NCBI GenBank assembly: GCA_030644725.1
Contig: CP130629.1
Span: 1,357,572 to 1,421,571 of the forward strand
Direction of reading: 5' to 3'
From: Candidatus Electrothrix communis
GTDB taxonomy: Bacteria > Desulfobacterota > Desulfobulbia > Desulfobulbales > Desulfobulbaceae
Length of the DNA: 64,000 nt
In this document: one piece after another, positions 1 to 64,000 of the stretch
Layout of the letters: each line of letters opens with the position of its first letter
Numbering within the stretch: position 1 is the stretch's first letter
Made by a program: the position numbers and the translations under genes
The notes under the pieces: model-generated
What the model saw: only the letters and a program-made list of their open reading frames with translations
Databases searched by the model: none
Told to the model about the DNA's origin: nothing

Positions 1-1102
1 CAACGCCGACCTGAAGTTCCCAATAGGCAGGAAAAATCTTAGTGGCTACAAAGCTGACAAAGGCACCGCCAAGAGCGCCGCCCAACGAGACCATCAGATA
101 AAAAAAGGTGAGTTGCTGAGCTGGTGGTTTACTGCGAGCCAGTTCGCCATGACAGACCATGATGATACAAAAAAGCGTCAGGCTGTAGAGCGAAATTGTA
201 GTGAGGATGTGCAGCTGGGTTTCCGGATGCAGGAGATAGGTCAGCAGTGCGCAGGAGAGGAGAAAGGCCGGAAGCCAAATTCGGCGTCGATACCATCTAG
301 GGTTGTCAAAGGCAATGATGAGGGTACAGAGATAGAGGCTGAGCGGCAGTACCCAAAGAAAGGGAATCACGGAAACATCTTGGGTGATTTTGCTCGTGAC
401 CGCCAGGAACACCACTGACCCGCAGGCCGAAAGCCCCACCCAGAGCAGGGGTTGTGTCTTGCGTCGATCTGTCGGAGAAACTGCTTCAGCTCCCTTGGAT
501 GGAGACTCGCAACGAACAGTATTCTTTGCCGACAGGAGCGAGCGGGCACTCCAGAGGCAAGCGGCGGCAAAGGCCAGGTAGCCACAGGACCAAAAAACAG
601 TCTGCCTACCCAAAATCATATTGGGTTCCACCAGGAAAGGATAGCTGATCAAGCCCAACAGGGAGCCGAGGTTGGAAAGGGCATATAAGCGGTAAGGAGA
701 CCTGTCCGCATATTTAAGCCTGTACCAATGCTGGAGCAGAGGGCCAGTTGATGATATCAAAACATAGGGTCCGCCCACTGTAAGGAGCAGCAGGCGGATG
801 ATTCCCCAGACCGGATCATCATCGCCAGCAGGCTTTAGGGCAGCATCAGGTGTGATCGGCAGCAGAAACAGGGACGCGCCCAAGAGGACGGCATGGAGGA
901 AAACCTGTCTACGCGACGAAAGATAGCGGGCCAGGAGATGAGCGTAGATATAACCGGTCAGTAAGCCAACCTGAAAAAAAAGCATACAGGTGGACCATAC
1001 TGCCGGACTTCCCCCGTACCAAGGAAGAATGTAGCGAGCAATGATCGGCTGTACTTGAAAAAGAAAAAAGGCGCTAACAAATATGGTAACAGCAAAAGGC
1101 AC
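1..1102 (-). CDS. Fused MFS/spermidine-synthase-like membrane protein, N-terminal part
   Basis: The reverse strand is open from a GTG at 1102 to the window edge, about 367 residues. The start follows a GGAGG site five bases upstream. Translation gives SAFFLFQVQPIIARYILPWY near the N-terminus, ITQDVSVIPFLWVLPLSLY in the middle and MVCHGELARSKP then FYLMVSLGGALGGAFVS near the edge. These are signature segments of the polytopic membrane half of 'fused MFS/spermidine synthase' proteins; the C-terminal synthase-like half would lie beyond position 1. The substrate is unknown for the family. It starts 23 bases after the upstream oxidoreductase stop, so the two are probably co-transcribed. There is no ATG near the start, and an earlier CTG or ATT start cannot be excluded. 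Confidence 0.85.
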   Translation of the reverse strand, partial: MPFAVTIFVSAFFLFQVQPIIARYILPWYGGSPAVWSTCMLFFQVGLLTGYIYAHLLARYLSSRRQVFLHAVLLGASLFLLPITPDAALKPAGDDDPVWGIIRLLLLTVGGPYVLISSTGPLLQHWYRLKYADRSPYRLYALSNLGSLLGLISYPFLVEPNMILGRQTVFWSCGYLAFAAACLWSARSLLSAKNTVRCESPSKGAEAVSPTDRRKTQPLLWVGLSACGSVVFLAVTSKITQDVSVIPFLWVLPLSLYLCTLIIAFDNPRWYRRRIWLPAFLLSCALLTYLLHPETQLHILTTISLYSLTLFCIIMVCHGELARSKPPAQQLTFFYLMVSLGGALGGAFVSFVATKIFPAYWELQVGV

Positions 1103-1125
1103 AAGAGCCTCCGAGGAGAATTCGC

Positions 1126-2127
1126 TCAGAATTCATCAACAAACCCGAATTTCCCATCTGATCCGATCAGATGGCTAAACTGCTCCTGATTCTCCTGGAT
1201 CTGGCTGATAACGGAAAGGGCCACAGCCAGGGCACGACGCCCTTCCCTTCCAGAGACGGTTGGTTTCTGGCGATGGCGGATATTATTGACAAACTCTCTG
1301 ATCTCCATCTCCAGCACATCCTGATCACTAAAACCATGCCGGGAAACATCAGGGAGCGGTATATCTCCCTGGGCACCTTGTTTCAGCTTAATCGCCATGA
1401 CTTCCTTTTTGCCAAAGTCAACAGAGAGGTATTTCCCAGGCTGAAAAATGCGCATCCGTCGGACATTTTCCATGGAAATTCGACTGACCGTAATATTGGC
1501 TGTACATCCGTTCTTAAAAACAATCCGGGCATTGGCAATATCAGTGAGCGGGGTGATCACCGGTGCCCCCACAGTATGTATGTCTTTAATTGGCGAGTTA
1601 ATGATGGAGAGGATGATGTCAATATCATGAATCATCAGGTCAAGGATGACATCAACATCGGTACCGCGATTTTTGAAGGTTGACAGCCGGTGGGCCTCAA
1701 TAAAGAGGGGATTGTTGAGCAGGGGCTGCATGGCCAGGACAGCGGGGTTAAAGCGCTCAAGATGCCCGACTTGAAGCAGCAGCTTCTTGCTATCTGCCAA
1801 GGCAATCAGGTCATCCGCCTCTTCCAGGGTGGTGGTCATCGGCTTTTCTAAAAGAATATCGACACCTTGCCCCAGGCAGGCCATGGCAACAGCATGGTGA
1901 TACACTGTGGGAACAACAATGGAGACTGCATCGACCTCCTCAAGAAGAAGCTGATAGTCGGCAAATGCCTTGGTGGAGCACTCTTCGGCAACGGCCTGCC
2001 CACGGACAGGATCTGCATCCGCAACACCAACCAAGAGCACATCATCCATAGCCGCATATTTCATGGCATGAAAGCGGCCAAGATAGCCGACCCCGATAAC
2101 TCCGACTCGTAATTTTTCTTCGTTCAT
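1126..2127 (-). CDS. Gfo/Idh/MocA family NAD(P)-dependent oxidoreductase
   Basis: This 333-residue protein opens with a Rossmann dinucleotide motif (GVIGVGYLGRFHA, residues 9-21) and has the family EKP motif (LLEKPMTTTLEEAD, around 92-105), whose Lys is the usual catalytic or cofactor-contacting residue. The C-terminal half is the alpha/beta sheet domain typical of sugar dehydrogenases. Family members oxidise or reduce sugar, inositol or nucleotide-sugar hydroxyls. Related proteins in delta-proteobacteria often sit in lipid A gene clusters and may be UDP-GlcNAc 3-dehydrogenases (GnnA-like), but nothing here confirms that. It lies between the livF-like gene and the membrane protein, all in one direction. 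Confidence 0.85.
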   Translation of the reverse strand: MNEEKLRVGVIGVGYLGRFHAMKYAAMDDVLLVGVADADPVRGQAVAEECSTKAFADYQLLLEEVDAVSIVVPTVYHHAVAMACLGQGVDILLEKPMTTTLEEADDLIALADSKKLLLQVGHLERFNPAVLAMQPLLNNPLFIEAHRLSTFKNRGTDVDVILDLMIHDIDIILSIINSPIKDIHTVGAPVITPLTDIANARIVFKNGCTANITVSRISMENVRRMRIFQPGKYLSVDFGKKEVMAIKLKQGAQGDIPLPDVSRHGFSDQDVLEMEIREFVNNIRHRQKPTVSGREGRRALAVALSVISQIQENQEQFSHLIGSDGKFGFVDEF

Positions 2128-2190
2128 TCCACTTAACGGCTCCCAAACAGCAAAAAAATTTGTTCCGGAGATTTCCGTTTCCTTATACTG

Positions 2191-2904
2191 TTAAATTCCA
2201 AGGTAGGCCTTCTGGATATCCTTGTCACCCAGCAGGGTTTCCGCCCGATCATGCATAATAATTTTTCCGTTTTCAAGAACATACCCCCGGTCAGCTGTTT
2301 TCAAAGCCAAATTCGCGTTCTGTTCCACAAGAAAAACGGTTGTCTTTTCTTCCTGATTGATCTTACGGATAATGCTGAAGATCTGTTTTGTCACTAACGG
2401 TGCCAGTCCCATAGAAGGTTCGTCAAGGAGCAAAAGCTGTGGCCTGGTCATCAGAGCACGGGAAAGAGCCAGCATCTGCTGTTCCCCGCCGGAGAGATTA
2501 CCTCCAGGTTGAGAACGGCGTTCCGCCAAGATGGGAAACAGGGTGTAGACATGTTCCAAATCCCGCCGGATCTGTCCGGTATCCTTACGGAGAAAGGCTC
2601 CCATATCCAAATTTTCTGCGACAGTGAGCGCTGGAAAAATATGGCGTCCTTCCGGGACTTGACTGAGCCCCAGGGCGACAATTTTCTCCGGGGGCATGCG
2701 GGCGATGGAAGTTCCCTTGAACAGAATCTCACCGCTCCGAGGTGGGACAATACCGCAGATGGACATCAGGATAGTTGATTTCCCCGCTCCGTTAGCCCCG
2801 ATCAGGGTAATAATCTCCCCCTGTTCCACATGGAGATTGATATCATGCAGGACCTGAATACCACCGTAATAGGTATTGATGTTCCGCAGTTCAAGCATGT
2901 TCAT
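2191..2904 (-). CDS. livF: Branched-chain amino acid type ABC transporter ATPase (LivF)
   Basis: The 237-residue protein is a complete ABC ATPase: Walker A GANGAGKST (about 37-45), signature LSGGEQQMLALSRAL, Walker B LLLLDEPSMGLAPL, and the H-loop region. The segment QVPEGRHIFPALTVAENL is a hallmark of LivF rather than LivG or LptB. In the Liv system LivF and LivG energise uptake of leucine, isoleucine and valine through LivH/LivM. None of livG, livH, livM or livK is visible beside it; its neighbours are a CBS gene 44 bases upstream and an oxidoreductase downstream, so it is an orphan ATPase unless its partners lie elsewhere. Confidence 0.88.
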   Translation of the reverse strand: MNMLELRNINTYYGGIQVLHDINLHVEQGEIITLIGANGAGKSTILMSICGIVPPRSGEILFKGTSIARMPPEKIVALGLSQVPEGRHIFPALTVAENLDMGAFLRKDTGQIRRDLEHVYTLFPILAERRSQPGGNLSGGEQQMLALSRALMTRPQLLLLDEPSMGLAPLVTKQIFSIIRKINQEEKTTVFLVEQNANLALKTADRGYVLENGKIIMHDRAETLLGDKDIQKAYLGI

Positions 2905-2948
2905 TCACTTGCTCCTGACCAACATAACAACAACTCGTCTGAGCAAGG

Positions 2949-3404
2949 TTATTTTCCTTCGGCAATGGTTCGGATAATATCTGACTTACCGATCACCCCA
3001 ACCAGCTCTTCCTGGTCAAGAACCGGCAGTGTATGGATGTTTTTTTCCGCCATCAAGGTGGCAAGCTCCTCCAGGGGGGTGTCTTTTTGGACAGAGATTA
3101 CCTCTGGAGCATAAATATCCCCCACGGTCACGCCAGACATCTTTTTCAGTTCCTGCTCCATTTTGTCCGGGCTTTCCAGAAAGAAAAAGGCGTCCAAAAT
3201 AGCAACAGCAGTAGGAATATGTACCTTCTTGTTCTGAAAAATAAGATCACTTTCCGTGACCACCCCGACAAGCTTGCCAGTCCCGTCAACAACCGGAACT
3301 CCGCTGATTTTGTTTTCCGTCAGAATCTTGGCAAGCTCACGGACTTCAGTCTCTTTGGTGACAGCAATGACGCTCTCCGTCATCAGGTCTTGTGCGCGCA
3401 ACAT
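2949..3404 (-). CDS. CBS-pair domain protein
   Basis: A 151-residue protein made of two CBS motifs. The first (about 8-60) contains VRELAKILTENKISGVPVVD and GVVTESDLI; the second (about 90-148) contains LEELATLMAEKNIHTLPVLD and GVIGKSDII. CBS pairs bind adenosine nucleotides and usually act as energy sensors controlling an attached or partner protein; here the pair stands alone. It sits between nnr and livF on the same strand with short gaps, so a shared transcript is likely, but no regulated partner can be named. Confidence 0.85.
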   Translation of the reverse strand: MLRAQDLMTESVIAVTKETEVRELAKILTENKISGVPVVDGTGKLVGVVTESDLIFQNKKVHIPTAVAILDAFFFLESPDKMEQELKKMSGVTVGDIYAPEVISVQKDTPLEELATLMAEKNIHTLPVLDQEELVGVIGKSDIIRTIAEGK

Positions 3405-3465
3405 TATATTTCCTTATTTTTCTCTATCTGTATCGTTTTCTGAGTTGTTCAATCCGCACGGAACG

Positions 3466-5058
3466 TTAATCCGCTTCTTTGATCCGCATAAATGCCCTTG
3501 GTAGAGCAGCCGCAACCTCAGAGGCTGTAAAGCCGTGGCTCCGGTCTTGAGCCAGGATATCAGCGGCCAGACCATGCTGATACACTCCGATTGCAGCGGC
3601 ATCCCAAGGTGTATATCCTTGGACAAGCAGCCCGCCGATCAGACCGGCCAACACATCTCCCATGCCACCGGTTGCCATCCCGTGATTACCGCTCTTATTG
3701 ATGGCCCACTCCCCTTTGCTGGAGCTGAGAACTGTTCCGGCTCCCTTAAGTATCACAATAATTTCATGCTCATCATGCACCAAATCCTTTGCCAGCTGGC
3801 TGGCAGCACCCAAACGATCTCTCTGGACGGCGGCGACCGTCTTTCCGGTCAGGCGGGACATCTCGCCGGGGTGAGGCGTGAGAATGCGAACCCCGCCGCT
3901 CTTTTCCAAGACTTCCGGTTTTGCGGCCAGCAGGTTGAGAGCGTCCGCATCAATAATCATGGGCAGCTTCAGCTCTCTGTACAGACGGCGGACCAGTAAT
4001 CCGGTCTCAGGATCCGTCCCCATACCCGGCCCGATAACCAAGGCGCCCCGGTCGGCAAGAAGCTCGCAGATCAGATCATAATCCGCTGCACAAAAAGTCC
4101 TGCTCGAATGAGGCAGCGGAACCGTCATGGCTTCGGGCAGGCTTGTCTCGAAAATCGGATTCAGCTCCGCCGGAACCGCCAGAGTCACCAAGCCGCAGCC
4201 GCTGTGCAAAGCTCCCTTGCCCGCAAGAATGGCGGCACCGGTCTTCCCTTCAGAGCCAGCCAGTATAAGCAGATGCCCATAGGTCCCTTTATGCGCTGCT
4301 GTTCGGCGTTCCTGAACAAGAGGGGCTATCTCGCAACGATCAAAGACTCGACCGTGCAGGTCAGCCTGCGTCACCACCAGGTCGGGGATGGAGATATCAA
4401 GCACTGTCAGCTTGCCGACCATCGGACCTCCATGATGGAAATGCCCCGGCTTGGCAAGTCCGTAGGTCACCGTAAGATCGGCCCGGACAGCATTTCCGAG
4501 AGGGGTGCCGGTGTCGGCACAAAGGCCGGAGGGAATATCCGCCGCCACCACAGGCCATTGCCGGTCGCCAGCCATGATTTTGATAAACTCTATGATTTCG
4601 GAAAAATATCCTTCAATCTTCCTGGACAGGCCTGTTCCGAACAGGGCATCAACCAGGCTGTGAACAGGATGACTGAAATGAAGCTGGCGGATCAGTTCCT
4701 TCAGCTGTCGGGCCTCACCCTCATGGTGGACGATATAATGGATAAATCCGAGTTTGTTGCAAATTCTCGCATTCGTTTCAGCATCGCCGGAGAATTTTTC
4801 AGGCGGAATCAGATAAACGAGAAAAGGATGCCCTCCCCGCTGGGCAACATGGCGGGCAATAACTAAGCCGTCACCTCCGTTATTTCCCGGTCCGATAAAA
4901 ATACAAACGGTTTTCCCCTGAACAGTGCCGTACTCCTGTTCCATGGCATCCACGGTCCCTCTGCCAGCATTTTCCATGAGGACAATACCGGGGATACCAA
5001 TCTCTTCAATGGAGGTTCTGTCCAGGGCCTGCATCTGGCCCGAGGTTGCTATTCTCAT
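3466..5058 (-). CDS. nnr: Bifunctional NAD(P)H-hydrate repair enzyme Nnr
   Basis: At 530 residues this matches the usual fused Nnr. The N-terminal YjeF_N epimerase domain (about 1-215) starts with SGQMQALDRTSIEEIGIPG and carries FIGPGNNGGDGLVIAR. The C-terminal ADP-dependent dehydratase (about 235-525) shows IGPGMGTDP, DADALNLLA, ILTPHPGEMSRL and the ribokinase-like nucleotide motif NHGMATGGMGDVLAGLIGGL. Together the two activities epimerise and dehydrate damaged R/S-NAD(P)HX back to NAD(P)H. The CBS gene follows 61 bases downstream, suggesting an operon. The start is an ATG with a plain N-terminus and no signal peptide, as expected for a cytosolic enzyme. Confidence 0.95.
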   Translation of the reverse strand: MRIATSGQMQALDRTSIEEIGIPGIVLMENAGRGTVDAMEQEYGTVQGKTVCIFIGPGNNGGDGLVIARHVAQRGGHPFLVYLIPPEKFSGDAETNARICNKLGFIHYIVHHEGEARQLKELIRQLHFSHPVHSLVDALFGTGLSRKIEGYFSEIIEFIKIMAGDRQWPVVAADIPSGLCADTGTPLGNAVRADLTVTYGLAKPGHFHHGGPMVGKLTVLDISIPDLVVTQADLHGRVFDRCEIAPLVQERRTAAHKGTYGHLLILAGSEGKTGAAILAGKGALHSGCGLVTLAVPAELNPIFETSLPEAMTVPLPHSSRTFCAADYDLICELLADRGALVIGPGMGTDPETGLLVRRLYRELKLPMIIDADALNLLAAKPEVLEKSGGVRILTPHPGEMSRLTGKTVAAVQRDRLGAASQLAKDLVHDEHEIIVILKGAGTVLSSSKGEWAINKSGNHGMATGGMGDVLAGLIGGLLVQGYTPWDAAAIGVYQHGLAADILAQDRSHGFTASEVAAALPRAFMRIKEAD

Positions 5059-5327
5059 AATAAAGGCGTGCTGTTAACAATATTACCGCCCCGTCTCTCT
5101 GTAAAATTCCATAAAAGAAGGAGCGCAAGCGTTTTTCCGTCTGATCAGCAGGTCAAATCATTTTTACGCAGTCGGTGATACTATAAACCTTTTTCCCATG
5201 AACAGCAAAACAAAGAATGAAGAAGAAACATCAGCAGGCAGGAAGCACCCAGGAAATGCAGCAAGAGCCTGAGCATGAAGAGAGAAAACCCCGAAAGTGG
5301 CGCTGAAGGGGTGGGGAGTATTTTTCC

Positions 5328-5996
5328 TTAGTTCACCGGGCGACCGTCTTTCCACGCACTTTCTATCACGGTACCGTCTGGGAAAGAGATTGCCCCTTTT
5401 CCGTTAAACTTTCCGTTTTTAAAATCACCGATGTACTTACTGCCGTCAGCATAGACCATGACCCCGTGTCCGTGGTACTTATTATCTTGGAATCCCCCTG
5501 AATAGCGATCTCCGTTGGGCAGAGTGACTGTTCCGGTTCCGCAGAATTTTCCGTTTTCCTCCCACTTTCCAGTAAAAATATCACCATTGGTAAAGCGTGC
5601 GGTAACCTGCTCGCCGTTTTTCCATAGGCCCTGGATCACCCTGCCGTCAGGAAGTGTCATAGTCCCCTGTCCGTGAAAACAATCGTTTTCAAAAGGGCCT
5701 TCATATTTTCTACCGTCCGCGTAAACTAGAATCCCCTTACCGTGCCGTTTACCATCTTTCCATTCCCCAGTATACGTACTTCCATCTATGTAGTTCATCA
5801 CCCCCTTTCCGTTTACACAGCTGGTAATACATTTCCCCTCGTCCGCACAGAGCAAACTACCTGATACCAACGATAGGGACAGTCCGCAAAGGATCAATAA
5901 TACGGTTTTGAAGAGAGGACATTTAAGCATAGCAGGCAGTATGTGAAAAAAATATACAGGAAAAACTCGAAAAAACGAGAATCCAATAATTGGCAT
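5328..5996 (-). CDS. Secreted MORN-repeat protein
   Basis: Up to 222 residues. After a hydrophobic N-terminus the protein is built of about seven MORN motifs, for example YTGEWKDGKRHGKG, YEGPFENDCFHGQG, YSGGFQDNKYHGHG and YIGDFKNGKFNGKG. Bacterial MORN proteins form elongated beta-hairpin arrays; their functions are mostly unknown. A second Met at residue 23 (position 5930) starts a cleaner signal peptide (MLKCPLFKTVLLILCG, cleavage probably near SLLCA-DEG) and may be the real start, but neither start has a good ribosome site. Two Cys residues follow the signal sequence. The gene is alone, with about 270 non-coding bases on both sides. Confidence 0.8.
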   Translation of the reverse strand: MPIIGFSFFRVFPVYFFHILPAMLKCPLFKTVLLILCGLSLSLVSGSLLCADEGKCITSCVNGKGVMNYIDGSTYTGEWKDGKRHGKGILVYADGRKYEGPFENDCFHGQGTMTLPDGRVIQGLWKNGEQVTARFTNGDIFTGKWEENGKFCGTGTVTLPNGDRYSGGFQDNKYHGHGVMVYADGSKYIGDFKNGKFNGKGAISFPDGTVIESAWKDGRPVN

Positions 5997-6184
5997 TTTA
6001 GTATACTTTTATATATCACGGCGTAAAGCAGAGGTACAATCTTTTTTTACTATTCAGTACTATTTTTTAAACTTTCCTTTTCAGCTCTCCGAATAAAAAT
6101 GACTCGGCGCATTAAACTTAACAAGAAAGAAAGAAAGAAAGAAGGGGGAGCAAGGAGAAAACACGCCCTCCTGAAAGCATTTCC

Positions 6185-6258
6185 AGCTGTTATAGCGATA
6201 ACAGCTCGTAGTCGTCCCCGCTGCAACCAACACCTTTTTGCCCTAATGGGCAAAAAGG
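6185..6258. terminator. Two inverted repeats downstream of the stomatin gene, probable terminator
   Basis: The inner one (6233-6258) pairs CCTTTTTGCCC with GGGCAAAAAGG around a TAAT loop, directly after the stomatin-like stop codon on the reverse strand; a TTTTAT tract follows on the forward strand. The second (6185-6206) pairs AGCTGTTAT with ATAACAGCT around AGCG. The rest of 5997-6271 holds only a short AGAA tandem run (about 6123-6143) and no convincing gene. Confidence 0.55.
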
Positions 6259-6271
6259 TTTTATAGAGGTT

Positions 6272-7219
6272 TTACTCTGCACGGGGAGCAGACACAGGCC
6301 GTTTCTTGCCGGTATGTTGCAAGGTAGTCATGGCTGCGGCAACCATACCGGAAACATCGGTCAAATTACCGGGCACAATCATGGTGTTGTTTTTCTGAGC
6401 CAGCTTACCGAACTCATCAAGATATTTCTTTGCCACCTCAAGATTGGCAGCCTCATGGCCGCCGGGGGATGCCAAGGCCTCACCGACCTTGCGGATACCG
6501 GCTGCTGTCGCCTCGGCAACTTTGAGGATCTCCTGGGCCCGGCCTTCTGCCTCGTTGATCCGTTTCATTTTTTCACCCTCGGATCTGGCGATTGCCTCGG
6601 CCCGTTCACCTTCGGCTCGGTTGATCACTGATTGTTTGTCACCTTCAGATCGAGCGATCTCGGCCCGCTTCTCCCGTTCCGCCTGCATCTGTTTTTCCAT
6701 AGCATCGAGAACAGAGCGAGGTGGTTCAATATCCTTGATTTCATAGCGTAGCACCTTGATACCCCAGTTCTGAGCAGCATCGTCAATCGCTTCAACCACC
6801 TGCTGGTTTAAATTTTCACGGGCCTCAAAGGTGTTATCCAAACTGATCTTACCAATGGCAGAGCGAAGTGAGGTCTGGGCCAGCTGGGAAGCGGCGAAAT
6901 GATAATCCTCAATTCCGTAGGCCGATTGGCGCGAGTTAACGACCTGAATATACATAATACCATCCACTTGCAGAGTGACGTTATCCGCTGTAATACAGGT
7001 CTGACCGCCGATATCAACAGGCAGCTCTTTTAGGTTCCGGCGATAGGCAATTTTATCGAGAAAGGGGATCAGAACATGAAAGCCCGCCTCCAGGGTGGTG
7101 CGGTACTTTCCCAAACGTTCAACAACATATTCATGGCGTTGCGGAACAACAATCGCTGTTTTAATCAGAATAACGACAATAAAAACGACAAGGACAGCTA
7201 CACCGAACAATAACTCCAT
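6272..7219 (-). CDS. Stomatin/prohibitin-like SPFH (band 7) membrane protein
   Basis: The start at 7219 is chosen because GGAGGAG lies four bases upstream; it gives 315 residues. One N-terminal membrane helix (about 3-22) is followed by the SPFH domain (VVPQRHEYVVERLGKYRTTL onward, about 25-200) and a charged Glu/Ala/Lys-rich coiled coil (REKRAEIARSEGDKQSVINR, about 195-260), as in QmcA and slipin proteins. Such proteins oligomerise on the membrane and organise microdomains or guard proteases. The NfeD gene just upstream on the same strand is the classical partner: NfeD/stomatin pairs form one of the most conserved prokaryotic operons. Confidence 0.92.
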   Translation of the reverse strand: MELLFGVAVLVVFIVVILIKTAIVVPQRHEYVVERLGKYRTTLEAGFHVLIPFLDKIAYRRNLKELPVDIGGQTCITADNVTLQVDGIMYIQVVNSRQSAYGIEDYHFAASQLAQTSLRSAIGKISLDNTFEARENLNQQVVEAIDDAAQNWGIKVLRYEIKDIEPPRSVLDAMEKQMQAEREKRAEIARSEGDKQSVINRAEGERAEAIARSEGEKMKRINEAEGRAQEILKVAEATAAGIRKVGEALASPGGHEAANLEVAKKYLDEFGKLAQKNNTMIVPGNLTDVSGMVAAAMTTLQHTGKKRPVSAPRAE

Positions 7220-7341
7220 TTTACTCCTCCAGTTAACTCTATTGATAGCCCTTGGGCACACGAAGATGGACCGGGCAATAAAAGATAAGATAAAAAAACA
7301 GCTATACCGACAAAGATGACAAAGCCGATCAGCTGTTCCAT

Positions 7342-7800
7342 TTATGCTGCTTCTTCAGCGTGCAGAGGGCGGACCTGAACAATGAGATTTTTTCTTTCGA
7401 GGATCTGAACCACCGTATCTACAGGTATCGGTTCATTAGCAATCGCCTGCCAAAAAGAGCCGCCGTATTGAACCCGCCCATGACCTGGGGGCATAATAGC
7501 CTCGGTCACAATACCGGTAGACGGAGTAGAGTCCACATTAACTGAATCATCTTCTTTACTGGAATCACCGATAAAAACAGAGCGAAGCCATGATCGAAGC
7601 GAGATAAGGGTGACAAGAGAGCTGATCAGGAAAATGACCATCTGAACAGTTAACGACACATCGGTCAAGGCCAGCACCGAAGCTGTACACCAAGCCCCGA
7701 TACCGAGAAAGAAGAGGATAAAGCTCGGAAGAACAAGCTCCGTAACAAAAAAAAACACTCCCAGAAGAAACCAGATAAGAATAGGAGAAACAGATTCCAT
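7342..7800 (-). CDS. NfeD family membrane protein
   Basis: The ATG at 7800 is preferred over one 18 bases earlier because GGGAGAG precedes it at the right distance; the protein then has 152 residues. Three to four hydrophobic helices occupy residues 5-75, and a C-terminal OB-fold like segment (about 90-150) contains GIVTEAIMPPGHGRVQYGGS and VQILERKNLIVQV. This is the short NfeD form without the protease domain. It is transcribed toward the SPFH gene 122 bases away, and the two products are expected to act together in the membrane. Confidence 0.88.
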   Translation of the reverse strand: MESVSPILIWFLLGVFFFVTELVLPSFILFFLGIGAWCTASVLALTDVSLTVQMVIFLISSLVTLISLRSWLRSVFIGDSSKEDDSVNVDSTPSTGIVTEAIMPPGHGRVQYGGSFWQAIANEPIPVDTVVQILERKNLIVQVRPLHAEEAA

Positions 7801-7928
7801 ATATACTCTCCCGAACAAGGGTTGATTTTTATCGGTATTTCAAAACAAAGTATAATATTTTACCAAGAAAAGCAAACGAAGAAATAAGGCGATATAAGAA
7901 AAGAGCAAGACATGATGACAAGCAGGCC

Positions 7929-8005
7929 CGCAATACCTCTTTCTAAAAAGTATTGCGCGATGATCTGCCCTTGATTATACCGGGAATACCGTATCAGGGC
8001 AGGTG
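7929..8005 (+). promoter_or_regulatory. Structured leader upstream of the nucleoside transporter gene
   Basis: Two hairpins precede the transporter gene. CGCAATAC (7929-7936) pairs with GTATTGCG (7950-7957), and CTGCCCTTGAT pairs with ATCAGGGCAG over about 7966-8002, with a second partly paired element inside. No known riboswitch consensus was recognised. It could be a leader regulating the transporter or the end of another transcript. Confidence 0.35.
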
Positions 8006-8041
8006 GTGTCTGGCAACAGAAATAAGATGTGAGGTTTTTTG

Positions 8042-9301
8042 ATGAATATTAACTATGTAACGCGCGGACTCTTAGGAATGACCGTTCTTTGCCTGCTGGC
8101 ATGGTTGCTCAGCGAGAACAAGAAACAAGTACGCGTCAAACAGGCCTGCCTCGGTTTATTGATCCAGCTTGCCCTTGCTACTCTTTTGCTCAAAATTCCT
8201 TTTAGCAAGAATCTCTTCTTGGTTCTGAATAAAGGCGTACTTCTTTTGCAGGAGGCCACAGAAGCTGGGACATCCTTTGCCTTCGGGTACATCGGCGGTG
8301 GTGATCTGCCTTTTACAGAATCTTTTCCCGGCGCAGGCTTTATTCTCGCCTTTCAGGCCCTGCCTATCATCCTGGTGATGAGTGCCTTATCTGCCTTGCT
8401 GACCTACTGGCGAATCCTCCCTGCCCTTGTCCGCCTTTTTTCGAGGCTTTTTCAAAAAACAATGGGCATTGGCGGAGCCCTTGCTGTGGGGACTGCCGCC
8501 AATATCTTTCTCGGGATGGTTGAATCGCCCCTCCTGATCAGGCCTTACCTTTCCCGAATGACCAGGAGCGAACTCTTTGCCACCATGACCTGCGGCATGG
8601 CCACCATTGCAGGCACGGTGCTGATTCTCTATGTCACAATACTGGACAAACTTCTCCCGGATGCAGCCGGTCATATCCTGGCTGCCTCCATCATCAGCGT
8701 ACCAGCAGCCATTACTGTGGCCCGCATTATGATCCCGGAGACCGAGAACCCCACCGAAGGCGGCATGGTACCCGACCAAGAGGTAAGCAGCAGCATGGAT
8801 GCGATCACTAAGGGAACCGCTGACGGCGTCGGACTTTTTCTTAATATAACAGCCATGCTGGTCGTGCTGGTCTCGCTCATCCATCTTGTTAATCTGCTCC
8901 TGGGCCTCTTCCCTGATTTTCACGGCACACCCGTGACCATGCAGCGATGCTTGGGATATGTTATGGCCCCTGTGGCTTGGCTCATGGGGATTCCCTGGCA
9001 AGAAGCTGTACCGGCTGGCTCCTTGCTCGGAATAAAGACCGTTCTGAATGAGTTCCTCGCCTATATGGAACTGGCCAAGCTCCCGGAACAGACCTTATCC
9101 CCCCGCAGTACTGTGATCATGACCTATGCCCTGTGCGGATTTGCCAACTTCGGCAGTCTCGGCATCATGATCGGGGGCATGGGCACAATGGCTCCAGAGC
9201 GCAAAAATGAAATTATTGCGCTGGGTATCCGCTCCATCATTGCCGGCACCCTGGCTACCTGTTTGACCGGTGCAACAGTAGGAATCTTGCTCGGAGAGTG
9301 A
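8042..9301 (+). CDS. Concentrative nucleoside transporter (CNT/NupC family)
   Basis: A 419-residue polytopic protein read from the ATG at 8042; a TTG three bases earlier is in frame, but the GTGAGG site fits the ATG better. It has the CNT layout: three N-terminal helices, a gate domain (AFQALPIILVMSALSALLTY, about 104-123), the conserved GTAANIFLGMVESPLLIRPY segment and the C-terminal transport core (YALCGFANFGSLGIMIGG). CNT proteins import nucleosides with Na+ or H+. The gene is single, with structured DNA upstream and no obvious purine or pyrimidine gene alongside. Confidence 0.9.
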   Translation: MNINYVTRGLLGMTVLCLLAWLLSENKKQVRVKQACLGLLIQLALATLLLKIPFSKNLFLVLNKGVLLLQEATEAGTSFAFGYIGGGDLPFTESFPGAGFILAFQALPIILVMSALSALLTYWRILPALVRLFSRLFQKTMGIGGALAVGTAANIFLGMVESPLLIRPYLSRMTRSELFATMTCGMATIAGTVLILYVTILDKLLPDAAGHILAASIISVPAAITVARIMIPETENPTEGGMVPDQEVSSSMDAITKGTADGVGLFLNITAMLVVLVSLIHLVNLLLGLFPDFHGTPVTMQRCLGYVMAPVAWLMGIPWQEAVPAGSLLGIKTVLNEFLAYMELAKLPEQTLSPRSTVIMTYALCGFANFGSLGIMIGGMGTMAPERKNEIIALGIRSIIAGTLATCLTGATVGILLGE

Positions 9302-9558
9302 GGATTCTCTCTTTCAAGGGCATATTCCTTCTTGAAAAACACAGGCTATCTTCCCGGAAAAATGCGTATATATCCCTATTGCCCAGATGTAACAATCCTG
9401 GTACCGTGATATTGCGAAAGGAGAATTCGCAACATCGTTTTTCGTTGCACAAGATGTCATACAGTCTCTGAGAACGAACATCGAAAGACGGTGCATAACC
9501 TGCTGTTGAGCTCCTGTGCTCAATAGCAAATTCACGATACCCCAGAGAGGTTCGCATT

Positions 9559-10161
9559 ATGAAAACTGTTCGTAGTGGTCGGGTTTTTTGGGAAAGTATG
9601 GGCCTGCTTGCCTTGCTCGGATTAAACGGATGTACCGGAACAACCGGTGCAACTGGAACAACAGGAGCCACAGGTACGGCACCAACCGGCGCAGTCGGAA
9701 ATCTTTTTAACCCTCAATCCTTGGTGATGGCACATAATAAATGGAGGGCAAAGGTCGGCGTTCCCGGCCAAAGATGGTCCAACACCCTGGCAAAGAGTTC
9801 TCAGTCATGGGCTGACACCTTGAAAAAGCGTTGTATGATCAAACATAGCCATGCCCGGCCGTACGGCGAAAACATCTACTATGCCAGCCCAGTCAACAAG
9901 ATAAGCAGTTCAGGAGGAAGAGAAACTGCACCGCAGCAGATAAATTCAGAAAAGGTGGTGGACGCCTGGGGAGAGGAAAAAAAATGGTACGACTATAGAT
10001 CAAACTCTTGTCACGGAGGGGAGTGCGGCCATTACACTCAGGTTGTCTGGAAAGACACAAAAGAAGTGGGCTGCGGCATGGCGTATTGCAATGACAATGC
10101 CCAGCTCTGGGTTTGCCAGTATAAAGAAGCCGGAAACCTCAGAGGACAGAAGCCCTACTGA
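9559..10161 (+). CDS. CAP (SCP/PR1-like) domain lipoprotein
   Basis: 200 residues. The N-terminus has a membrane segment and lipobox (LGLNGC, Cys about 25), followed by a short Gly-Ala-Thr repeat (TGTTGATGTTGATGTAPTG) and then a CAP domain (about 55-195). CAP landmarks are MAHNKWRAKVG, HARPYGENIYY, CGHYTQVVW and LWVCQY, including the His and Glu residues of the family cavity. CAP proteins are extracellular or envelope proteins of varied function (lipid binding, adhesion, occasionally proteolysis). GAGAGG lies eight bases upstream of the ATG. It is a lone gene; 9302-9558 upstream holds no gene, only a small hairpin near 9512-9529. Confidence 0.88.
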   Translation: MKTVRSGRVFWESMGLLALLGLNGCTGTTGATGTTGATGTAPTGAVGNLFNPQSLVMAHNKWRAKVGVPGQRWSNTLAKSSQSWADTLKKRCMIKHSHARPYGENIYYASPVNKISSSGGRETAPQQINSEKVVDAWGEEKKWYDYRSNSCHGGECGHYTQVVWKDTKEVGCGMAYCNDNAQLWVCQYKEAGNLRGQKPY

Positions 10162-10177
10162 GCCTGAACAGTGATCC

Positions 10178-10211
10178 AGCAAGGCTGACTCATTTACGGG
10201 CCAGCCTTGTT
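10178..10211. terminator. Hairpin between convergent CAP and sixA genes
   Basis: AGCAAGGCTG (10178-10187) pairs with CAGCCTTGTT (10202-10211), using G-T wobbles, just after the CAP stop codon and between two convergent genes. There is no long T-run, so termination is inferred from position and stem. Confidence 0.45.
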
Positions 10212-10284
10212 GAGCAAAAAGAAAAAATGCCCTTCCTTACCTTCGTTAACGCAGCGCGGCAACTACTTGACCCACTCCATATTC

Positions 10285-10782
10285 TCATTTTATCATTTTT
10301 TTAGGTCGGAGAAAGACTGTTAATTCTGCAGAGCCCTCAGCGAGTTTCTGCCAGGAGCAGTCTTTGCTCATGCTCAGCTGAGTATATCCGCAGGTTGGTA
10401 TGTTTTTAACCGTGCTGTTGCTGAGCGCATTGCAGAAATCGGTCAAGGCCGAGTTATGCCCAATAATCAACGGCTCGGTTATGGATTCATCCAGTGTTCT
10501 GCACCAGTCAAAGAGGAACTCGCTATCAAAGGTATAGAGTTGCTCCGCTGTCTGCCATTGCAGGTCCGCGTTCAAAGATTTACTTATTCGTTCGATGGTG
10601 GATTGTGCCCGGACTGCCGGACTGCAAAAAATGTGCTCAAAACAGCAACCGGTATCGGCAATATGCTGTGCCATAAAACGGCAGGTTTTCTTGCCACGCT
10701 TGTTAAGTGGCCTGGCAATATCGGTCAGCGAGTCATCGTTCCAACTCGATTTCGCGTGTCGTATCAGGTGGATTATTTTCAT
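10285..10782 (-). CDS. sixA: SixA-like phosphohistidine phosphatase
   Basis: 165 residues of the histidine phosphatase (phosphoglycerate mutase-like) superfamily. The catalytic motif RHAKSSW has its nucleophile His at residue 9; a second conserved His is in LIIGHNSAL and the arginines in RPLNKRGKKT and SPAVRAQST fit the phosphate pocket. E. coli SixA dephosphorylates phospho-His on a phosphotransfer protein. The small size and the absence of extra domains agree with SixA rather than a mutase. It is convergent with the CAP gene and lies 64 bases downstream of the secreted protein gene. Confidence 0.85.
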   Translation of the reverse strand: MKIIHLIRHAKSSWNDDSLTDIARPLNKRGKKTCRFMAQHIADTGCCFEHIFCSPAVRAQSTIERISKSLNADLQWQTAEQLYTFDSEFLFDWCRTLDESITEPLIIGHNSALTDFCNALSNSTVKNIPTCGYTQLSMSKDCSWQKLAEGSAELTVFLRPKKMIK

Positions 10783-10846
10783 TAGAACTCTGGATCTGAC
10801 AATCTTGCCCTCCGGGGTGAATGGAGGACCAATTTATTGGCTTGCG

Positions 10847-11839
10847 TTAATTAAGATGAAAAGCTGCCTCGTAACGGGTCACCACGGTGTTGATAGCCTG
10901 CATGATGTAGCTGTTATTTTTCGGTGATAATTGATTTTCTTCTGTCCATTCCTGGTAGCCCAGTTTTTGCAAGGCGGTGTCGTCCACCCTGCCCAATTCG
11001 ACAAGAACGTCACGGATGAACATCCAACCGGGGAAACGCATACTTCCGAAAACAGGCTTGTCGCCAGCATATGCCAGAGGCATAATTTTGTAGAGAGCCG
11101 GTGTAAAAGGGATCACCCCTTTATTATTCATCTTTGCAGCCAGCGGTGTCCAAAAAACTTCTGCTGCCTTTGCACCTGTTGTGAATAAGGTAGCTGCCTG
11201 CTCGTTCGACAACGGCCACGCTACAAGGCGCGGAACTGATCCGTCTGGATCTTCTTTCTTTAATCCATATTCTGCCCAACGAGCGGTTCCCTCCGTGAAC
11301 CAAAGGTTTTTAAAAGAGGTCACGCTGTATTGAATGAGATGGAAAAATTCACGTGCCGGTATCTGGCTGGATGCTGCATCAACGGACGTGGCTACGCGAA
11401 AACCGATACTGAGTGTATCCTCAGGGTCGCCGGGAACATGAAAGAACTGGGGTTGATCAAAGGCGAGCCCTTGCTTGCCGCCGAGCCCTCCTTCTGTGAT
11501 AGCTGCTTCTTGTGAACACATCACGACATCAAGAAATTTTGCACGATGAAAAAACGTGCTTTGAAACGGATCGGGGAAGCCGAGCGTCTCAACAAAGAGA
11601 TAATAAGCTGCCACTGTCTGGGTCAGGACATCTTCAGCCCGATCAGGGACACTGTTTTTGTTTTTATCCTCCAGGGAGATAGCGTGTTTGCCCTCGACAT
11701 AATAGATAACGCGAAATTTACCGTCTTGATGAATCTGTGGCTGAAGCTCAATATCCTGTGCAACTGCCATTTTTCCTGTTACACAATGGGACAGCAGGGC
11801 CAATATTATGATTAACGGTGTAAAGCGTTTTTGTAACAT
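10847..11839 (-). CDS. Secreted metallopeptidase-like protein with degenerate HExxH
   Basis: 330 residues with a signal peptide (about 1-27). DKNKNSVPDRAEDV (about 58-71) resembles the Ca-binding 'D-x-N-x-N-x-x-PD' start seen in a group of secreted putative zinc peptidases. At about 163-169 the protein reads AREFFHLIQ where those relatives have HExxH, and WFTEGTARWAEY follows about 15 residues later, like their downstream Glu motif. The first zinc His is therefore Arg (CGT, one base from CAT). Either this copy is catalytically dead and has another role, or the family resemblance is looser than it looks. The assignment rests on motif memory only. Confidence 0.5.
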   Translation of the reverse strand: MLQKRFTPLIIILALLSHCVTGKMAVAQDIELQPQIHQDGKFRVIYYVEGKHAISLEDKNKNSVPDRAEDVLTQTVAAYYLFVETLGFPDPFQSTFFHRAKFLDVVMCSQEAAITEGGLGGKQGLAFDQPQFFHVPGDPEDTLSIGFRVATSVDAASSQIPAREFFHLIQYSVTSFKNLWFTEGTARWAEYGLKKEDPDGSVPRLVAWPLSNEQAATLFTTGAKAAEVFWTPLAAKMNNKGVIPFTPALYKIMPLAYAGDKPVFGSMRFPGWMFIRDVLVELGRVDDTALQKLGYQEWTEENQLSPKNNSYIMQAINTVVTRYEAAFHLN

Positions 11840-12435
11840 TTCTATTCACCTCTTGTTATTTTCTGTATCGTCATTTTCTTTGTGATCATTTTCAGCAAAA
11901 TGGACGAAGATGACGAAAGGGAAGTGTCACCAGGTGTTTTCAGGTAAACGGATTTCATTTAATGCTACCTGAATACCTTAGCAGGTTGTGGCCTAAGCAG
12001 CCATAGAAACTCCTACTGATCTGCAATAATGCGTACAAAATTATTGCCTCTAAATTGCCTCTGCATTAACCGGAAAAACTGGGAAGCATGGTCAAGGGAG
12101 AATTTCCAAGGCAGCACGCAAGAGACCCGTCAGCATTTTTTTAATGCCTTTGCCAAATTTGCTGCTGCTATTTCCGACGAACGCTCAGATGACAGCTTGG
12201 CGGGCTACTCTGCAATGGAAGCTGGAAGGCCAGTTGGCAGCCTTTGAAGATAAGGTCGTGCAACAGTAAAAAGCAGACTTCCCCTTGAGCCGTCATTAGA
12301 GTATATTGAGATGAATTTGTTTTGAACGATCCAGGGTTCACCTGCTTGAAAAAATTCTGGGGGCTGATGTTTTTGGTTTGCATCGCGTTTTGTTCGCGAG
12401 ACGTGTTCGCAAGACGCGATTCATATTGATATAAA
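11840..12435. other. Gene-poor stretch with small inverted and direct repeats
   Basis: No convincing gene. A 41-codon open frame at 12144-12269 (ending QWKLEGQLAAFEDKVVQQ) looks protein-like and could be the tail of a decayed gene. At 12382-12420 the sequence ATCGCGTTTTG and CAAGACGCGAT form an imperfect inverted repeat enclosing two 13-bp tandem copies of TGTTCGCRAGACG. Confidence 0.4.
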
Positions 12436-12497
12436 TTGACAAAAGGCGACTCGTCTGTACATTTCGTTTGCAAATCGTTTACAAATCTTTTGCAAAT
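12436..12497 (+). promoter_or_regulatory. Promoter and three 11-bp iterated sites before queD
   Basis: TTGACA (12436-12441) and TACATT (12458-12463) are spaced 16 bases and make a plausible sigma-70 promoter. Directly after it are three head-to-tail 11-mers, CGTTTGCAAAT, CGTTTACAAAT and CTTTTGCAAAT (12465-12497), each near-palindromic around TTTGCAAA. The one-helical-turn period suggests binding by a repressor or activator; no known consensus was matched. Confidence 0.5.
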
Positions 12498-12533
12498 GCT
12501 TCGGGCCTGCTTTGTCGTTATAAGGAATTTCTT

Positions 12534-12905
12534 ATGTATGATATTTTTATAAAAACCCATTTCTCCGGCGGTCATCATTTACGGGATTACCCCGGTAATT
12601 GTGAAAAGCCGCATGGCCATAACTGGAAAGTGAAGGTCTCTGTGCGGGTTCATGAACTGGATGCACTGGGGATGGGGATTGATTTCAAAGTGTTAAAAGA
12701 AAAGGTCAACAAGGTTGTTGACGAATTGGATCATTGTGATCTGAATGAGCATCCGGCTTTTCAGGATCGCAATCCTTCTTCCGAGCATATTGCAGCGTTC
12801 CTTTTTGAGCAGATGGCACAGGTCTTGAACACAGACCGCTCTGCCCTCTACTCAGTAGAGGTTCGGGAGACCGATAGCAGCGGCGTGATATATTACGGTG
12901 CCTGA
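12534..12905 (+). CDS. queD: 6-carboxy-5,6,7,8-tetrahydropterin synthase QueD
   Basis: Starting at the ATG at 12534 (AAGGA seven bases upstream) the protein has 123 residues. It shows the PTPS/QueD zinc site: His 14/15 in FSGGHHL and His 27 and 29 in KPHGHNW, with Cys 23 in GNCE as the catalytic nucleophile and VRETDSSGV near the C-terminus. QueD converts 7,8-dihydroneopterin triphosphate to 6-carboxytetrahydropterin, the first committed step of preQ0/queuosine synthesis. queE overlaps its last eight bases, so the two consecutive pathway enzymes are translationally coupled. Confidence 0.93.
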   Translation: MYDIFIKTHFSGGHHLRDYPGNCEKPHGHNWKVKVSVRVHELDALGMGIDFKVLKEKVNKVVDELDHCDLNEHPAFQDRNPSSEHIAAFLFEQMAQVLNTDRSALYSVEVRETDSSGVIYYGA

Positions 12906-13572
12906 TTCCGATTCTCTGCTCGTTTCAGAGCTTTTTTACTCTATTCAGGGGGAGTCCACCAGGGCCGGGCTTCCCTGCGCCTTTGTTCGCCTCTGCGGCT
13001 GCAACCTGCGTTGCTCCTATTGTGATTCCCGCTATACCTGGGAAGAAGAGGACAACGTGATGAGCATCGGACAGGTGTTTGCCTGGCTTGAAGATTTCCC
13101 CGGAACGCTGGTGGAGATCACCGGCGGTGAACCGCTTTTGCAGGAGACGGTGTACCCTCTCCTGCAAAAGCTCACAGCCAGCGGGCGAGAGGTCTTGTTG
13201 GAAACCGGGGGCAGCTTGAGTATTGAGCGGGTTCCGGTGGAGGTTGGCATCATCCTTGATGTGAAAGCGCCGGATTCGGGGATGACCGAGCAAAATCATT
13301 GGCCCAACCTTGCCTTGCTGGAGCAACGTCAACAGGCAGGCAGTCATGATGAGGTCAAGTTTGTCCTCTGTTCACCTGAAGATGTGGCTTGGGCCGTAGA
13401 TATTGTTCGTCAACATAAACTGACAGAGCTGGTACCTGTTATTTTTTCGCCGGTTATTGGTCATTTACCCCCAGCCCTGCTCGCTGACTTGGTCTTACAG
13501 AAGCAGTTGCCGATCAGATTGCAGCTGCAACTGCATACCCAAATCTGGCCAGATGCCCCGAGAGGGGTATGA
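12898..13572 (+). CDS. queE: 7-carboxy-7-deazaguanine synthase QueE
   Basis: 224 residues from a GTG start inside the end of queD. The radical SAM cluster motif C35xxxC39xxC42 is in CGCNLRCSYC, preceded by the QueE hallmark FYSIQGES, and EITGGEPLLQ matches the SAM-binding GGEP. It converts the QueD product to 7-carboxy-7-deazaguanine using a 4Fe-4S cluster and SAM. The overlap with queD makes a compact two-gene unit; queC and queF are not in view. It has no clear ribosome site of its own, in line with coupling. Confidence 0.92.
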   Translation: MPDSDSLLVSELFYSIQGESTRAGLPCAFVRLCGCNLRCSYCDSRYTWEEEDNVMSIGQVFAWLEDFPGTLVEITGGEPLLQETVYPLLQKLTASGREVLLETGGSLSIERVPVEVGIILDVKAPDSGMTEQNHWPNLALLEQRQQAGSHDEVKFVLCSPEDVAWAVDIVRQHKLTELVPVIFSPVIGHLPPALLADLVLQKQLPIRLQLQLHTQIWPDAPRGV

Positions 13573-13632
13573 CTGGCACCTGAGGATTTTCTCTCATCTT
13601 GTTTTCTCAATCCAATCAACCTAAGAAAAAAC

Positions 13633-14910
13633 ATGCCTGATATTCACTCAACCAAATTGGCTATTATCGGTCTCGGTTATGTTGGTCTGCCGTTGGCTGT
13701 GGAGTTCAGTAAGAAAATACCCTGTGTCGGCTTTGACCTGAAAGAACAGCGGATTGCTGAATTGCGCCAGGGGAATGACGTAACCCGTGAGGTCAGCTCT
13801 GAAGAACTGAGCAGAGCTGAAAATTTGCAGTTTACCACCTCCATTGAGGACCTGCGTACGTGTAACGTCTTTGTCGTTTCCGTACCTACTCCCATTGATG
13901 ACAATAAACAACCGGACCTGCGTCCTTTGGAAGGAGCCTCGCACACCGTTGCACAGGTCTTGAAACCCGGCGATGTGGTGATCTATGAGTCAACGGTTTA
14001 TCCCGGCGCCACCGAAGAAGTCTGTATTCCGATCCTGGAAAAGGACTCCGGCCTGGTCTATAATCAAGATTTTTTTGCCGGATACAGCCCGGAGCGGATC
14101 AATCCCGGTGACCATGAGCATCGACTGCCGACCATCGTTAAGGTGACATCTGGATCAACGCCCAAGATTGCCGATTTTGTTGATGCGTTGTACCGGACCA
14201 TTATTACGGCAGGTACCTTCAAAGCCACCAGTATTCGAGTGGCCGAGGCTGCCAAGGTTATTGAAAATACCCAGCGTGATGTCAATATTGCCTTGGTTAA
14301 TGAATTGGCCCTGATCTTCAACCGCCTGGGGATTAACACCCTGGAGGTGCTGGAGGCCGCAGGCACCAAGTGGAACTTCCTGCCCTTTCGCCCCGGTTTA
14401 GTGGGCGGGCATTGTATTGGAGTTGATCCCTATTATCTGACCCATAAGGCCCAACAGGTGGGCTACCATCCAGAGATGATCCTGGCCGGGCGACGGCTGA
14501 ATGATGATATGGGTCGCTATATTGCTTCGGAAGTGGTGAAGCTGATGCTCATGAAACGTATCCATGTGGCGGATGCCAAAATCCTCATGCTCGGCCTGAC
14601 CTTTAAGGAGAATTGTCCGGATCTGCGCAACACCCGGGTGACGGACATTATTGATGAGTTGGGTTCTTATGGGGCTGATATAGAGGTTTATGATCCTTGG
14701 GCGGACCCGAAAGAGGCGCAACAATATTACGGGGTAACCATGACCGAGACTTTGTCGGAAAACAGCTATGATGCCATCGTGCTGGCTGTTGCTCACCAGG
14801 AGTTTGGGCAATTTGACAAAAAAGAGTTGGAACGGATCACTCATTCCCGTTTTGTGGTTTACGACGTGAAGAGTGCTCTGGCAACCGGTCTGTCTGACGG
14901 GTGTTTATAA
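13633..14910 (+). CDS. Nucleotide sugar dehydrogenase (TviB/WbpA-like UDP-HexNAc 6-dehydrogenase)
   Basis: 425 residues of the UDP-glucose/UDP-HexNAc dehydrogenase family: N-terminal NAD site ([15 protein letters not shown], about 11-25), [19 protein letters not shown], central helix with [19 protein letters not shown], and the catalytic Cys segment [19 protein letters not shown] (Cys about 264). That last motif is typical of TviB/WbpA-type enzymes, which oxidise UDP-GlcNAc or UDP-GalNAc to uronic acids for surface polysaccharide. No glycosyltransferases lie next to it, so the destination polymer is unknown. Spacing to the next gene is 22 bases. Confidence 0.9.
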
Positions 14911-14932
14911 GGTATAAGGGAATAAAACTGCA

Positions 14933-16069
14933 ATGTCCTACGGCGATCCGGCAAAATACATCACCCATCTCTATGTTACGGATGAGTGCCAGCAAAATGA
15001 TTATGCCCAAGAAATCATTCAGCGAAGCAAGCTGCCGGTTACGGTTATCGGTGATCGGGAGCATCCCGATATCCCCGGCGTCTATCCGGGAAATCTGACC
15101 CAAGGGAAACATCATCTCCTGCTTTGCCTGAACAGGGGGAAGTTCTTCAAACCCTGTCCTGCCACCCGTGAGTACACCTGCTGCGACTATCAGGTGCTCA
15201 ATATCGGCATGGGCTGCCCGATGGACTGTGTCTACTGTATCCTCCAAGCTTATCTCAATAATCCCTGGATCAGCTTTTTTTTAAACAGAGAAGACCTGTT
15301 CGCGGAACTGGATCAAGCCTTTGCCGCTGATCCGCAGACCTTTCTCCGGATAGGGACCGGTGAGTTCACGGATAGCCTGGCCCTGGACAGCCTGACTTGT
15401 TTTAGCCCCCTGCTGGTTAACTATATGCGGGACAAACAGAATGCGGTGCTGGAGCTGAAATCAAAATCCGTGGTTATTGATAATTTAAAAGGGTTGGATC
15501 ACGGAGGGCGCACCGTGGTGGCTTGGTCCCTGAACAGCCCGTCCATCATGGAGCAGGAAGAAATCCGGGCAGCCGGGTTGGAAGAGCGCTTGGACGCCGC
15601 AGTCCGCTGTGCTGACTGGGGCTATCGGCTTGCCTTTCATTTTGATCCGATTATCTGGCATGAGGGCTGGGAAGAGGGCTACCGGACAACCATCCGGCAC
15701 CTGTTTGCAAAGGTGCCTGCTGATCGTATTGCCTGGATCAGTTTAGGGGCACTACGCTATCTGCCGAGCCTGCAATCCATTGCTGCTGAACGTTTTCCGC
15801 AATCGAATTTCTTCTATGAGGAGTTTGTCGAAGGGCTGGACGGCAAGGCCCGTTATTTCAGAAGCCAGCGGGTGGAAATGTATAAGCTCATTGCTGATGA
15901 GCTGGCCCGCTTTGCTGATCCCGTTACCTGTATCTACTTCTGCATGGAAAGCGAAAATATCTGGCAGGAGGTGTTTGGCTACACCCCATCGGAGCGGGGT
16001 GGTTTGCGGGCCATGCTGGATCGCAGTGTGCGGTATGACCAACACCACGCCGCGACTATCAAGCCATAA
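14933..16069 (+). CDS. Spore photoproduct lyase-like radical SAM protein
   Basis: 378 residues. The cluster motif C95xxxC99xxC102 (GCPMDCVYC) follows a Cys-containing approach segment (FFKPCPATREYTCCDYQVLN), and ELKSKS plus AFHFDPIIWHEGWEEGY match the SPL family. Authentic SPL repairs the thymine dimer of spores; homologues in non-sporulating delta-proteobacteria have unproven roles in DNA repair or other radical chemistry. It follows the sugar dehydrogenase by 22 bases and overlaps the convergent reverse-strand gene tail-to-tail by 11 bases. Confidence 0.85.
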   Translation: MSYGDPAKYITHLYVTDECQQNDYAQEIIQRSKLPVTVIGDREHPDIPGVYPGNLTQGKHHLLLCLNRGKFFKPCPATREYTCCDYQVLNIGMGCPMDCVYCILQAYLNNPWISFFLNREDLFAELDQAFAADPQTFLRIGTGEFTDSLALDSLTCFSPLLVNYMRDKQNAVLELKSKSVVIDNLKGLDHGGRTVVAWSLNSPSIMEQEEIRAAGLEERLDAAVRCADWGYRLAFHFDPIIWHEGWEEGYRTTIRHLFAKVPADRIAWISLGALRYLPSLQSIAAERFPQSNFFYEEFVEGLDGKARYFRSQRVEMYKLIADELARFADPVTCIYFCMESENIWQEVFGYTPSERGGLRAMLDRSVRYDQHHAATIKP

Positions 16070-16583
16070 GGTCGTCAAGTCGGACATCGGGATTGCGTTC
16101 CCGGATAACACGTCCGAAAAATCCCCATATGTACTCCAGACAGTGCGATGCCTCCCTGCCTGGATTCTTCCATTGGAACCGTGACCGTTGGGAAGTGTAG
16201 GGGTTCCCGATTTCAATGATAAACAGGATATCTCTGCTCATGGTACAGAACGGTGATTGCGACGGCTGGATGACAGGAAGAGTTATCGAGGAGAGTGTTT
16301 CCAGCACCTTCAGGTACCCTTTCCTGTTCATCAGACAATCCGTCTTCCGTTTGTCTCTGATGATGCAGGCGTGAAATACTTTTTTTCGTTCAATCTGGTC
16401 AGTAATGGGCATGGAAAGTGCGAGTGTCCGGGTGAAAATAACCCCATCTTCCCTGACCCTTACGGTTATAGAAAGCCTGCGGGGCCAGTCGTCTTCAAGG
16501 GGGGGCACACGGCTGTGTACGCCTGCCTTCTTTACACGACCCTGCCACCTCCTCGGTAAAATATCAGATTTTTTAGTGGACAT
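16059..16583 (-). CDS. Hypothetical protein
   Basis: A 174-codon open frame on the reverse strand ending inside the 3' end of the SPL-like gene. The translation is soluble and balanced in composition, with a central stretch (TVRVREDGVIFTRTLAL, about 40-56) that looks like beta strands. I do not recognise a family. Shorter frames on the other strand look less protein-like, so this is the best candidate for the interval, and it is directly downstream of the methyltransferase on the same strand (17 bases). It could still be a chance frame. Confidence 0.45.
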   Translation of the reverse strand: MSTKKSDILPRRWQGRVKKAGVHSRVPPLEDDWPRRLSITVRVREDGVIFTRTLALSMPITDQIERKKVFHACIIRDKRKTDCLMNRKGYLKVLETLSSITLPVIQPSQSPFCTMSRDILFIIEIGNPYTSQRSRFQWKNPGREASHCLEYIWGFFGRVIRERNPDVRLDDLMA

Positions 16584-16600
16584 GCCTGGTGTGTCTCACC

Positions 16601-17200
16601 TTATCTCATCCGCATCAGGCAATGCCAAAACCTGAGCGGTTTGGGTTGCTTTGGGGAAGGATGGAAAGCGGATTTGAGGCTCAGTATTTTAAAGACTGGC
16701 TCAACTATTGAGCATATATCCGCAGCGGACATTCTAGGGGGTCCTTTTTCGTTCCCTGACTGATCCTTATTGCCGATAAGGCTAAACCAGAGGCCTTCAG
16801 GCTTCAGGCAGGATGCGGCCTTTTTAATATAGCGCTGCTGTGCTTCCTTCCCAGGCGTGCAGTGGAAGCAGCCCCGGTCAAAAATCAGGTCAAAATCACC
16901 AGTACCCAGAGAGCAGGTGAGAAAATCTTCTGCCAACAGCTGGATGTTTACCCTATGTTTAGCCCGCCTTTTTTCAGCCAGAGCAATGGCGCTGGTGGAG
17001 ATATCCAGAGCCGTGACCTCAAACCCGTGTTCGGCCAGCCAGACTGCGTTGGTTCCTGTGCCGCAACCGATATCCAAAACCTTGCCCAAAACATGGGGCC
17101 AGCCGGTGACTAGGTTGATCAGGGCCGTGTCAGGCATCCCGGTGTCCCAGGGGAAATCGTTTTCATCGTAGCGTTTATCCCAGTCTGTTTTTTCTCGCAT
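16601..17200 (-). CDS. Class I SAM-dependent methyltransferase
   Basis: 199 residues with a Rossmann methyltransferase core: motif I VLDIGCGTGTNAVWLA (about 41-56), the acidic end of strand 2 in VTALDIS, and FDLIFDRGCFHC (about 102-113) as motif IV. The N-terminal DWDKRYDENDFPWDTGMPD and the FDRGCFH motif resemble thiopurine-methyltransferase-like and tellurite-resistance-type enzymes that methylate S, Se or Te atoms. The substrate is not decidable from sequence. It stands 48 bases from the next reverse-strand gene. Confidence 0.85.
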   Translation of the reverse strand: MREKTDWDKRYDENDFPWDTGMPDTALINLVTGWPHVLGKVLDIGCGTGTNAVWLAEHGFEVTALDISTSAIALAEKRRAKHRVNIQLLAEDFLTCSLGTGDFDLIFDRGCFHCTPGKEAQQRYIKKAASCLKPEGLWFSLIGNKDQSGNEKGPPRMSAADICSIVEPVFKILSLKSAFHPSPKQPKPLRFWHCLMRMR

Positions 17201-17248
17201 TTTTTCAATCCTTTCTTCCTGTTCGATAAAAATTCCCCGCAGGCCGTT

Positions 17249-18328
17249 CTATACCATCTTTATATCCAACATATCAACCAGCCTGCCAGAGTAGTCGTTA
17301 CGGATCATCTCTTTCAGGGCGGCGTACTCGTTCACCCGAAGATTCAGTTCGGTCACAGCGGAATCAGGAAATCCCGACAGGGTGAGTTCTCCGTTTCCGG
17401 TCATAATCACTTCCGCGCCTGCTGCACCATCATCCTTCTTCATGTCGAGAAGGCTGAAAAGCAGCCGGTCTTGGTGCTGATCCAGGATAACCTGAATACG
17501 CAGGATCTCGTCCTCCGAGACCGCACCACTAATCACGCTGACATAGGGGCTGTCCGCACTGCCGGTAAGGATGCCGACCTCGGGCGGGTTGGGATAGCCA
17601 AAAGCGGTTAGGGTAAGGGGCAAGCGGAGCATGCGCCCGTAGGTGCCAGAGCACAGGGTGCCGTGCTCGCTGTAATGGGTTCTGATTGAAATACGGTACT
17701 CGTTGTTCCAGGGATCAGGCTGGGCCGGGATCTCCGGCATGAGCATGACCGAGGTACTGGAGATCATGGGAAAATGGGTCTGCATCGCGCTGCCGCTCCG
17801 TGTGCCCTCAATGATACAGCCGCCACTGCCGCCTTCCGGGTCAAAATAGAGATCATCGCCTTTGAGCTGGAGCACCCCCTGCGGGTTGAGCACGTCGTTC
17901 AGTTTAAGTAGGGTATCCTCTGCTGTCATGATCAGGGGTAGCTTCTTGGTCATGGGCAGGCGTTCAGCCCGAGCACCTTGGCGTAGGGCCGCGACAAAGG
18001 GCGGTGAGACGCGGACGCTCACCTGAAGGCTTTCCTCAAGGTCGGGCAGCGGATCATCTGGGCTATCCAGCCTGCCGCTGAAGGAGATAGAATAGCTGAA
18101 GCCACCTTCCTTGGTTACCTGATCGCCGTTGAGCAGGCGTTCCTGTATTGCTTCGTCCTCCGCGTTCAGGATGGTCAGGATCATATCCTCGTTTAAGTCT
18201 GGATGGCGCAGGGCGATATCTGCGGCGAGGTCCTCTTTCCCGACCACCTTGCGGGGCACGAAACGCATCCAGTAGGACTGCGGGACTGTCATGAAATTAA
18301 TTTCAGGCCGCCATTGAATTGTTGACAC
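17249..18328 (-). CDS. Protein with HU-like N-terminal region and DUF4469-like C-terminal region
   Basis: 359 residues from a GTG start with GGAGGAACAGCT upstream. Residues 1-120 (VVGKEDLAADIALRHPDLNE, then FSYSISFSGRL) fit the bacterial HU-CCDC81/HU-like family, in which an HU fold is decorated and thought to act in nucleoid or protein interaction. The C-terminal 180 residues contain a beta-rich domain resembling DUF4469 (VGILTGSADSPYVSVISGAV) and end in LRVNEYAALKEMIRNDYSG. The domain calls are from recollection of the pattern, not a search. No signal peptide or membrane segment. It is a lone gene with about 100 bases to the MFS gene. Confidence 0.5.
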   Translation of the reverse strand: MSTIQWRPEINFMTVPQSYWMRFVPRKVVGKEDLAADIALRHPDLNEDMILTILNAEDEAIQERLLNGDQVTKEGGFSYSISFSGRLDSPDDPLPDLEESLQVSVRVSPPFVAALRQGARAERLPMTKKLPLIMTAEDTLLKLNDVLNPQGVLQLKGDDLYFDPEGGSGGCIIEGTRSGSAMQTHFPMISSTSVMLMPEIPAQPDPWNNEYRISIRTHYSEHGTLCSGTYGRMLRLPLTLTAFGYPNPPEVGILTGSADSPYVSVISGAVSEDEILRIQVILDQHQDRLLFSLLDMKKDDGAAGAEVIMTGNGELTLSGFPDSAVTELNLRVNEYAALKEMIRNDYSGRLVDMLDIKMV

Positions 18329-18430
18329 AGCTGTTCCTCCTCGCCTAGCTATTCAGGATAACCGCATAAATTTCCTCTATTCATCCTATGAATCCGTTTA
18401 TGCTTTGTCAAGGTATTCTTGTTGAACGCC

Positions 18431-19612
18431 TTACAGCAACAGGCCAAGGATTGCGAGCATGAACAGGGCAAAACCAACTCCGGCAAAGAAAGCCCCGTCG
18501 ATTCCCCAAAGCATAAAAAAGATCCCCATCAGGAGAGGTCCTAAGGTCTGGCCCAACCGCAGAATCGTGCCGTTGACCGCCATGAAGGAGGCCCGGTACT
18601 CCAGAGGAGCCAGGGCAGTCAGCATGGTCTGGACACTGGGGATATTCAGGCCTTGGGCCACGCCGAAAAGAAAAACTGGAAAAAGCAGGACGGGAATATT
18701 CGGCATAAAGGGGATAAGGGAGAGGGCCACGGCATAGAGGATATACGCTGCAATAAGAAGCTGTTTTTTAGTGTAATACTTTGCCAACCTCCCCATTTGG
18801 GAGGAAGTGAAGGCCATAGTGAAGGACATAGCGGACATGATCAGGCCGATAATTGGCGTGGATGCCTGAAAGCTCTGGCTGAGCAGGAGGGGGAAATAGG
18901 TGAGATAGGAGCCGTAGAGGATAATAAAAGTGACAAGGCTAGTCAGAAAGAGCACCGCAACCTCGCGCTGCTGCACGGCCTGCCGGATATTGCCCAGGTA
19001 GCCCTTGAGGGGGCGATTATTCTTCGGTTCTGGATTGTTCAGCGCGAACAGGACAAAAAGGCCCACAGGAAGCGCAATAAGGGGGAGAAGAAAAGGATAA
19101 TGCCAGCCTGCCGCAGCCAAGAGACCGCCGATGGCAGGATAGCCAGCCACTCCGAGACTGAGCACACTGGTGTTATAGCCCATAGCGGTGTCCCGCTCTC
19201 TGCCGGTGTAGAGATCACCAATCAGGGCGACGTTAATTGCAGGCAGGGCTGCTGCGCCAGCTCCCTGAAAAAAACGAAGGATGAGGAGCAGCTGGAAATC
19301 CTGGACCAGGGCGCAGGCTCCGCCAGCCAAGGCGAAGAGAAAGAGGGACGGGGCCAGAACCCGCTTTCTCCCGAAGCGGTCAGCTAAGACACCGAGGATC
19401 GGGGTGAGAAAAATGCCCGGCACCGTGAATGCGGTGATCAGCAGCCCGATACTTCTGGGAGAAATATTCAGTTCCTTGATGATCTTGGGAAAGGCCGGGG
19501 TGATGCTGGCAACCCCCATGACGGCCATCAGGGTGACGGAGAAGATGATGTGGAGATTGCGGTCTTGCAGGAGGTTGCGATTGGCCGGGGGATCTTGTTG
19601 TTCTGGAATCAT
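18431..19612 (-). CDS. Major facilitator superfamily transporter
   Basis: 393 residues with about 12 hydrophobic helices. The MFS motif A between helices 2 and 3 is present (GVLADRFGRKRVL, about 74-86), and RFFQGAGAAALPAINVALIGDL fits helix 4 of the drug/proton antiporter (DHA) group. It probably exports a small hydrophobic or sugar-like compound using the proton gradient. Neighbours give no hint about substrate: upstream is the ATPase-nuclease gene, downstream the HU-like gene. Confidence 0.87.
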   Translation of the reverse strand: MIPEQQDPPANRNLLQDRNLHIIFSVTLMAVMGVASITPAFPKIIKELNISPRSIGLLITAFTVPGIFLTPILGVLADRFGRKRVLAPSLFLFALAGGACALVQDFQLLLILRFFQGAGAAALPAINVALIGDLYTGRERDTAMGYNTSVLSLGVAGYPAIGGLLAAAGWHYPFLLPLIALPVGLFVLFALNNPEPKNNRPLKGYLGNIRQAVQQREVAVLFLTSLVTFIILYGSYLTYFPLLLSQSFQASTPIIGLIMSAMSFTMAFTSSQMGRLAKYYTKKQLLIAAYILYAVALSLIPFMPNIPVLLFPVFLFGVAQGLNIPSVQTMLTALAPLEYRASFMAVNGTILRLGQTLGPLLMGIFFMLWGIDGAFFAGVGFALFMLAILGLLL

Positions 19613-19649
19613 GGGATTGCCGTGTTCAGGGTCTCAGGGGTGCCGCCGG

Positions 19650-21266
19650 TCAGCATCCCCATATTTCAATCCGGCGACTGCCGCATCTCTCGCTTCGATG
19701 CCAGATTTTCGTCTCCCATGCCGTCTTCGGGTCCCGGTCAAACAGCACAAGATGCACCTCGTCGGCAGCAAAGGCATCTGCGTACTCAACAGCCTGTTGC
19801 CCGCCCTGTTCAACAAGCCTATCCAGACTGCCCCGCAGGATCTTTAGTTCAATAACAATCCGTTGCACCTCCCCGTAATATCCCTGTTCCCTATCCAGCG
19901 GCCATTCAATGGCCAGATCGGTGCGTTTACGCCCCAGCCCGTATTCCCGGTTGATCCTGCCGCCGCTGTTGATGATCCGCTGGAGAAAGGCCTGCATCAA
20001 GAGCTGCGGCCCGGCCTCCTTATAGTCGAAGCGTTCGATCCAGGATGCTGAATGCTCCCGGAAGAACTGCTGAAAAGCGGCCATCAGCTTGTTCATGTTC
20101 AGCCGGTGATCTGGATCAACATACCATTCCTGCTGCTCGACAATGGTGTCCTGGGTCGAAGCGGTCAGTTCCCTGGGGATGATCTCTTGGTAGATGCGAT
20201 TGGCAATCCGCACCTGCGGCTTTCGCTGAATCAGGCCGAGATCCTCCAGATACTGAAGATCATCTGTCGGCACCTGAAACCCGGTCTCCTCACCGGAAAG
20301 GAGCAGAGAGATCGTTCGCCGCACCCGTGCTTCCTGCAACTTGTCAGCCAGCTGATCAAGATGGGTTGCGCGGGATTGGATCAGGCGTTCCCGCGCAGCC
20401 TGATACTGCTGCAAGGTGATATCCGCAGTACGATCACGGGCGGTTTTGTCCTTCCAGGCCATCTCGTAGGCCAAGGCATTGACCAGCCAGGGCTGCCCTT
20501 GGGTGTCCTGCCAGACTTCGGCAAAGATCTCCGGGGCGAACCCCTGACCGGTTTCCTGGCTATGCTGTTGATAGAGCAGGGTGATTTCTTCCTGACTAAA
20601 GTTACCCATGCGCAGGGATTCCGCTTTGATGTTAAAGGCGGACCCGCCAGTGATCACCTCTCCATCCGCCTGTTGGATACGGTAATCTTTGACATCCCGC
20701 ACACCGCAGAGGACCACCGTCTGGGGAAAGGTTGCCGGTCGCTGATTATAGCCTTTGCGGAGCTGGCGGAGCAGGGAGATCAGGGTATCACCGACCAGGG
20801 CGTCCACCTCATCCAGAAGCAGGACAACAGGCTTTGCACTTTCTCTGGACCAACGGGCCAGAAGAGCTTCCAGAATACCGTGGCCCCCACGTTGTTCCTT
20901 TTCTTCTCTGATCCATTGATGTAGGCGTTTATCCTTCAGGTATACAGAGGCGGATGCGGCAATGGCACCGGCTACCTCAAAGAGGCCCTGGTCAACATTA
21001 TTCCGCGCAGTCTGGGCTGTTTCAATATTGGCATACAGGCAGATATACTCGTCTCTGCTGTTCAGGTGCTCCATCAGGGTCAGCAGGAGGGAGGTCTTGC
21101 CGGTCTGGCGGGGGGCGTGGAGGACAAAGTATTTCTTCTGTTGGATCAGGAGGAGGAGTTCATCCGCATCCAGCCGGGAGAGCGGCGGCAAGGCGTAATG
21201 ATCCTCCAGGTTGACCGGGCCTGCGGTGTTGAAGAATTTTATAGGGGCTGTGGTTCTTTTTTGCAA
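19650..21266 (-). CDS. AAA/STAND-like ATPase with C-terminal PD-(D/E)XK nuclease-like domain
   Basis: 538 residues. Walker A is VLHAPRQTGKTSLL (about 48-61), Walker B VVLLLDEVDAL (about 146-156), and a sensor-like segment VVLCGVRDVKDYR follows; a winged-helix-like region with QVPTDDLQYLEDLGLI comes next. The last 120 residues show GLGRKRTDLAIEW followed by IVIELKILRG and QAVEYADAF, the D...ExK and Gln pattern of PD-(D/E)XK nucleases. Proteins of this make-up are frequent accessory genes in filamentous and multicellular bacteria and of uncertain role. The start is a TTG inside a duplicated segment, so the true start could differ. It follows the Rpn gene by six bases. Confidence 0.8.
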   Translation of the reverse strand: MQKRTTAPIKFFNTAGPVNLEDHYALPPLSRLDADELLLLIQQKKYFVLHAPRQTGKTSLLLTLMEHLNSRDEYICLYANIETAQTARNNVDQGLFEVAGAIAASASVYLKDKRLHQWIREEKEQRGGHGILEALLARWSRESAKPVVLLLDEVDALVGDTLISLLRQLRKGYNQRPATFPQTVVLCGVRDVKDYRIQQADGEVITGGSAFNIKAESLRMGNFSQEEITLLYQQHSQETGQGFAPEIFAEVWQDTQGQPWLVNALAYEMAWKDKTARDRTADITLQQYQAARERLIQSRATHLDQLADKLQEARVRRTISLLLSGEETGFQVPTDDLQYLEDLGLIQRKPQVRIANRIYQEIIPRELTASTQDTIVEQQEWYVDPDHRLNMNKLMAAFQQFFREHSASWIERFDYKEAGPQLLMQAFLQRIINSGGRINREYGLGRKRTDLAIEWPLDREQGYYGEVQRIVIELKILRGSLDRLVEQGGQQAVEYADAFAADEVHLVLFDRDPKTAWETKIWHRSERCGSRRIEIWGC

Positions 21267-21298
21267 AGCTGTTCAGTTGTTTTTGTTTTTTTGCTTTG
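21256..21298. repeat. Direct repeat, copy 1 (downstream flank of the Rpn gene)
   Basis: The 43 bases starting CTTTTTTGCAAAGCTGTTCA recur at 22244-22287 with two or three differences. Copy 1 covers the last codons of the Rpn gene and the TTG start of the ATPase-nuclease gene. Confidence 0.8.
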
Positions 21299-22112
21299 AG
21301 CCCTGCAACTGCTCGACCTCATATACAGAAAGCCCGGTAATTGCAGCAACAACCTGCACCTCCAATCCTTGTTCCAAGGATCGCCTGGCAATCATCATTT
21401 TTTCATCTTTTCTGCCTTTTTCAACCGCACCTTTTTGGAAATAAATAAAATCCCGCCTTTTGCTCTGCAACTCCAGTTCTTCCTCCGGCAGGCCGGCTGT
21501 ATTCGCCATGTTGAATGCTTCCTGCAACAAAGGTTCTGTAAAGGTTACCGGGATGAAATCAAGTTCTCCGGCATGTTTGATAAAATAGAGCCATTTTTCG
21601 GTGATGGTTGTCAATTCATCTTCACGCTTTGTAAACTTGGGCAGCTCGACAAAAATTAATTCAATATCATCACTATATTTCAACAAGGTATCTTTTTCCC
21701 GAACATTCCAGTAAGAAATCACCTTGTCGAACTCCTCGAACATCGGAAAATCAGTGATAGTCAGGGCTATAATCGGTTCTAATCCCGTGTATTGCTGCGC
21801 CCGTTTTAGCTGATTGGAGTACAGCTTTGCAGCATTGTACAATACCCGCTTTTCAAAGCCCTCCACATTGAGAACCTGCATCTCTATGATCACTTTTGTC
21901 TGATTCGACAGGACAGCCTTGACATCCACGTAACTGTCCTTCATACCTTTGAGCAAAGGAATCTGGTAGGGATCAACGATGGTAAGGTCTGTTACTTTGG
22001 CGTTTTCAAAATCAATAATGGCGTTAAGGAAATTAATCAGGATATTTTTGGAATGCTCACTGCCGAAGACTTTTTTAAACGCGAAGTCGGTTTTGACGTC
22101 TAAGAATTGCAT
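21273..22112 (-). CDS. Rpn/PD-(D/E)XK family putative transposase nuclease
   Basis: 279 residues. The N-terminus DVKTDFAFKKVFGSEHSKN and the core YVDVKAVLSNQTKVIIEMQV (about 62-81) are diagnostic of the PDDEXK_2/Rpn family; the catalytic D and ExQ residues are visible there. Rpn proteins are Ca-stimulated DNA endonucleases that promote recombination and are over-represented in bacteria with many accessory genes. The C-terminus (QGSKQKNKNN) is low-complexity and encoded by a repeat. Flanking direct repeats at 21256 and 22244 suggest the gene arrived as a cassette between the TPR and ATPase genes. Confidence 0.88.
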   Translation of the reverse strand: MQFLDVKTDFAFKKVFGSEHSKNILINFLNAIIDFENAKVTDLTIVDPYQIPLLKGMKDSYVDVKAVLSNQTKVIIEMQVLNVEGFEKRVLYNAAKLYSNQLKRAQQYTGLEPIIALTITDFPMFEEFDKVISYWNVREKDTLLKYSDDIELIFVELPKFTKREDELTTITEKWLYFIKHAGELDFIPVTFTEPLLQEAFNMANTAGLPEEELELQSKRRDFIYFQKGAVEKGRKDEKMMIARRSLEQGLEVQVVAAITGLSVYEVEQLQGSKQKNKNN

Positions 22113-22189
22113 GAGGGCATCCTCTCTGAGTTTTTTGTAGTCGGATAGGTCCGCTTGAATAAAACGAAAGAAGACTGTCTATTTCTCTA

Positions 22190-22213
22190 ATTATCTGATT
22201 ATCTGATTATCTG
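22190..22213. repeat. Three tandem 8-bp units
   Basis: ATTATCTG is repeated three times head to tail in the gap between the TPR gene and the Rpn gene. It is a short satellite that could vary in copy number. Confidence 0.85.
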
Positions 22214-22243
22214 ATTTCGTTGCACTCAATCAAATCTACGCAA

Positions 22244-22287
22244 CTTTTTTGCAAAGCTGTTTAGTTGTTTGTGTTTTTTTTGCTTTG
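22244..22287. repeat. Direct repeat, copy 2 (upstream flank of the Rpn gene)
   Basis: Matches 21256-21298 apart from two or three positions and T-run length. It lies eight bases past the stop codon of the TPR gene. Together the copies bracket about 0.95 kb containing the whole Rpn gene. Confidence 0.8.
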
Positions 22288-22294
22288 TTCTCTC

Positions 22295-24235
22295 TTAGCC
22301 CTGCTCCTTCAGCTGGCGTAACTGTTCCAGGCATTTTTCCGCCCGTAGGGGCATGGTGAATTCATGGTACTTATCTGCGGCCTTTTGCCAATACTCTGCC
22401 GCCTGTTGTGGTTTCCCTTGAGCCTGATAAAGTTCGGCAAAGCCTTCCAGGCATTCGGCCACACCTTCCCAGCCTTGAATACGTTCAAATAGGGCTGATG
22501 ATTGCTCAAGATATTGTTGAGCGGAAGCAAAATCCTTGGTCTGCACGGCTAACCTGCCAAACATCCTCAAGCTGTCTGCTTCGCCCACAGGGTCAGCGAT
22601 ATTTTCATAAGATTGCTGGGCACCTGCAAAACATTTCTCGGCCTCCAAAAACTTAGGCAGCCGGAGATACACCTCACCAAGGGCTTGAAGGCAGTTGGCC
22701 TGACCGAGCCGAGCACCAATTTCACCGTAGAGCGGCATCGCCTCCTCATACCGCTTGCGGGCATCTCCAAGTTCTGACAGACGAAGATGCACGTCGCCAA
22801 GGGCTTTCAGGCAGTTGGCCTGACCGAGCCGAGCACCAATTTCACCGTAGAGCGGCATCGCCTCCTCATACCGCTTGCGGGCATCTCCAAGTTCTGACAG
22901 ACGAAGATGCACGTCGCCAAGGGCTTTCAGGCAGTTGGCCTGACCGAGCCGAGCACCAATTTCACCGTAGAGCGGCATCGCCTCCTCATACCGCTTGCGG
23001 GCATCTCCAAGTTCTGACAGACGAAGATGCACGTCGCCAAGGGCTTGAAGGCAGTTGGCCTGACCGAGCCGAGCACCAATTTCACCGTAGAGCGGCATCG
23101 CCTCCTCATACCGCTTGCGGGCATCTCCAAGTTCTGACAGACTCAGATGCACGTCGCCAAGGGCTTTCAGGCAGTTGGCCTGACCGAGCCGATCACCAAT
23201 TTCACCGTAGAGCGGCATCGCCTCCTCATACCGCTTGCGGGCATCTCCAAGTTCTGACAGACGAAGATGCACGTCGCCAAGGGCTTGAAGGCAGTTGGCC
23301 TGACCGAGCCGATCACCAATTTCACCGTAGAGCGGCATCGCCTCCTCATACCGCTTGCGGGCATCTCCAAGTTCTGACAGACGAAGATGCACGTCGCCAA
23401 GGGCTTGAAGGCAGTTGGCCTGACCGAGCCGATCACCAATTTCACCGTAGAGCGGCATCGCCTCCTCATACCGCTTGCGGGCATCTCCAAGTTCTGACAG
23501 ACGAAGATGCACGTCGCCAAGGGCTTTCAGGCAGTTGGCTGCTAGATACTGATCATCCTCCTTAACCTTCACCTTCGTCAAGGGAATCAGCTCCAAGGCA
23601 TCCTTGGCCTGTTGATTGCGGGAATAGCGCATATCCACCTTTGCCTGCCGGAACAGAAAATACAGCACTGCCTTATCCGGCAGCCGCTTCATTTCCCGGT
23701 GTTCCTGTACTGCCTGGAGCAGGCTTTCTGCCCTGTCATAGGCGAAATAGGGCGAGTTTGTCCAATGAACACAGGTGTTGTTGAGGGCATCAGCCCCCTC
23801 TTCAGGCTTGGCAATTATCTGATGATAGATGGTTTCAATCTGCCAGGTAATATCCTCCTGATCTTGGGCTTTACAATACGCAAAGGCACGACTGGAAATC
23901 TCCCGATACCATTCTTCATCTTCCTTACAAAGCCGCTCCTGCAACAGCTTACGGCTACGCTCATGGACGTTGTACCGTCCCTCACCGGGATAGGGTTCGA
24001 TATAGGGCTGCTCAAGCAGTTCGGCAAACTGCCCCTCATCCAAAGGCTGATCCAGCAGGGCATTAAGGAAGGCTCGATCAAAGAAACGCGGTACCGCAGC
24101 AGCCCGGACAGCGGCTTGCAGTTCTTTCGGCAGCTGGGCAATACTGAAGCGCAGGGACAGCCAGTCACGTTCCTCCTGACTCTCACAGGCTTGGAGCTGC
24201 TCCAGTAATTCCTGATAGGGATTGGTTTCTGACAT
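22295..24235 (-). CDS. Winged-helix/TPR protein, C-terminal half of a split STAND-like NTPase
   Basis: 646 residues. Residues 1-115 (LSLRFSIAQLPKELQAAVRA, then FAELLEQPYIEPYPGEGRYN and VHERSRKLLQERL) look like the helical/winged-helix part that follows the NTPase in STAND proteins. Then come TPR-type helices, seven near-identical 40-residue units (ALGDVHLRLSELGDARKRYE and EAMPLYGEIGARLGQANCL, about 237-516) and three diverged units to the end. TPR arrays of STAND proteins sense ligands or partners and gate oligomerisation. The ATG lies six bases after the stop of the P-loop NTPase gene, so the pair is one translational unit. In most relatives I would expect a single fused protein. No catalytic residues are present here. 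Confidence 0.8.
   Translation of the reverse strand: MSETNPYQELLEQLQACESQEERDWLSLRFSIAQLPKELQAAVRAAAVPRFFDRAFLNALLDQPLDEGQFAELLEQPYIEPYPGEGRYNVHERSRKLLQERLCKEDEEWYREISSRAFAYCKAQDQEDITWQIETIYHQIIAKPEEGADALNNTCVHWTNSPYFAYDRAESLLQAVQEHREMKRLPDKAVLYFLFRQAKVDMRYSRNQQAKDALELIPLTKVKVKEDDQYLAANCLKALGDVHLRLSELGDARKRYEEAMPLYGEIGDRLGQANCLQALGDVHLRLSELGDARKRYEEAMPLYGEIGDRLGQANCLQALGDVHLRLSELGDARKRYEEAMPLYGEIGDRLGQANCLKALGDVHLSLSELGDARKRYEEAMPLYGEIGARLGQANCLQALGDVHLRLSELGDARKRYEEAMPLYGEIGARLGQANCLKALGDVHLRLSELGDARKRYEEAMPLYGEIGARLGQANCLKALGDVHLRLSELGDARKRYEEAMPLYGEIGARLGQANCLQALGEVYLRLPKFLEAEKCFAGAQQSYENIADPVGEADSLRMFGRLAVQTKDFASAQQYLEQSSALFERIQGWEGVAECLEGFAELYQAQGKPQQAAEYWQKAADKYHEFTMPLRAEKCLEQLRQLKEQG
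22681..23540. repeat. Seven tandem 120-bp repeats inside the TPR gene
   Basis: Units start at 22681, 22801, 22921, 23041, 23161, 23281 and 23401, each exactly 120 bases, followed by a partial unit to about 23540. They are almost identical in DNA. Differences are confined to CTTTCAG/CTTGAAG (Lys/Gln), GAG/GAT (Ala/Asp) and one CGAAG/CTCAG (Arg/Ser). The first three Asp-type units are contiguous, showing recent unit duplication. Confidence 0.97.
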
Positions 24236-24241
24236 GGGGAA

Positions 24242-25015
24242 TCAGGACAGCCGGGGAAAGGTTTTGATAACCTCGATAATCTTTGCCGGATTACCCTTAA
24301 AGGCGTGACAGAGACCGGCAAGGTAGGTCAGAGGAGGATCGACAGGAACCCGTAATCCCAAAGCCTTGACCACGGGCAACCAGTGTTCGGCTTCAGGTAC
24401 CCCGAACAACGTATGTTCACAGCAGCAATCGGCCCAGTCCTCGCAGGTATCTGTAGAGGGGATCTTCTGTCCGGCCACCACCAAACGCAACTGACGGCTG
24501 GCACGGGGCAGACGGACAATGATGCTGTTCAACCAAGTACGGAGATCATCCGCTGCCTTTTCATAGGTATCCACCGCCAACAGCATCGGGCTTTCCAGCT
24601 GGCTTGTATCTTCCAACCAGGCATCGGTGAGCATGATGCGCCGCTCCTCGCGCTCCTCCTTGCTCCCGCTGCTCAGCACTACATTGATCTGATTGCTATT
24701 GCCCTCAATCTGGTTGTCCCGGATCTCTACGTTATGCTGTTGCAGCCATCGGCTGAAGGCAGGCAATTTGTCTCGGCCCGCATGATGAACAGTGCGGCTG
24801 AAGACCTCGGCGGCATTGACCCCGTCCTGCTTGCAATCCACAAAAACTTGACAGGCGTCAGCCGGAGCCATGCGGCGGCAATTACGTAACAGACTGGTCT
24901 TGCCGCTGCCGGATTGGCCACTGAACAGAAGAATCGGTTCCGAGCATTCCTCCTGCCACAGACGGGCAAAAGAGGCTCGCGGCTCCTGATAATTCGCTAA
25001 AACATCTGCTTTCAT
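24242..25015 (-). CDS. P-loop NTPase, N-terminal half of a split STAND-like system
   Basis: 257 residues. Walker A is LLFSGQSGSGKTSLL (about 29-43); the Walker B strand is MLLAVDTYEKA (about 143-153), an Asp followed by Thr-Tyr-Glu as in some STAND groups; LRLVVAGQKIP looks like the sensor strand. Residues 95-110 (IRDNQIEGNSNQINVVLSSG) form an Asn/Ile/Gly-rich insert of the same style as the C-terminus of the upstream small membrane protein. There is no winged helix or repeat domain; those are in the next gene. It starts three bases after the stop of the membrane protein gene and ends six bases before the TPR gene, so all three are tightly coupled. Confidence 0.8.
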   Translation of the reverse strand: MKADVLANYQEPRASFARLWQEECSEPILLFSGQSGSGKTSLLRNCRRMAPADACQVFVDCKQDGVNAAEVFSRTVHHAGRDKLPAFSRWLQQHNVEIRDNQIEGNSNQINVVLSSGSKEEREERRIMLTDAWLEDTSQLESPMLLAVDTYEKAADDLRTWLNSIIVRLPRASRQLRLVVAGQKIPSTDTCEDWADCCCEHTLFGVPEAEHWLPVVKALGLRVPVDPPLTYLAGLCHAFKGNPAKIIEVIKTFPRLS

Positions 25016-25018
25016 GGA

Positions 25019-25309
25019 TCAGTCGTTGCCGCTGTCTATCTTAGCGCGGTTGCCGTCAATCTCGTTCTGATCAATCTTTCCGCCGTTATGGGCTTTAAGT
25101 TCGTGATCATCACCGATGATTTTATTACTACTGACGCTGGTGACCGGTGGCTCAGCCGGGGCATGGGTTGCAACGCTTCCCTGGACACCATCCCGGTTGA
25201 CCTTGATATCCCCAGAGCGGAACTTATCCTTCAGCACCGCAATCACAAAACAGACAACTATAACCAGGCCCACAGTGATAACAAATGCGAGTTGTACGTT
25301 TTCCGACAT
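25019..25309 (-). CDS. Small single-pass membrane protein of the split STAND unit
   Basis: From the ATG at 25309, chosen because AAGGAG lies seven bases upstream, the product has 96 residues. One membrane helix spans about 6-26 (LAFVITVGLVIVVCFVIAVL), followed by a basic patch and a cytoplasmic or periplasmic tail ending GGKIDQNEIDGNRAKIDSGN. The tail repeats the I-x-x-N-x-I-x-G-N style found in the neighbouring NTPase. I recognise no named family. Its place as first gene of a three-gene unit suggests a membrane-bound effector or anchor for the NTPase, which is inference. The upstream 350 bases contain only repeats and a lysS remnant. Confidence 0.7.
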   Translation of the reverse strand: MSENVQLAFVITVGLVIVVCFVIAVLKDKFRSGDIKVNRDGVQGSVATHAPAEPPVTSVSSNKIIGDDHELKAHNGGKIDQNEIDGNRAKIDSGND

Positions 25310-25348
25310 GGTTTTCTCCTTGTCACAGGGTATATACTGGAACCAAAA

Positions 25349-25409
25349 GTAGGGGCAAACCCATGTGTTCGCCCTATTGTTCAGGGCAGACACGCAGGTC
25401 TGCCCCTAC
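25349..25409. repeat. Dispersed palindromic repeat family 1, copy A
   Basis: Bounded by GTAGGGGCA and TGCCCCTAC as 9-bp perfect terminal inverted repeats, with GTTCGCCCT and AGGGCAGAC inside. Related copies lie at 29904-29975 and 55215-55299, and a partial one at 31462-31489. Confidence 0.85.
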
Positions 25410-25455
25410 AATCCCGCCCAGGAATTGGGATCTTATTTTCTGGGAATTCGCTAAG

Positions 25456-25502
25456 AACCCTGAAAGGGTTCAACAATAGCAGCTCAGGGTAACACCCTGA
25501 GC
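25456..25502 (+). repeat. Dispersed repeat family 2, copy A
   Basis: AACCCTGAAAGGGTT joined to CAGCTCAGGGTAACACCCTG, two adjacent palindromes. The same element is at 40563-40609 on the other strand, differing at a few bases. Confidence 0.85.
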
Positions 25503-25527
25503 ATAACATGCCAATTTTAGAAAACCT

Positions 25528-25640
25528 ACTTCTTCTTTTTCTTCCTCTTCGGCTCAGCAACAACCCCAGCCTTCAGCTGCGGAAAGAGAATCACGTCCCG
25601 GATGGACGGCGAATCGGTGAACCAGCCGGTCAATCCCGAT
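25528..25640 (-). pseudogene. Decayed duplicate of the lysS 3' end
   Basis: The reverse strand reads TDSPSIRDVILFPQLKAGVV then AEPKRKKKKK and a stop, almost the exact C-terminus of the intact LysS encoded at 26075-26180. Identity continues upstream through a GIDRL-like segment that is out of frame because of an approximately 10-base deletion. The intact and decayed copies bracket the hicB-like gene. Confidence 0.9.
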
Positions 25641-25658
25641 ACACCGATTGGTTGAAAC

Positions 25659-26078
25659 TCACTCAAAGCTCAACACAAGCCTCTTGCCGAGAGCAGCCGC
25701 AGCCTTGTCGATCATTTTCAGCGTCGGAGAATTATGCGGATTTTCGAGCCGTTTGACCGACGGCCAGGAAGTCTCAAGTATTCTTGCAAGATCTGCAAGC
25801 GACTTGCCTTCCCGCGATTTACGGATCAACAAAGCGGCCTGCACTTTGACGTCAGGCGGAATCAAATAAATATTATTACCCGTTACTGAAGAAGGTTCGG
25901 GGAGATCCAATCCTTCGTCAAGACGGTACTCCAAGGTCAGCCTAAGCACCTCAGAAGCATTAAACAGAGCCTCCGCCAAGGTTTCTCCTTGAGTCACAGC
26001 CTCTTCAATGTCGGGAAAAGAGACAAAGAAAAGGCCGTCCTCTTCAAGGATTATCTGTGCGGGGTATTGACTGTTCAC
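25659..26078 (-). CDS. HicB-like antitoxin with C-terminal helix-turn-helix, no HicA visible
   Basis: 139 residues from a GTG that overlaps the lysS stop codon (GTGA). Residues 5-55 are the HicB fold (AQIILEEDGLFFVSFPDIEE followed by ALFNASEVLRLTL). The C-terminal 65 residues form an XRE-like DNA-binding domain (KSLADLARILETSWPSVKRLE). HicB normally neutralises the HicA mRNA interferase and represses its own operon. No HicA-like frame exists on either side: upstream is lysS, downstream a lysS remnant. It is therefore an orphan, perhaps a solitary regulator or a leftover of a toxin-antitoxin cassette. Confidence 0.8.
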   Translation of the reverse strand: MNSQYPAQIILEEDGLFFVSFPDIEEAVTQGETLAEALFNASEVLRLTLEYRLDEGLDLPEPSSVTGNNIYLIPPDVKVQAALLIRKSREGKSLADLARILETSWPSVKRLENPHNSPTLKMIDKAAAALGKRLVLSFE

Positions 26079-27583
26079 TTCTTCTTTTTCTTCTTCTTCG
26101 GCTCAGCAACCACCTCAGCCTTCAGCTGCGGAAAGAGAATCACGTCGCGGATGGACGGTGAATCCGTAAGCAGCATCACCAGCCGATCAATACCAATCCC
26201 CTCCCCTGCTGCCGCAGGCATCCCGTATTCCAAGGCCCGGACATAATCCGCATCCAGCTCAGGATGAATCTCGTCATCGTCGCCGCGCTCGTCAATCTGC
26301 TTGGCAAAGCGCTCATGCTGATCAACCGGATCATTCAACTCGGAAAAGGCATTTGCCAACTCCCGCCCGGTGATAAAGAGCTCAAAGCGGTCAGTCACGC
26401 TGGGGTCTTCCTCATTGCGCCGGGCCAGCGGGGAAACCTCAGCTGGATAAGCGGTGATAAAGGTAGGATCAATCAGCTTTTCTTCCACCAGCAACTCGAA
26501 CAACTCGGTTTTGGCCTTGCCCGGACCAGCATCAGGCTGAAGCTTGATGCCCTTTTTCTTGGCCAGACCAATGACGGTGTCATCCTTGAGCAGCTCCGCA
26601 TCAAGACCGCCCACTTCAATCAGGGCCTCGTCCATTGTGTAGCGACGCCAGGGCGGAGCCAGATTCACCGGAATACCCTGGTAGACAATCTCCGCAGAAC
26701 CGCAGACCTGCGTCGCAATGAAGGAAACCATCTCCTCGGTCAAATCCATCAGATCTTCATAAGTGGCATAGGCCTGATAAAACTCCAGCATAGTGAATTC
26801 CGGATTATGGCGGGTGGAGAGCCCCTCGTTGCGGAAATTCCGGTTGATCTCGAATACCCGCTCAAAACCGCCCACCAGCAAACGCTTGAGATAGAGTTCC
26901 GGAGCAATGCGCAGGAAGAGATCCATATCCAATGCATTATGATGGGTCTTAAAGGGCTTGGCTGTGGCCCCGCCCGGCACCGGCTGCATCATCGGGGTTT
27001 CCACCTCCATAAAGCCGCGCTCGGTGAGGAAATCTCGAATCAGACGGATAATCTCCCCCCGCTTACGGAAGGTGTCCCGGACCTCTGGATTAACGATCAG
27101 ATCCACATAACGCTGGCGATAGCGGGTCTCCACGTCCGTCAGCCCGTGAAATTTCTCCGGCAGAGGGCGCAGGGACTTGGTGATCATGTACAAGCGGGAT
27201 GCATCCAGAGAGGGCTCACCGGTCTTGGTTTTGAACAGCTTGCCTTCCACCCCGACGATATCACCCACATCCCATTTCTTAAAGAACTGAAAATCCTCGC
27301 CCAGCTCATCCCGGCGAGCGTAGACCTGCATCCGGCCGGTCTCGTCCTGGACATGAAAAAAGGCGGCCTTGCCGAATTTGCGCAGAGACATGACGCGACC
27401 TGCAATCCGGTACACTGCATCATCCGGGGCATGGGTCTCCGGCTCCAGGCTATCTGCTAACGGCAGGATTTCTTTGACCGGCTGGGGATTCTGAAAGTCA
27501 TTACTGAACAGATTAACCCCGGCGTCGGCCAGGGTTTGCGCTTTTTCACGTCGCTGCTTGAGGAGCTGATTCTGATTATCCAT
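26075..27583 (-). CDS. lysS: Lysyl-tRNA synthetase, class II
   Basis: Read from the ATG at 27583 the enzyme has 502 residues, the normal bacterial LysS length. It has the N-terminal OB anticodon-binding domain (AGRVMSLRKFGKAAFFHVQD, about 50-70), class II motif 1 (FMEVETPMMQPVPGG), motif 2 (FRNEGLSTRHNPEFTMLEFY) and motif 3 (GIGIDRLVMLL). The extreme C-terminus is a run of seven lysines. ablB overlaps its start by eight bases, so LysS is co-translated with beta-lysine biosynthesis genes. It charges tRNA-Lys in the cytoplasm; the context links lysine use for protein and for osmolyte. Confidence 0.97.
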   Translation of the reverse strand: MDNQNQLLKQRREKAQTLADAGVNLFSNDFQNPQPVKEILPLADSLEPETHAPDDAVYRIAGRVMSLRKFGKAAFFHVQDETGRMQVYARRDELGEDFQFFKKWDVGDIVGVEGKLFKTKTGEPSLDASRLYMITKSLRPLPEKFHGLTDVETRYRQRYVDLIVNPEVRDTFRKRGEIIRLIRDFLTERGFMEVETPMMQPVPGGATAKPFKTHHNALDMDLFLRIAPELYLKRLLVGGFERVFEINRNFRNEGLSTRHNPEFTMLEFYQAYATYEDLMDLTEEMVSFIATQVCGSAEIVYQGIPVNLAPPWRRYTMDEALIEVGGLDAELLKDDTVIGLAKKKGIKLQPDAGPGKAKTELFELLVEEKLIDPTFITAYPAEVSPLARRNEEDPSVTDRFELFITGRELANAFSELNDPVDQHERFAKQIDERGDDDEIHPELDADYVRALEYGMPAAAGEGIGIDRLVMLLTDSPSIRDVILFPQLKAEVVAEPKKKKKKK

Positions 27584-28466
27584 TGAATGCACTGACTGAT
27601 TGGTTATTGGTTGTTTCCGACGGCTGAACAAGCGGCTTATACCACACATTCATGCTCTCAATACTGCCGGAGATATTGGTGTTATTTTTCAAACGCCCGG
27701 CAAATCTGTACCCGGCCCGAGCAAAGGTGATATTCATGGCCGGGGACGCAGCACGGGCAATGGTATAAGCAGTACTGATGCCCTGCTCCTGCATCGCCTT
27801 TTCCATCTTCTCAAGAAGATGCAGGGAGAGATTATTGCCTGCCTGCTCAGGCAGGGTGGCAAAATCCGTCATCTCCGCATTGGCGGCCTCCCTGTCCATC
27901 TCAGCTGAGGCCAAGGCCGCAAGCTCCCCCTCAATTTCCGCGCCGAAATAGGCCACATGGGTCCGCATTGTCTCCAGCAGATACTCAGCCTCATGGATGG
28001 GAAAGGGATAGGAGGCAAAGGTCTGACCATAGATTGCCGCCATTTCCGGGACATCATCCCGGAGACATTGACGCAGCCGAAACCGGGCATCAGGGGCTGG
28101 CATCACTGTTTCCTGCTTGTCTTCAGCAATATGCAGGATATTTTCCAGTCGCGCAACATCATCTTCCTGCTTGCGGGCATTATTCAAATAATACCCCAGA
28201 AAGAGGGCGTCTGTTCGACCGGAAAAGAAGCCCGGAATCTCAGCCTCTTTGACAAAACCAGCTTGCATGAAATCAGCAGACGCATCTTTTGGTACCTTGG
28301 CAAAAATCTTGGAATATCCCTTTGTTTTAGCCAGGCTGATCAGTTGCTGCGGAAAATCCGCCGAGGTTTGATCAGCGAGCCGCATAAGATAAATACGGTC
28401 ATTATACGGCCCGTGCTGAATTGTACTACACTGAAACTCCTCAACCTTATCCTTCTTCGACAGCAT
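27576..28466 (-). CDS. ablB: Putative beta-lysine N-acetyltransferase AblB
   Basis: The start at 28466 follows GGGAGGATC, giving 296 residues; longer in-frame extension is spurious because it overlaps ablA. The protein has a leading region ([20 protein letters not shown]) and a GNAT acetyltransferase fold (about 150-280) with [14 protein letters not shown] and [20 protein letters not shown], ending in NVWYKPL. AblB acetylates the epsilon amino group of beta-lysine to give N-epsilon-acetyl-beta-lysine, a compatible solute of marine anaerobes and methanogens. It overlaps ablA at its start and lysS at its end, so the three form one operon. Confidence 0.9.
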
Positions 28467-29772
28467 GATCCTCCCTCTTCTCCATCCGCTCGTTACCTCT
28501 AGGCACCAGGGAGACGGCATCATCATAATCCGCCAACAATTTTTTAATGCCCACAGCACGATACTCGGCAGCCTCGTCCAAGGAAAGCTGAAGATCACAT
28601 TTATCGCATTTCCGGTCACAGAAAACAGGCTCGTAGGAATCCGGCTCCTTATAGGTAGTGATAACACCCTCGTAATTACGCAACACCACTTTATTGGTGG
28701 ACCAGGAAATGAGGTAATTCGGCATAACAGGAATCTTGCCGCCGCCATTGGGCGCGTCAATAACATAGGTGGGCACGCTGAAGCCGCTGGTATGGCCGAT
28801 CAGACTCTCGATGATCTCAATGCCCTTGCCCACCGGGGTTCGAAAATGAGTCAATCCTTCAGAAAGATCGCATTGATAGAGATAATAAGGGCGAACCCGA
28901 TTAGCTACCAGCTTATGAACCAAGGTCCGCATGATTCTGGGACAATCGTTCACCCCGGACAGGAGCACGGACTGATTGCCCAGCGGGATACCTGCATCAG
29001 CCAGTTTTGCCAAGGACGCGCGGGCAGATTCAGTCAGCTCTCTGGGATGATTGAAATGGGTGTTGATCCACACCGGATGATGTTTTTTCAGCATACTGAC
29101 CAGCTCATCCGTAATCCGATAAGGCAGGACCACCGGGGTCCGAGTGCCGATCCGAACCACTTCCACATGCTCAATTTTGTCTAATTCTGTGAGGATATAA
29201 TCCAGATATTCGTCCGGCAGCAGGAAGGGATCACCGCCGCTGAGGAGAACATCGCGAATCATGGGGGTGTTACGAATATATTCAAGCCCCTGCTCGATAG
29301 CCTTTTTGGAGGGGATATTGTCCTGATCCCCGACTTTCCGTTTTCTGGTGCAATGGCGACAGTACATAGCACAGACATTGCTGACCAGAAAGAGCACCCG
29401 ATCAGGGTAACGATGGGTGATGCCCGGCACTGGACTGTCTTCATCCTCGTGCAAAGGATCAGCCATATCTTCATCGGAAAGATCCAGTTCCCGGATGGAC
29501 GGAACCGCCTGCCTAAACACAGGGTCATTCTCGAAATCCTCAGTGTCAATCAGAGAAAGATAATATGGGGTAATGGACAGAGGAAATTTTTCGATTGTTT
29601 GTTGAATATGTTTTCTCTTTTCTTCTCCAAAATCAAGGTCCAGAAAATCCTCCAGCTGACGTAACGAACGGATACGATTCTTCACCTGCCATTTCCAGTC
29701 CTTCCAAAGGGTCTTGGAAACATCTTCGTCTATTCGCTCTGCAATTTCCTGCTGGTTTTCTGTGTAAATCAT
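28447..29772 (-). CDS. ablA: Lysine 2,3-aminomutase
   Basis: 441 residues. The radical SAM cluster motif CxxxCxxC is in [16 protein letters not shown] (about 134-149), and [20 protein letters not shown] and [17 protein letters not shown] are family signatures. A C-terminal Cys cluster ([12 protein letters not shown]) is also typical. The PLP- and SAM-dependent enzyme converts L-alpha-lysine to L-beta-lysine. Partnered with AblB it makes the osmolyte N-epsilon-acetyl-beta-lysine, consistent with a saline habitat. The leader region 29773-29999 contains a dispersed palindromic repeat. Confidence 0.95.
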
Positions 29773-29903
29773 TGTACTCCTTATAATTAGTAACGGACAA
29801 GCGAACAGCCACCGGGTACTCTTCCGGCTCGCTGCTCGCCGCTTCTTAAAAACTCCGATCCCGGCCCACTAGGTCGGGACAATGAAACATGAAAGTTAAC
29901 CGT

Positions 29904-29975
29904 GTAGGGGCAGGTCCCTGTGCCTGCCCTGTACCTACCTGGTATGCAAGGGCAAACATAGGGGGTTACCCCTAC
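29904..29975. repeat. Dispersed palindromic repeat family 1, copy B
   Basis: Runs from GTAGGGGCAGGTCCCTGTGC to GGGTTACCCCTAC with the same inner GGGCAAACA motif as the other copies. It sits between the core-MetE gene and ablA. Short open frames over it are repeat-derived. Confidence 0.85.
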
Positions 29976-29999
29976 GATACACGGCATAACCCTTTACTG

Positions 30000-31106
30000 T
30001 TACGCGAGATATTTTGCCCGCAGATTTGCAGACACATCCTTGGTGAGCTGCAACACCTTTTCCGCATGCTCCAAGCTCAGCGAACCAGTACCGCAACTGG
30101 GGGTGATCAGGGTCTGCCGAAGCAGATCCGCCTGATCACGATGAGGACGAATAAGTTTTTTCACCTGATGCTCCCAGAGCTTGGTCAGGGACTCAGCGCT
30201 TTCTTTTTCGATATCAGCGGTCTTACCGGTGGGAACACCGCCCCAAGCGAGGATGCCGCCCCGGTCCAAATAGCTGTCTACCTGCTCGGTCAAAGCGGCC
30301 AACTTATCAAAAAAGCTATAAGCATCAAAGCTGAGAATGTCAATTTTCGACCCTAAAAGAATCTCCCATTCCGTATTAGCGCAAACATGGATTCCAGCCA
30401 GCCCACCAGCCTGATGGATCGCCTCGGCCACCTCGTTGAGCATCTCCTTAATTCCCGCATTACTCACCGAGATAAAAGCAGAAGAGCCTAAGCCTGCCAA
30501 GGCGGGTTCGTCGATAAACATGATCGCCGGTACCTTATTACAACAGGCCAAAAAACGGGTCTGCCAGGCCGCTTTCATGGCAATGCCCTTAACGACCATC
30601 TCCCGGATGGTGTCATCGTAATACCCAGCCCGTCCCTGGGCATCTTTGATACCGGTAAGCATGGTGAAAGGACCAGTGACCTGCCCTTTAAGGGCTGCAA
30701 GGCTATCATTATGCTGCCCGCCCTGCAACGCCTCAGCAAAACTGAACAGTCCCTCGGCCCGCTCCCGACTGACCCTGAATCTGGCTCCTGCCGGTGCTTC
30801 CGGGTTTTCCTGCGCAGCCATGTAGTCCTCGTAAAAGGCAAGCATTTGCTCTTCAAAATCCGCTCCGCCAGTGTCGTAGAGGATGCGCCCTTCTGGGTCG
30901 CTCAGATTCTCTTCCCGGATACAGGGAATACCCTCAGCGAACTGGGGCATCATACCCTCATAGGGATCACCCGGCAGCTGCGGCCAGAGCGGGATTTCCG
31001 GGGTGGCGGTGAAGATTCGATCAAGGGCCTCCTTGTGGTCACTCAGGGGCAGAGAGCCTATGAGGACAGGGAGGCCAGCTGGGTTAAAATTGGTTGATAG
31101 TGTCAT
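30000..31106 (-). CDS. Core-MetE-like methionine synthase/methyltransferase protein
   Basis: 368 residues with a (beta/alpha)8 barrel of the MetE C-terminal/UROD type. LKGQVTGPFTMLTGI (about 138-152), FIDEPAL, HVCANTEW and LITPSCGTGS (about 333-342) match; the His-x-Cys and the C-terminal Cys are the zinc ligands that activate the thiol substrate. The N-terminal MetE half is absent, as in core-MetE proteins that take methyl groups from methylcobamide proteins instead of methyltetrahydrofolate. The exact methyl donor and acceptor here are unknown. It is a lone gene with a weak ribosome site. Confidence 0.75.
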   Translation of the reverse strand: MTLSTNFNPAGLPVLIGSLPLSDHKEALDRIFTATPEIPLWPQLPGDPYEGMMPQFAEGIPCIREENLSDPEGRILYDTGGADFEEQMLAFYEDYMAAQENPEAPAGARFRVSRERAEGLFSFAEALQGGQHNDSLAALKGQVTGPFTMLTGIKDAQGRAGYYDDTIREMVVKGIAMKAAWQTRFLACCNKVPAIMFIDEPALAGLGSSAFISVSNAGIKEMLNEVAEAIHQAGGLAGIHVCANTEWEILLGSKIDILSFDAYSFFDKLAALTEQVDSYLDRGGILAWGGVPTGKTADIEKESAESLTKLWEHQVKKLIRPHRDQADLLRQTLITPSCGTGSLSLEHAEKVLQLTKDVSANLRAKYLA

Positions 31107-31645
31107 TATTTAGTATAACCTCAAAATTATATTTAAGATGTTATCGAATATGCTTTTCGAGTCGACAGAATATTTTTTCTGTATATAACCCGACGTTTTT
31201 TAGCTGACCGAGTATTAATATTTGGCTCATGTTGTGTTTCAGGGTCTTATTGTAGCATCAGAAGACAAATCGAACTCAAATGTTTGAAATTACAAAAAAT
31301 ACTCTTAAGGGCGCACGTGGTTCATGCAGTGCTACGTATTTCGTAAAATCAAATAGTTATCACATTAGGGGTGAAAAAGACCCCAGAATCCAACATGAGC
31401 CAATATCATAAAACAAGGTATGATCGAGAAGCTTAGGGACTACCTGAAAAATAAAATACCCTTAGTGGCAGGCCCCTTTGCCTGCCCGTTTATATACCGC
31501 ATAGCATAAAGGGTAACTTATTTCTTATGAGTTCCCTTATAATATGCATGATGGCTTTCTCTCGCTGAGATATGGAGCAGGCTGATCATTCTTTGAATAA
31601 ACAAGAGCACTGTCAGAAAAAAACAGGTAGGCGCTATATTGGTCG
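31107..31645. other. Non-coding stretch with a partial family 1 repeat
   Basis: No supported gene. Bases 31462-31489 (TTAGTGGCAGGCCCCTTTGC onward) are the left half of dispersed repeat family 1 without its right half. The rest is A+T-rich with no clear structure. Confidence 0.6.
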
Positions 31646-32074
31646 TTAACCTCTCGAACGATTGGCCGTTTTTCTCTTCCTCTGAAGACAGGCCTGCACC
31701 AACCCGACAATCAGCAAGGTCAAATTAACCCCAAAGGCAAAACCGGTAAGCGTGGTTTTGGTCAAAATTCGCGCTTTCACTGAGGGCCAGTTATTCACCC
31801 GAACGGTGACGTCCTTCGAAGCAACAGGGTACGGTACCAATTCCCCATCGGCAGCAAAAAACGTTTTCTCGTCCAGATGATCTTGCAAGGGCTTCTCTCC
31901 AATAAAGACCTGAAAATCATCTCCGGTCTTTTCAAGAGGCAGTGGCATGTCCTTATGCGTCCAGTAAATCCCCTGCTCCCCGTAAAATACCTGCATGAGA
32001 TCAGCAGCCAGACTGCTTCCTATGGTTAAAACGCCGATCATGCCGATAAGTAGTAATGGATTGATGGATCTCAT
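31646..32074 (-). CDS. Small envelope protein with signal sequence and C-terminal membrane helix
   Basis: 142 residues, family not recognised. An N-terminal hydrophobic segment (LLLIGMIGVLTIGSSLA, about 7-23) looks like a cleavable signal, followed by about 75 polar residues and a second membrane helix (TGFAFGVNLTLLIVGLVQAC, about 110-129) with a short basic tail. The predicted topology is a periplasmic domain anchored by the C-terminal helix with the Arg/Lys tail in the cytoplasm. Stands alone with long gaps on both sides. Confidence 0.65.
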   Translation of the reverse strand: MRSINPLLLIGMIGVLTIGSSLAADLMQVFYGEQGIYWTHKDMPLPLEKTGDDFQVFIGEKPLQDHLDEKTFFAADGELVPYPVASKDVTVRVNNWPSVKARILTKTTLTGFAFGVNLTLLIVGLVQACLQRKRKTANRSRG

Positions 32075-32241
32075 AATTGTCTCTTTGCACCCTTGCTGTA
32101 CAGTACCGTTTTTAGATAATCTTCTGTAAGAATGAATTCCGGTTCTGTCTGATTGACTTTGCGCATAAGAGGCAAGACCTTCGTTCGAATCCCCATCCCT
32201 CTGTAATCCAAGTACTTATAATAACGGAGGACTTCACTCCT

Positions 32242-32571
32242 TCAGGAATGAAGCTTTCTTAATTTCTTCACCCGTCGTTTCTGATACTTGGCAATTTCTT
32301 TGGCCAGACAATGCCCTGGATGAATACGAAGATGTGTCACAGAGGTAATAAGGGCTTCCTCTGATCCTTCCGGCAATGCGAGCCCGCAGCAAATCCCTCC
32401 TTCATCGCCGAGATAATGCACCTCGTCAATCTGGAGAGAGTGGCCCTTAGGGAGCAATATCTTATTTTTCTGTATGAGTCTTTGCAATTCCCTTGTCGGA
32501 AGAACAGGAATGGGGAAATTCTCCTCCATTGCTTTCATAAGAACTGCGGTTTCCCTCTCGTTGTCAATCAT
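32242..32571 (-). CDS. Small hypothetical cytoplasmic protein
   Basis: 109 residues, no family recognised. It is acidic at the start and strongly basic at the end (KYQKRRVKKLRKLHS), without signal or membrane segment. The core HYLGDEGGICCGLALPEGSE carries a Cys pair, and HLRIHPGHCLAKEIAKYQKR could be a helix. The basic tail could contact nucleic acid, but that is only a composition argument. It is 39 bases downstream of the deaminase gene on the same strand, so they may share a transcript. Confidence 0.6.
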   Translation of the reverse strand: MIDNERETAVLMKAMEENFPIPVLPTRELQRLIQKNKILLPKGHSLQIDEVHYLGDEGGICCGLALPEGSEEALITSVTHLRIHPGHCLAKEIAKYQKRRVKKLRKLHS

Positions 32572-32610
32572 ATCACCCCCCTGAAAAAAAGGATTATTCT
32601 CGCCCTGAAC

Positions 32611-33222
32611 TCAACCAAGCCGCGCATTATAGACAAAGCCACCGCTGGTGGAGAACTCTTTAAAAACCTCAATGGCCTCGTCACGCAGAATGTTTTCCTG
32701 AAGTTCTATACCTCGTTGCACCAGTTCAGAACGCCAATCAGGATGAATCGGGCCTTCATCAAATCCGGTAATTATCTCCAGATCAGGACCTGGGCCAGCA
32801 AGCATCAGCGAACGAATACCGGACCAAAGCACTGCACCGAAACACATACTGCAAGGTCGCCAATTCACAACAAGCTGATGAGCCGGAAGCCCGGTTGCAC
32901 CAAGATCATACACCCCCAACAGCTTCTGGGCCAAAGAGAGCGCTGTGATTTCCGCATGGGCTGAGGAGCAGCTACAGGGCAAGACCCGATTCACCCCAAT
33001 CACCACCAGTCTGCCAGAATCCCGCTCAAAGACCCCGGCAGCAAAGGGACCACCTGTCTTTCTTTGGAAATTCATCCGAGAAAATTCGATTACCGCCTGC
33101 ATCCGTTCTTCATGGGTAGACAAATATTCCGGAAGGTCGTTCAAGGCGGCAATAGCCCAAGCAGGCAGGCTAACGTCAAAACAGGTGTTTTGCTCATCAA
33201 AGCGTTGTTTTTTCTCCATCAT
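32611..33222 (-). CDS. Cytidine/deoxycytidylate deaminase-like nucleoside deaminase
   Basis: 203 residues of the zinc-dependent deaminase family. The zinc site is HAE (SSAHAEITALSL, about 88-99; His ligand and Glu proton shuttle) plus PCSMCFGAVLWSG (about 123-135; two Cys ligands). The overall form resembles guanine or tRNA-adenosine type deaminases, with an extended N-terminus of about 40 residues. It probably deaminates a free base or nucleoside. The ATG overlaps the stop of the L,D-transpeptidase-like gene (ATGA), implying coupling. Confidence 0.85.
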   Translation of the reverse strand: MMEKKQRFDEQNTCFDVSLPAWAIAALNDLPEYLSTHEERMQAVIEFSRMNFQRKTGGPFAAGVFERDSGRLVVIGVNRVLPCSCSSAHAEITALSLAQKLLGVYDLGATGLPAHQLVVNWRPCSMCFGAVLWSGIRSLMLAGPGPDLEIITGFDEGPIHPDWRSELVQRGIELQENILRDEAIEVFKEFSTSGGFVYNARLG

Positions 33223-34420
33223 TTTCTCGCCTCTATGCCATTGGTCATATCATCAGCCTTATCACGATCTTTAATAATCACAAAGGCCCGGCCTAATTTC
33301 GGAGAAACAGACCATCTCTTGTCTGAATTCCCCGAGGGATTAGCAACATCCTCCTGACGAAAAACCCCTGCCTCAATAAGGACCCGAAGCAGCTGTTCCT
33401 GCTGATCTCCCGTATTGATACAACCGTGGGTCGGATGAAATAACGAGCTGCCCAATCCAGGTTGCAGGCTCGGGTTCTGTTGCGCTTCAAAATCACCGGG
33501 CGCGATACGCAACGCAATACGCCCCAAGCTGTAGGCCAAGGGCCATTCATTGACCCAATAATCATCCAATGCCTCAGCCGGGATGATGCGCGAAAGAAGG
33601 AAAGAATTGAGAGGATACGGCTGTGCGTTTATCGGCGGCAAAGCCGCATCAAGATCAATTCGGGCCGTGCGAAACCAGGGAGAATCGCCTCCCCCGGTCA
33701 CGGCTCCCCAGATCGTGTAGATTCCTTGGGGTGTATCATGGTTGATCCGAATTCTCCGAGTACCGCTGTTTACTTTACCATTTCGGATGGAACGGGCCAG
33801 GACCGGCAGATGAAATTGTTTGCCTGTTTTCTTATCAAACAACCATGTACCCTTCTGTTTCACTGTGAGGTCGCAGGGGCTGTTCCGATCTGACGGACAA
33901 AGGATATACATGAGGACAAGATCAGGATCAGTCTTGGCATTGACAATCGCCTCTGTTCCGGTTTCCCTTGCTTTGTCCACTAGGTGCAAACGTCGAAGGA
34001 CCTTCTCGGCAATTAACCCGTAATGCTTGGATTTGTTCTCCCTCACAAGAAAGACCGCAGGGAAAAACTTTATCTGTTCCTCGGGTTCCGAGGCAGCAAC
34101 AGCCTGGAGCTGCATACCTTCCTGAAGATTCACCAGCACACAATCTCCCGAAGCTATCCGGGTTGTATGAAAAAGAGCATCTCCTTCCCGTGTGCTAAAA
34201 AATATCTTTCCTTGCTGAGGGTTTTATTCCGTTGAAGGGCTGCTTGTTGAGAGCCGATATTGGAGGCAAGAAAAAGTTGGCGCGGCTGGGACGAGGAGCT
34301 TTGCGGGGCACAGAATTTCCTGATATCCGCGTCTGCTGCAATGCTCGCCTGAGCTGAGACCGCCAACAGGCAAAGGACAGAGGTAACCATCACGACCTTA
34401 TACAAATAAGCTCTCAACAT
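33219..34420 (-). pseudogene. L,D-transpeptidase-like secreted protein split by a frameshift
   Basis: Two frames are needed. 34420-34154 encodes a signal peptide (VVMVTSVLCLLAVSAQASIA) and reads LSKERYF before running off to a stop. The other frame continues STREGDALFHTTRIASGDCV and then VLVNLQEGMQLQAV to the stop at 33219. The switch falls at an A6 run (34197-34202; T6 on the coding strand); one more base would restore a single protein of about 400 residues. The C-terminal region has DTPQGIYTIWGAV and FHPTHGCINTGDQQE, reminiscent of the YkuD HGC catalytic motif. Whether this is a real mutation, a phase-variable tract or a sequencing error cannot be told. Confidence 0.65.
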
Positions 34421-34499
34421 TTTCTCCAGACTTCTTGCCTGCTGTCAATCCGGCCTGCTCCTGCGGCAAAAGACAGGCCGGATACGCTGTCCTCTTTAC

Positions 34500-35699
34500 T
34501 TAGAGAGCAGCCGCCTTGGCCAGGGCCGCCAGCATGGTCTCTCGCTGGGTATCGCTCAGATTAACCGGAACCTGATACACCAAGGTACGGCTCATCAGCT
34601 CAACCGAAGCAGGCAGGGCCTCAGGATCATAGATAACACGACGTTTACAATGAGAGTCAAAGGGCCAGCCGTTTTTGCAGAGGGTTTTACCGCCGAGCAA
34701 ATGTTCCCAGGAAGGATAAAAATGCCAGCTGTTTTCCCCGAAATTGATGGCCCCAGCCTTATTATCTCGCAGCACCTGATTGACCTTGGCTGCCTGCTCC
34801 TTATCCGGCAACATAAAGGCCAGAAAGGTCGCTGAATCGCCCTGTTCATCCAGAATCACTCGAAAACTAACCCCGGCAATCTTTGAGGCCGCCTCTTTGA
34901 GGATGGCCTTGTTCTTCTGCTGGGAAGCGACAATACTGTCCAGCTTGGCCAGCTGCGCCAGACCGATAGCCCCTTGCAGCTCCATCATCCGATAGTTGAA
35001 GCCGATAAACCTTCGGCCTTCACCGCCGCGCCCTCCCGGATTGACCGCATGGTCATGGCCATGATCTTGGTACTCGGAACAATTACGCCAAAGCTCCTCA
35101 TCGTTACAGATCACCATCCCACCTTCGCCGGTGGTTATGGTCTTGACTGAATCAAAGGAAAAGGTGCCGAAATGACCGAAGGTACCGAGATGCTGGCCGT
35201 TGAGCCGGGCACCCGGTGCCTGGGCCGTATCTTCCAAAACAGGGACACCGTATTTATCAGCAATGGCCTTAATCTCTACGATCCTGGCCGGAGCACCCAA
35301 CATATGCACGGGGATAATAGCTCGTGTTTTTGAGGTGATCTTTTTTTCCAAATCTGTCGGGTCCATATTCAGGGTCTGATCCACCTCGGTAAAGACAGGC
35401 ACAGCACCGACATCAAGAATAGCTTCCCAGGTGGCGACAAAGGTGAACCCCTGGGTAATGACTTCGTCACCGATACCGACGCCGAGGGCAATCAAAGCCA
35501 CTTTCAGCGCTGCGGTTCCCGAGGTTACGGCCTGGGCATGGGCAGCCCCAGTGTATTTGGCAAAGGCCTGCTCAAACTCACGGACCTTGTACACGCCCTT
35601 GCGCTGCTCAACGAATTCATAACGAAACAGGACACCGGTGTCAAAGACTTCCAAGGCCTGTTGTTTTTCCTCTTCTCCGAATACTTCAAAACCCGGCAT
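34500..35699 (-). CDS. DegT/DnrJ/EryC1/StrS family PLP-dependent aminotransferase
   Basis: 399 residues, ATG with GAGG upstream. AVTSGTAALKVALIALGVG (about 57-75), EDTAQAPGA (about 155-163) and the PLP-lysine segment SFDSVKTITTGEGGM (Lys about 186) are family signatures. These enzymes usually aminate keto-sugars bound to nucleotides for surface glycans or antibiotics. The insertion YQDHGHDHAVNPGGRGGEGR is rich in Gly and His. The gene lies between the pan genes and the L,D-transpeptidase-like gene; no glycan cluster is adjacent, so the substrate is open. Confidence 0.9.
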   Translation of the reverse strand: MPGFEVFGEEEKQQALEVFDTGVLFRYEFVEQRKGVYKVREFEQAFAKYTGAAHAQAVTSGTAALKVALIALGVGIGDEVITQGFTFVATWEAILDVGAVPVFTEVDQTLNMDPTDLEKKITSKTRAIIPVHMLGAPARIVEIKAIADKYGVPVLEDTAQAPGARLNGQHLGTFGHFGTFSFDSVKTITTGEGGMVICNDEELWRNCSEYQDHGHDHAVNPGGRGGEGRRFIGFNYRMMELQGAIGLAQLAKLDSIVASQQKNKAILKEAASKIAGVSFRVILDEQGDSATFLAFMLPDKEQAAKVNQVLRDNKAGAINFGENSWHFYPSWEHLLGGKTLCKNGWPFDSHCKRRVIYDPEALPASVELMSRTLVYQVPVNLSDTQRETMLAALAKAAAL

Positions 35700-35787
35700 G
35701 GTTTTTCCTCATTTTATTTGGTTATTGTTCCTTAATCAGGCTGTTCTATTTTCAGCAGACAGTGAGGCGCACGCCCTTCCCTCTCCT

Positions 35788-36150
35788 CTATTTATCAATC
35801 AGCTTGCGAATCCCGTTTTGTTCATCGCAAAGAATAATCTTCGGTGCAAAATCGGTCAGCTCGCTGTCATCATATTGACTATAGGTGACAATGATAATCA
35901 GGTCACCCGTATGTCCTTTGCGGGCTGCAGCCCCGTTCAGGCCGATAACGCCGGAGCCCCGCTCCCCTGTGATAGCGTAGGTCTCAAAGCGTTCCCCGTT
36001 ATTGATATTATAAACATTGACCTGCTCAAAAGGGATAATCCCGGCGGCATCCAGAAGGTCTTGGTCAATGGTCAAACTGCCGTCGTAATTGAGATCCGCC
36101 TCAGTAATGGTTGCGCGGTGGATCTTGGATTTAAGCATTGTTCGCTGCAT
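35788..36150 (-). CDS. panD: Aspartate 1-decarboxylase precursor PanD
   Basis: 120 residues, the expected length. The self-cleavage site G24-S25 is in NYDGSLTID, giving the N-terminal pyruvoyl group on Ser 25; Lys 9, Arg 54 and Tyr 58 of the active site are present. The first ATG is right because residues 1-6 (MQRTML) align with the E. coli start. PanD makes beta-alanine for pantothenate. panC lies about 0.7 kb upstream on the same strand with two small genes between. Confidence 0.96.
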   Translation of the reverse strand: MQRTMLKSKIHRATITEADLNYDGSLTIDQDLLDAAGIIPFEQVNVYNINNGERFETYAITGERGSGVIGLNGAAARKGHTGDLIIIVTYSQYDDSELTDFAPKIILCDEQNGIRKLIDK

Positions 36151-36253
36151 AATACTCTGCTGGTATAAAGTAATTTTTCTCCTGTGCAGAAGAAAAAGAT
36201 ATGAATATTTCCGGCTCAGTCGGCCCGTCGAGGAGAACCGACCTGCTGTCCGC

Positions 36254-36460
36254 TCATCCTTTGAAAAAATACGGAACAGCCATCAGAATGAAACCGACAA
36301 GAAGCATCAGGTATATATTGGTGATAAAATACGGAAGAACACATAAGAGCAGTCCTGTGCCGAGCGGGACAAAGGCATTCTGTTTTTTTCCGTAGATGAA
36401 AAAGCCAGAACCGATTGCTCCGAACATTAGTCCCCAAAAGAGTTGCGCCGGAGTGCCCAT
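36254..36460 (-). CDS. Small two-helix membrane protein
   Basis: 68 residues, almost entirely hydrophobic: helix 1 about 5-24 (AQLFWGLMFGAIGSGFFIYG), then a short polar loop, and two closely spaced C-terminal hydrophobic stretches (TGLLLCVLPYFITNIYLMLL, VGFILMAVPYFF). A family is not recognised with certainty; similar short proteins are common in delta-proteobacterial genomes. AAGGAAAG lies upstream of the ATG. It is in the pan gene run between the cupin and panD. Confidence 0.7.
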   Translation of the reverse strand: MGTPAQLFWGLMFGAIGSGFFIYGKKQNAFVPLGTGLLLCVLPYFITNIYLMLLVGFILMAVPYFFKG

Positions 36461-36516
36461 TGTATATTCTTTCCTTGTTGCCCTGTTTATTCACTGCGTG
36501 TGCAAGACCACATCTT

Positions 36517-36861
36517 TTACTCGCATGCCATGATATCTTCAACAGAATAATGCACAGCCAACCAGACCGTAAGTTCTTCCGGTTCCGTCCAGACAACCTT
36601 GTGCTTTGCGTGCGCCGGAATATGAAGATAATCGCCTTTTCGCAAGGTCACCTGTCGATCACCCTCTGCAAACACGATGGTTCCCGCACCTTCCAGCACC
36701 AGCACCCACTCATTTTCCTCCTGATCGTACCAGCCTGTTTCCGGTGAGGTATGCCCCTTGGAAACAATGCGCTCAATCCGGAAATTTTTCGCTCTGAGCA
36801 ATTCATCAAACAGCTCGTTCTGCAAATCAGCAGGCAGGTCGGTAAGAATATTTTTCAGCAT
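36517..36861 (-). CDS. Cupin-domain protein
   Basis: 114 residues forming one cupin barrel. The metal-binding motifs are recognisable but partial: ENEWVLVLEGAGTIVF (about 49-64) keeps the Glu, and GDYLHIPAHAKHKVVWT (about 75-91) the C-terminal His. Such single-cupin proteins bind a divalent metal and may act as small enzymes or sensors. The gene lies 9 bases after panC and is probably co-transcribed; a role in pantothenate synthesis is not implied by the fold. Confidence 0.82.
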   Translation of the reverse strand: MLKNILTDLPADLQNELFDELLRAKNFRIERIVSKGHTSPETGWYDQEENEWVLVLEGAGTIVFAEGDRQVTLRKGDYLHIPAHAKHKVVWTEPEELTVWLAVHYSVEDIMACE

Positions 36862-36870
36862 CGGGATTGC

Positions 36871-37731
36871 TCAAGCGGTCAGCAGATACCCATTATCAAT
36901 CAGCCTCACTCTCCCATTGATTTTCACAGCCAAAGCCAGCACTGTGCCCTCATCAACTTCGGCAACCGGCTGGAGAGTGAATTGATCAACAAAACTGATA
37001 TAATCCAGCTCAGTACCTGGGGAGGAGAGGATAAATTCCTGCAAAATAACAGTGAGCTTTTCCGCATCATGCTCATCTTCTGCGACCATTGTCCGGGCCA
37101 TTGCCAAAGCGCGGGAGAGACTGAGCGCAGCTTCCCGCTCTGCCTCTTGCAGATAGGTATTGCGGGAGCTCATAGCCAATCCGTCTTGTTCCCGAATAAT
37201 GGGATGACCGATGATCTTGACCCCGAGATTCAGGTCCTCGGTCATGCGCCGGATCACAGCCAGTTGCTGAAAATCTTTTTCTCCGAACACAGCCAAATCC
37301 GGACGAACGATATTGAAGAGCTTGCTGACCACCGTGGCAACCCCGGCAAAATGACGAGGGCGGGAAGCCCCGCAAAGCCGGTCGGTCAGGTCACCACCGA
37401 CGTTCACGATGGTGTTGAAACCGGTCGGATACATATCCTCCGGTTGCGGAGCAAAGATCACATCCACCCCGACGCTGGCAGCCAGCTCCTGATCGCGATC
37501 AAAGTCTCTCGGGTAAGCAGCCAGATCTTCCTGCGGACCGAACTGGGTGGGATTAACAAAGAGACTCACCACCACCTGATCAGCCAATTCCCCTGCCCGG
37601 CCCATTAAGGCGAGATGGCCTTCATGAAAAAAACCCATTGTCGGGACAAAGCCGATTTTCCTATCCGCAACAGCCTGCTCTTTCGACCAGGATGTCATTT
37701 CCTGTGGGTCTCGAATAATCTTCATGGACAC
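36871..37731 (-). CDS. panC: Pantothenate synthetase PanC
   Basis: 286 residues. The nucleotidyltransferase HxGH-type motif is HEGH at about 36-39 in TMGFFHEGHLALM; VSLFVNPTQFGPQEDLAAYP, FGEKDFQQLAVIRRM and the KMSKS-like MSSRNTYL are all present. It ligates pantoate and beta-alanine with ATP. Its partner panD, which makes beta-alanine, is in the same run of genes; panB is not in the window. The upstream gene is a YfgM-like protein 12 bases away. Confidence 0.96.
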   Translation of the reverse strand: MSMKIIRDPQEMTSWSKEQAVADRKIGFVPTMGFFHEGHLALMGRAGELADQVVVSLFVNPTQFGPQEDLAAYPRDFDRDQELAASVGVDVIFAPQPEDMYPTGFNTIVNVGGDLTDRLCGASRPRHFAGVATVVSKLFNIVRPDLAVFGEKDFQQLAVIRRMTEDLNLGVKIIGHPIIREQDGLAMSSRNTYLQEAEREAALSLSRALAMARTMVAEDEHDAEKLTVILQEFILSSPGTELDYISFVDQFTLQPVAEVDEGTVLALAVKINGRVRLIDNGYLLTA

Positions 37732-37743
37732 GGCCTGATCGTT

Positions 37744-38457
37744 CTATTGCAGGAGACGGTTGAGACTCGCCTGGGCCATATCACGGGCCAGAGAATTCTG
37801 AGCAGGCCCGGCATCTCCCTGCTTCTTCTCTGTCAGGCTCATATAACGCTGATACGTTGCCACAGCCTGCTCTGTCTTTCCCATACTCTCGTAAAGCCGC
37901 CCAAGACTACTCAAGGCCAGGGCCTCGTAGCCCTCTCTCTTTTGCAGTACTTCATAGGCAGCAACAGCCTTGTCCAGCTGCTTATCCTGCTCATATAAAG
38001 CACCAAGATTTGCCAACACCAGGGGGGTGAGCAAATCCTCGTCTCCCGACTCATTCTTCAAAATTTCTAACCGGTCAATAGCCTCCTTATTCTTCCCGGC
38101 CTCCTGATCAAGATGGGCGAGTTGAATCTGACTCCAGGCAGCAGAAGGCGTCGAGCTGAAGTCCTCATTAACCTTGTTCAGGGCTGTTGCCCGTTGTTCG
38201 CCTTCAAGAAGCAAAGCTGCATCATAGGCCTTGGCAGCCTTATTCGAGCTGTAGGTGCGATAGGAATCATAAAATGCGGTAACTATAATCACCACAGCGA
38301 CAATGGTAACTACCGTCCAGATTTTACGCTGATTTTTCTGCAGAAATTCAATAACACCAGGGGGAAGATCCAGCTGATCCAAGATGCCGTTATGCTGCTC
38401 AACATGGGCATTTTCCCGCAAATCGTTAAGCTGAAAGGAGCTTTGTTGTTTTGACAT
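37744..38457 (-). CDS. YfgM-like TPR membrane protein
   Basis: 237 residues. A cytoplasmic N-terminus (about 1-45) is followed by one membrane helix (KIWTVVTIVAVVIIVTAFY, about 45-63) and a TPR-like periplasmic domain with units LVLANLGALYEQDKQLDKAV and ALSSLGRLYESMGKTEQAVA. This is the arrangement of YfgM, an ancillary factor that links the SecYEG translocon with periplasmic chaperones. The gene begins the panC run and is divergent from the gene at 38691, so a promoter is expected in 38458-38690. Confidence 0.72.
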   Translation of the reverse strand: MSKQQSSFQLNDLRENAHVEQHNGILDQLDLPPGVIEFLQKNQRKIWTVVTIVAVVIIVTAFYDSYRTYSSNKAAKAYDAALLLEGEQRATALNKVNEDFSSTPSAAWSQIQLAHLDQEAGKNKEAIDRLEILKNESGDEDLLTPLVLANLGALYEQDKQLDKAVAAYEVLQKREGYEALALSSLGRLYESMGKTEQAVATYQRYMSLTEKKQGDAGPAQNSLARDMAQASLNRLLQ

Positions 38458-38690
38458 GAAGTGTTCTCCGGTTTATGGTAATTCATCCAATCTTTTTTGT
38501 TTTTTTATCCTGCAGCATACGCGGCATCTGGTACTGTGTCCAACGAGTTTCGAATCAGATCGAATCAAACCCCGCGCTGTTGCGGCTGTAACTATAGCGT
38601 GAATCCTGAAAAATGCATTAATCTTTTCCCCCCTTTTGAGGACCAAACATACTGTTCCTGAGATATTCTTTTGTTTTTTGGTGAAAAGCG

Positions 38691-39494
38691 ATGAAAGAGA
38701 AGAAAAAACAAAGAGGTCGAGTTGATGCAGTTGGGTTTTGTCGAAGGTGCGACCAGGAACATTATCTCCCGACAGACCCTGCCCTGGAACCTGCTTTCCA
38801 GCTCATAAAAACACTGAAAAACAAAGGTCGGATCGATTTTATATTGCCGGACCAACAGAAGGATCCCGCCTGCGCTATAGACTACCTCTGGGGACCAGCT
38901 CGGGGCAAAATGTTCGGAGTCCTGGTTGCGCAAACCCCGAACGGTGAACAGGTCGTCCTCAGAGCCTTTTCCGGCCAATACAACGGGCTCTGGCAGGTTC
39001 CGGGCTGGGCCGGGCCGGTCTTTGACTGCAACGCCTTTCATCAGGTGCATGATTATGAAGAGCGGGCTATAAAGAAACTGACTCGCCAAATCGATCAGCT
39101 TGCACCTGGTTGCCCTGAACGGCAAGAACGTATTCAGCAGCGCAAAAAAAAATCGCAACAACTCATGCGGGAAATCCATAGCCTGTACCGGTTACAGAAT
39201 TTTCACGGCCAAGCTGCAGGCCTGAAAAAAATATTTGGCTCGGATAAGGGTGTGCCCACCGGCACCGGAGATTGCTGTGCCCCGAAGCTGCTCCAACAGG
39301 CAGCCTTCCATGGGTTAACACCGCTGGGCCTAGCTGAATTCTACCTGGGCAAGGAAAACGCCTCAGGAACGCGCCAGCATGGCTGCTTTTACCCCTCCTG
39401 CCGGACAAAATGCTACCCGATTCTCGGTTTCATGCTCTGCGGGGCTGGGCAGGCGGCAGGAGAGGTTGAACAGGTTGAAGAGACTACGCGATGA
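38691..39494 (+). CDS. Pseudouridine-synthase-associated N-terminal domain protein
   Basis: 267 residues. The C-terminal third reads GDCCAPKLLQQAAFHGLTPL then GLAEFYLGKE and HGCFYPSCRTKCYPILGFML, a Cys-rich segment I know from the N-terminal half of long RluA-type pseudouridine synthases of marine gamma-proteobacteria. The middle (RAIKKLTRQIDQLAPGCPER) is helical. The next gene, overlapping by four bases (ATGA), is the RluA catalytic domain. Here the two halves are thus separate, coupled polypeptides. The function of the N-terminal half is unknown; its Cys residues suggest metal binding. Confidence 0.8.
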   Translation: MKEKKKQRGRVDAVGFCRRCDQEHYLPTDPALEPAFQLIKTLKNKGRIDFILPDQQKDPACAIDYLWGPARGKMFGVLVAQTPNGEQVVLRAFSGQYNGLWQVPGWAGPVFDCNAFHQVHDYEERAIKKLTRQIDQLAPGCPERQERIQQRKKKSQQLMREIHSLYRLQNFHGQAAGLKKIFGSDKGVPTGTGDCCAPKLLQQAAFHGLTPLGLAEFYLGKENASGTRQHGCFYPSCRTKCYPILGFMLCGAGQAAGEVEQVEETTR

Positions 39495-40168
39495 CGATAA
39501 AGAAAGGAAAGAAAGAAGTGGAGATCATTTTTGCCGATCAAGAGCTGGCGGTGGTCAATAAACCCGGTGGGCTCTTGGCTGTGCCTGGACGGGGGCCGGA
39601 TAAACAGGATTCAGTGGTCAGCCGCTTCAAGGCGCATTTTCCCGATGCCATTGAGCAACCGGCGGTTCATCGCCTGGATATGGCCACCTCTGGCCTGATG
39701 GTCCTGGCCCTGACTACAGCGGCCCATCGCCATCTCAGCGGCCAATTTTTTCAACGGCAGGTGGACAAGATCTATATCGCCCTGCTGGATGGGACTGTGA
39801 CTGAAGAGAACGGCGAAATAGAACTGCGCTTCCGCCTGGATCCAGATAATCGCCCTTATCAGATGTATGATCCCGTGCAGGGGAAGGTCGGGATCACCCG
39901 TTGGCGTCGCCTTGCCTTGTCTGGGACTCTCTTCGGCTGCGAAGTCCGCCCCAACACCCGTATTGAATTTACGCCGTTAACCGGCAGAACCCACCAGCTC
40001 CGTCTCCATGCGGCCCATCCACTGGGGCTCGGTTGTCCCATTATCGGGGACAGCCTGTACGGCAGCGGCAAGATGGGCGACCCCATGTATCTCCATGCGA
40101 CCCGCTTAGCCTTTACCCACCCGCTCAGCCAAAAACGACTGGAATTCTATTCCCCGCCACCCTTTTGA
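39491..40168 (+). CDS. RluA-family RNA pseudouridine synthase
   Basis: 225 residues with the catalytic HRLDMATSGLMVLAL motif (Asp about 60), the preceding VVNKPGGLLAVPGRG and the C-terminal TPLTGRTHQLRLHAAHPLG and GDSLYG elements. It isomerises uridine in tRNA or rRNA; the site cannot be read from sequence. No S4 domain is present. Translation is coupled to the preceding gene by ATGA overlap. The last 22 bases overlap the convergent membrane protein gene. Confidence 0.92.
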   Translation: MTIKKGKKEVEIIFADQELAVVNKPGGLLAVPGRGPDKQDSVVSRFKAHFPDAIEQPAVHRLDMATSGLMVLALTTAAHRHLSGQFFQRQVDKIYIALLDGTVTEENGEIELRFRLDPDNRPYQMYDPVQGKVGITRWRRLALSGTLFGCEVRPNTRIEFTPLTGRTHQLRLHAAHPLGLGCPIIGDSLYGSGKMGDPMYLHATRLAFTHPLSQKRLEFYSPPPF

Positions 40169-40458
40169 GATGCAGTGCTTGAAAAAGGAGAAGGACAGGA
40201 AACCCTGCCACAGGCCGGTATTCCGGCCCGTTCCGAGTCAAGATAACGAGTAAGCCCGACACCGATACAGAGCAGGGTGAAGCTGAAGATCACCACAAGA
40301 AGAATGATGATCGGGATATGATCATAGATCCTTTGTGCTGGTTTACCTCGTCTCCTTCTGGAAGTGCTTTTCTTTGCCGCTTTTTTCGGCGCGGTTCCTG
40401 CGGGCTTTTCTTCCGCCTTTTCAGGGAGGGTCGGTGTTGTTTCTTGCGCTGTCGTCAA
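40147..40458 (-). CDS. Small basic single-pass membrane protein
   Basis: 103 residues, no family recognised. The first 45 residues are Lys/Ala/Pro/Thr-rich (PKKAAKKSTSRRRRGKPAQR), followed by one membrane helix (IPIIILLVVIFSFTLLCIGV, about 49-68) and a short tail with two Cys. The 3' end overlaps the pseudouridine synthase tail by 22 bases on the other strand. A basic low-complexity N-terminus next to a membrane segment fits a membrane protein with a cytoplasmic tail. It may be a genuine small gene, although the tail could be fortuitous. Confidence 0.5.
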   Translation of the reverse strand: MTTAQETTPTLPEKAEEKPAGTAPKKAAKKSTSRRRRGKPAQRIYDHIPIIILLVVIFSFTLLCIGVGLTRYLDSERAGIPACGRVSCPSPFSSTASQKGGGE

Positions 40459-40562
40459 AACAGGATTCTCGGGTCAGGGGCTTTCCAGGATACTCACGAT
40501 TTTTTCTTTCTTCTCTTTACCTCATCAGAGAAGTTTTCTCAACCATCATGGTCGCCATGTAG

Positions 40563-40609
40563 ACTCAGGGTGTTACCCTGAGCTGATATTATTGAACCCT
40601 TTCAGGGTG
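40563..40609 (-). repeat. Dispersed repeat family 2, copy B
   Basis: Same two-palindrome element as 25456-25502, in the opposite orientation. It overlaps the 3' end of the large ATPase gene and supplies its stop codon. Confidence 0.85.
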
Positions 40610-43041
40610 CTTCGCTTCGGAGACCGCCCTTCCACTATCCACCGACAAAGCAGCGGCACCCGAAATAACCACCCGCTCCCCGCTCTTCTCTCCGGTGCCA
40701 GGATTTCCTTACGCACCAGCAATGAGGCTGCCCGCCTCTCCTCTTCGGTCGTCTCCTGCTCTTCAGCCACGGCAAGCAGCAACTCCCGTTGCTCATTCGT
40801 TAGGGTCTCCCAAAATTCCCGAAAAACCTGATAGCCCCGTTCAAAGACCGCAGGTAAGACCGTTTCCAGATCATCCATCTGCACGATTTTTTCTTTTTTC
40901 TTGTTCAGTTGCTCAACCAGCTCATGACAGAGCAGCTGGGTAAAGTACGGCTGGCCACCGGTCAAATCCCAAATCGCATATGCTACATCAGGCGGATAGA
41001 TATCCGGGAAGCCCTCCACCGGACGTTGAATCAACTCAAGGCAGTCGGCTTCAGCCAAATAGCTCACCCGCAGGGTTTCGCAATTGATCAGGTAGTCGCT
41101 CCAATAAGCAGGCAGCTCCTCCGGGGTTTGGGCACCGGTAAAGAGCAGGGTCCAGCGGTCGCGATGCTGGATGAGGTGGCGGAGGAAGTTGAGCGGGGCA
41201 CGGCTGCTCGTGGCTGTCACGATTTCATCCAGGCGTTCAAACTCATCCAGGCAGAGGAGCAGGGTTTTCTCTGGCACGGCCTGCTCCACCGCATCAATCC
41301 AACGGCGTAGGGTCACGAAAGGATCGGCAGATGGGGTGACGCTGTCCAGAACAGGGAGCTTCAGGCTATGGACCTTGCGGGCTGAACGATTGATCTGGTC
41401 AGCAAAATCCTCGGCAAAACCACTCAGAGTACTGGTCGTTGCTAAGGACTGACCGTCAATCAGCAGAGGCAGAATGTCCGAGGGCAACCACTTGGGCAGA
41501 TAGTTCAGGGTGGAAGTCTTGCCGCTGCGCCTGCCTCCGTGCATGACCAAGGTGGGATGCTGGGTTGAGAGGGTCAGGGTTTCGATTTGGCGGAAGAGGT
41601 CGCTGCGGCCCTTGAACAGAGGGCCTGCCTTGTTTGGGTCTAGGGCTGGGCCTGCAAGGTAGACCTGAGGAATCTCGTCGCTGTTTTTTGCCTGCTCACG
41701 CAGGGTACGTCGGGCGGTCTCTAGGATGCGCTGCCAGCTATCCAGCACAGAACCGAAAGACGTGGCTTCGCGGGCTGAAGCGGTAGCTAGAGCGTTACGC
41801 TGACGGTCGATCTGTTGCAGAACCTTGTCCAGTTGCTGCGTCTGCCGATAGGGGGAGCTTGCTGCAAGAGCGGCGGTAACATCCTGACTGATTTCCAGGC
41901 AGGCAGCTAATCCGGGAGGCGGCTCCTTAGAAATCCAGGAAAGCTGCTCTCGTATAGCTGTTATATCTCGTGCTGTCTGGCAGCGGCTGCACTCCTCAAC
42001 GGCAATGAGGGATTTGGCCTTGCGAGCGGTTTTTTGTTGGTTAGTTGAGGTGATTAGGTAGTCAATGGTCTGGCGGGCAGCAGCTTGGTTCTCCTGATAG
42101 GCTTCGGCTATGAAGCCGGGGAGAAAAGGCAAAGGTAGATGGATGAGCTGATCGAACCGGAACGGCAACAAAGGTAGACGGTGTGAAGGGAAAACAGGAA
42201 AAAACTTAAGCAATATCGTCCATAGTAGCTCCGGTAAATAAAAATAGACCCGTAGCACACCAAGGATGTAGGTAAGGCCACCCGCCACGCCGCCCCCTAC
42301 GCCTCCTACGCCTCCCGCCACGCCGAGCACCACGACGATCGCCACGCCGAATACCAGACCGGTAGCCACCATGCCACTTCCCATAACGCCTCCCAACACG
42401 CCAAACACCGCGCCGGAAGCCACGCCGCATACCACTCCAAAAGCCACCACGCCACTTCCAACAACGCCTCCCGCCGCGCCGAACACCACGCCGAAAGCCA
42501 CGCCGAATACCACGCCGAAAGCCCCCACGCAACTTCCCATAACGCCGAACGCCATGCCGGTCCCTACACCGAACATCACGCTGAACACCGCCTTACTGAC
42601 AAAACCATACTCGCTCAGCAAACTAATGAATGCAAGCAGAGCCATTGCAATAACGGCCACCGGGATGGCAAACTTTTCTCCAAGCCTTTTTCGTATGGCC
42701 CGGACAAACACTTGGCCCAGCAGCCAGCCAAAAAGAACGAAGCTGCTTTTCCACCAGTTGAACTGAAGCGCACCGGGGCCGACCAGGAGGTGCGCAATAC
42801 CCTCTACCAACGGCGCATAGAGGAAGGTTAGGACTATCGGCACCAAGACAGTCAGCCACCAGCCCTGCTCATCGTAACGTTGCAACTGCGGGTTAGCCCT
42901 GGCCGCTGCTGAACGGCGATAGATGTTGTCCTTGTAGGGATCGGTGATCTCCGGACAGATAGCCTGCACATGCCGCTTCAAGGTATAGGGCTTGAAATAG
43001 ATCCAGTACAGCAGCCGGAGGCATTCTTTGACATATTGCAT
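40573..43041 (-). CDS. Membrane-tethered STAND-like ATPase with Gly/Val-rich membrane region
   Basis: 822 residues from the ATG at 43041; an upstream TTG is less likely. Residues 60-140 hold two or three ordinary membrane helices. Residues about 155-265 are an unusual run of GV-x-F/x-GV units (VGAFGVVFGVAFGVVFG and so on), apparently glycine-zipper membrane helices. The C-terminal half has Walker A MHGGRRSGKTSTLN (about 499-512), Walker B LLLCLDEFERL and GGQPYFTQLLCHELVEQL as in STAND-type ATPases. The final residues STLKGFNNISSG are encoded by a dispersed repeat, so the natural end may have been altered. No enzymatic effector is visible; the membrane region itself could be the effector. Confidence 0.8.
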   Translation of the reverse strand: MQYVKECLRLLYWIYFKPYTLKRHVQAICPEITDPYKDNIYRRSAAARANPQLQRYDEQGWWLTVLVPIVLTFLYAPLVEGIAHLLVGPGALQFNWWKSSFVLFGWLLGQVFVRAIRKRLGEKFAIPVAVIAMALLAFISLLSEYGFVSKAVFSVMFGVGTGMAFGVMGSCVGAFGVVFGVAFGVVFGAAGGVVGSGVVAFGVVCGVASGAVFGVLGGVMGSGMVATGLVFGVAIVVVLGVAGGVGGVGGGVAGGLTYILGVLRVYFYLPELLWTILLKFFPVFPSHRLPLLPFRFDQLIHLPLPFLPGFIAEAYQENQAAARQTIDYLITSTNQQKTARKAKSLIAVEECSRCQTARDITAIREQLSWISKEPPPGLAACLEISQDVTAALAASSPYRQTQQLDKVLQQIDRQRNALATASAREATSFGSVLDSWQRILETARRTLREQAKNSDEIPQVYLAGPALDPNKAGPLFKGRSDLFRQIETLTLSTQHPTLVMHGGRRSGKTSTLNYLPKWLPSDILPLLIDGQSLATTSTLSGFAEDFADQINRSARKVHSLKLPVLDSVTPSADPFVTLRRWIDAVEQAVPEKTLLLCLDEFERLDEIVTATSSRAPLNFLRHLIQHRDRWTLLFTGAQTPEELPAYWSDYLINCETLRVSYLAEADCLELIQRPVEGFPDIYPPDVAYAIWDLTGGQPYFTQLLCHELVEQLNKKKEKIVQMDDLETVLPAVFERGYQVFREFWETLTNEQRELLLAVAEEQETTEEERRAASLLVRKEILAPERRAGSGWLFRVPLLCRWIVEGRSPKRSTLKGFNNISSG

Positions 43042-43088
43042 GGAAGGGCTTCGGTTGACGTGATGTTGTTGCGTGAGCAAACCTGCCC

Positions 43089-43197
43089 AGCGTTAAAACG
43101 CTGGGCTATTCTCGTGCTGTCCCTACGGGACGCTTGGTCCCCAATAGCCCCGAAGGGGCGACAGAACATAGCCCGGTGTTTCAACACCGGGCCAACA
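43089..43197. repeat. Composite palindromic repeat between the two ATPase genes
   Basis: Three hairpins in a row: CCCAGCGTTAAAACGCTGGG, TCCCTACGGGA with AGCCCCGAAGGGGC, and GCCCGGTGTTTCAACACCGGGC. Composite palindromes of this type (hairpin - ATT - hairpin - hairpin) are dispersed in many environmental genomes. One copy is seen here. Confidence 0.8.
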
Positions 43198-43206
43198 GGC
43201 CAGTGT

Positions 43207-44262
43207 TCATTTCAAAAGCTTGCCGATATCAAGAAGGTCTCTCAGCCCCCATGTCCCTGTCAGTAACTTATAACCCACCATCCCCACGACCAGCAATAAG
43301 GCAAACGTCAATATTATCGTTTTCCACTTACTCGCATCATCAGCCACCCCTGAAAGGCTACGCCGGTAACCCTGCACAATCGCCTGCAATGACAGCTGAC
43401 GTTTCCATGTACTGACTGGTTGTATCCTGCATCGCTGCGCTTCAAATTGCTTCTTTGCCCACGATGTCTTTTTCCCTAATTGCCAGGCCTCAAACAAAAC
43501 CGTTCCGGCCATCTGCAACAAGTAGGGATGCCTCCCACCCCAGTCCAGGGCCAGTTGCCGTTCTTCCGGGTCAAGGGCCGGTTCGCCATCAACAGGCAGA
43601 CCCACCAGCTCTTCCGCCTCATCCTCACTGAACTCTCCCAACGCCACCACATGGCCCAAATTAAAAAATGCCGAGGTCAGATCATGCTCCCCGGCATAAA
43701 CATCCAGGGGCCTGCGACTGGAAAGAATGAACATCAGCTGACTGGCATTCATGAAGCCGCGCAGCCGATCAAAAAAAATATCAGTAAACTGCCCTCCATT
43801 CTTCAGCAACACCTCAAACTCATCCAGACAAAAGACCGGCAAAAGAACATGATCTGAGAATTGCTCCAAGAGAGCGGCAAAATCCTGCGGGCTTCGAGGA
43901 GGTGCAAGCAAGTTCCTGCGCAGGGACTCGACCCGCTGTATTGCAGGCTGCTTCACCAAAGCCCTGCCCAAGGCCTGATAAAAGGCCGACTCGCTCGGCG
44001 GAGTCTTGGCCTGGAGGTCCAGATAGACCACGACAAAGCGGGTCGGGTTGTTGACCCGCTGCTCCCAGGTCTGGAAGAAATGATAGAGCAGGGACGACTT
44101 GCCCATGCGCCGCTCCCCAATCACATTGACGCTGGTGGGCTGAGCCCCGTCCATCCGGCGGGCAAGGAGAGACAACTCCTCCCTGCGCCCGACAAAGCGG
44201 CTGGGATCGGTAATCATGGGACCGGCAATAAAGGGGCAGGAACGTGCTGAAGAGATCGGCAT
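43207..44262 (-). CDS. STAND-like ATPase with C-terminal membrane anchor
   Basis: 351 residues. DPSRFVGRREELSLLARRMD precedes Walker A VIGERRMGKSSLLYHF (about 48-63); Walker B is LPVFCLDEFEVLL, and HPYLLQMAGTVLFEAW corresponds to the GxP-like winged-helix entry of STAND ATPases. The last 35 residues contain a single membrane helix (KTIILTFALLLVVGMVGYKL) and a short tail. It is like the larger ATPase downstream but with the membrane part at the other end. The two are separated only by a palindromic repeat, so they may form one system or be independent paralogues. Confidence 0.8.
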   Translation of the reverse strand: MPISSARSCPFIAGPMITDPSRFVGRREELSLLARRMDGAQPTSVNVIGERRMGKSSLLYHFFQTWEQRVNNPTRFVVVYLDLQAKTPPSESAFYQALGRALVKQPAIQRVESLRRNLLAPPRSPQDFAALLEQFSDHVLLPVFCLDEFEVLLKNGGQFTDIFFDRLRGFMNASQLMFILSSRRPLDVYAGEHDLTSAFFNLGHVVALGEFSEDEAEELVGLPVDGEPALDPEERQLALDWGGRHPYLLQMAGTVLFEAWQLGKKTSWAKKQFEAQRCRIQPVSTWKRQLSLQAIVQGYRRSLSGVADDASKWKTIILTFALLLVVGMVGYKLLTGTWGLRDLLDIGKLLK

Positions 44263-44359
44263 AATCTATTGTGCAATTTAAAAAAACGACGAGACCAGGC
44301 AAGAAACCGGTTGCCTCATCAAAGACAACCGATCCATCAGTCAGGATATCAATAACCAG

Positions 44360-44977
44360 CTATGCTTCAGCAGCGGCATCATCCTGCGGTGGAGGCGGCG
44401 GAGCGGTCTCCGCCCCGGTGATTTGGCGATGCCGCTTTTCTTCATAGACGGAGAGGATAAACAGGCAGGCATACGGGTGGGTCACCAGGGTGCCGACTCC
44501 GACAGAGCTGCCGATGGAGTCCAGGATAATCAAAACCGCTACCACGGCGACATGCTCGGAGACAGGCTCATCCAAAGCCATGCGGGTGGATTCTTTGACC
44601 GCCTCAATCAGGCCCAGACGCTGATCCGTCATCAGGGGCAGCATATAGACAAGAAAGAAGGTGCCTGCCAGAATCACCGCGATACCCGGCAAAACCAGCA
44701 TGACCAGACCGATAATGACAAGAAGCACAAAGAGAATTGTAAAGCCCAATAAGGGAATAAATAAATCCATATGGGCGAACAGGTCCTTCACATCCGGCTT
44801 CCTGTCTTCCCGCAGGGCCAGCAGCAGAGACTGCATATATCCGGCAGAAACCACCGGTGCCATAATCCCAAGACTGGCAACCGACACCACAATCATCACC
44901 AGGGTGTTGACAAGTATCGGAGCGAAATACCCCAGCATTACCTGCCAGGATCGTTCAAAATGCTCTTTAAAATCCAT
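44360..44977 (-). CDS. Integral membrane protein, glycerophosphoryl/DUF975-like type
   Basis: 205 residues with about five membrane helices (LVNTLVMIVVSVASLGIMAP, FIPLLGFTILFVLLVIIGLV, MLVLPGIAVILAGTFFLVYM and others) and a Pro/Ala-rich tail (APPPPPQDDAAAEA). The N-terminus DFKEHFERSWQVM looks like the helix that opens members of the DUF975/YciC-like group. The function is unknown. It is upstream of the ATPase on the same strand with a gap of 97 bases. Confidence 0.65.
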   Translation of the reverse strand: MDFKEHFERSWQVMLGYFAPILVNTLVMIVVSVASLGIMAPVVSAGYMQSLLLALREDRKPDVKDLFAHMDLFIPLLGFTILFVLLVIIGLVMLVLPGIAVILAGTFFLVYMLPLMTDQRLGLIEAVKESTRMALDEPVSEHVAVVAVLIILDSIGSSVGVGTLVTHPYACLFILSVYEEKRHRQITGAETAPPPPPQDDAAAEA

Positions 44978-45039
44978 ACCTCCTCCTTTCGGCTGAACCG
45001 AGTACTTATAATCAGGGGTTCTATTGTTTCAGGAAAAGG

Positions 45040-45234
45040 TTAACAGTCAGCAAGACAGGTTGGCAAGAAGTAATTCCTTATTTCAAGAAAGAGCAAGATG
45101 CATTGGGGTTGGACAACAGGGGGCTCAGCTGGGGAATTTAGCTCAACTACAGTGCTACACGGAACGAATGGGGAGGAGGAGGAAGAAGGAGGGGAGTTTT
45201 CAAGCCAAGTAAATAGAGGGCAGTGGCGCATCAA
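45040..45234 (-). pseudogene. Possible remnant of a gene related to the one at 49065
   Basis: The reverse strand reads EPPVVQPQCILLFLE around 45082-45126, while the intact secreted protein at 49065-49655 has DPPVVQPEFILIFPE. The DNA is also similar across this stretch and diverges on both sides. The rest of 44978-45290 has no recognisable gene. Confidence 0.3.
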
Positions 45235-45290
45235 GGGTGAGTCAGGAACCCCCGGTGGAACCCCAGTAGACTCTGGTCCGGCCTGGTCCT

Positions 45291-45704
45291 TTACATCTCA
45301 TTCCACGTCATAACCGGAGGCTTTTGTTTGCCAGGCCAATGACAGAGGAATTCGCGGAAACGAATTATTTTTCCCACTTTAACATCAAAAACATGCACCC
45401 ATCGATTTTCAAAAAATATTTCTAAGCCAGTATCCCTGCCCGCCTCTTCTCCGAGCACAACTACGCTGTCATTTTCAGAAATAAAATTATTCGCATGAAA
45501 TGAACTGAAATGCCAAGTGGAGCTCAAAATATCTAAGAAATGACGAACACCGTCTTTTCCTTGAAAGGCTCGACATCTTTCCAAGGCTTCCGGCCCATTC
45601 ACGACCCATTCTACATTTTCATCACATAACTCTAGGAAACCCTCAAGGTCTCCCGCAGAAATTTTACTGTACACTTCTTGCACAACATGAAGAGGGGATG
45701 TCAT
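45291..45704 (-). CDS. SnoaL-like/NTF2-fold protein
   Basis: 137 residues from the ATG at 45704 with GGAG upstream. The pattern VVQEVYSKISAGDLEGFLEL then CDENVEWVVNGP and a late VHVFDVKVGKIIRFREFLC fits a cone-shaped SnoaL/NTF2-like fold, as in small polyketide cyclases and ketosteroid-isomerase-like proteins. Members bind a hydrophobic small molecule in the cone; the active residues vary and none is assigned here. It is an isolated gene in an otherwise gene-poor zone. Confidence 0.78.
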   Translation of the reverse strand: MTSPLHVVQEVYSKISAGDLEGFLELCDENVEWVVNGPEALERCRAFQGKDGVRHFLDILSSTWHFSSFHANNFISENDSVVVLGEEAGRDTGLEIFFENRWVHVFDVKVGKIIRFREFLCHWPGKQKPPVMTWNEM

Positions 45705-46409
45705 TTTTATCTCCAATATATTCTTTTATGGCTGATATTTATAATCATAAGTCATTGTACGACGTTCTGTCTTGCCGACTTCAACTCAGCGAGTTGCATA
45801 TAGGCCTACACATCCTGCTACAAACGTATGCTCAACAGGTGCGCGATCCAACACTACCAAGAAAAACATCTTCCTTGCACGTGATGGCCGCATCCTGAAA
45901 AATCATTCTCCCCAAAAAGACAACTCTCTGAACTGAGACAGACATATCATTTCCACAACCCTCTCTGGAACCTATTATGCTTTCCCCCCTATTACGGAGT
46001 TCTTCCTCATGTGAATGAAGTACACATAATTATTTACCAGTGGTCGTTTCCAAACGTATTCCGTTTCGGAACGGAAAATTTTTCCGGCAGTGAAATGCAA
46101 CATACCAAGACGGCATGGAGTACAAGGAAAAAAAAAGAAAAAATGCCGCTCAAAAAAGAACACACCCTCTGATTCCGTGTCTGAGATTATGACAGGTAAG
46201 TGAGTGAATGAGGGGTGGGGTGAAAAAATCTATCTAACGTAAAAACGCAATGTTTTTCTTGTGATAAAGGATGAGGCGAGGCTCTATCCTTTCAAAAAGA
46301 CGTGACGACGTTATGCCGCCGCAAAGCAACGAAAAAAATACTCGGCAAACACAATAACGTGCCAAGATTTAATCATGTCAGATAAGGTCGTATCAAGGAG
46401 AGAGGGTGA
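45705..46409. other. Non-coding stretch with a terminator-like hairpin
   Basis: No supported gene in about 700 bases. At 46059-46076 TTCCGTT and AACGGAA pair around a TCGG tetraloop, followed by AAATTTTT, which looks like a factor-independent terminator on the forward strand. Short frames here lack protein-like character. Confidence 0.5.
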
Positions 46410-46577
46410 TCAAAGAGAGGATTCCTCTGTTGTTGTTACATCCTCGGTGTCATCATTCACCTCTCCATCAGGAAGGGGATTCTTCCGTTCCAATTTACGC
46501 AACCTTTTTTCTTCTTTCTTTTTTTTCTTTGCCAATTCTTTTTTACGCTTATCAAATGAATAATAATTTTTTGCCAA
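46410..46577 (-). CDS. Small Lys/Glu-rich protein with TTG start
   Basis: 55 residues from a TTG preceded by GGAGAG four bases upstream. The sequence begins LAKNYYSFDKRKKELAKKKK (start read as Met) and continues KEEKRLRKLERKNPLPDGEV to an acidic, Thr-rich tail. Composition and spacing are that of the short 'KKKKEEKRLRK' proteins found near RNA-binding genes in delta-proteobacteria, by recollection. It would be a highly charged, probably nucleic-acid or ribosome associated peptide. It lies on the strand of the cold-shock and RRM genes upstream. Confidence 0.6.
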   Translation of the reverse strand: MAKNYYSFDKRKKELAKKKKKEEKRLRKLERKNPLPDGEVNDDTEDVTTTEESSL

Positions 46578-46810
46578 GATACTCTCCTAAATGTGAAACG
46601 AGAAGACCCTCTGCCACTGAGATATAATTGAAACAATCTCTTGTTTTGTGACGTACTTCTTACTTCAGTCAAAAAACAAGAGATATCTCCCTTTACTCGG
46701 AGAAATACGGCCCTTTGGACAAAAAAAATGTTCAAACTCTTTCGTTCAAAGGGGATGGAACTCTTCCAACGCTTTCTCTTTTATGGACGAGGGCAATCCC
46801 AGGCTGGGAC

Positions 46811-47011
46811 TTACAGGCCAACAACATTATCTGCTGCCGGTCCTTTGGGGCCGTCAACGATATCAAAGCTGACCCGTTGTCCTTCCTGCAGGCTTTTGAA
46901 ACCCTGGGCTTGAATAGCTGAATGATGGACAAAAACATCCTTGCCACCATCCTGCTCAATAAAACCAAAACCCTTAGAATCATTAAACCACTTTACTGTA
47001 CCTTCTGCCAT
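46811..47011 (-). CDS. Cold-shock protein (CspA family)
   Basis: 66 residues, a single cold-shock domain: [20 protein letters not shown] carries RNP1 (KGFGFI), and DVFVHHSAI carries RNP2. It binds single-stranded RNA or DNA and melts RNA structure. AGGAG lies nine bases before the ATG. A leader of about 200 bases containing a hairpin separates it from the RRM gene, a layout consistent with post-transcriptional control of csp mRNA. Confidence 0.95.
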
Positions 47012-47090
47012 TTTTCCATACTCCTGTATAGCTTGATTTCTCTATGAAATCTTAGTGTAAATACGAATTACAACCTTTGCAATCCGTTGT

Positions 47091-47112
47091 GCAGACCGAT
47101 TATCCGGTCTGC
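47091..47112. promoter_or_regulatory. Hairpin in the csp leader
   Basis: GCAGACCG (47091-47098) pairs with CGGTCTGC (47105-47112) about 80 bases before the csp start; on the forward strand a GGGGGTCTTTT run follows. It may be part of the csp 5' leader or the end of the RRM transcript. The remaining 47113-47238 shows no further structure of note. Confidence 0.4.
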
Positions 47113-47238
47113 GGGGGTCTTTTATATATTTTGCGGTTAGACCAAGATCACACCAGGATATCCCGGTTTCCAGAACGTTGGTTTTTGTTTTTTAAGAAAA
47201 CAAAGCCGCTTTTTTTAATATAGTCTGTTCGCGGAGTC

Positions 47239-47505
47239 TTATCGACGATGAAACTTCTTTTTCTTCATCGGTTTGGACTCATTGCAGACAAGCTGCCGAT
47301 GCTTATATTCTTGCCCGTTCAGATTTTCCATGGCTTTATGCCCTTCGCTTCTGTTGGACATTTCCACAAAGGCAAATCCTTTAGACTGGCCTGTAAACTG
47401 ATCCTTCACGAGATTTGTACTAACAACACTCCCGTACTGACCGAACAGCTCGTTTAATTCATCTTCAGTAATATTATAGGGAAGACTGCCGATAAAAAGT
47501 TTCAT
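47239..47505 (-). CDS. RNA-recognition-motif (RRM) protein
   Basis: 88 residues forming one RRM. RNP2 is KLFIGSLPYNITEDEL at the N-terminus and RNP1 is SKGFAFVEM (about 42-50); the tail is basic (SKPMKKKKFHRR). Bacterial glycine-poor RRM proteins of this type bind RNA and often respond to cold, which agrees with the adjacent csp gene. AGGAG is upstream of the ATG. 47506-47853 upstream holds no gene. Confidence 0.92.
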   Translation of the reverse strand: MKLFIGSLPYNITEDELNELFGQYGSVVSTNLVKDQFTGQSKGFAFVEMSNRSEGHKAMENLNGQEYKHRQLVCNESKPMKKKKFHRR

Positions 47506-47853
47506 ACTGCTTCTCCTGAAAAGATGATCTCGTCAAAAACAACCTAAGTATATGTACGCAAGGCTGCGAGAGAGGACAAGTACGCATCACACGATACTTA
47601 CGAAGGCCATCTAACGATATATAGTTAAAGCAGAAACTTTAAAGGCACCAAGAAGGGGCTAGATTCACCGTGACAACGATGACGAAAAGAGAATGCTAAA
47701 AATTATTAATTTACAATTGAAGAGCATATTACTCCTATTGTAATTAATTGCAACAAATAAATTCAGTACAGATAGTTTGCGCTCAATTTCCCAACATAAA
47801 ACCGAGAAGCACCTTGGAAGCCACTCTTTAATTCCGGTTCCGTCACGAGTCCC

Positions 47854-48198
47854 TCAGCCCTGAATAATCCTAACGAAGAAGCAAGAAGAGAATCGGGGTA
47901 AGGGACGAAGCCGTGATATTTCCGTGGTCACATAATTTCCATCCAGGATAACAATGCTCCGATTGCCGCCCGCCGAACGAACAGTGACATTATCTGCTGT
48001 AATGCGCAAATATTCACCGTTCAGGTCATATGTCCCGTTATTGACCAAAATAATGCTATCACCGCCGCTGTTTGCCGCCGTCACGGCGGCCACAAGCTCA
48101 CTGACCGTACTGACAAAGACCGCCGCTGTACAAATGCCCCGCAAGGAAACAACGAGAAAAAAAGCAAGAGTTATGCGAGCAACAAGCCAGCTGGGCAT
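47854..48198 (-). pseudogene. Truncated secreted right-handed beta-helix protein
   Basis: From the ATG at 48198 (AAGGAG upstream) a signal peptide (WLVARITLAFFLVVSLRGIC) leads into SELVAAVTAANSGGDSIILV, NGTYDLNGEYLRITADNVTV and RSIVILDGNYVTTE, the first coils of a pectate-lyase/DUF1565-like beta-helix. After about residue 93 the text becomes unrelated (SRLRPLPRFSSCFF) and stops. Full relatives are several hundred residues, so the gene appears cut off, by deletion or a frame change near 47920. Confidence 0.6.
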
Positions 48199-48273
48199 TT
48201 TCCATCTCCTTTCTGAGAAATTTACAAGCATGTTATGCTCCGGGCGATTGACGGCGCTCCTTCATCCCTTTTC

Positions 48274-48924
48274 TCATATTTTTTCAGCCAATGCCGATTC
48301 AAGCGTTGCGCCGAAGGCGGACGCAGCAGTCGGGCTGGTCCTGTCCCAGCTTGTTAATTCCTGGTTTTTATATTTTCGATAAAATTGCGTTAATGCCTCT
48401 TTATCCTCAGCGTTGAGCGCATCAACAACAACACGCCCGCCAAAATTCTTAGAAAACCTGGGAATATACCCCAGGGGTTCATGTATTTGCGCAAGATATC
48501 CGGCAATACGCTGGCGCCCCCCTTCACTATCGCCTGGGGTTCCGCACACAACAAAGGAGCCGATGACCCTTTGTTGCGATTGCAGTGATTCCCGCTTGGC
48601 GAATTCTTTCAGTTTCGCATGAACGCCTCCGATCCAGACTCCGGACCCCAGGATAAGCAGCGCATCTTCTGCTAACACATCTTTCAGGTTCGCTGCCTCA
48701 AGATCGACCAGGGTAACATTGGAACCGATTCCGTTCTTGATCCACATCGCGGTATCGTACGTCGATCCGTATCGTGTTGCATAAACAAGAGCGACGGGTT
48801 TATCCTGCGGGATATTTTCCTTGATGCTGCATCCGAAATTGAATGCCAAGGCTAACCCAGCTGTCACTTTGCACGACCCTTTCAAAAAGGATCTCCGGTC
48901 AATACGATCTGTTAAAGTAACCAT
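48274..48924 (-). CDS. Tat-exported flavodoxin-domain protein
   Basis: 216 residues. The N-terminus has a Tat signal (DRRSFLKGS, then a hydrophobic segment to about residue 32). The flavodoxin fold follows: VALVYATRYGSTYDTAMWIK (about 44-63, FMN phosphate loop), ALLILGSGVWIGGVHAKLKEF and FVVCGTPGDSEGG. This resembles HemG-type flavodoxins (protoporphyrinogen oxidase) and related redox proteins, but a Tat signal on a flavodoxin is unusual. It could be a periplasmic electron carrier. The gene stands apart from its neighbours. Confidence 0.78.
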   Translation of the reverse strand: MVTLTDRIDRRSFLKGSCKVTAGLALAFNFGCSIKENIPQDKPVALVYATRYGSTYDTAMWIKNGIGSNVTLVDLEAANLKDVLAEDALLILGSGVWIGGVHAKLKEFAKRESLQSQQRVIGSFVVCGTPGDSEGGRQRIAGYLAQIHEPLGYIPRFSKNFGGRVVVDALNAEDKEALTQFYRKYKNQELTSWDRTSPTAASAFGATLESALAEKI

Positions 48925-49064
48925 ACCTATATTCCCTGTAGATTTTATCTTAACTTTTCACTTTGATTCGGCTGAGTTATCCGAGAGAACAGCAGGGCGA
49001 TCAACGCAGAAACCTGTGAACCTCATAATGGCCTTTTTTGAACGATTATTATTTTCCATCTCCC

Positions 49065-49655
49065 TTATTCCTCCCGGCAGCTCATGTCGTCGCCCTTTTT
49101 GAGGAAATGCATATCAGACACGATCAGCTGGAAGAGAGGATAGGGCCAATGCTCAAAGGCCTTGCCCTTGGCCATTACCGGGCAGCTTGATGTTTTGTAG
49201 AGCCTTTCTTTGCCGAGAGGAGTGATCGCTAGGCTGTAGCGAAGCGATCTGGAAAAGGGATTATGCACGTTCAGAAACATGCCGGGGCCGCTTTTCTCAT
49301 CATCACTCTGGGTGAACTTGAAAACCAGTGTTTTCTCTGGGTAGATGTTTTGCGGGACATGCTTGAAGTCCAGCGGAGCATCCTTTCCCTCTGTTGCCTC
49401 GATGAAGAGTTCTTCTTCGGGGAAGATCAGGATAAATTCCGGCTGGACAACTGGGGGGTCAAGCTCGGAGGTGTATTCGAAGTAGGTGCCGTCTTTTTTC
49501 CTGATTTTAAAACTGTGGTTCTTTCTGCACGGGGCGGTTTTGCAGTATTCTTCAAGGGTTTGGGGCGGGTCGTCGGAGGCGTTGGCGGTGATGCAGGAAA
49601 AGGTGAGGAGGAGGCTGGCGCATATTGCGAAGATTCTTTTTGTAGAGGTTTTCAT
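49065..49655 (-). CDS. Secreted hypothetical protein
   Basis: 196 residues, family not recognised. A signal peptide (about 1-26, FAICASLLLTFSCITANA) precedes a soluble beta-rich domain with EYCKTAPCRKNHSFKIRKKD, VVQPEFILIFPEEELFIEAT and KTLVFKFTQSDDEKSG. Four Cys could form disulphides. AAGGGGC lies six bases upstream of the ATG. A short segment recurs as a remnant near 45.1 kb. The intron remnant begins 66 bases upstream. Confidence 0.65.
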   Translation of the reverse strand: MKTSTKRIFAICASLLLTFSCITANASDDPPQTLEEYCKTAPCRKNHSFKIRKKDGTYFEYTSELDPPVVQPEFILIFPEEELFIEATEGKDAPLDFKHVPQNIYPEKTLVFKFTQSDDEKSGPGMFLNVHNPFSRSLRYSLAITPLGKERLYKTSSCPVMAKGKAFEHWPYPLFQLIVSDMHFLKKGDDMSCREE

Positions 49656-49720
49656 TGGGAAGCCCCTTAACTTGTTTTTTTGATGAACGCCAAGGACGCG
49701 CGGAGGATGTAATTTAACGG

Positions 49721-50345
49721 ATCGCGGTAGGGATACCGGTTACCCGGCACCCCCCGCACAGATCCGTACGTGAGGAACTACCTCATACGGCTCCTACCTC
49801 GGGTCAAATGACGCGTAGTCGCTTGTTCCTTTGCTGCTACACGTATCCTGTCAAGTCCACTCAATGTTTGCTCCTGTCTCTGAGTACAGGTCACAGGCGT
49901 ACTCCTCAGAAATTCCCCTTGGTCACCGCCCTTCCCTCCAGAACCTCCGCTGCTGTCTTGGGATAAAACAGCATTGTTCGGCTCCTTCTCAGTGACGTAC
50001 ATGTTGGAAGTATAGCCACAGGCCTTCTCCAACCGCTCCGGCTCCTGCACTGCCTGCCGGAAATTTCTGAGATCTCCCGGTTCTCGAACATAGAGCGTCC
50101 ACGCATGCACAGGTTCTTACGACTCCGCAGGGCCGGGGAGTGACTGGCTGGTTTACGCCACTTCCCGTGTTGCCTTCCCTACCAGACCACGCGGTCGGCA
50201 CCCTGATTTCGGAGCTCAATGGCTGGCCTACGCTTCCCCTGTCAACGCTTCGCCGCATCCTCGCGGAATACCGACGCATGACTCGGGGCCATAATGGAGC
50301 AGCTTCTCCTTTTATGTAGGGCTCTTTCATCCCCTACTCTATGCC
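49721..50345 (-). mobile_element. Group II intron remnant lacking the reverse transcriptase
   Basis: On the reverse strand 49793-49761 folds as domain V: GAGCCGTATGAGG ... CCTCACGTACGGATC with the AGC-type base. It is followed by a domain VI-like arm ending CCCTACCGCGAT at 49721. Near the other end ATGAAAGAGCCCTAC and AGCGTTGACAGGGGAAGCGT are segments I associate with the 5' part of such introns, normally just before the maturase reading frame. No maturase frame is present between. The 5' limit is uncertain and may extend toward 50580. Confidence 0.65.
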
Positions 50346-50601
50346 GGTTTATCCCGGCGCTTTCGGTACGTCCCCTATTATTAACAACACGAGATATTTT
50401 CACGGTTCTCGCGAAACGGCTGAACTTAATATGCGGGGATGGGCGCTTATCAAAAAAATTTGCTCCGCAAAATCCGGCTGAACAACTGAACGGAAAAAGG
50501 TATCATGATTGCTGGTTACAAAACCTTTTAATTTCCGCTTCGCTCGGAGGGTTTAGCGGGGCTCCCCTAAATCCGTAACAGTCAGATAATTTCATCAAAA
50601 C
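50346..50601. other. Unassigned segment upstream of the lipase gene end
   Basis: No gene. GGAGGGTTTAGCGGGGCTCC (about 50544-50563) is near the start of a palindromic stretch on the reverse strand. The segment could be the 5' domain of the intron or a separate repeat. Nothing else is supported. Confidence 0.35.
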
Positions 50602-51561
50602 CTATATTAATGACTTAATTCTTTTCCAGTAAAGCTCTTTATCATGAGCTGAAGGAAGCCAAAGGCTATCGCCATGCAATTCGCCAGCTGTATCATCAAT
50701 TTCAACACCGTCATCGGTTAATGTTATTTCACTTTTCCTTTCAGTGTGCTCTATCATATCCATAATCATTTTTTCCTGTTCTGATTGTGAATAATCACTT
50801 ATTTCTTCATCAAGCGCAAGCCAATGATGTGATTCCGAGTTGCCTCCATGTAAACCTATTTCTTGCTTTGTTACCAGCAAGTGCTCACCATCCTGAGAGA
50901 AATATTTAAGCGTCCCAGAATGTCTATATCCCATAAAGTTAGGCGGTAAGTGAGGAACGGGATCCCTCTGGTTTGCATAAAACCAATGTCGTTGCATCAT
51001 ATGATCATCGTACACTCTTTGAAACTGTTTGTTTCCGTATCTTGGTGCCCCAAATGTCATTACAAAATAATCACTTAACTTTGCTGAAGGATTTACAATC
51101 AATTCAGCTGCAACAGCCGCTGCAACAGGACCTCCCAAGCTGTGCCCCGTTAACCAAAGTATACTGCCACTTGATATCTTTTCATTAATTATATCAAGAA
51201 CTTCTCCAGATTTTTGCAGCCAAACTTCATTAAAACCTTTATGCACACGTCCGCCAAGTGGGTGCTTTTCTCTAAATGCTTGGAAATTTTTCCACCAATC
51301 ACCTCGAGATTTCGAGCCTCTAAAAGATATGACTACAATATCATCATTCCAAACAGCAAAACCTTGATTTTCAATATTTTCATCAAGCCATATCTCTCCA
51401 CCATTCCATCCATTACCTAAAGCCCCCCATATCTCATTCTCTGACTTTAAATAACTAAAAATACCCATCCGACAAAGAACCTCTGATTTCACATGGGTTA
51501 GCCCTGGCTCTCGCAGATAATTAATGTCGGCTTCACTAATTTTAGGTATTACAATTGACAT
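50602..51561 (-). CDS. Class 3 (Lipase_3) alpha/beta-hydrolase
   Basis: 319 residues, no signal peptide. The nucleophile elbow is WLTGHSLGGPVAAAVAAELI (about 137-156; Ser about 142), the acid is in FYANQRDPVPHLPP (about 193-206) and a His in MGYRHSGTLKYF. VISFRGSKSRGDWWKNFQ and GGRVHKGFNEVW are typical of fungal-type class 3 lipases. The C-terminal 90 residues are polar and unlike the domain. AGGAGGTG is five bases before the ATG. It follows a trypsin-like gene by 42 bases on the same strand, and both are visibly A+T-rich against the surrounding genome. Confidence 0.85.
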   Translation of the reverse strand: MSIVIPKISEADINYLREPGLTHVKSEVLCRMGIFSYLKSENEIWGALGNGWNGGEIWLDENIENQGFAVWNDDIVVISFRGSKSRGDWWKNFQAFREKHPLGGRVHKGFNEVWLQKSGEVLDIINEKISSGSILWLTGHSLGGPVAAAVAAELIVNPSAKLSDYFVMTFGAPRYGNKQFQRVYDDHMMQRHWFYANQRDPVPHLPPNFMGYRHSGTLKYFSQDGEHLLVTKQEIGLHGGNSESHHWLALDEEISDYSQSEQEKMIMDMIEHTERKSEITLTDDGVEIDDTAGELHGDSLWLPSAHDKELYWKRIKSLI

Positions 51562-51603
51562 AACAGCACCTCCTTTTTTTTTATTAAAGAAACCACCAAC
51601 GTC

Positions 51604-52722
51604 CTACCAGCCACGTCTTATTAATTCCTTTCTAGCATTAGATGGAGCATTATTCTTTATATGATCAATGATCGGACCAATGGGTATTGCTTGGTTTTTA
51701 TTGTCGTCAGTCAATGCATTATGCAGACCGATAAGCCGATCGCCGCTATTGGTAAGAGGAGCCCCTGAGTCTCCCCCATGAAAGCCGCCTCCTTCTCCAT
51801 ACCGGAATCTATTATACGGCTCACTATATTCTAATACGCTTCCCGCTGACTTGGGTTCCAACACAAGGTCAGTTGTCAGTGTATTAACTGTAACAGATTC
51901 TCCATCTAATTCGTCTACCTGAAACGAAGCCTGTTTTATATCTGGAATTATTAACTCAAACCTATCATGGAGTTGGAAGTTAGTATACTTCAATCCGTCT
52001 AATGTTCCTTCAAAAGCCATTGTCCATGTTTGTTTATCTTTATCAATCTCAATCAGACAGTAATCAAGCCCACCAGAGGAGGGTGATTCATTCCAACTCC
52101 CAGTCTCCTCAGCTTCAGGACGTGCTGGGCTCTCAGAGATTATATTAGGACCTCCGGCAAGATTGGTCACATCATATCGGATTATAGACCAACCTGAAAT
52201 TTCTTCTAAAAAGATAGTTTTCCCACGTGTATAAGGAACGTCAATACTTATTTCATGCGGACTGTCAGCAGTGGCCCCTTTACCAAAAATGACATGGTAA
52301 CATGTTATCAATAATGTGTCTGACAGAAAAAGTCCTGTTCCTGTAGTACTCTCATTACCACGTGACACGTTAACTCTACAGACTTTTCCAAAATTATCAT
52401 TAGACCTATCAATTTCGTCGGACAGCTGTTGAGCTTCTATTGCCCGTTGAGTATTGTGTATTATTTCCGAACGTATTAGTTCCTCATGACTTGCTCTTGC
52501 CCATAACGTCAAATCAACCTCTTTCAATGGAAGATTATTGTCACTAATAGCAAGCCTTATGAGCTTATTTTGATCATTTTCAGAGAGGTCATTAAAATTT
52601 TTCTCGGGAAAATCTGATATTCTACGAGCAACTAAACTTTCTATAGTTGGCTGCTCTTTTAATACTCTGAAACCACCTCTATCTACAAACGCTGCGGTAA
52701 AATCATGACTATCATCAGGCAT
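51604..52722 (-). CDS. Trypsin-like serine protease with helical N-terminal domain
   Basis: 372 residues. Residues 1-105 are a helical, charged domain (SLVARRISDFPEKNFNDLSE and QRAIEAQQLSDEID) without signal peptide, possibly an interaction domain. The protease has His 143 in LLITCYHVIF, Asp 220 in GGLDYCLIEID and Ser 319 in GGGFHGGDSGAPLT, i.e. a complete triad. AGGAGGAGAGATA precedes the ATG. No secretion signal implies a cytoplasmic protease. Cytoplasmic trypsin-like proteases with an added domain are known effectors in STAND-linked conflict systems, but no NTPase is adjacent here. Upstream is a 500-base gap. Confidence 0.8.
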   Translation of the reverse strand: MPDDSHDFTAAFVDRGGFRVLKEQPTIESLVARRISDFPEKNFNDLSENDQNKLIRLAISDNNLPLKEVDLTLWARASHEELIRSEIIHNTQRAIEAQQLSDEIDRSNDNFGKVCRVNVSRGNESTTGTGLFLSDTLLITCYHVIFGKGATADSPHEISIDVPYTRGKTIFLEEISGWSIIRYDVTNLAGGPNIISESPARPEAEETGSWNESPSSGGLDYCLIEIDKDKQTWTMAFEGTLDGLKYTNFQLHDRFELIIPDIKQASFQVDELDGESVTVNTLTTDLVLEPKSAGSVLEYSEPYNRFRYGEGGGFHGGDSGAPLTNSGDRLIGLHNALTDDNKNQAIPIGPIIDHIKNNAPSNARKELIRRGW

Positions 52723-53218
52723 TATCTCTCCTCCTGTTTATTTAAGGACTAACCATTATTAAAATGCGACCCTCCTCTTTTCAAGAGAAGCCATACTTTC
52801 TTTAAAAGGACAGCTCCTTTTCTTCATTGGAACTGTCCTCGGTAAAAGAGGAGAGGCCCTGTTAACGAAAGGGGGTCTCCTGTTTTCAAGAGAAGGTTTC
52901 CTCGGCTTTCTTTTTACCGCCGCAAGAAAGCATCTTTTCGTGATACCATAAAAATACCAGCCGTGCAATTAGGCACATATACCCATTTTCCCATAGGTAC
53001 ATATACCTATACGGACTGTACTCCATGACACAGGCGCAGCTTGAGCCCCCCCTGCCCTTTTGTTCCACGAAAAAGAAACAGCTGGGCGGGCATGGCAGGG
53101 TGAAGAAAAAAGAAAACTTGCCCAGAGAACCGTTTGCGGGTATTGGTTTAAAAACTCCGCTCAGCGCAGCGGAAGGAAATGAGAAAGAAAAAAGAGAAAA
53201 ACAGGAAAGAAAACAACG
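52723..53218. other. Gene-free gap with hairpins and a repeated 13-mer
   Basis: TTTTCAAGAGAAG occurs twice (about 52777 and 52883). GGACAGCTCC (52808-52817) pairs with GGAACTGTCC (52829-52838). These lie upstream of the protease gene and the divergent MoaB/Mog gene. Short frames here do not look like proteins. Confidence 0.45.
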
Positions 53219-53737
53219 ATGAAAACAACACCATACACCTGCGGCGTCCTAACCCTCAGCGATAAAGGAGCCAGGGGCGAACGGGAAGACACCTCCGGCC
53301 CCATGCTCCAACAACTGCTTACAGAACAGGGTTTCAGCGTAACAGCCTATCAGATTATTCCGGATCAACAGCTCCTCATTCAAGCCGTTCTGACAAACTG
53401 GGTGGATGTGAAAGGAATCGATTTAATCATCACCACCGGCGGTACAGGGGTCTCCCCCAGTGATCGGACACCAGAGGCCACCCGCCGGGTCATAGACCTG
53501 GAAATTCCCGGTATTGCAGAGGCCATGCGTCAAGCAAGCCTTGCCAAAACCAAGCAGGCCATCTGGTCACGGGGGATTGCCGGGATCCGCAAAGAATCGC
53601 TGATCATCAACCTGCCAGGCAGCGAGAAGGGAGCAAAAGAAAATATCGAGGCGGTTCTGCCCGCCCTTGCGCACGGATTATACAAGCTCAAAGGCGGGAC
53701 AGCTGATTGCGGACAGAAAACAGAGGGAGAGGGTTAG
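53219..53737 (+). CDS. MoaB/MogA-family molybdopterin adenylyltransferase
   Basis: 172 residues. VLTLSDKGARGEREDTSGPM (N-terminus), LIITTGGTGVSPSDRTPEAT (about 75-94) and IINLPGSEKGAKENIEAVLP (about 138-157) are the MoCF signature. It adenylates molybdopterin before metal insertion in molybdenum or tungsten cofactor synthesis. It is convergent with purM, overlapping by four bases at the stops. No other cofactor gene is next to it. Confidence 0.92.
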   Translation: MKTTPYTCGVLTLSDKGARGEREDTSGPMLQQLLTEQGFSVTAYQIIPDQQLLIQAVLTNWVDVKGIDLIITTGGTGVSPSDRTPEATRRVIDLEIPGIAEAMRQASLAKTKQAIWSRGIAGIRKESLIINLPGSEKGAKENIEAVLPALAHGLYKLKGGTADCGQKTEGEG

Positions 53738-54804
53738 TTCTCCTCAAGTCCGTTAATAACAACCTGCGGCTCACCTTCACGGGCAGCCAGGACCTCACCG
53801 ATCACAAAGGGCTCTTCCCCCATGGCCTTAAAATGCTGCATAACGGATTCAACATCCGCCTCATCAATCACCGCCATCATCCCGATACCCATATTAAAGG
53901 TCCGGTACATTTCCGCCTCAGGCACTTCGCCCTTTTCCTGAAGAAAGGCAAAGATCGGCGGTTTCTCCCAGCTGTCTTTATCAATCACGGCCCGGCAACC
54001 CTTGGGCAGGACCCTGGGTATATTATCAATAAACCCGCCGCCGGTATTATGCACCAAACTGTTGATAGGGTAACTGTTCAACACCCCGAGCACACTCTGT
54101 ACGTAAATCTTGGTCGGTTTAATCAGCTCTTCCCCGATAGTGCCGCCTAGCTCCGCAACCTCATCTTCCACGGTCAGCCCCAGATCCTCAAAAATAATTT
54201 TCCGGACCAGAGAAAAACCGTTAGAATGAAGACCGGATGAGGCAAGGCCGATGATTTTATCGCCGACCCGCACACTACTGCCGTCAATAATTTTATCGCG
54301 ATCAGCGATACCCACGGAAAAACCTGCCAGATCATAATCCCCAGGCTGATACAGGCCCGGCATCTCAGCGGTCTCTCCCCCGATCAAGGAGCACTGCGCC
54401 TGCTTACAGCCTTCTGCGATGCCCTTAACCACATCTGTGGCCTCATCAAGATCAAGGGAGGAACAAGAGAAATAATCGAGGAAAAACAACGGCTTTGCCC
54501 CGCTGACAATAATATCATTCACGCACATGGCCACCAAATCAATACCTATGGTGTCGTGCTTGTTGCAAAGTTGGGCAATTTTTAGTTTAGTGCCGACACC
54601 GTCTGTCGAGGCGATGAGCACTGGATCTTTGCAGTTTGCGTTACCGATACTAAACAGGCCGGAAAAGCCCCCGATATCATCAATAACAGTACGACTATGG
54701 GTGGCGGAGACGATTTTTTTAATGCGAGAGACAAAGGCGTTGCCCTTATCGATATCAACCCCGGCCTCACTATATTTTGATGCTGCTGTTTCGGATGCTG
54801 TCAT
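53734..54804 (-). CDS. purM: Phosphoribosylformylglycinamidine cyclo-ligase PurM
   Basis: From the ATG at 54804 it has 356 residues, as usual for PurM; a longer upstream frame is unrelated sequence. SDYSEAGVDIDKG-type N-terminus is here SKYSEAGVDIDKGNAFVSRI, with STDGVGTKLKIAQ, GIDLVAMCVNDIIVSGAKPL, GGETAEMPGLY and NTGGGFIDNIPRVLP following. The ATP-dependent enzyme closes the imidazole ring to make aminoimidazole ribonucleotide in purine synthesis. No other purine gene is in view. It is divergent from the DUF2065 gene. Confidence 0.97.
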   Translation of the reverse strand: MTASETAASKYSEAGVDIDKGNAFVSRIKKIVSATHSRTVIDDIGGFSGLFSIGNANCKDPVLIASTDGVGTKLKIAQLCNKHDTIGIDLVAMCVNDIIVSGAKPLFFLDYFSCSSLDLDEATDVVKGIAEGCKQAQCSLIGGETAEMPGLYQPGDYDLAGFSVGIADRDKIIDGSSVRVGDKIIGLASSGLHSNGFSLVRKIIFEDLGLTVEDEVAELGGTIGEELIKPTKIYVQSVLGVLNSYPINSLVHNTGGGFIDNIPRVLPKGCRAVIDKDSWEKPPIFAFLQEKGEVPEAEMYRTFNMGIGMMAVIDEADVESVMQHFKAMGEEPFVIGEVLAAREGEPQVVINGLEEN

Positions 54805-54994
54805 TGTCTTATTTATACATAAAGTTGAAAGCAGCCCCGGAGCAATATCCGGCTGTCGAGCCAGAAAATCCTTCAGTTGTTCAACAGTCCGGGCTGCCGG
54901 ATAATACGAGAATATTACTTTTTTACTGTTGATTGTCAATATGTTTGTATGATGATTGCAACAGTGGATTCCATTTGGTATAGGAGGGTTGCCC

Positions 54995-55195
54995 ATGAAG
55001 ACATTTATTACCCTAATCGGCTTGGTCCTGATTTTTGAAGGACTGCCCTATGTTGCCTCCCCAGAGGCCATGCAGCGCTGGCTCAAGCAAATTATAAGCA
55101 TGCCGCCGAGCAGCCTGAGAAGCACAGGAATCGTGGCTATGTCTATCGGCTTTTTCCTTTGTTATATCGGGCAGCGGTCTGGCCTGCTGGGATGA
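54995..55195 (+). CDS. DUF2065 (YjeT-like) small membrane protein
   Basis: 66 residues from the ATG at 54995 with AGGAGG seven bases upstream, which rules out the longer frame. It has two membrane helices (TLIGLVLIFEGLPYVASP and TGIVAMSIGFFLCYIGQRSG) and the LIFEGLPYVASPEAMQRWLK segment typical of DUF2065. The function is unknown; the E. coli homologue sits near hflC. It is followed by a dispersed repeat and mgtE. Confidence 0.85.
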   Translation: MKTFITLIGLVLIFEGLPYVASPEAMQRWLKQIISMPPSSLRSTGIVAMSIGFFLCYIGQRSGLLG

Positions 55196-55214
55196 AAACA
55201 ACAGCATTTCTTTT

Positions 55215-55299
55215 GTAGGGGCAGGCCCCTGTGCCTGCCCGTTAATAATGCACGGTAATGCACGGAACATACAGGGCGAACACAGGGGTTTACCCCTAC
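55215..55299. repeat. Dispersed palindromic repeat family 1, copy C
   Basis: Starts GTAGGGGCAGGCCCCTGTGC and ends TTTACCCCTAC, with GGGCGAACACAGG inside. It is the largest copy. It sits right before mgtE, and its end is in frame with the start of mgtE only by chance. Confidence 0.85.
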
Positions 55300-55322
55300 G
55301 CCCTCCAGCTGAGGTGAATTGT

Positions 55323-56705
55323 ATGGAAAAGACAGCAAAACGTGAAATGATCGGCTTTGAAGGTAAGGTGCTCCTTGATACCTTGCGCCGTCTCCACCGT
55401 AAAGGAGCAACAGAGAATCTTCTCAAGCTGATCTTGAAAACACATCCGGCCGACCTGGCCTGGGTTTTTCGTTCCCTCCCCCCGGCTGACCGCAAAAAAA
55501 TCTTCGAGATCATCGCCAGCACCGAGCTGGTGGCGGATTTCTTCAGTGAGCTGGATGATGCCATCATTGTTGAGCTAGCAGAAGACCTCACCCCTGTTTT
55601 TCTGGCTGAAGTCATCAGCAAGATGGCCCCTGATGATGCGGCTGATCTGCTGGAAGTCATCCCGGATGCGCTGGCCACAGACGTTCGGACGCACATGGCG
55701 CGGGATGACCGTGACGAGCTTGAGGAACTGCTCAAGTACGACCCGGAAACAGCGGGCGGAATTATGTCCCCGGACTTCATGTACCTGGATGAAGAGCTGA
55801 CCGTAGAAAAGGCCATCAGCAAGGTCCAGAAACGCAGCGAAGATAAGGAGATGGTCTTTTATCTCTATATCACCCACGGCGACGGCCACCTGACCGGGGT
55901 GCTCTCCCTGCGGGAACTGCTCCTCCATCCCATGCATCGGCAGCTGAAAAACATCATGAACCCCAGGGTCATATCCGTGACCACGGATATGGATCAAGGA
56001 GAGGTGGCCCATATTGTCTCCCAATATAACCTGTTAGCCATCCCGGTTGTTGATGCGACCTTTAAGCTGATCGGTATTGTCACTGTGGATGATGTTATTG
56101 ACGTTATCCGAGAAGAAGCCACGGAAGACTTTTTTCAGATGGCCGGGGCTGGTAAGGATAACGAGATCCTACTCAAGCCTTTGCACCAAAAGATTATCCT
56201 CCGCGCTCCCTGGCTATTCGCCTCCTGGATCGGCGGCATAACGGCCATGTTCATCATTAACGGATTCCAGCATGAGTTACAGAAGGTGCTGGCCCTGGCC
56301 TCCTTTATCCCCATCATCGCTGGCATGGGCGGCAATATCGCCACCCAGTCCAGTACCATTGTGGTCCGGGGTATGGCCACCGGCAGGGTCAATATGCCCC
56401 AGTTCTTCCATCTTGTCGGGCGGGAGACCTTGGTCGGTGTTGTTCTAGGCTTTATCTTCGGTATCCTCCTAGGCGTAACAGCCTCATTTAAATATCCTGA
56501 GTCTGCCTACCTCGGCGTGGTGGTGGGACTCTCGGTCTGCGCGGTTATGATTATGGCGGCCAGCCTGGGGACAATCATCCCCATGCTTCTCAAACGCTTT
56601 CATATTGATGCGGCCATTGCCACCGGCCCCTTTATCACCACCTCTATTGATGTTCTCGGTATCAGTCTGTACTTTTACGTTGCAAAATATATGCTGAATA
56701 TTTAA
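55323..56705 (+). CDS. mgtE: Magnesium transporter MgtE
   Basis: 460 residues from the ATG at 55323 (GAGGTG upstream); a longer frame would begin inside the dispersed repeat and is rejected. The N-terminal MgtE_N helical domain (about 20-125) is followed by two CBS domains (about 130-250, MYLDEELTVEKAISKVQKRS and IPVVDATFKLIGIVTVDDVI) and five membrane helices (from about 275, LHQKIILRAPWLFASWIGGI, and GGNIATQSSTIVVRGMATG). CBS and N domains sense Mg2+ and gate the pore. The HtrA-like gene starts two bases after its stop, so they are co-transcribed. Confidence 0.96.
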   Translation: MEKTAKREMIGFEGKVLLDTLRRLHRKGATENLLKLILKTHPADLAWVFRSLPPADRKKIFEIIASTELVADFFSELDDAIIVELAEDLTPVFLAEVISKMAPDDAADLLEVIPDALATDVRTHMARDDRDELEELLKYDPETAGGIMSPDFMYLDEELTVEKAISKVQKRSEDKEMVFYLYITHGDGHLTGVLSLRELLLHPMHRQLKNIMNPRVISVTTDMDQGEVAHIVSQYNLLAIPVVDATFKLIGIVTVDDVIDVIREEATEDFFQMAGAGKDNEILLKPLHQKIILRAPWLFASWIGGITAMFIINGFQHELQKVLALASFIPIIAGMGGNIATQSSTIVVRGMATGRVNMPQFFHLVGRETLVGVVLGFIFGILLGVTASFKYPESAYLGVVVGLSVCAVMIMAASLGTIIPMLLKRFHIDAAIATGPFITTSIDVLGISLYFYVAKYMLNI

Positions 56706-56707
56706 CC

Positions 56708-57832
56708 ATGCGCTCTTTTCGATCCCCCTTTCGTGGCAAAAATCCCTTTATCCTGCTGCTTATTGCTGCGGTTCTCTATCTCCTCTTTCACACTCTGAAT
56801 CCGGAAATCGCCCGCCTTGGTCGGCTCGACCGCGATGCCGAGCCCAAACCGATCACGGCCCGGGGCGACCTGGCTGATGATGAAAAAAATACCATTGCCG
56901 TGTTCCGGGAGGCCTCGCCCTCAGTGGTTTATATCACCACCATTGAGCTGCAACGCAATCTTTTCACCCTGAATGTCTACGAGATCCCCAAGGGGACCGG
57001 GTCCGGCTTTATCTGGGATAAAGAAGGCCGGATTGTCACTAATTTTCATGTCATTGCCGATGCCAGTCGCATCGAAGTGACCCTGGCTGATCACACCACT
57101 TGGAAGGCCGCTTTAGTCGGGGCTGCCCCGGACCGCGACCTGGCCGTGCTCCGAATCTCCGCACCTGCGGATAAACTGCGGCCCATCATGGTCGGTGAAT
57201 CCGAAGACCTGCTGGTGGGGCAAAAGGTCTTTGCCATCGGCAACCCCTTTGGCTTGGATCAAACCCTGACCACCGGGGTGGTCAGCGCCCTAGGACGAGA
57301 GATCAAATCCGTCACCGGTCGCACGATTCGTAACGTCATTCAGACCGATGCAGCCATTAATCCGGGCAACTCCGGCGGCCCCCTGCTGGACAGCGCCGGT
57401 CGCCTGATCGGGGTCAACACCATGATCTACAGCCCGTCCGGGGCAAGCTCCGGGGTCGGCTTTGCCGTACCGGCTCATGAGGTCAATCGGGTGGTACCCC
57501 AGATTATCCGTCACGGCAAGATGTTCCGGCCTGGGCTGGGCATCAGCATTGCCCCGGAAAGCGTGGTTCGGGACCTAAACCTGGAAGGTATCCTGATCCT
57601 CAACGTGGCTTCTGGTTCCTCAGCAGAAAAGGCTGGTCTACGCGGAACGAAACAGGTCTGGGGCGGCCTGATCCTAGGCGATATCATCCTCGGGATCAAC
57701 GGGGTTCGAATTAAAGACTATAACCAGCTCCGGGATGCTGTGGAAAAATACAAAGTGGGAGATTCGGTAACATTGACCCTGCTGCGGGATAATCACCAGG
57801 TTGATATTGATGTTGCTCTTGAGGCAATCTGA
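56708..57832 (+). CDS. HtrA/DegS-like serine protease with one PDZ domain
   Basis: 374 residues. A single N-terminal membrane anchor (NPFILLLIAAVLYLLFHTLN, about 12-31) and no second PDZ make it DegS-like. The triad is His in IVTNFHVIADAS, Asp in APDRDLAVLRI and Ser in NPGNSGGPLLDS; the PDZ domain (about 270-370) ends at VTLTLLRDNHQVDIDVAL. Such proteases sense misfolded envelope proteins. Two bases separate it from mgtE, and the Cache/PAS sensor follows 27 bases later, suggesting a co-transcribed envelope/ion-stress group. Confidence 0.93.
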   Translation: MRSFRSPFRGKNPFILLLIAAVLYLLFHTLNPEIARLGRLDRDAEPKPITARGDLADDEKNTIAVFREASPSVVYITTIELQRNLFTLNVYEIPKGTGSGFIWDKEGRIVTNFHVIADASRIEVTLADHTTWKAALVGAAPDRDLAVLRISAPADKLRPIMVGESEDLLVGQKVFAIGNPFGLDQTLTTGVVSALGREIKSVTGRTIRNVIQTDAAINPGNSGGPLLDSAGRLIGVNTMIYSPSGASSGVGFAVPAHEVNRVVPQIIRHGKMFRPGLGISIAPESVVRDLNLEGILILNVASGSSAEKAGLRGTKQVWGGLILGDIILGINGVRIKDYNQLRDAVEKYKVGDSVTLTLLRDNHQVDIDVALEAI

Positions 57833-57859
57833 GAAAACCACACTACCACAGACATCATC

Positions 57860-60118
57860 ATGAAAATACAAAATAAAGCATCGTTGATCATGATGGCGTT
57901 CGGTGCAACGCTGGTGGCACTGCTTTCCCTAACCTACGAACTCCTCAGCCACCGCACAATTATCGACGGAGAGCTGAGCAACCTCAAAAACATCTCGGAC
58001 GAAATTGCTCAGCATATCAACTCGCACCTCAAAGAAAAAGCAAACATCGCTCTCACCCTTTCCTCAGCCCCTCTGATCACAACAACGCTCCGCAAAAGCA
58101 ATGCGGAATTCTCCGTTTTACAGGAACTGGAGCGCAAAAGCATAATTGCCGAACGCAATGAACACTGGATAAAGACAAAAAACTCTGATGATCCCTTTAT
58201 CCAGGCCCATATGAGCACCCCGGCTGCACAGTATCTCAAAAAACAGCAGGAACTCCTCCCGGCAACTTACGGTGAAATTTTTCTCACTAATGCCTATGGC
58301 GTCATGATTGCCACAACGGGCAAACTGACCACCCTTGCTCATGCCCATAAATACTGGTGGAAAAACGGCTTTCATGATGGGCGCGGAAAAATCTTCCTTG
58401 ATGATCGAGGTTTTGATACCAGTGTTCAGGGCTATGTTCTGGGCGTGGTTATCCCGATCAAGGACGGAGATCAGATCATCGGCATCCTGAAATGCAATAT
58501 CAATATTTCAGGGCCGTTGACCGATGTCATTCAAAAATTTTCCCAACGCAATCTGGGACGAATCATGGTTGTGCGGACAGGAGGACTTATTGTCAGAGAA
58601 GAAGGGATAACGCCGCTTTCCACAAAGGTGGCGGATCAAATTATCTCTTTATTGCAAAGCGACACAAAGGGCATAAACGGCGGCGCAACCGTTACAAACG
58701 GAGGTGAAAATCAGCTCGTGGCCTTTTCTCCTGTTACGATGACTCAGGGGTCGGAAAAAATCGGTTTCGGAGGAAGCAAAGCATCCATTGATCACCTCAA
58801 AGGAAACAAAGGTGAATCCTGGTATATTATCATCTCTCTCAGCGAAAAAAAGGTGCTGGCCGCATCACACAAGGCGACCCTCAACATACTTTTCTTCGGC
58901 GCTATCTTTACCCTGTTAACCGCTCTTGTTGCGCTCATGCTGGGCAGGTTAATCGCCAAGCCCATTGTTGAACTGGCTGCCACAGCTGAATTCATCGGTA
59001 ACGGCAATCTTCATGCCAGAGCAGATATAACCTTAAACGATGAAATCGGTTCGTTGGCCCAATCATTGAACAAAATGGTTGAACGCATCACAAGCATTAC
59101 TGTTTCCCGCGATAAACTCACAGAAGAAATTGAACATCGTAAGGAGGTTGAAAAAAAACTGAGCCAATTCAAGCTCACCCTGGATCAAACCCTGGATTGT
59201 GTTTTTATGTTCGCTCCAGATACGCTGAAATTTTCTTATGTCAACCAGGGCGCTGTCAATCAAACAGGTTTTACCCAGGAAGAATTATCCAACATGACCC
59301 CTCTTGATATCAAACCAGAATTTACTGAGAAGGATTTTCGACACCTGCTGGAACCCTTGCATGACGGCAGCAAAAAATCAGATATCTTCCAGACAGAGCA
59401 TCAACATAAAAACGGTACTCGTATTCCTGTTGAAATCCTCCTGCAATTCGTGCGGCCGCCCGGAGAAGAAAACGGTTGTTTTCTCGCCATAGTACGTGAC
59501 ATTACAGAACGTAAAAATTCCCGTCAACGCCTGAAAAAAGTGTTGGATACCGTAGACGCCATGATTTATGTGGCGGATATAGACACCTATGAAATACTTC
59601 ATACGAACAGATACGTTAAAAAACATTTCGGGAATATTGTCGGAAAAAAATGCTGGGAAGCCATTCAAGGGCAAAAAGGCCCCTGCCCTTTCTGCAAGTA
59701 TCAACGCATTTGCGAGAACGGCATACTTCGACCCGAAGCACATGTCTGGCAAATACAAAACCGCAGAAACGGTGAATGGTACGAATGCCGTGACCAAGGC
59801 ATACAGTGGGTGGACGGACGCACTGCTCGAATACAGGTCGCAACTAATATAAGCGAACGAAAAAAAATCGAAAAGGAACGTGAAAAACTGATTAACGAAT
59901 TGCAATCGGCTCTCTCAGAAATCAAAGTATTGCGCGGGATCCTCCCGATCTGTTCATTTTGTAAAAATATCAGAAATGATGAGGGTTATTACGAGCAGAT
60001 CGAAGCTTATATCCACAAACATTCCGGTGTTGATTTCAGTCATACTGTCTGTCCGATCTGCATGAAGAAGCATTACCCGGAAGAATACAAGATGATTTTT
60101 CAAAAAAATGATACATGA
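57860..60118 (+). CDS. Cache-HAMP-PAS sensor protein with Cys-rich C-terminus, no kinase domain
   Basis: 752 residues. One membrane helix near 10-30, a periplasmic dCache-like domain (about 35-330), a second helix (ILFFGAIFTLLTALVALMLG, about 345-364), HAMP (about 365-415), a PAS domain (about 430-555, FAPDTLKFSYVNQGAVNQTG), a second PAS-like domain (about 560-680) and a tail with ILPICSFCKNIRNDEG and HTVCPICMKKHYPEE, two CxxC pairs probably binding zinc. There is no His-kinase, GGDEF or methyl-accepting domain, so output must be by protein contact. The antiporter gene overlaps its last 11 bases. Confidence 0.88.
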   Translation: MKIQNKASLIMMAFGATLVALLSLTYELLSHRTIIDGELSNLKNISDEIAQHINSHLKEKANIALTLSSAPLITTTLRKSNAEFSVLQELERKSIIAERNEHWIKTKNSDDPFIQAHMSTPAAQYLKKQQELLPATYGEIFLTNAYGVMIATTGKLTTLAHAHKYWWKNGFHDGRGKIFLDDRGFDTSVQGYVLGVVIPIKDGDQIIGILKCNINISGPLTDVIQKFSQRNLGRIMVVRTGGLIVREEGITPLSTKVADQIISLLQSDTKGINGGATVTNGGENQLVAFSPVTMTQGSEKIGFGGSKASIDHLKGNKGESWYIIISLSEKKVLAASHKATLNILFFGAIFTLLTALVALMLGRLIAKPIVELAATAEFIGNGNLHARADITLNDEIGSLAQSLNKMVERITSITVSRDKLTEEIEHRKEVEKKLSQFKLTLDQTLDCVFMFAPDTLKFSYVNQGAVNQTGFTQEELSNMTPLDIKPEFTEKDFRHLLEPLHDGSKKSDIFQTEHQHKNGTRIPVEILLQFVRPPGEENGCFLAIVRDITERKNSRQRLKKVLDTVDAMIYVADIDTYEILHTNRYVKKHFGNIVGKKCWEAIQGQKGPCPFCKYQRICENGILRPEAHVWQIQNRRNGEWYECRDQGIQWVDGRTARIQVATNISERKKIEKEREKLINELQSALSEIKVLRGILPICSFCKNIRNDEGYYEQIEAYIHKHSGVDFSHTVCPICMKKHYPEEYKMIFQKNDT

Positions 60119-62255
60119 CGCCACGTTCGGCATAGCTGTTCTGCTCGGAACCGGGCTTGCTATTGCCAAATTTGCTCAAATGCTGCGCCTGCCTTCGGTA
60201 ACTGGTTTCATTCTCGCCGGGCTACTTTTGGGCGAATCCGGCCTAGGCATTATTACTGTTGACCTGCTGGGCCATCAGCTGGACCACTTTACCAGTATCG
60301 CCCTGATGCTGATCGCTTTCGGCATTGGCGAACATGTGGAGCTGCGCCGTCTTGACGGTATGGGCCGCGATGTTGCCTATATTACCACCTTTCAGGCAGT
60401 GATCGGCTTTACCCTGGTCATGCTAGTCATCCTGCAGATGACCTGGCTCTTTTCCGATGCAGAAACAATAACCCGGCATCAGCTCATTCTCTCTCTGCTT
60501 TTGGGAGCTATTTCCGTGGCCACCGCACCTGCCACCACCCTGCATGTGGTTCGTGAACTCGGTGCCCGAGGCCCCATGACCTCCACCCTGATGGCCGTGG
60601 TTGCAGCGACCGATGCCATCGCCATCATGCTCTTCGGCATAGCAGTTTCCACAGCGCACAACTTGGCAAGCACGGACGGCCTCTCGATTGCTTCCATTCT
60701 TTTTTGTTTTTACGAAATCGGCGGTTCCTTGCTCGTTGGTGTCCTCACCGGTCTTCTTATCGACAAGGTCTTGGACAAGCTCCATAATAACGGGGAAATG
60801 CTCACTGCCGGACTGGCCTTGCTCCTCCTTTGCGGCGAACTGACCCGTCAGCTTCATCTCTCCTCCCTGCTGGCGGGCATGATGGCAGGTTTTGTGATGA
60901 TCAACCGTGCTGAACGGGATGTCCGTCTTTTTCGCGTCATAAACGGCTTTGAGCCACCTATCTATGTCCTCTTTTTCACCTTGGCCGGAGTCCATCTGGA
61001 TCTCTCCGCCCTTAAGCTGGCCGGTTGGGTGGGGCTGGCCTATTTTATCGCGAGAATCATAGGTAAATACTTTGGCAGCTGGATCGGTGCCTCTCTCTCC
61101 GGTGCCAATAAAGACGTACGCAATTTCCTCGGTCTTGCTCTTATCCCTCAGGCCGGTGTGGCTATCGGCTTTGTCTTCATGGTGAGCACAGACCCAAAGC
61201 TTGCCGACTGGGCGACCACTATCACCCCGGTGGTGCTGGCCGGGGTTGTTCTTTCCGAGCTCTGCGGCCCCCTGCTGGTTCGTATGACCATGGAAAAGGC
61301 TGGGGAAATTAACCAGGAGCTCGAACGAAAACAGCCCGGATCTGCCCTGTCCCGTCTTTTAAGCTTCAGCTCAAGGGCTTCTCATGGGAGCAGCCCTGCC
61401 CTGGAACCGTGGACAAAGGGCGAAATGCAAGCACCTGCCTCACCGGTCGGAATGGTGGTGGTGGGCACGTACCATTTTGCTACGGCCAGAGCCTTGGCCA
61501 GAGTAGCGACAATCCTGGCCCACCATTTTGATGCACTTCCTTTGGCCGTGCGAGTGCATAAAAAAGAGGAAGACAAACTGAGCGAGGAAGAACGTCAGGA
61601 TCTCTTTCTCCCGGAAACCGATGAGGCGTCGCAGCTGGGCTATCCCATACACACCGAGGTTCTTTATGATAAACGGGCCTCGGCGATCATCGCGACAACC
61701 GAAAAACATAAGGCCAAGGCCTTGGTTCTGGGCTATCCCATCAGCAGAGATCCCCTAAAGTTCCAGAAAATACTTGATCCGGTGGCATCAGCTGTCAGCT
61801 GCCCGGTGGTTGCTGTTCGCTTTGTCGGGACAATGACCTGGGAGCGCATCCTGATTCCCTTTATCCAACCTGAAGAGTTGGAAGATCTGCTGCCGATTAT
61901 CGAGGCCATGATCACCTCCTGCCATCCCCAACTAACCTTCCAGCACCTCCTCTTTGCCGACAGCACCCGTGACGAAATACGGGCCCGTGAAAAAGAGCTG
62001 GAGAGCTGGGCAAACTCAACAGTCTATGATGCCGACGCAATCCGCTGTCTTGCCGAGGCCTCGGAATCCCGGCTGGAATCAATCCTCAGAGAAGCCCGCC
62101 ACCATGATTTGATCATTATGACGGCTTCCCAACTTAAGGGGACGAAACGGAGAGTCTTCGGCTCCTTAGCCAATGTGGTGGTGGAGAACTGCAGGAACCC
62201 GGTCTTTGTTGTCTACTCCGGAAGGACAAAAGAATCTCCAGAGGCCTCCTCATGA
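60108..62255 (+). CDS. CPA2-type cation:proton antiporter with universal stress protein domains
   Basis: 715 residues. The first 395 residues have about twelve membrane helices, with RLPSVTGFILAGLLLGESGL and the exchange-site region VTAPATTLHVVRELGARGPM, as in Kef/Nha-type exchangers. After a linker (about 400-440) come two universal stress protein-like domains (about 440-570 and 580-710, ending VVENCRNPVFVVYS). It probably exchanges Na+ or K+ for protons under control of nucleotide binding in the cytoplasmic domains. The start overlaps the sensor gene by 11 bases, indicating coupling to the sensor. Confidence 0.88.
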   Translation: MIHDATFGIAVLLGTGLAIAKFAQMLRLPSVTGFILAGLLLGESGLGIITVDLLGHQLDHFTSIALMLIAFGIGEHVELRRLDGMGRDVAYITTFQAVIGFTLVMLVILQMTWLFSDAETITRHQLILSLLLGAISVATAPATTLHVVRELGARGPMTSTLMAVVAATDAIAIMLFGIAVSTAHNLASTDGLSIASILFCFYEIGGSLLVGVLTGLLIDKVLDKLHNNGEMLTAGLALLLLCGELTRQLHLSSLLAGMMAGFVMINRAERDVRLFRVINGFEPPIYVLFFTLAGVHLDLSALKLAGWVGLAYFIARIIGKYFGSWIGASLSGANKDVRNFLGLALIPQAGVAIGFVFMVSTDPKLADWATTITPVVLAGVVLSELCGPLLVRMTMEKAGEINQELERKQPGSALSRLLSFSSRASHGSSPALEPWTKGEMQAPASPVGMVVVGTYHFATARALARVATILAHHFDALPLAVRVHKKEEDKLSEEERQDLFLPETDEASQLGYPIHTEVLYDKRASAIIATTEKHKAKALVLGYPISRDPLKFQKILDPVASAVSCPVVAVRFVGTMTWERILIPFIQPEELEDLLPIIEAMITSCHPQLTFQHLLFADSTRDEIRAREKELESWANSTVYDADAIRCLAEASESRLESILREARHHDLIIMTASQLKGTKRRVFGSLANVVVENCRNPVFVVYSGRTKESPEASS

Positions 62256-63529
62256 ACAGAATACTTGTTATCGGAGGCGGAGCTGCGGGTATGCTCGCCG
62301 CAGGACAGGCCGCAGCAAGCGGGGCAGAGGTGGTCGTACTGGAAAAGATGCCGCGACCGGGACGCAAAATTGCCATCTCTGGCAAGGGACGCTGCAATCT
62401 GACCAATAGCGCAGACCTCCCGGAGTTCATCAATCATTTTGGCAGAAACGGACGTTTTCTCCGCCAGGCCTTTCAGCATTTCTTTAATCAGGACCTTGTC
62501 CAATTTTTTCAGGAACAAGGCCTTGAGCTGATCACCGAGCGCGGAGGACGGATCTTTCCCGAAAAAGGCAGGGCACCGGATGTCGTCAAGATTTTGCGGC
62601 AATGGCTGGAGGATTTATCGGTTTCTCTCCGTCCTGATTCAGCAGTGGAAAAGCTGCTGCTGAAAGACGGGCGGATTGAGGGTGTTCTCTGCAACGGCAA
62701 TCCCGTGTACGGCAAGGCGGTTATTCTTGCCACCGGTGGAACCTCTTATCCGGCAACCGGCTCAACCGGGGACGGCTATGCACTGGCCGAGTCAGTCGGC
62801 CACAGCATCGAGCCGATCCGGCCCGGCCTTGTCCCTGTTACAACCCAGGGTGATCTTGCCCGGAGGCTCACCGGCCTCCATCTGCGCAATGTCGGGGTTC
62901 GGCTCACTATTTCCGATCCTGCCAGCAACAAAAAAGGGCAGAAAAGACAGAAGAAACTCTATGCATTCGGTGAACTTCTGTTCATGAAGTACGGCCTGTC
63001 CGGGCCGGTCATCCTGACTCTGAGCAACGAGATCGTTGATGCCCTGCGGGCGGATAAACAGGTCAACTTGGTGCTGGACCTCAAGCCAGCTCTTGATGAC
63101 CAAAAACTGGATGCCCGCCTCCAACGTGATTTTCTGCAACGGCATAAGGAGCCCATGCATTCGGTGCTGCGGGGCCTGATGCCGGAAAAATTGGTGCAGG
63201 TCTGTCTTGCTGAAACCGGCCTTGTCGCTGACCGTCTTGCCGGAGAGGTACGAGCGGATGAGCGCAAACGGTTACGCTTTTGGCTAAAAAATATCCCTTT
63301 TCAGGTCACCGGATATCACGGTTTTAAAGAGGCCATTATCACCTGCGGCGGCGTGGCGTTGAAAGAGGTTGATCCCCGCACTATGGCTTCAAAATGCTGC
63401 CCCGGCCTCTATCTGGCTGGCGAACTGCTTGACCTCCAGGCGGATACCGGGGGATATAATCTCCAGGCCGCTTTTTCCACGGGCTGGTTGGCGGGCCGTT
63501 CTGCTGCGGAGTATTGTCACGCTTCGTGA
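62252..63529 (+). CDS. HI0933-like NAD(P)/FAD-dependent oxidoreductase (BaiN family)
   Basis: 425 residues. The FAD-binding dinucleotide motif is VIGGGAAGMLAAGQAA (about 5-20); KISGKGRCNLTNS is here AISGKGRCNLTNSADLP, a hallmark of this family, followed by VILATGGTSYPATGSTGDGY and the C-terminal GLYLAGELLDLQADTGGYNL. Members reduce or oxidise unknown substrates; one family member has been linked to bile acid metabolism. The first ATG overlaps the antiporter stop (ATGA), so it closes the co-directional run. Confidence 0.93.
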   Translation: MNRILVIGGGAAGMLAAGQAAASGAEVVVLEKMPRPGRKIAISGKGRCNLTNSADLPEFINHFGRNGRFLRQAFQHFFNQDLVQFFQEQGLELITERGGRIFPEKGRAPDVVKILRQWLEDLSVSLRPDSAVEKLLLKDGRIEGVLCNGNPVYGKAVILATGGTSYPATGSTGDGYALAESVGHSIEPIRPGLVPVTTQGDLARRLTGLHLRNVGVRLTISDPASNKKGQKRQKKLYAFGELLFMKYGLSGPVILTLSNEIVDALRADKQVNLVLDLKPALDDQKLDARLQRDFLQRHKEPMHSVLRGLMPEKLVQVCLAETGLVADRLAGEVRADERKRLRFWLKNIPFQVTGYHGFKEAIITCGGVALKEVDPRTMASKCCPGLYLAGELLDLQADTGGYNLQAAFSTGWLAGRSAAEYCHAS

Positions 63530-63689
63530 TATACAACCCCAAGAGGACGGAACAACGCTTATTGTTATTGACTGGGACAGCTTGACGTTGCAAAATATGC
63601 CGAAGCAAGCATTCAAAATCTGTGAAGAAAAAGACCTTGACTGGAAAAAAATGGCATTGTTCCCTGATGATGTTGACGTTATAGAATGA
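63530..63689 (+). pseudogene. Short Asp/Trp-rich frame without a clear start
   Basis: The frame ending at 63689 reads LRDIQPQEDGTTLIVIDWDS, LTLQNMPKQAFKICEEKDLD and WKKMALFPDDVDVIE. It is protein-like but has no credible start after the flavoprotein stop. It may be the 3' remnant of a larger gene or a small gene with an unusual start. Confidence 0.35.
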
Positions 63690-63747
63690 GTTATTAGATT
63701 ATCGATATTGTACTCTGGTGGAACAAACAATTATGGAGATATCTCTT

Positions 63748-64000
63748 ATGAAATGTAAGTTATTTTGGCTGATCTTAAGTATCGGTCTCGTTTTTACTAC
63801 ACCGGGTTTTGCTGAACATAATTGGACAAAACAAATAGCAATGTTCAAACCAATGGTGGTTAATGTAGAACGCTCAAGACAAATCCCATTCGGGACTGAA
63901 AGTAAAGGGAAAAATAAAGCAACAGGTTTTATTGTAGATGCTGAAAGGGGGATCATTGCCACCAACCAACACGTTACTGGAATCAGTCCTTCTGATGTGA
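63748..64000 (+). CDS. Secreted trypsin-like serine protease, N-terminal fragment
   Basis: Open to the window edge, at least 84 residues. The ATG at 63748 is preferred over 63733 because GGAGAT lies nine bases before it. A signal peptide (KLFWLILSIGLVFTTPGFA, then EHNW) precedes the start of a trypsin-like fold: ATGFIVDAERGIIATNQHVT, in which His of 'NQHVT' would be the catalytic base. Only the first strand pair is visible, so activity and full domains are unknown. Confidence 0.7.
   Translation, partial: MKCKLFWLILSIGLVFTTPGFAEHNWTKQIAMFKPMVVNVERSRQIPFGTESKGKNKATGFIVDAERGIIATNQHVTGISPSDV

What the first reader, a model, noticed from the sequence alone, without database searches (positions are those of the whole stretch)
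21256..22287. Rpn nuclease gene bracketed by about 43-bp direct repeats
The two repeats match apart from two or three positions and enclose about 0.95 kb holding only the Rpn gene. Rpn proteins promote recombination. The same bracket pattern is seen around hicB a few kilobases away, suggesting one mechanism of gene insertion with duplication of the flank.
Basis: partly seen in the sequence, partly recalled or inferred. Interest (0 to 1): 0.6.

Follow-up and report, generated by a model that had tools for sequence, protein, structure and literature searches.

The report
Rpn gene between duplicated gene ends
The two repeats around this Rpn nuclease gene are real, but one of them is the gene's own tail and its join to the next gene, so they are more likely a leftover of local duplication than the scar of Rpn inserting itself, although small toxin-antitoxin gene pairs in close relatives do appear to carry insertion scars of this shape.

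Summary
Window 21256-21298 and 22244-22287 match over 44 columns (two substitutions, one gap), bracket Rpn (21273-22112, -) and were found nowhere else in the genome. But copy 1 is not neutral flank: it is Rpn's last codons, its stop and the junction to the downstream ATPase ORF. The same junction occurs in relative G003 and, decayed, in G005 downstream of lysS, so Rpn already adjoined the ATPase there. Copy 2 lies behind the TPR gene, next to a degenerate palindromic MITE-like element; it looks like a later second copy of the Rpn 3' end, perhaps the remnant of an upstream tandem Rpn. No clean empty site was found. Insertion with a 44-nt target duplication stays a live rival. That resembles the known 'insertion with long target duplication' of restriction-modification genes. 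At one site the mismatches fit one homologous crossover, with one discordant position; a second site showed no such pattern. Nothing implicates Rpn as the cause.

The parts
21256..21298 (-). Repeat copy 1: last codons and stop of Rpn, short junction, and the first codons of the ATPase ORF as listed
   Evidence: same junction in G003 (L058) and decayed in G005 (L174)
22244..22287 (-). Repeat copy 2: second copy of the Rpn 3' end and junction, a few nt behind the TPR stop codon, next to the MITE-like element
21273..22112 (-). Rpn family gene, 279 aa (PF12784 1e-50; TIGR01784 4.2e-48)
22139..22240 (-). Degenerate palindromic MITE-like element between copy 2 and Rpn; related copies at other loci of the genus
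   Evidence: matches at 22139-22200 and 22210-22239 to a copy in L217; 22117-22246 folds at -27.4 kcal/mol as RNA, no shuffle control; one search found no inverted pair here at its settings
19650..21266 (-). AAA ATPase (AAA_35/AAA_22), downstream partner of Rpn
22295..24235 (-). TPR protein with near-identical 120-bp internal repeats, upstream neighbour
25659..26078 (-). HicB-like antitoxin gene (PF15919) between two copies of the lysS 3' end
26077..26197 (-). lysS 3' end, original copy
25528..25640 (-). lysS 3' end, second copy beyond hicB (121 columns, 85%)

Best explanation
The bracket is not an insertion scar made by Rpn. Copy 1 is the inherited join between Rpn and the ATPase gene (Rpn tail, stop codon, short spacer, ATPase start). 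Copy 2 is a later second copy of that same gene end. Most likely the Rpn unit was duplicated in tandem and the upstream copy was then deleted except for its 3' end, which now lies between the TPR gene and a MITE-like element in front of the surviving Rpn. Shown: identity of copy 1 as gene end plus junction; its presence in G003 and, decayed, in G005; the MITE-like element beside copy 2; no other copy found in the genome. Inferred: the tandem duplication and the deletion, and their order.
For: Copy 1 codes for the Rpn C-terminus and overlaps the listed ATPase ORF. G003 has Rpn (95% identical protein) with the same tail and junction. G005 keeps a decayed Rpn tail joined to a decayed ATPase start downstream of lysS. 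Copy 1 and copy 2 differ by 2 substitutions in 43, copy 1 and the G005 junction by 8 in 43, copy 2 and G005 by 10 in 43, so the duplication looks younger than the Rpn-ATPase junction (P of 2 or fewer at rate 8/43 is 0.008). Adjacent Rpn genes occur at 4 places among the 23 matches (one with a below-cut-off partner; not all are alike enough to be recent duplicates), and at one of them (L015) the neighbour's 3' end shows up in front of the next Rpn as a 57-nt repeat. One paper says rpn arrays arise by tandem duplication and rpn genes lack target-site duplications (PMC10327210, section 4 read). The ATPase homologue of G001 C190 (81%), which has no Rpn beside it, has no such repeat in front of it.
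Against: No remnant of a first Rpn beyond the 44 nt is visible in front of copy 2. The dating rests on 43 nt, and the G005 junction lies in decaying DNA that may have changed faster, so an old duplication is not excluded. Rpn's tail beyond 'EQLQ' is longer than in most close paralogues printed (L071 is an exception), as it would be if the last codons came from a target. In G001 a TPR remnant lies before an ATPase fragment with no Rpn between, which could be a decayed empty site. Toxin-antitoxin modules in this genus do insert with target duplications, which raises the prior for that reading. Rpn loci of other genera (79 loci) were not examined for brackets.
Confidence: 0.5

Rival explanations
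1. Insertion with target duplication: a unit of MITE-like element plus Rpn entered between TPR and ATPase and duplicated a 44-nt target; the last Rpn codons come from the target. This would be one more case of what toxin-antitoxin modules do in this genus.
For: Form of the bracket; a hicB bracket about 3.2 kb away; HEPN/MNT modules of relatives between target duplications of 32 and 204 nt with an empty site in another genome; Rpn tail longer than in most close paralogues; TPR remnant before an ATPase fragment without Rpn in G001.
Against: The Rpn-tail/ATPase junction is already in G003 and G005 while copy 1 and copy 2 are closer to each other than either is to G005; the right edge would lie inside the Rpn coding sequence; no repeat in front of the ATPase of G001 C190; no clean empty site found.
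Confidence: 0.32
2. Rearrangement through the MITE-like element: recombination between copies of it joined a TPR segment ending in an old Rpn 3' end to the element-Rpn-ATPase segment; neither tandem duplication nor insertion of Rpn took place here.
For: Copy 2 ends next to the element; the element occurs at 9 separate places by my count of the second listing; the TPR remnant of G001 lies just behind a truncated copy of it.
Against: The donor of TPR plus Rpn tail is not seen; apart from the decayed copy in G001 the TPR tail has only weak matches (26-32% for the best ones outside the window's own gene) in the genus.
Confidence: 0.13
3. Chance similarity of A-rich ends of two genes.
For: The stretch is A-rich.
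Against: 63.5 bits against a maximum of 51.8 in 210 pairings; the less A-rich part CAACT(G/A)AACAGCTTTGC is shared too.
Confidence: 0.02

Closest known systems
rpn gene arrays and remnants (PMC10327210; section 4 and passages seen)
   Same: Rpn family gene with other Rpn genes in the same genome, variable C-terminus, presence varying between close relatives.
   Different: The paper reports no target-site duplications at rpn genes; here a 44-nt bracket exists, made of the gene's own end. The paper speaks of COG5464; this protein's Pfam hit is PF12784, a term not found in its main text.
Insertion with long target duplication (Nobusato et al. 2000, Gene 259:99; not read, seen as a reference in PMC3031569, PMC3874152 and PMC2654758, and described in passages of the first two)
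   Same: A gene or module between two direct copies of a stretch that is single in an empty site, duplication of the order of 100 bp and variable, no transposase seen in the module.
   Different: Described there for restriction-modification genes; here for HEPN/MNT and perhaps HigBA and HicB modules. The Rpn bracket itself does not pass, because its repeat belongs to the Rpn gene in the relatives too.
MITEs (short palindromic dispersed elements; recalled)
   Same: Short, palindromic in its better copies (L217), non-coding, dispersed in the genus.
   Different: No family was assigned and no parent transposase was sought; the window's copy is degenerate.

Membership tests
Rpn family (PF12784 / TIGR01784) | Match over the curated cut-off | tested here: met
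   PF12784 173 bits against cut-off 27.4; TIGR01784 164.5 against 52.1
Rpn family (PF12784 / TIGR01784) | Nuclease activity; separately made short C-terminal protein | not testable with these tools
   Needs expression and assays
Insertion with long target duplication, for the Rpn bracket | Empty site with one copy of the repeat in a colinear relative | tested here: not met
   None found in the loci fetched; nearest is a decayed TPR/ATPase neighbourhood in G001 without the repeat. The repeat was not searched through the relatives' whole genomes
Insertion with long target duplication, for the Rpn bracket | Repeat is target sequence, foreign to the inserted gene | tested here: inconclusive
   It is Rpn tail plus junction in G000, G003 and G005, which speaks against, but the tail could have come from the target
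Insertion with long target duplication, for HEPN/MNT in G005 (L244) | Empty site with one copy | tested here: met
   G005 L244 1-831 and 1859-3150 match G007 L262 874-1704 and 1501-2792; the 204-nt overlap is single in G007 and double in G005
Insertion with long target duplication, for HEPN/MNT at lysS in G003 | Empty site with one copy | tested here: met
   G003 3001-3298 and 4035-4836 match G005 2507-2804 and 2773-3577; 32 nt of overlap
Insertion with long target duplication, for HigBA at the Rpn/ATPase junction in G003 | Two simple copies of one target that is single elsewhere | tested here: inconclusive
   Junction (23 nt) and ATPase 5' part (100 nt) are on both sides and single in G000, but the first copy is broken by about 380 nt with 21-bp repeats, and G001 C129 has that element with an ATPase fragment and no HigBA seen in the stretch read, so the fragment may be older than HigBA
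Insertion with long target duplication, for hicB in the window | Empty site with one copy and the same downstream DNA | tested here: inconclusive
   lysS 3' end is duplicated, but the DNA beyond the second copy had no match in the G003 and G005 stretches compared
Insertion sequence or transposon | Conventional transposase with terminal inverted repeats and a short fixed target duplication | tested here: not met
   The only gene between the copies is Rpn, whose family labels contain the word transposase but which PMC10327210 holds not to be one; the MITE-like element lies on one side of Rpn only

The most novel reading that the evidence does not exclude
In these bacteria small toxin-antitoxin modules, and perhaps Rpn with its MITE-like neighbour, move without a transposase as circles that carry one copy of their last target and enter a new genome by one homologous crossover in that stretch. 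This would turn 'insertion with long target duplication' from a description into a mechanism.
Probability: 0.2. Interest if true: 0.65.

Novelty: new member of a known kind. Interest (0 to 1): 0.4.

Why it matters
It separates two things that look alike in one genome: a gene flanked by a copy of its own end (local duplication) and a module flanked by copies of its target (insertion). The G005/G007 pair is a sharp occupied/empty pair for a HEPN/MNT module with a 204-nt target duplication and a mismatch pattern that hints at where a crossover may have taken place, so the open question how gene modules without a transposase insert with long duplications can be tested on it.

Tried and rejected
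Chance: rejected by score. Dispersed repeat: rejected for the own genome, two hits. Rpn as a transposase acting through these repeats: no support; 1 of 21 Rpn loci tested has a tight bracket that I do not put down to something else. Two of the 23 matches were left out of that test (L024, L025, both below the Pfam cut-off).

First reading of G001 C129 as 'Rpn 5' flank without Rpn' was withdrawn: the shared stretch is the MITE-like element. My working label 'TFB-like' for the 212-aa gene beside lysS (note) was wrong as far as Pfam goes; it matches DUF6398. The palindrome of the window's element is degenerate: one search found no inverted pair in 22100-22300.

The count of brackets by gene class (loci tested, with a bracket called unique, with dispersed ones only: HigB 18, 9, 2; MNT 16, 3, 2; Rpn 39, 5, 3; ATPase 14, 0, 1; lysS-like 11, 0, 0; TPR 8, 1, 0; HicB 1, 0, 1) is not used as evidence: 7 of the 9 HigB cases look like GC-rich hairpin repeats (L217, L218, L222, L223, L224, L229, L230), two MNT cases likewise (L240, L242), and orthologous loci made this Rpn, the G003 HigBA, the lysS HEPN/MNT and hicB count as 'dispersed'. 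The table was typed from search outputs and left out loci of distant genera and others.

Crossover signature: seen at one site (G005 HEPN/MNT), with position 199 against a single switch and with uneven background (34 differences in the 627 nt upstream, 10 in the 1088 nt downstream). States in three distant relatives did not settle it: by my count the right-copy state occurs in at least one of them at 4 of the 9 positions. At the G003 HigBA site against G000 the pattern is mixed, no single switch. The second lysS 3' copy beyond hicB is closer to the own lysS (10 of 113) than to lysS of four other genomes (16-22 of 112), which says nothing about a crossover.

In G005 and G007 the 103-nt lysS 3' copy lies behind the DUF6398 gene, which also follows the second lysS copy in G003; so there the copy is not a bracket round an inserted gene. 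The extra 33-nt hits fall in lysine-rich coding sequence and were dropped.

A tRNA was looked for at L022 and none was found. PADLOC gave no match for Rpn or HicB and only weak ones for the TPR and AAA proteins.

Full report
What is there. The window is a stretch of a single-contig genome of 4.85 Mb. The best Rpn relatives in named genomes are a Desulfobulbaceae MAG (69%) and Candidatus Electrothrix marina (67%) (which may leave out the own and very near genomes); on this ground, and from recall that Electrothrix are cable bacteria, I take the genus to be near them. On the minus strand the genes run lysS, hicB, a small ORF, an AAA protein, a TPR protein, Rpn, an AAA ATPase and an MFS protein (lysS and MFS named by me from their sequence). 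The repeat pair 21256-21298 / 22244-22287 is real, 44 columns, 93%, above all flank pairings of different Rpn loci, and was found nowhere else in the own genome.

What copy 1 is. Copy 1 is not outside Rpn. It holds the last codons of Rpn, the stop and the start of the ATPase ORF as listed. In G003 the orthologous Rpn (95%) ends with the same junction, with a 9-nt deletion. In G005, on the stretch that follows lysS, a decayed Rpn C-terminus is joined to a decayed ATPase N-terminus by a recognisable junction. So the Rpn-ATPase pair, with copy 1 in it, is probably older than the split of these three. Copy 2 differs from copy 1 at 2 of 43 positions, copy 1 from G005 at 8 of 43, copy 2 from G005 at 10 of 43. 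This favours a duplication younger than the pair, but it rests on few positions and G005 may have changed faster.

What lies between. The stretch between copy 2 and the Rpn start is a MITE-like element of about 100 nt. One copy of the family, in L217, is a clear palindrome of 93 nt; a search with it gave 44 hits in 22 of 181 sequences, overlapping loci included, and the window's own element found 9 separate places by my count, three of them (window, G003 Rpn, G001 C129) in the neighbourhoods discussed here. The window's copy is degenerate (one search found no inverted pair there). Copy 2 abuts it on one side and the TPR end on the other. In G003 and in G001 C129 only the right half of the element is found.

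Empty site. No site with TPR - one repeat - ATPase was found; I fetched 30 of the 48 ATPase places listed and scanned those loci for the repeat, and did not search the repeat through the relatives' whole genomes. The AAA protein next to TPR is found in G000 only, 1 of 8 genomes of the genus. The TPR tail has weak matches in all 8 genomes, as TPR proteins do, but a close one only in G001 C129, decayed (61%, with stops); there it lies before a 21-bp-repeat element and an ATPase fragment, without Rpn and without the repeat. That may be a decayed empty site or a deletion. G004 has lysS followed by a peptidase-like gene (my label) and MFS, with no Rpn, ATPase or TPR in the stretch. In G003 lysS and Rpn-ATPase lie at different places, each beside a copy of the same 539-aa gene, a transposase by my recognition.

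The hicB bracket and the lysS site. The second bracket of the finding is a duplicated lysS 3' end. lysS was found in 7 of 8 genomes; a partial copy of its 3' end lies downstream in 5 of 7: G000, G001, G003, G005, G007, not in G002 and G004 (22 nt only in G001). In G003 a HEPN/MNT pair lies between the copies, and the second copy, not the first, continues into the DNA that follows lysS in G005: an insertion with 32 nt of duplicated target. G001 has the same insertion with the HEPN gene cut. In G005 and G007 the copy lies behind the DUF6398 gene, so this is another short duplication and not an inserted gene.

Other modules. A HEPN/MNT pair in G005 lies between two copies of a 204-nt stretch that G007 has once: this is the clearest occupied/empty pair. 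Related modules elsewhere: G003 C2 with a different 157-nt bracket, and two places in G006 where no such bracket was seen in the loci held (L263 none; L269 a 38-nt pair). A HigB-like pair in G003 has a 120-nt bracket; no empty site was sought for it. In G003 a HigBA pair lies between Rpn and ATPase with junction (23 nt) and ATPase 5' part (100 nt) on both sides, while G000 has Rpn and ATPase directly joined; but the first copy is broken by a 21-bp-repeat element that G001 C129 also has beside an ATPase fragment, so this case is not simple. The same HigBA core (695 nt, 85%) lies near lysS in G001. Domain names are from Pfam.

How it may work. At the 204-nt target the left copy of G005 agrees with G007 at the nine informative positions from 4 to 78 and the right copy at 102, 146 and 156; position 199 goes with the left copy, against a single switch. 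Six of the nine changes in the right copy are silent in the gene frame by my reading. This fits one homologous crossover between the chromosome and a circle that carried the module and a target copy from another strain. It is one site; the background between G005 and G007 is uneven, distant relatives did not settle it, and at the G003 HigBA site the pattern is mixed.

Comparison with print. Papers in the held library say that restriction-modification genes can insert with long and variable target duplications, of the order of 100 bp (PMC3874152 and PMC3031569, passages; the original paper of 2000 was not read). Three searches that joined toxin-antitoxin with target duplication or flanking repeats (15 of 27 papers listed, 5 of 5, 10 of 20) showed, by titles and openings of abstracts, no paper that reports it for toxin-antitoxin modules; passages of PMC2654758 did not either. 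One search for cable bacteria with toxin-antitoxin listed 2 papers, neither on this by title. [quoted passage not shown]

Verdict. The bracket is real. It is more likely a leftover of duplication of the Rpn gene end than a scar of Rpn insertion, but the second reading is not excluded.

Noticed in passing
window 22658-23539: The TPR gene holds tandem 120-bp units, overlapping stretches of which are 93-97% alike, a sign of recent expansion or homogenisation.
   Followed up: no
L244 (G005 C1, 3000466 region) against L262 (G007): HEPN/MNT module with a 204-nt target duplication and an exact empty site in G007; mismatch pattern fits one crossover except at one position.
   Followed up: partly
L261 (G003 C2, about 938 kb), positions 592-748 and 2358-2514: A related HEPN/MNT module (91%) at another site with a different 157-nt bracket, 91.7%.
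   Followed up: partly
L233 positions 1327-1446 and 2087-2205 (G003 C1, 1744796 region): HigB/HTH pair between two copies of an ORF 3' end with a terminator-like hairpin, 120 nt, 90%.
   Followed up: no
L022 (G000 C1, 1900887 region): Another Rpn gene lies between 134-nt direct repeats, 84%, about 2.8 kb apart; no tRNA found there.
   Followed up: partly
L174 5269-5523 (G005): The decayed Rpn of G005 keeps an open frame of 84 aa that covers the C-terminal part only, the part described for other Rpn proteins as a separately made antitoxin (PMC10327210 abstract); no Pfam match.
   Followed up: no
L058 about 7768-8136 (G003) and L214 about 4537-4945 (G001): An element of 21-bp repeats coding for a DVQNEIL-like repeat lies in front of a fragment of the ATPase gene in both genomes.
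   Followed up: no
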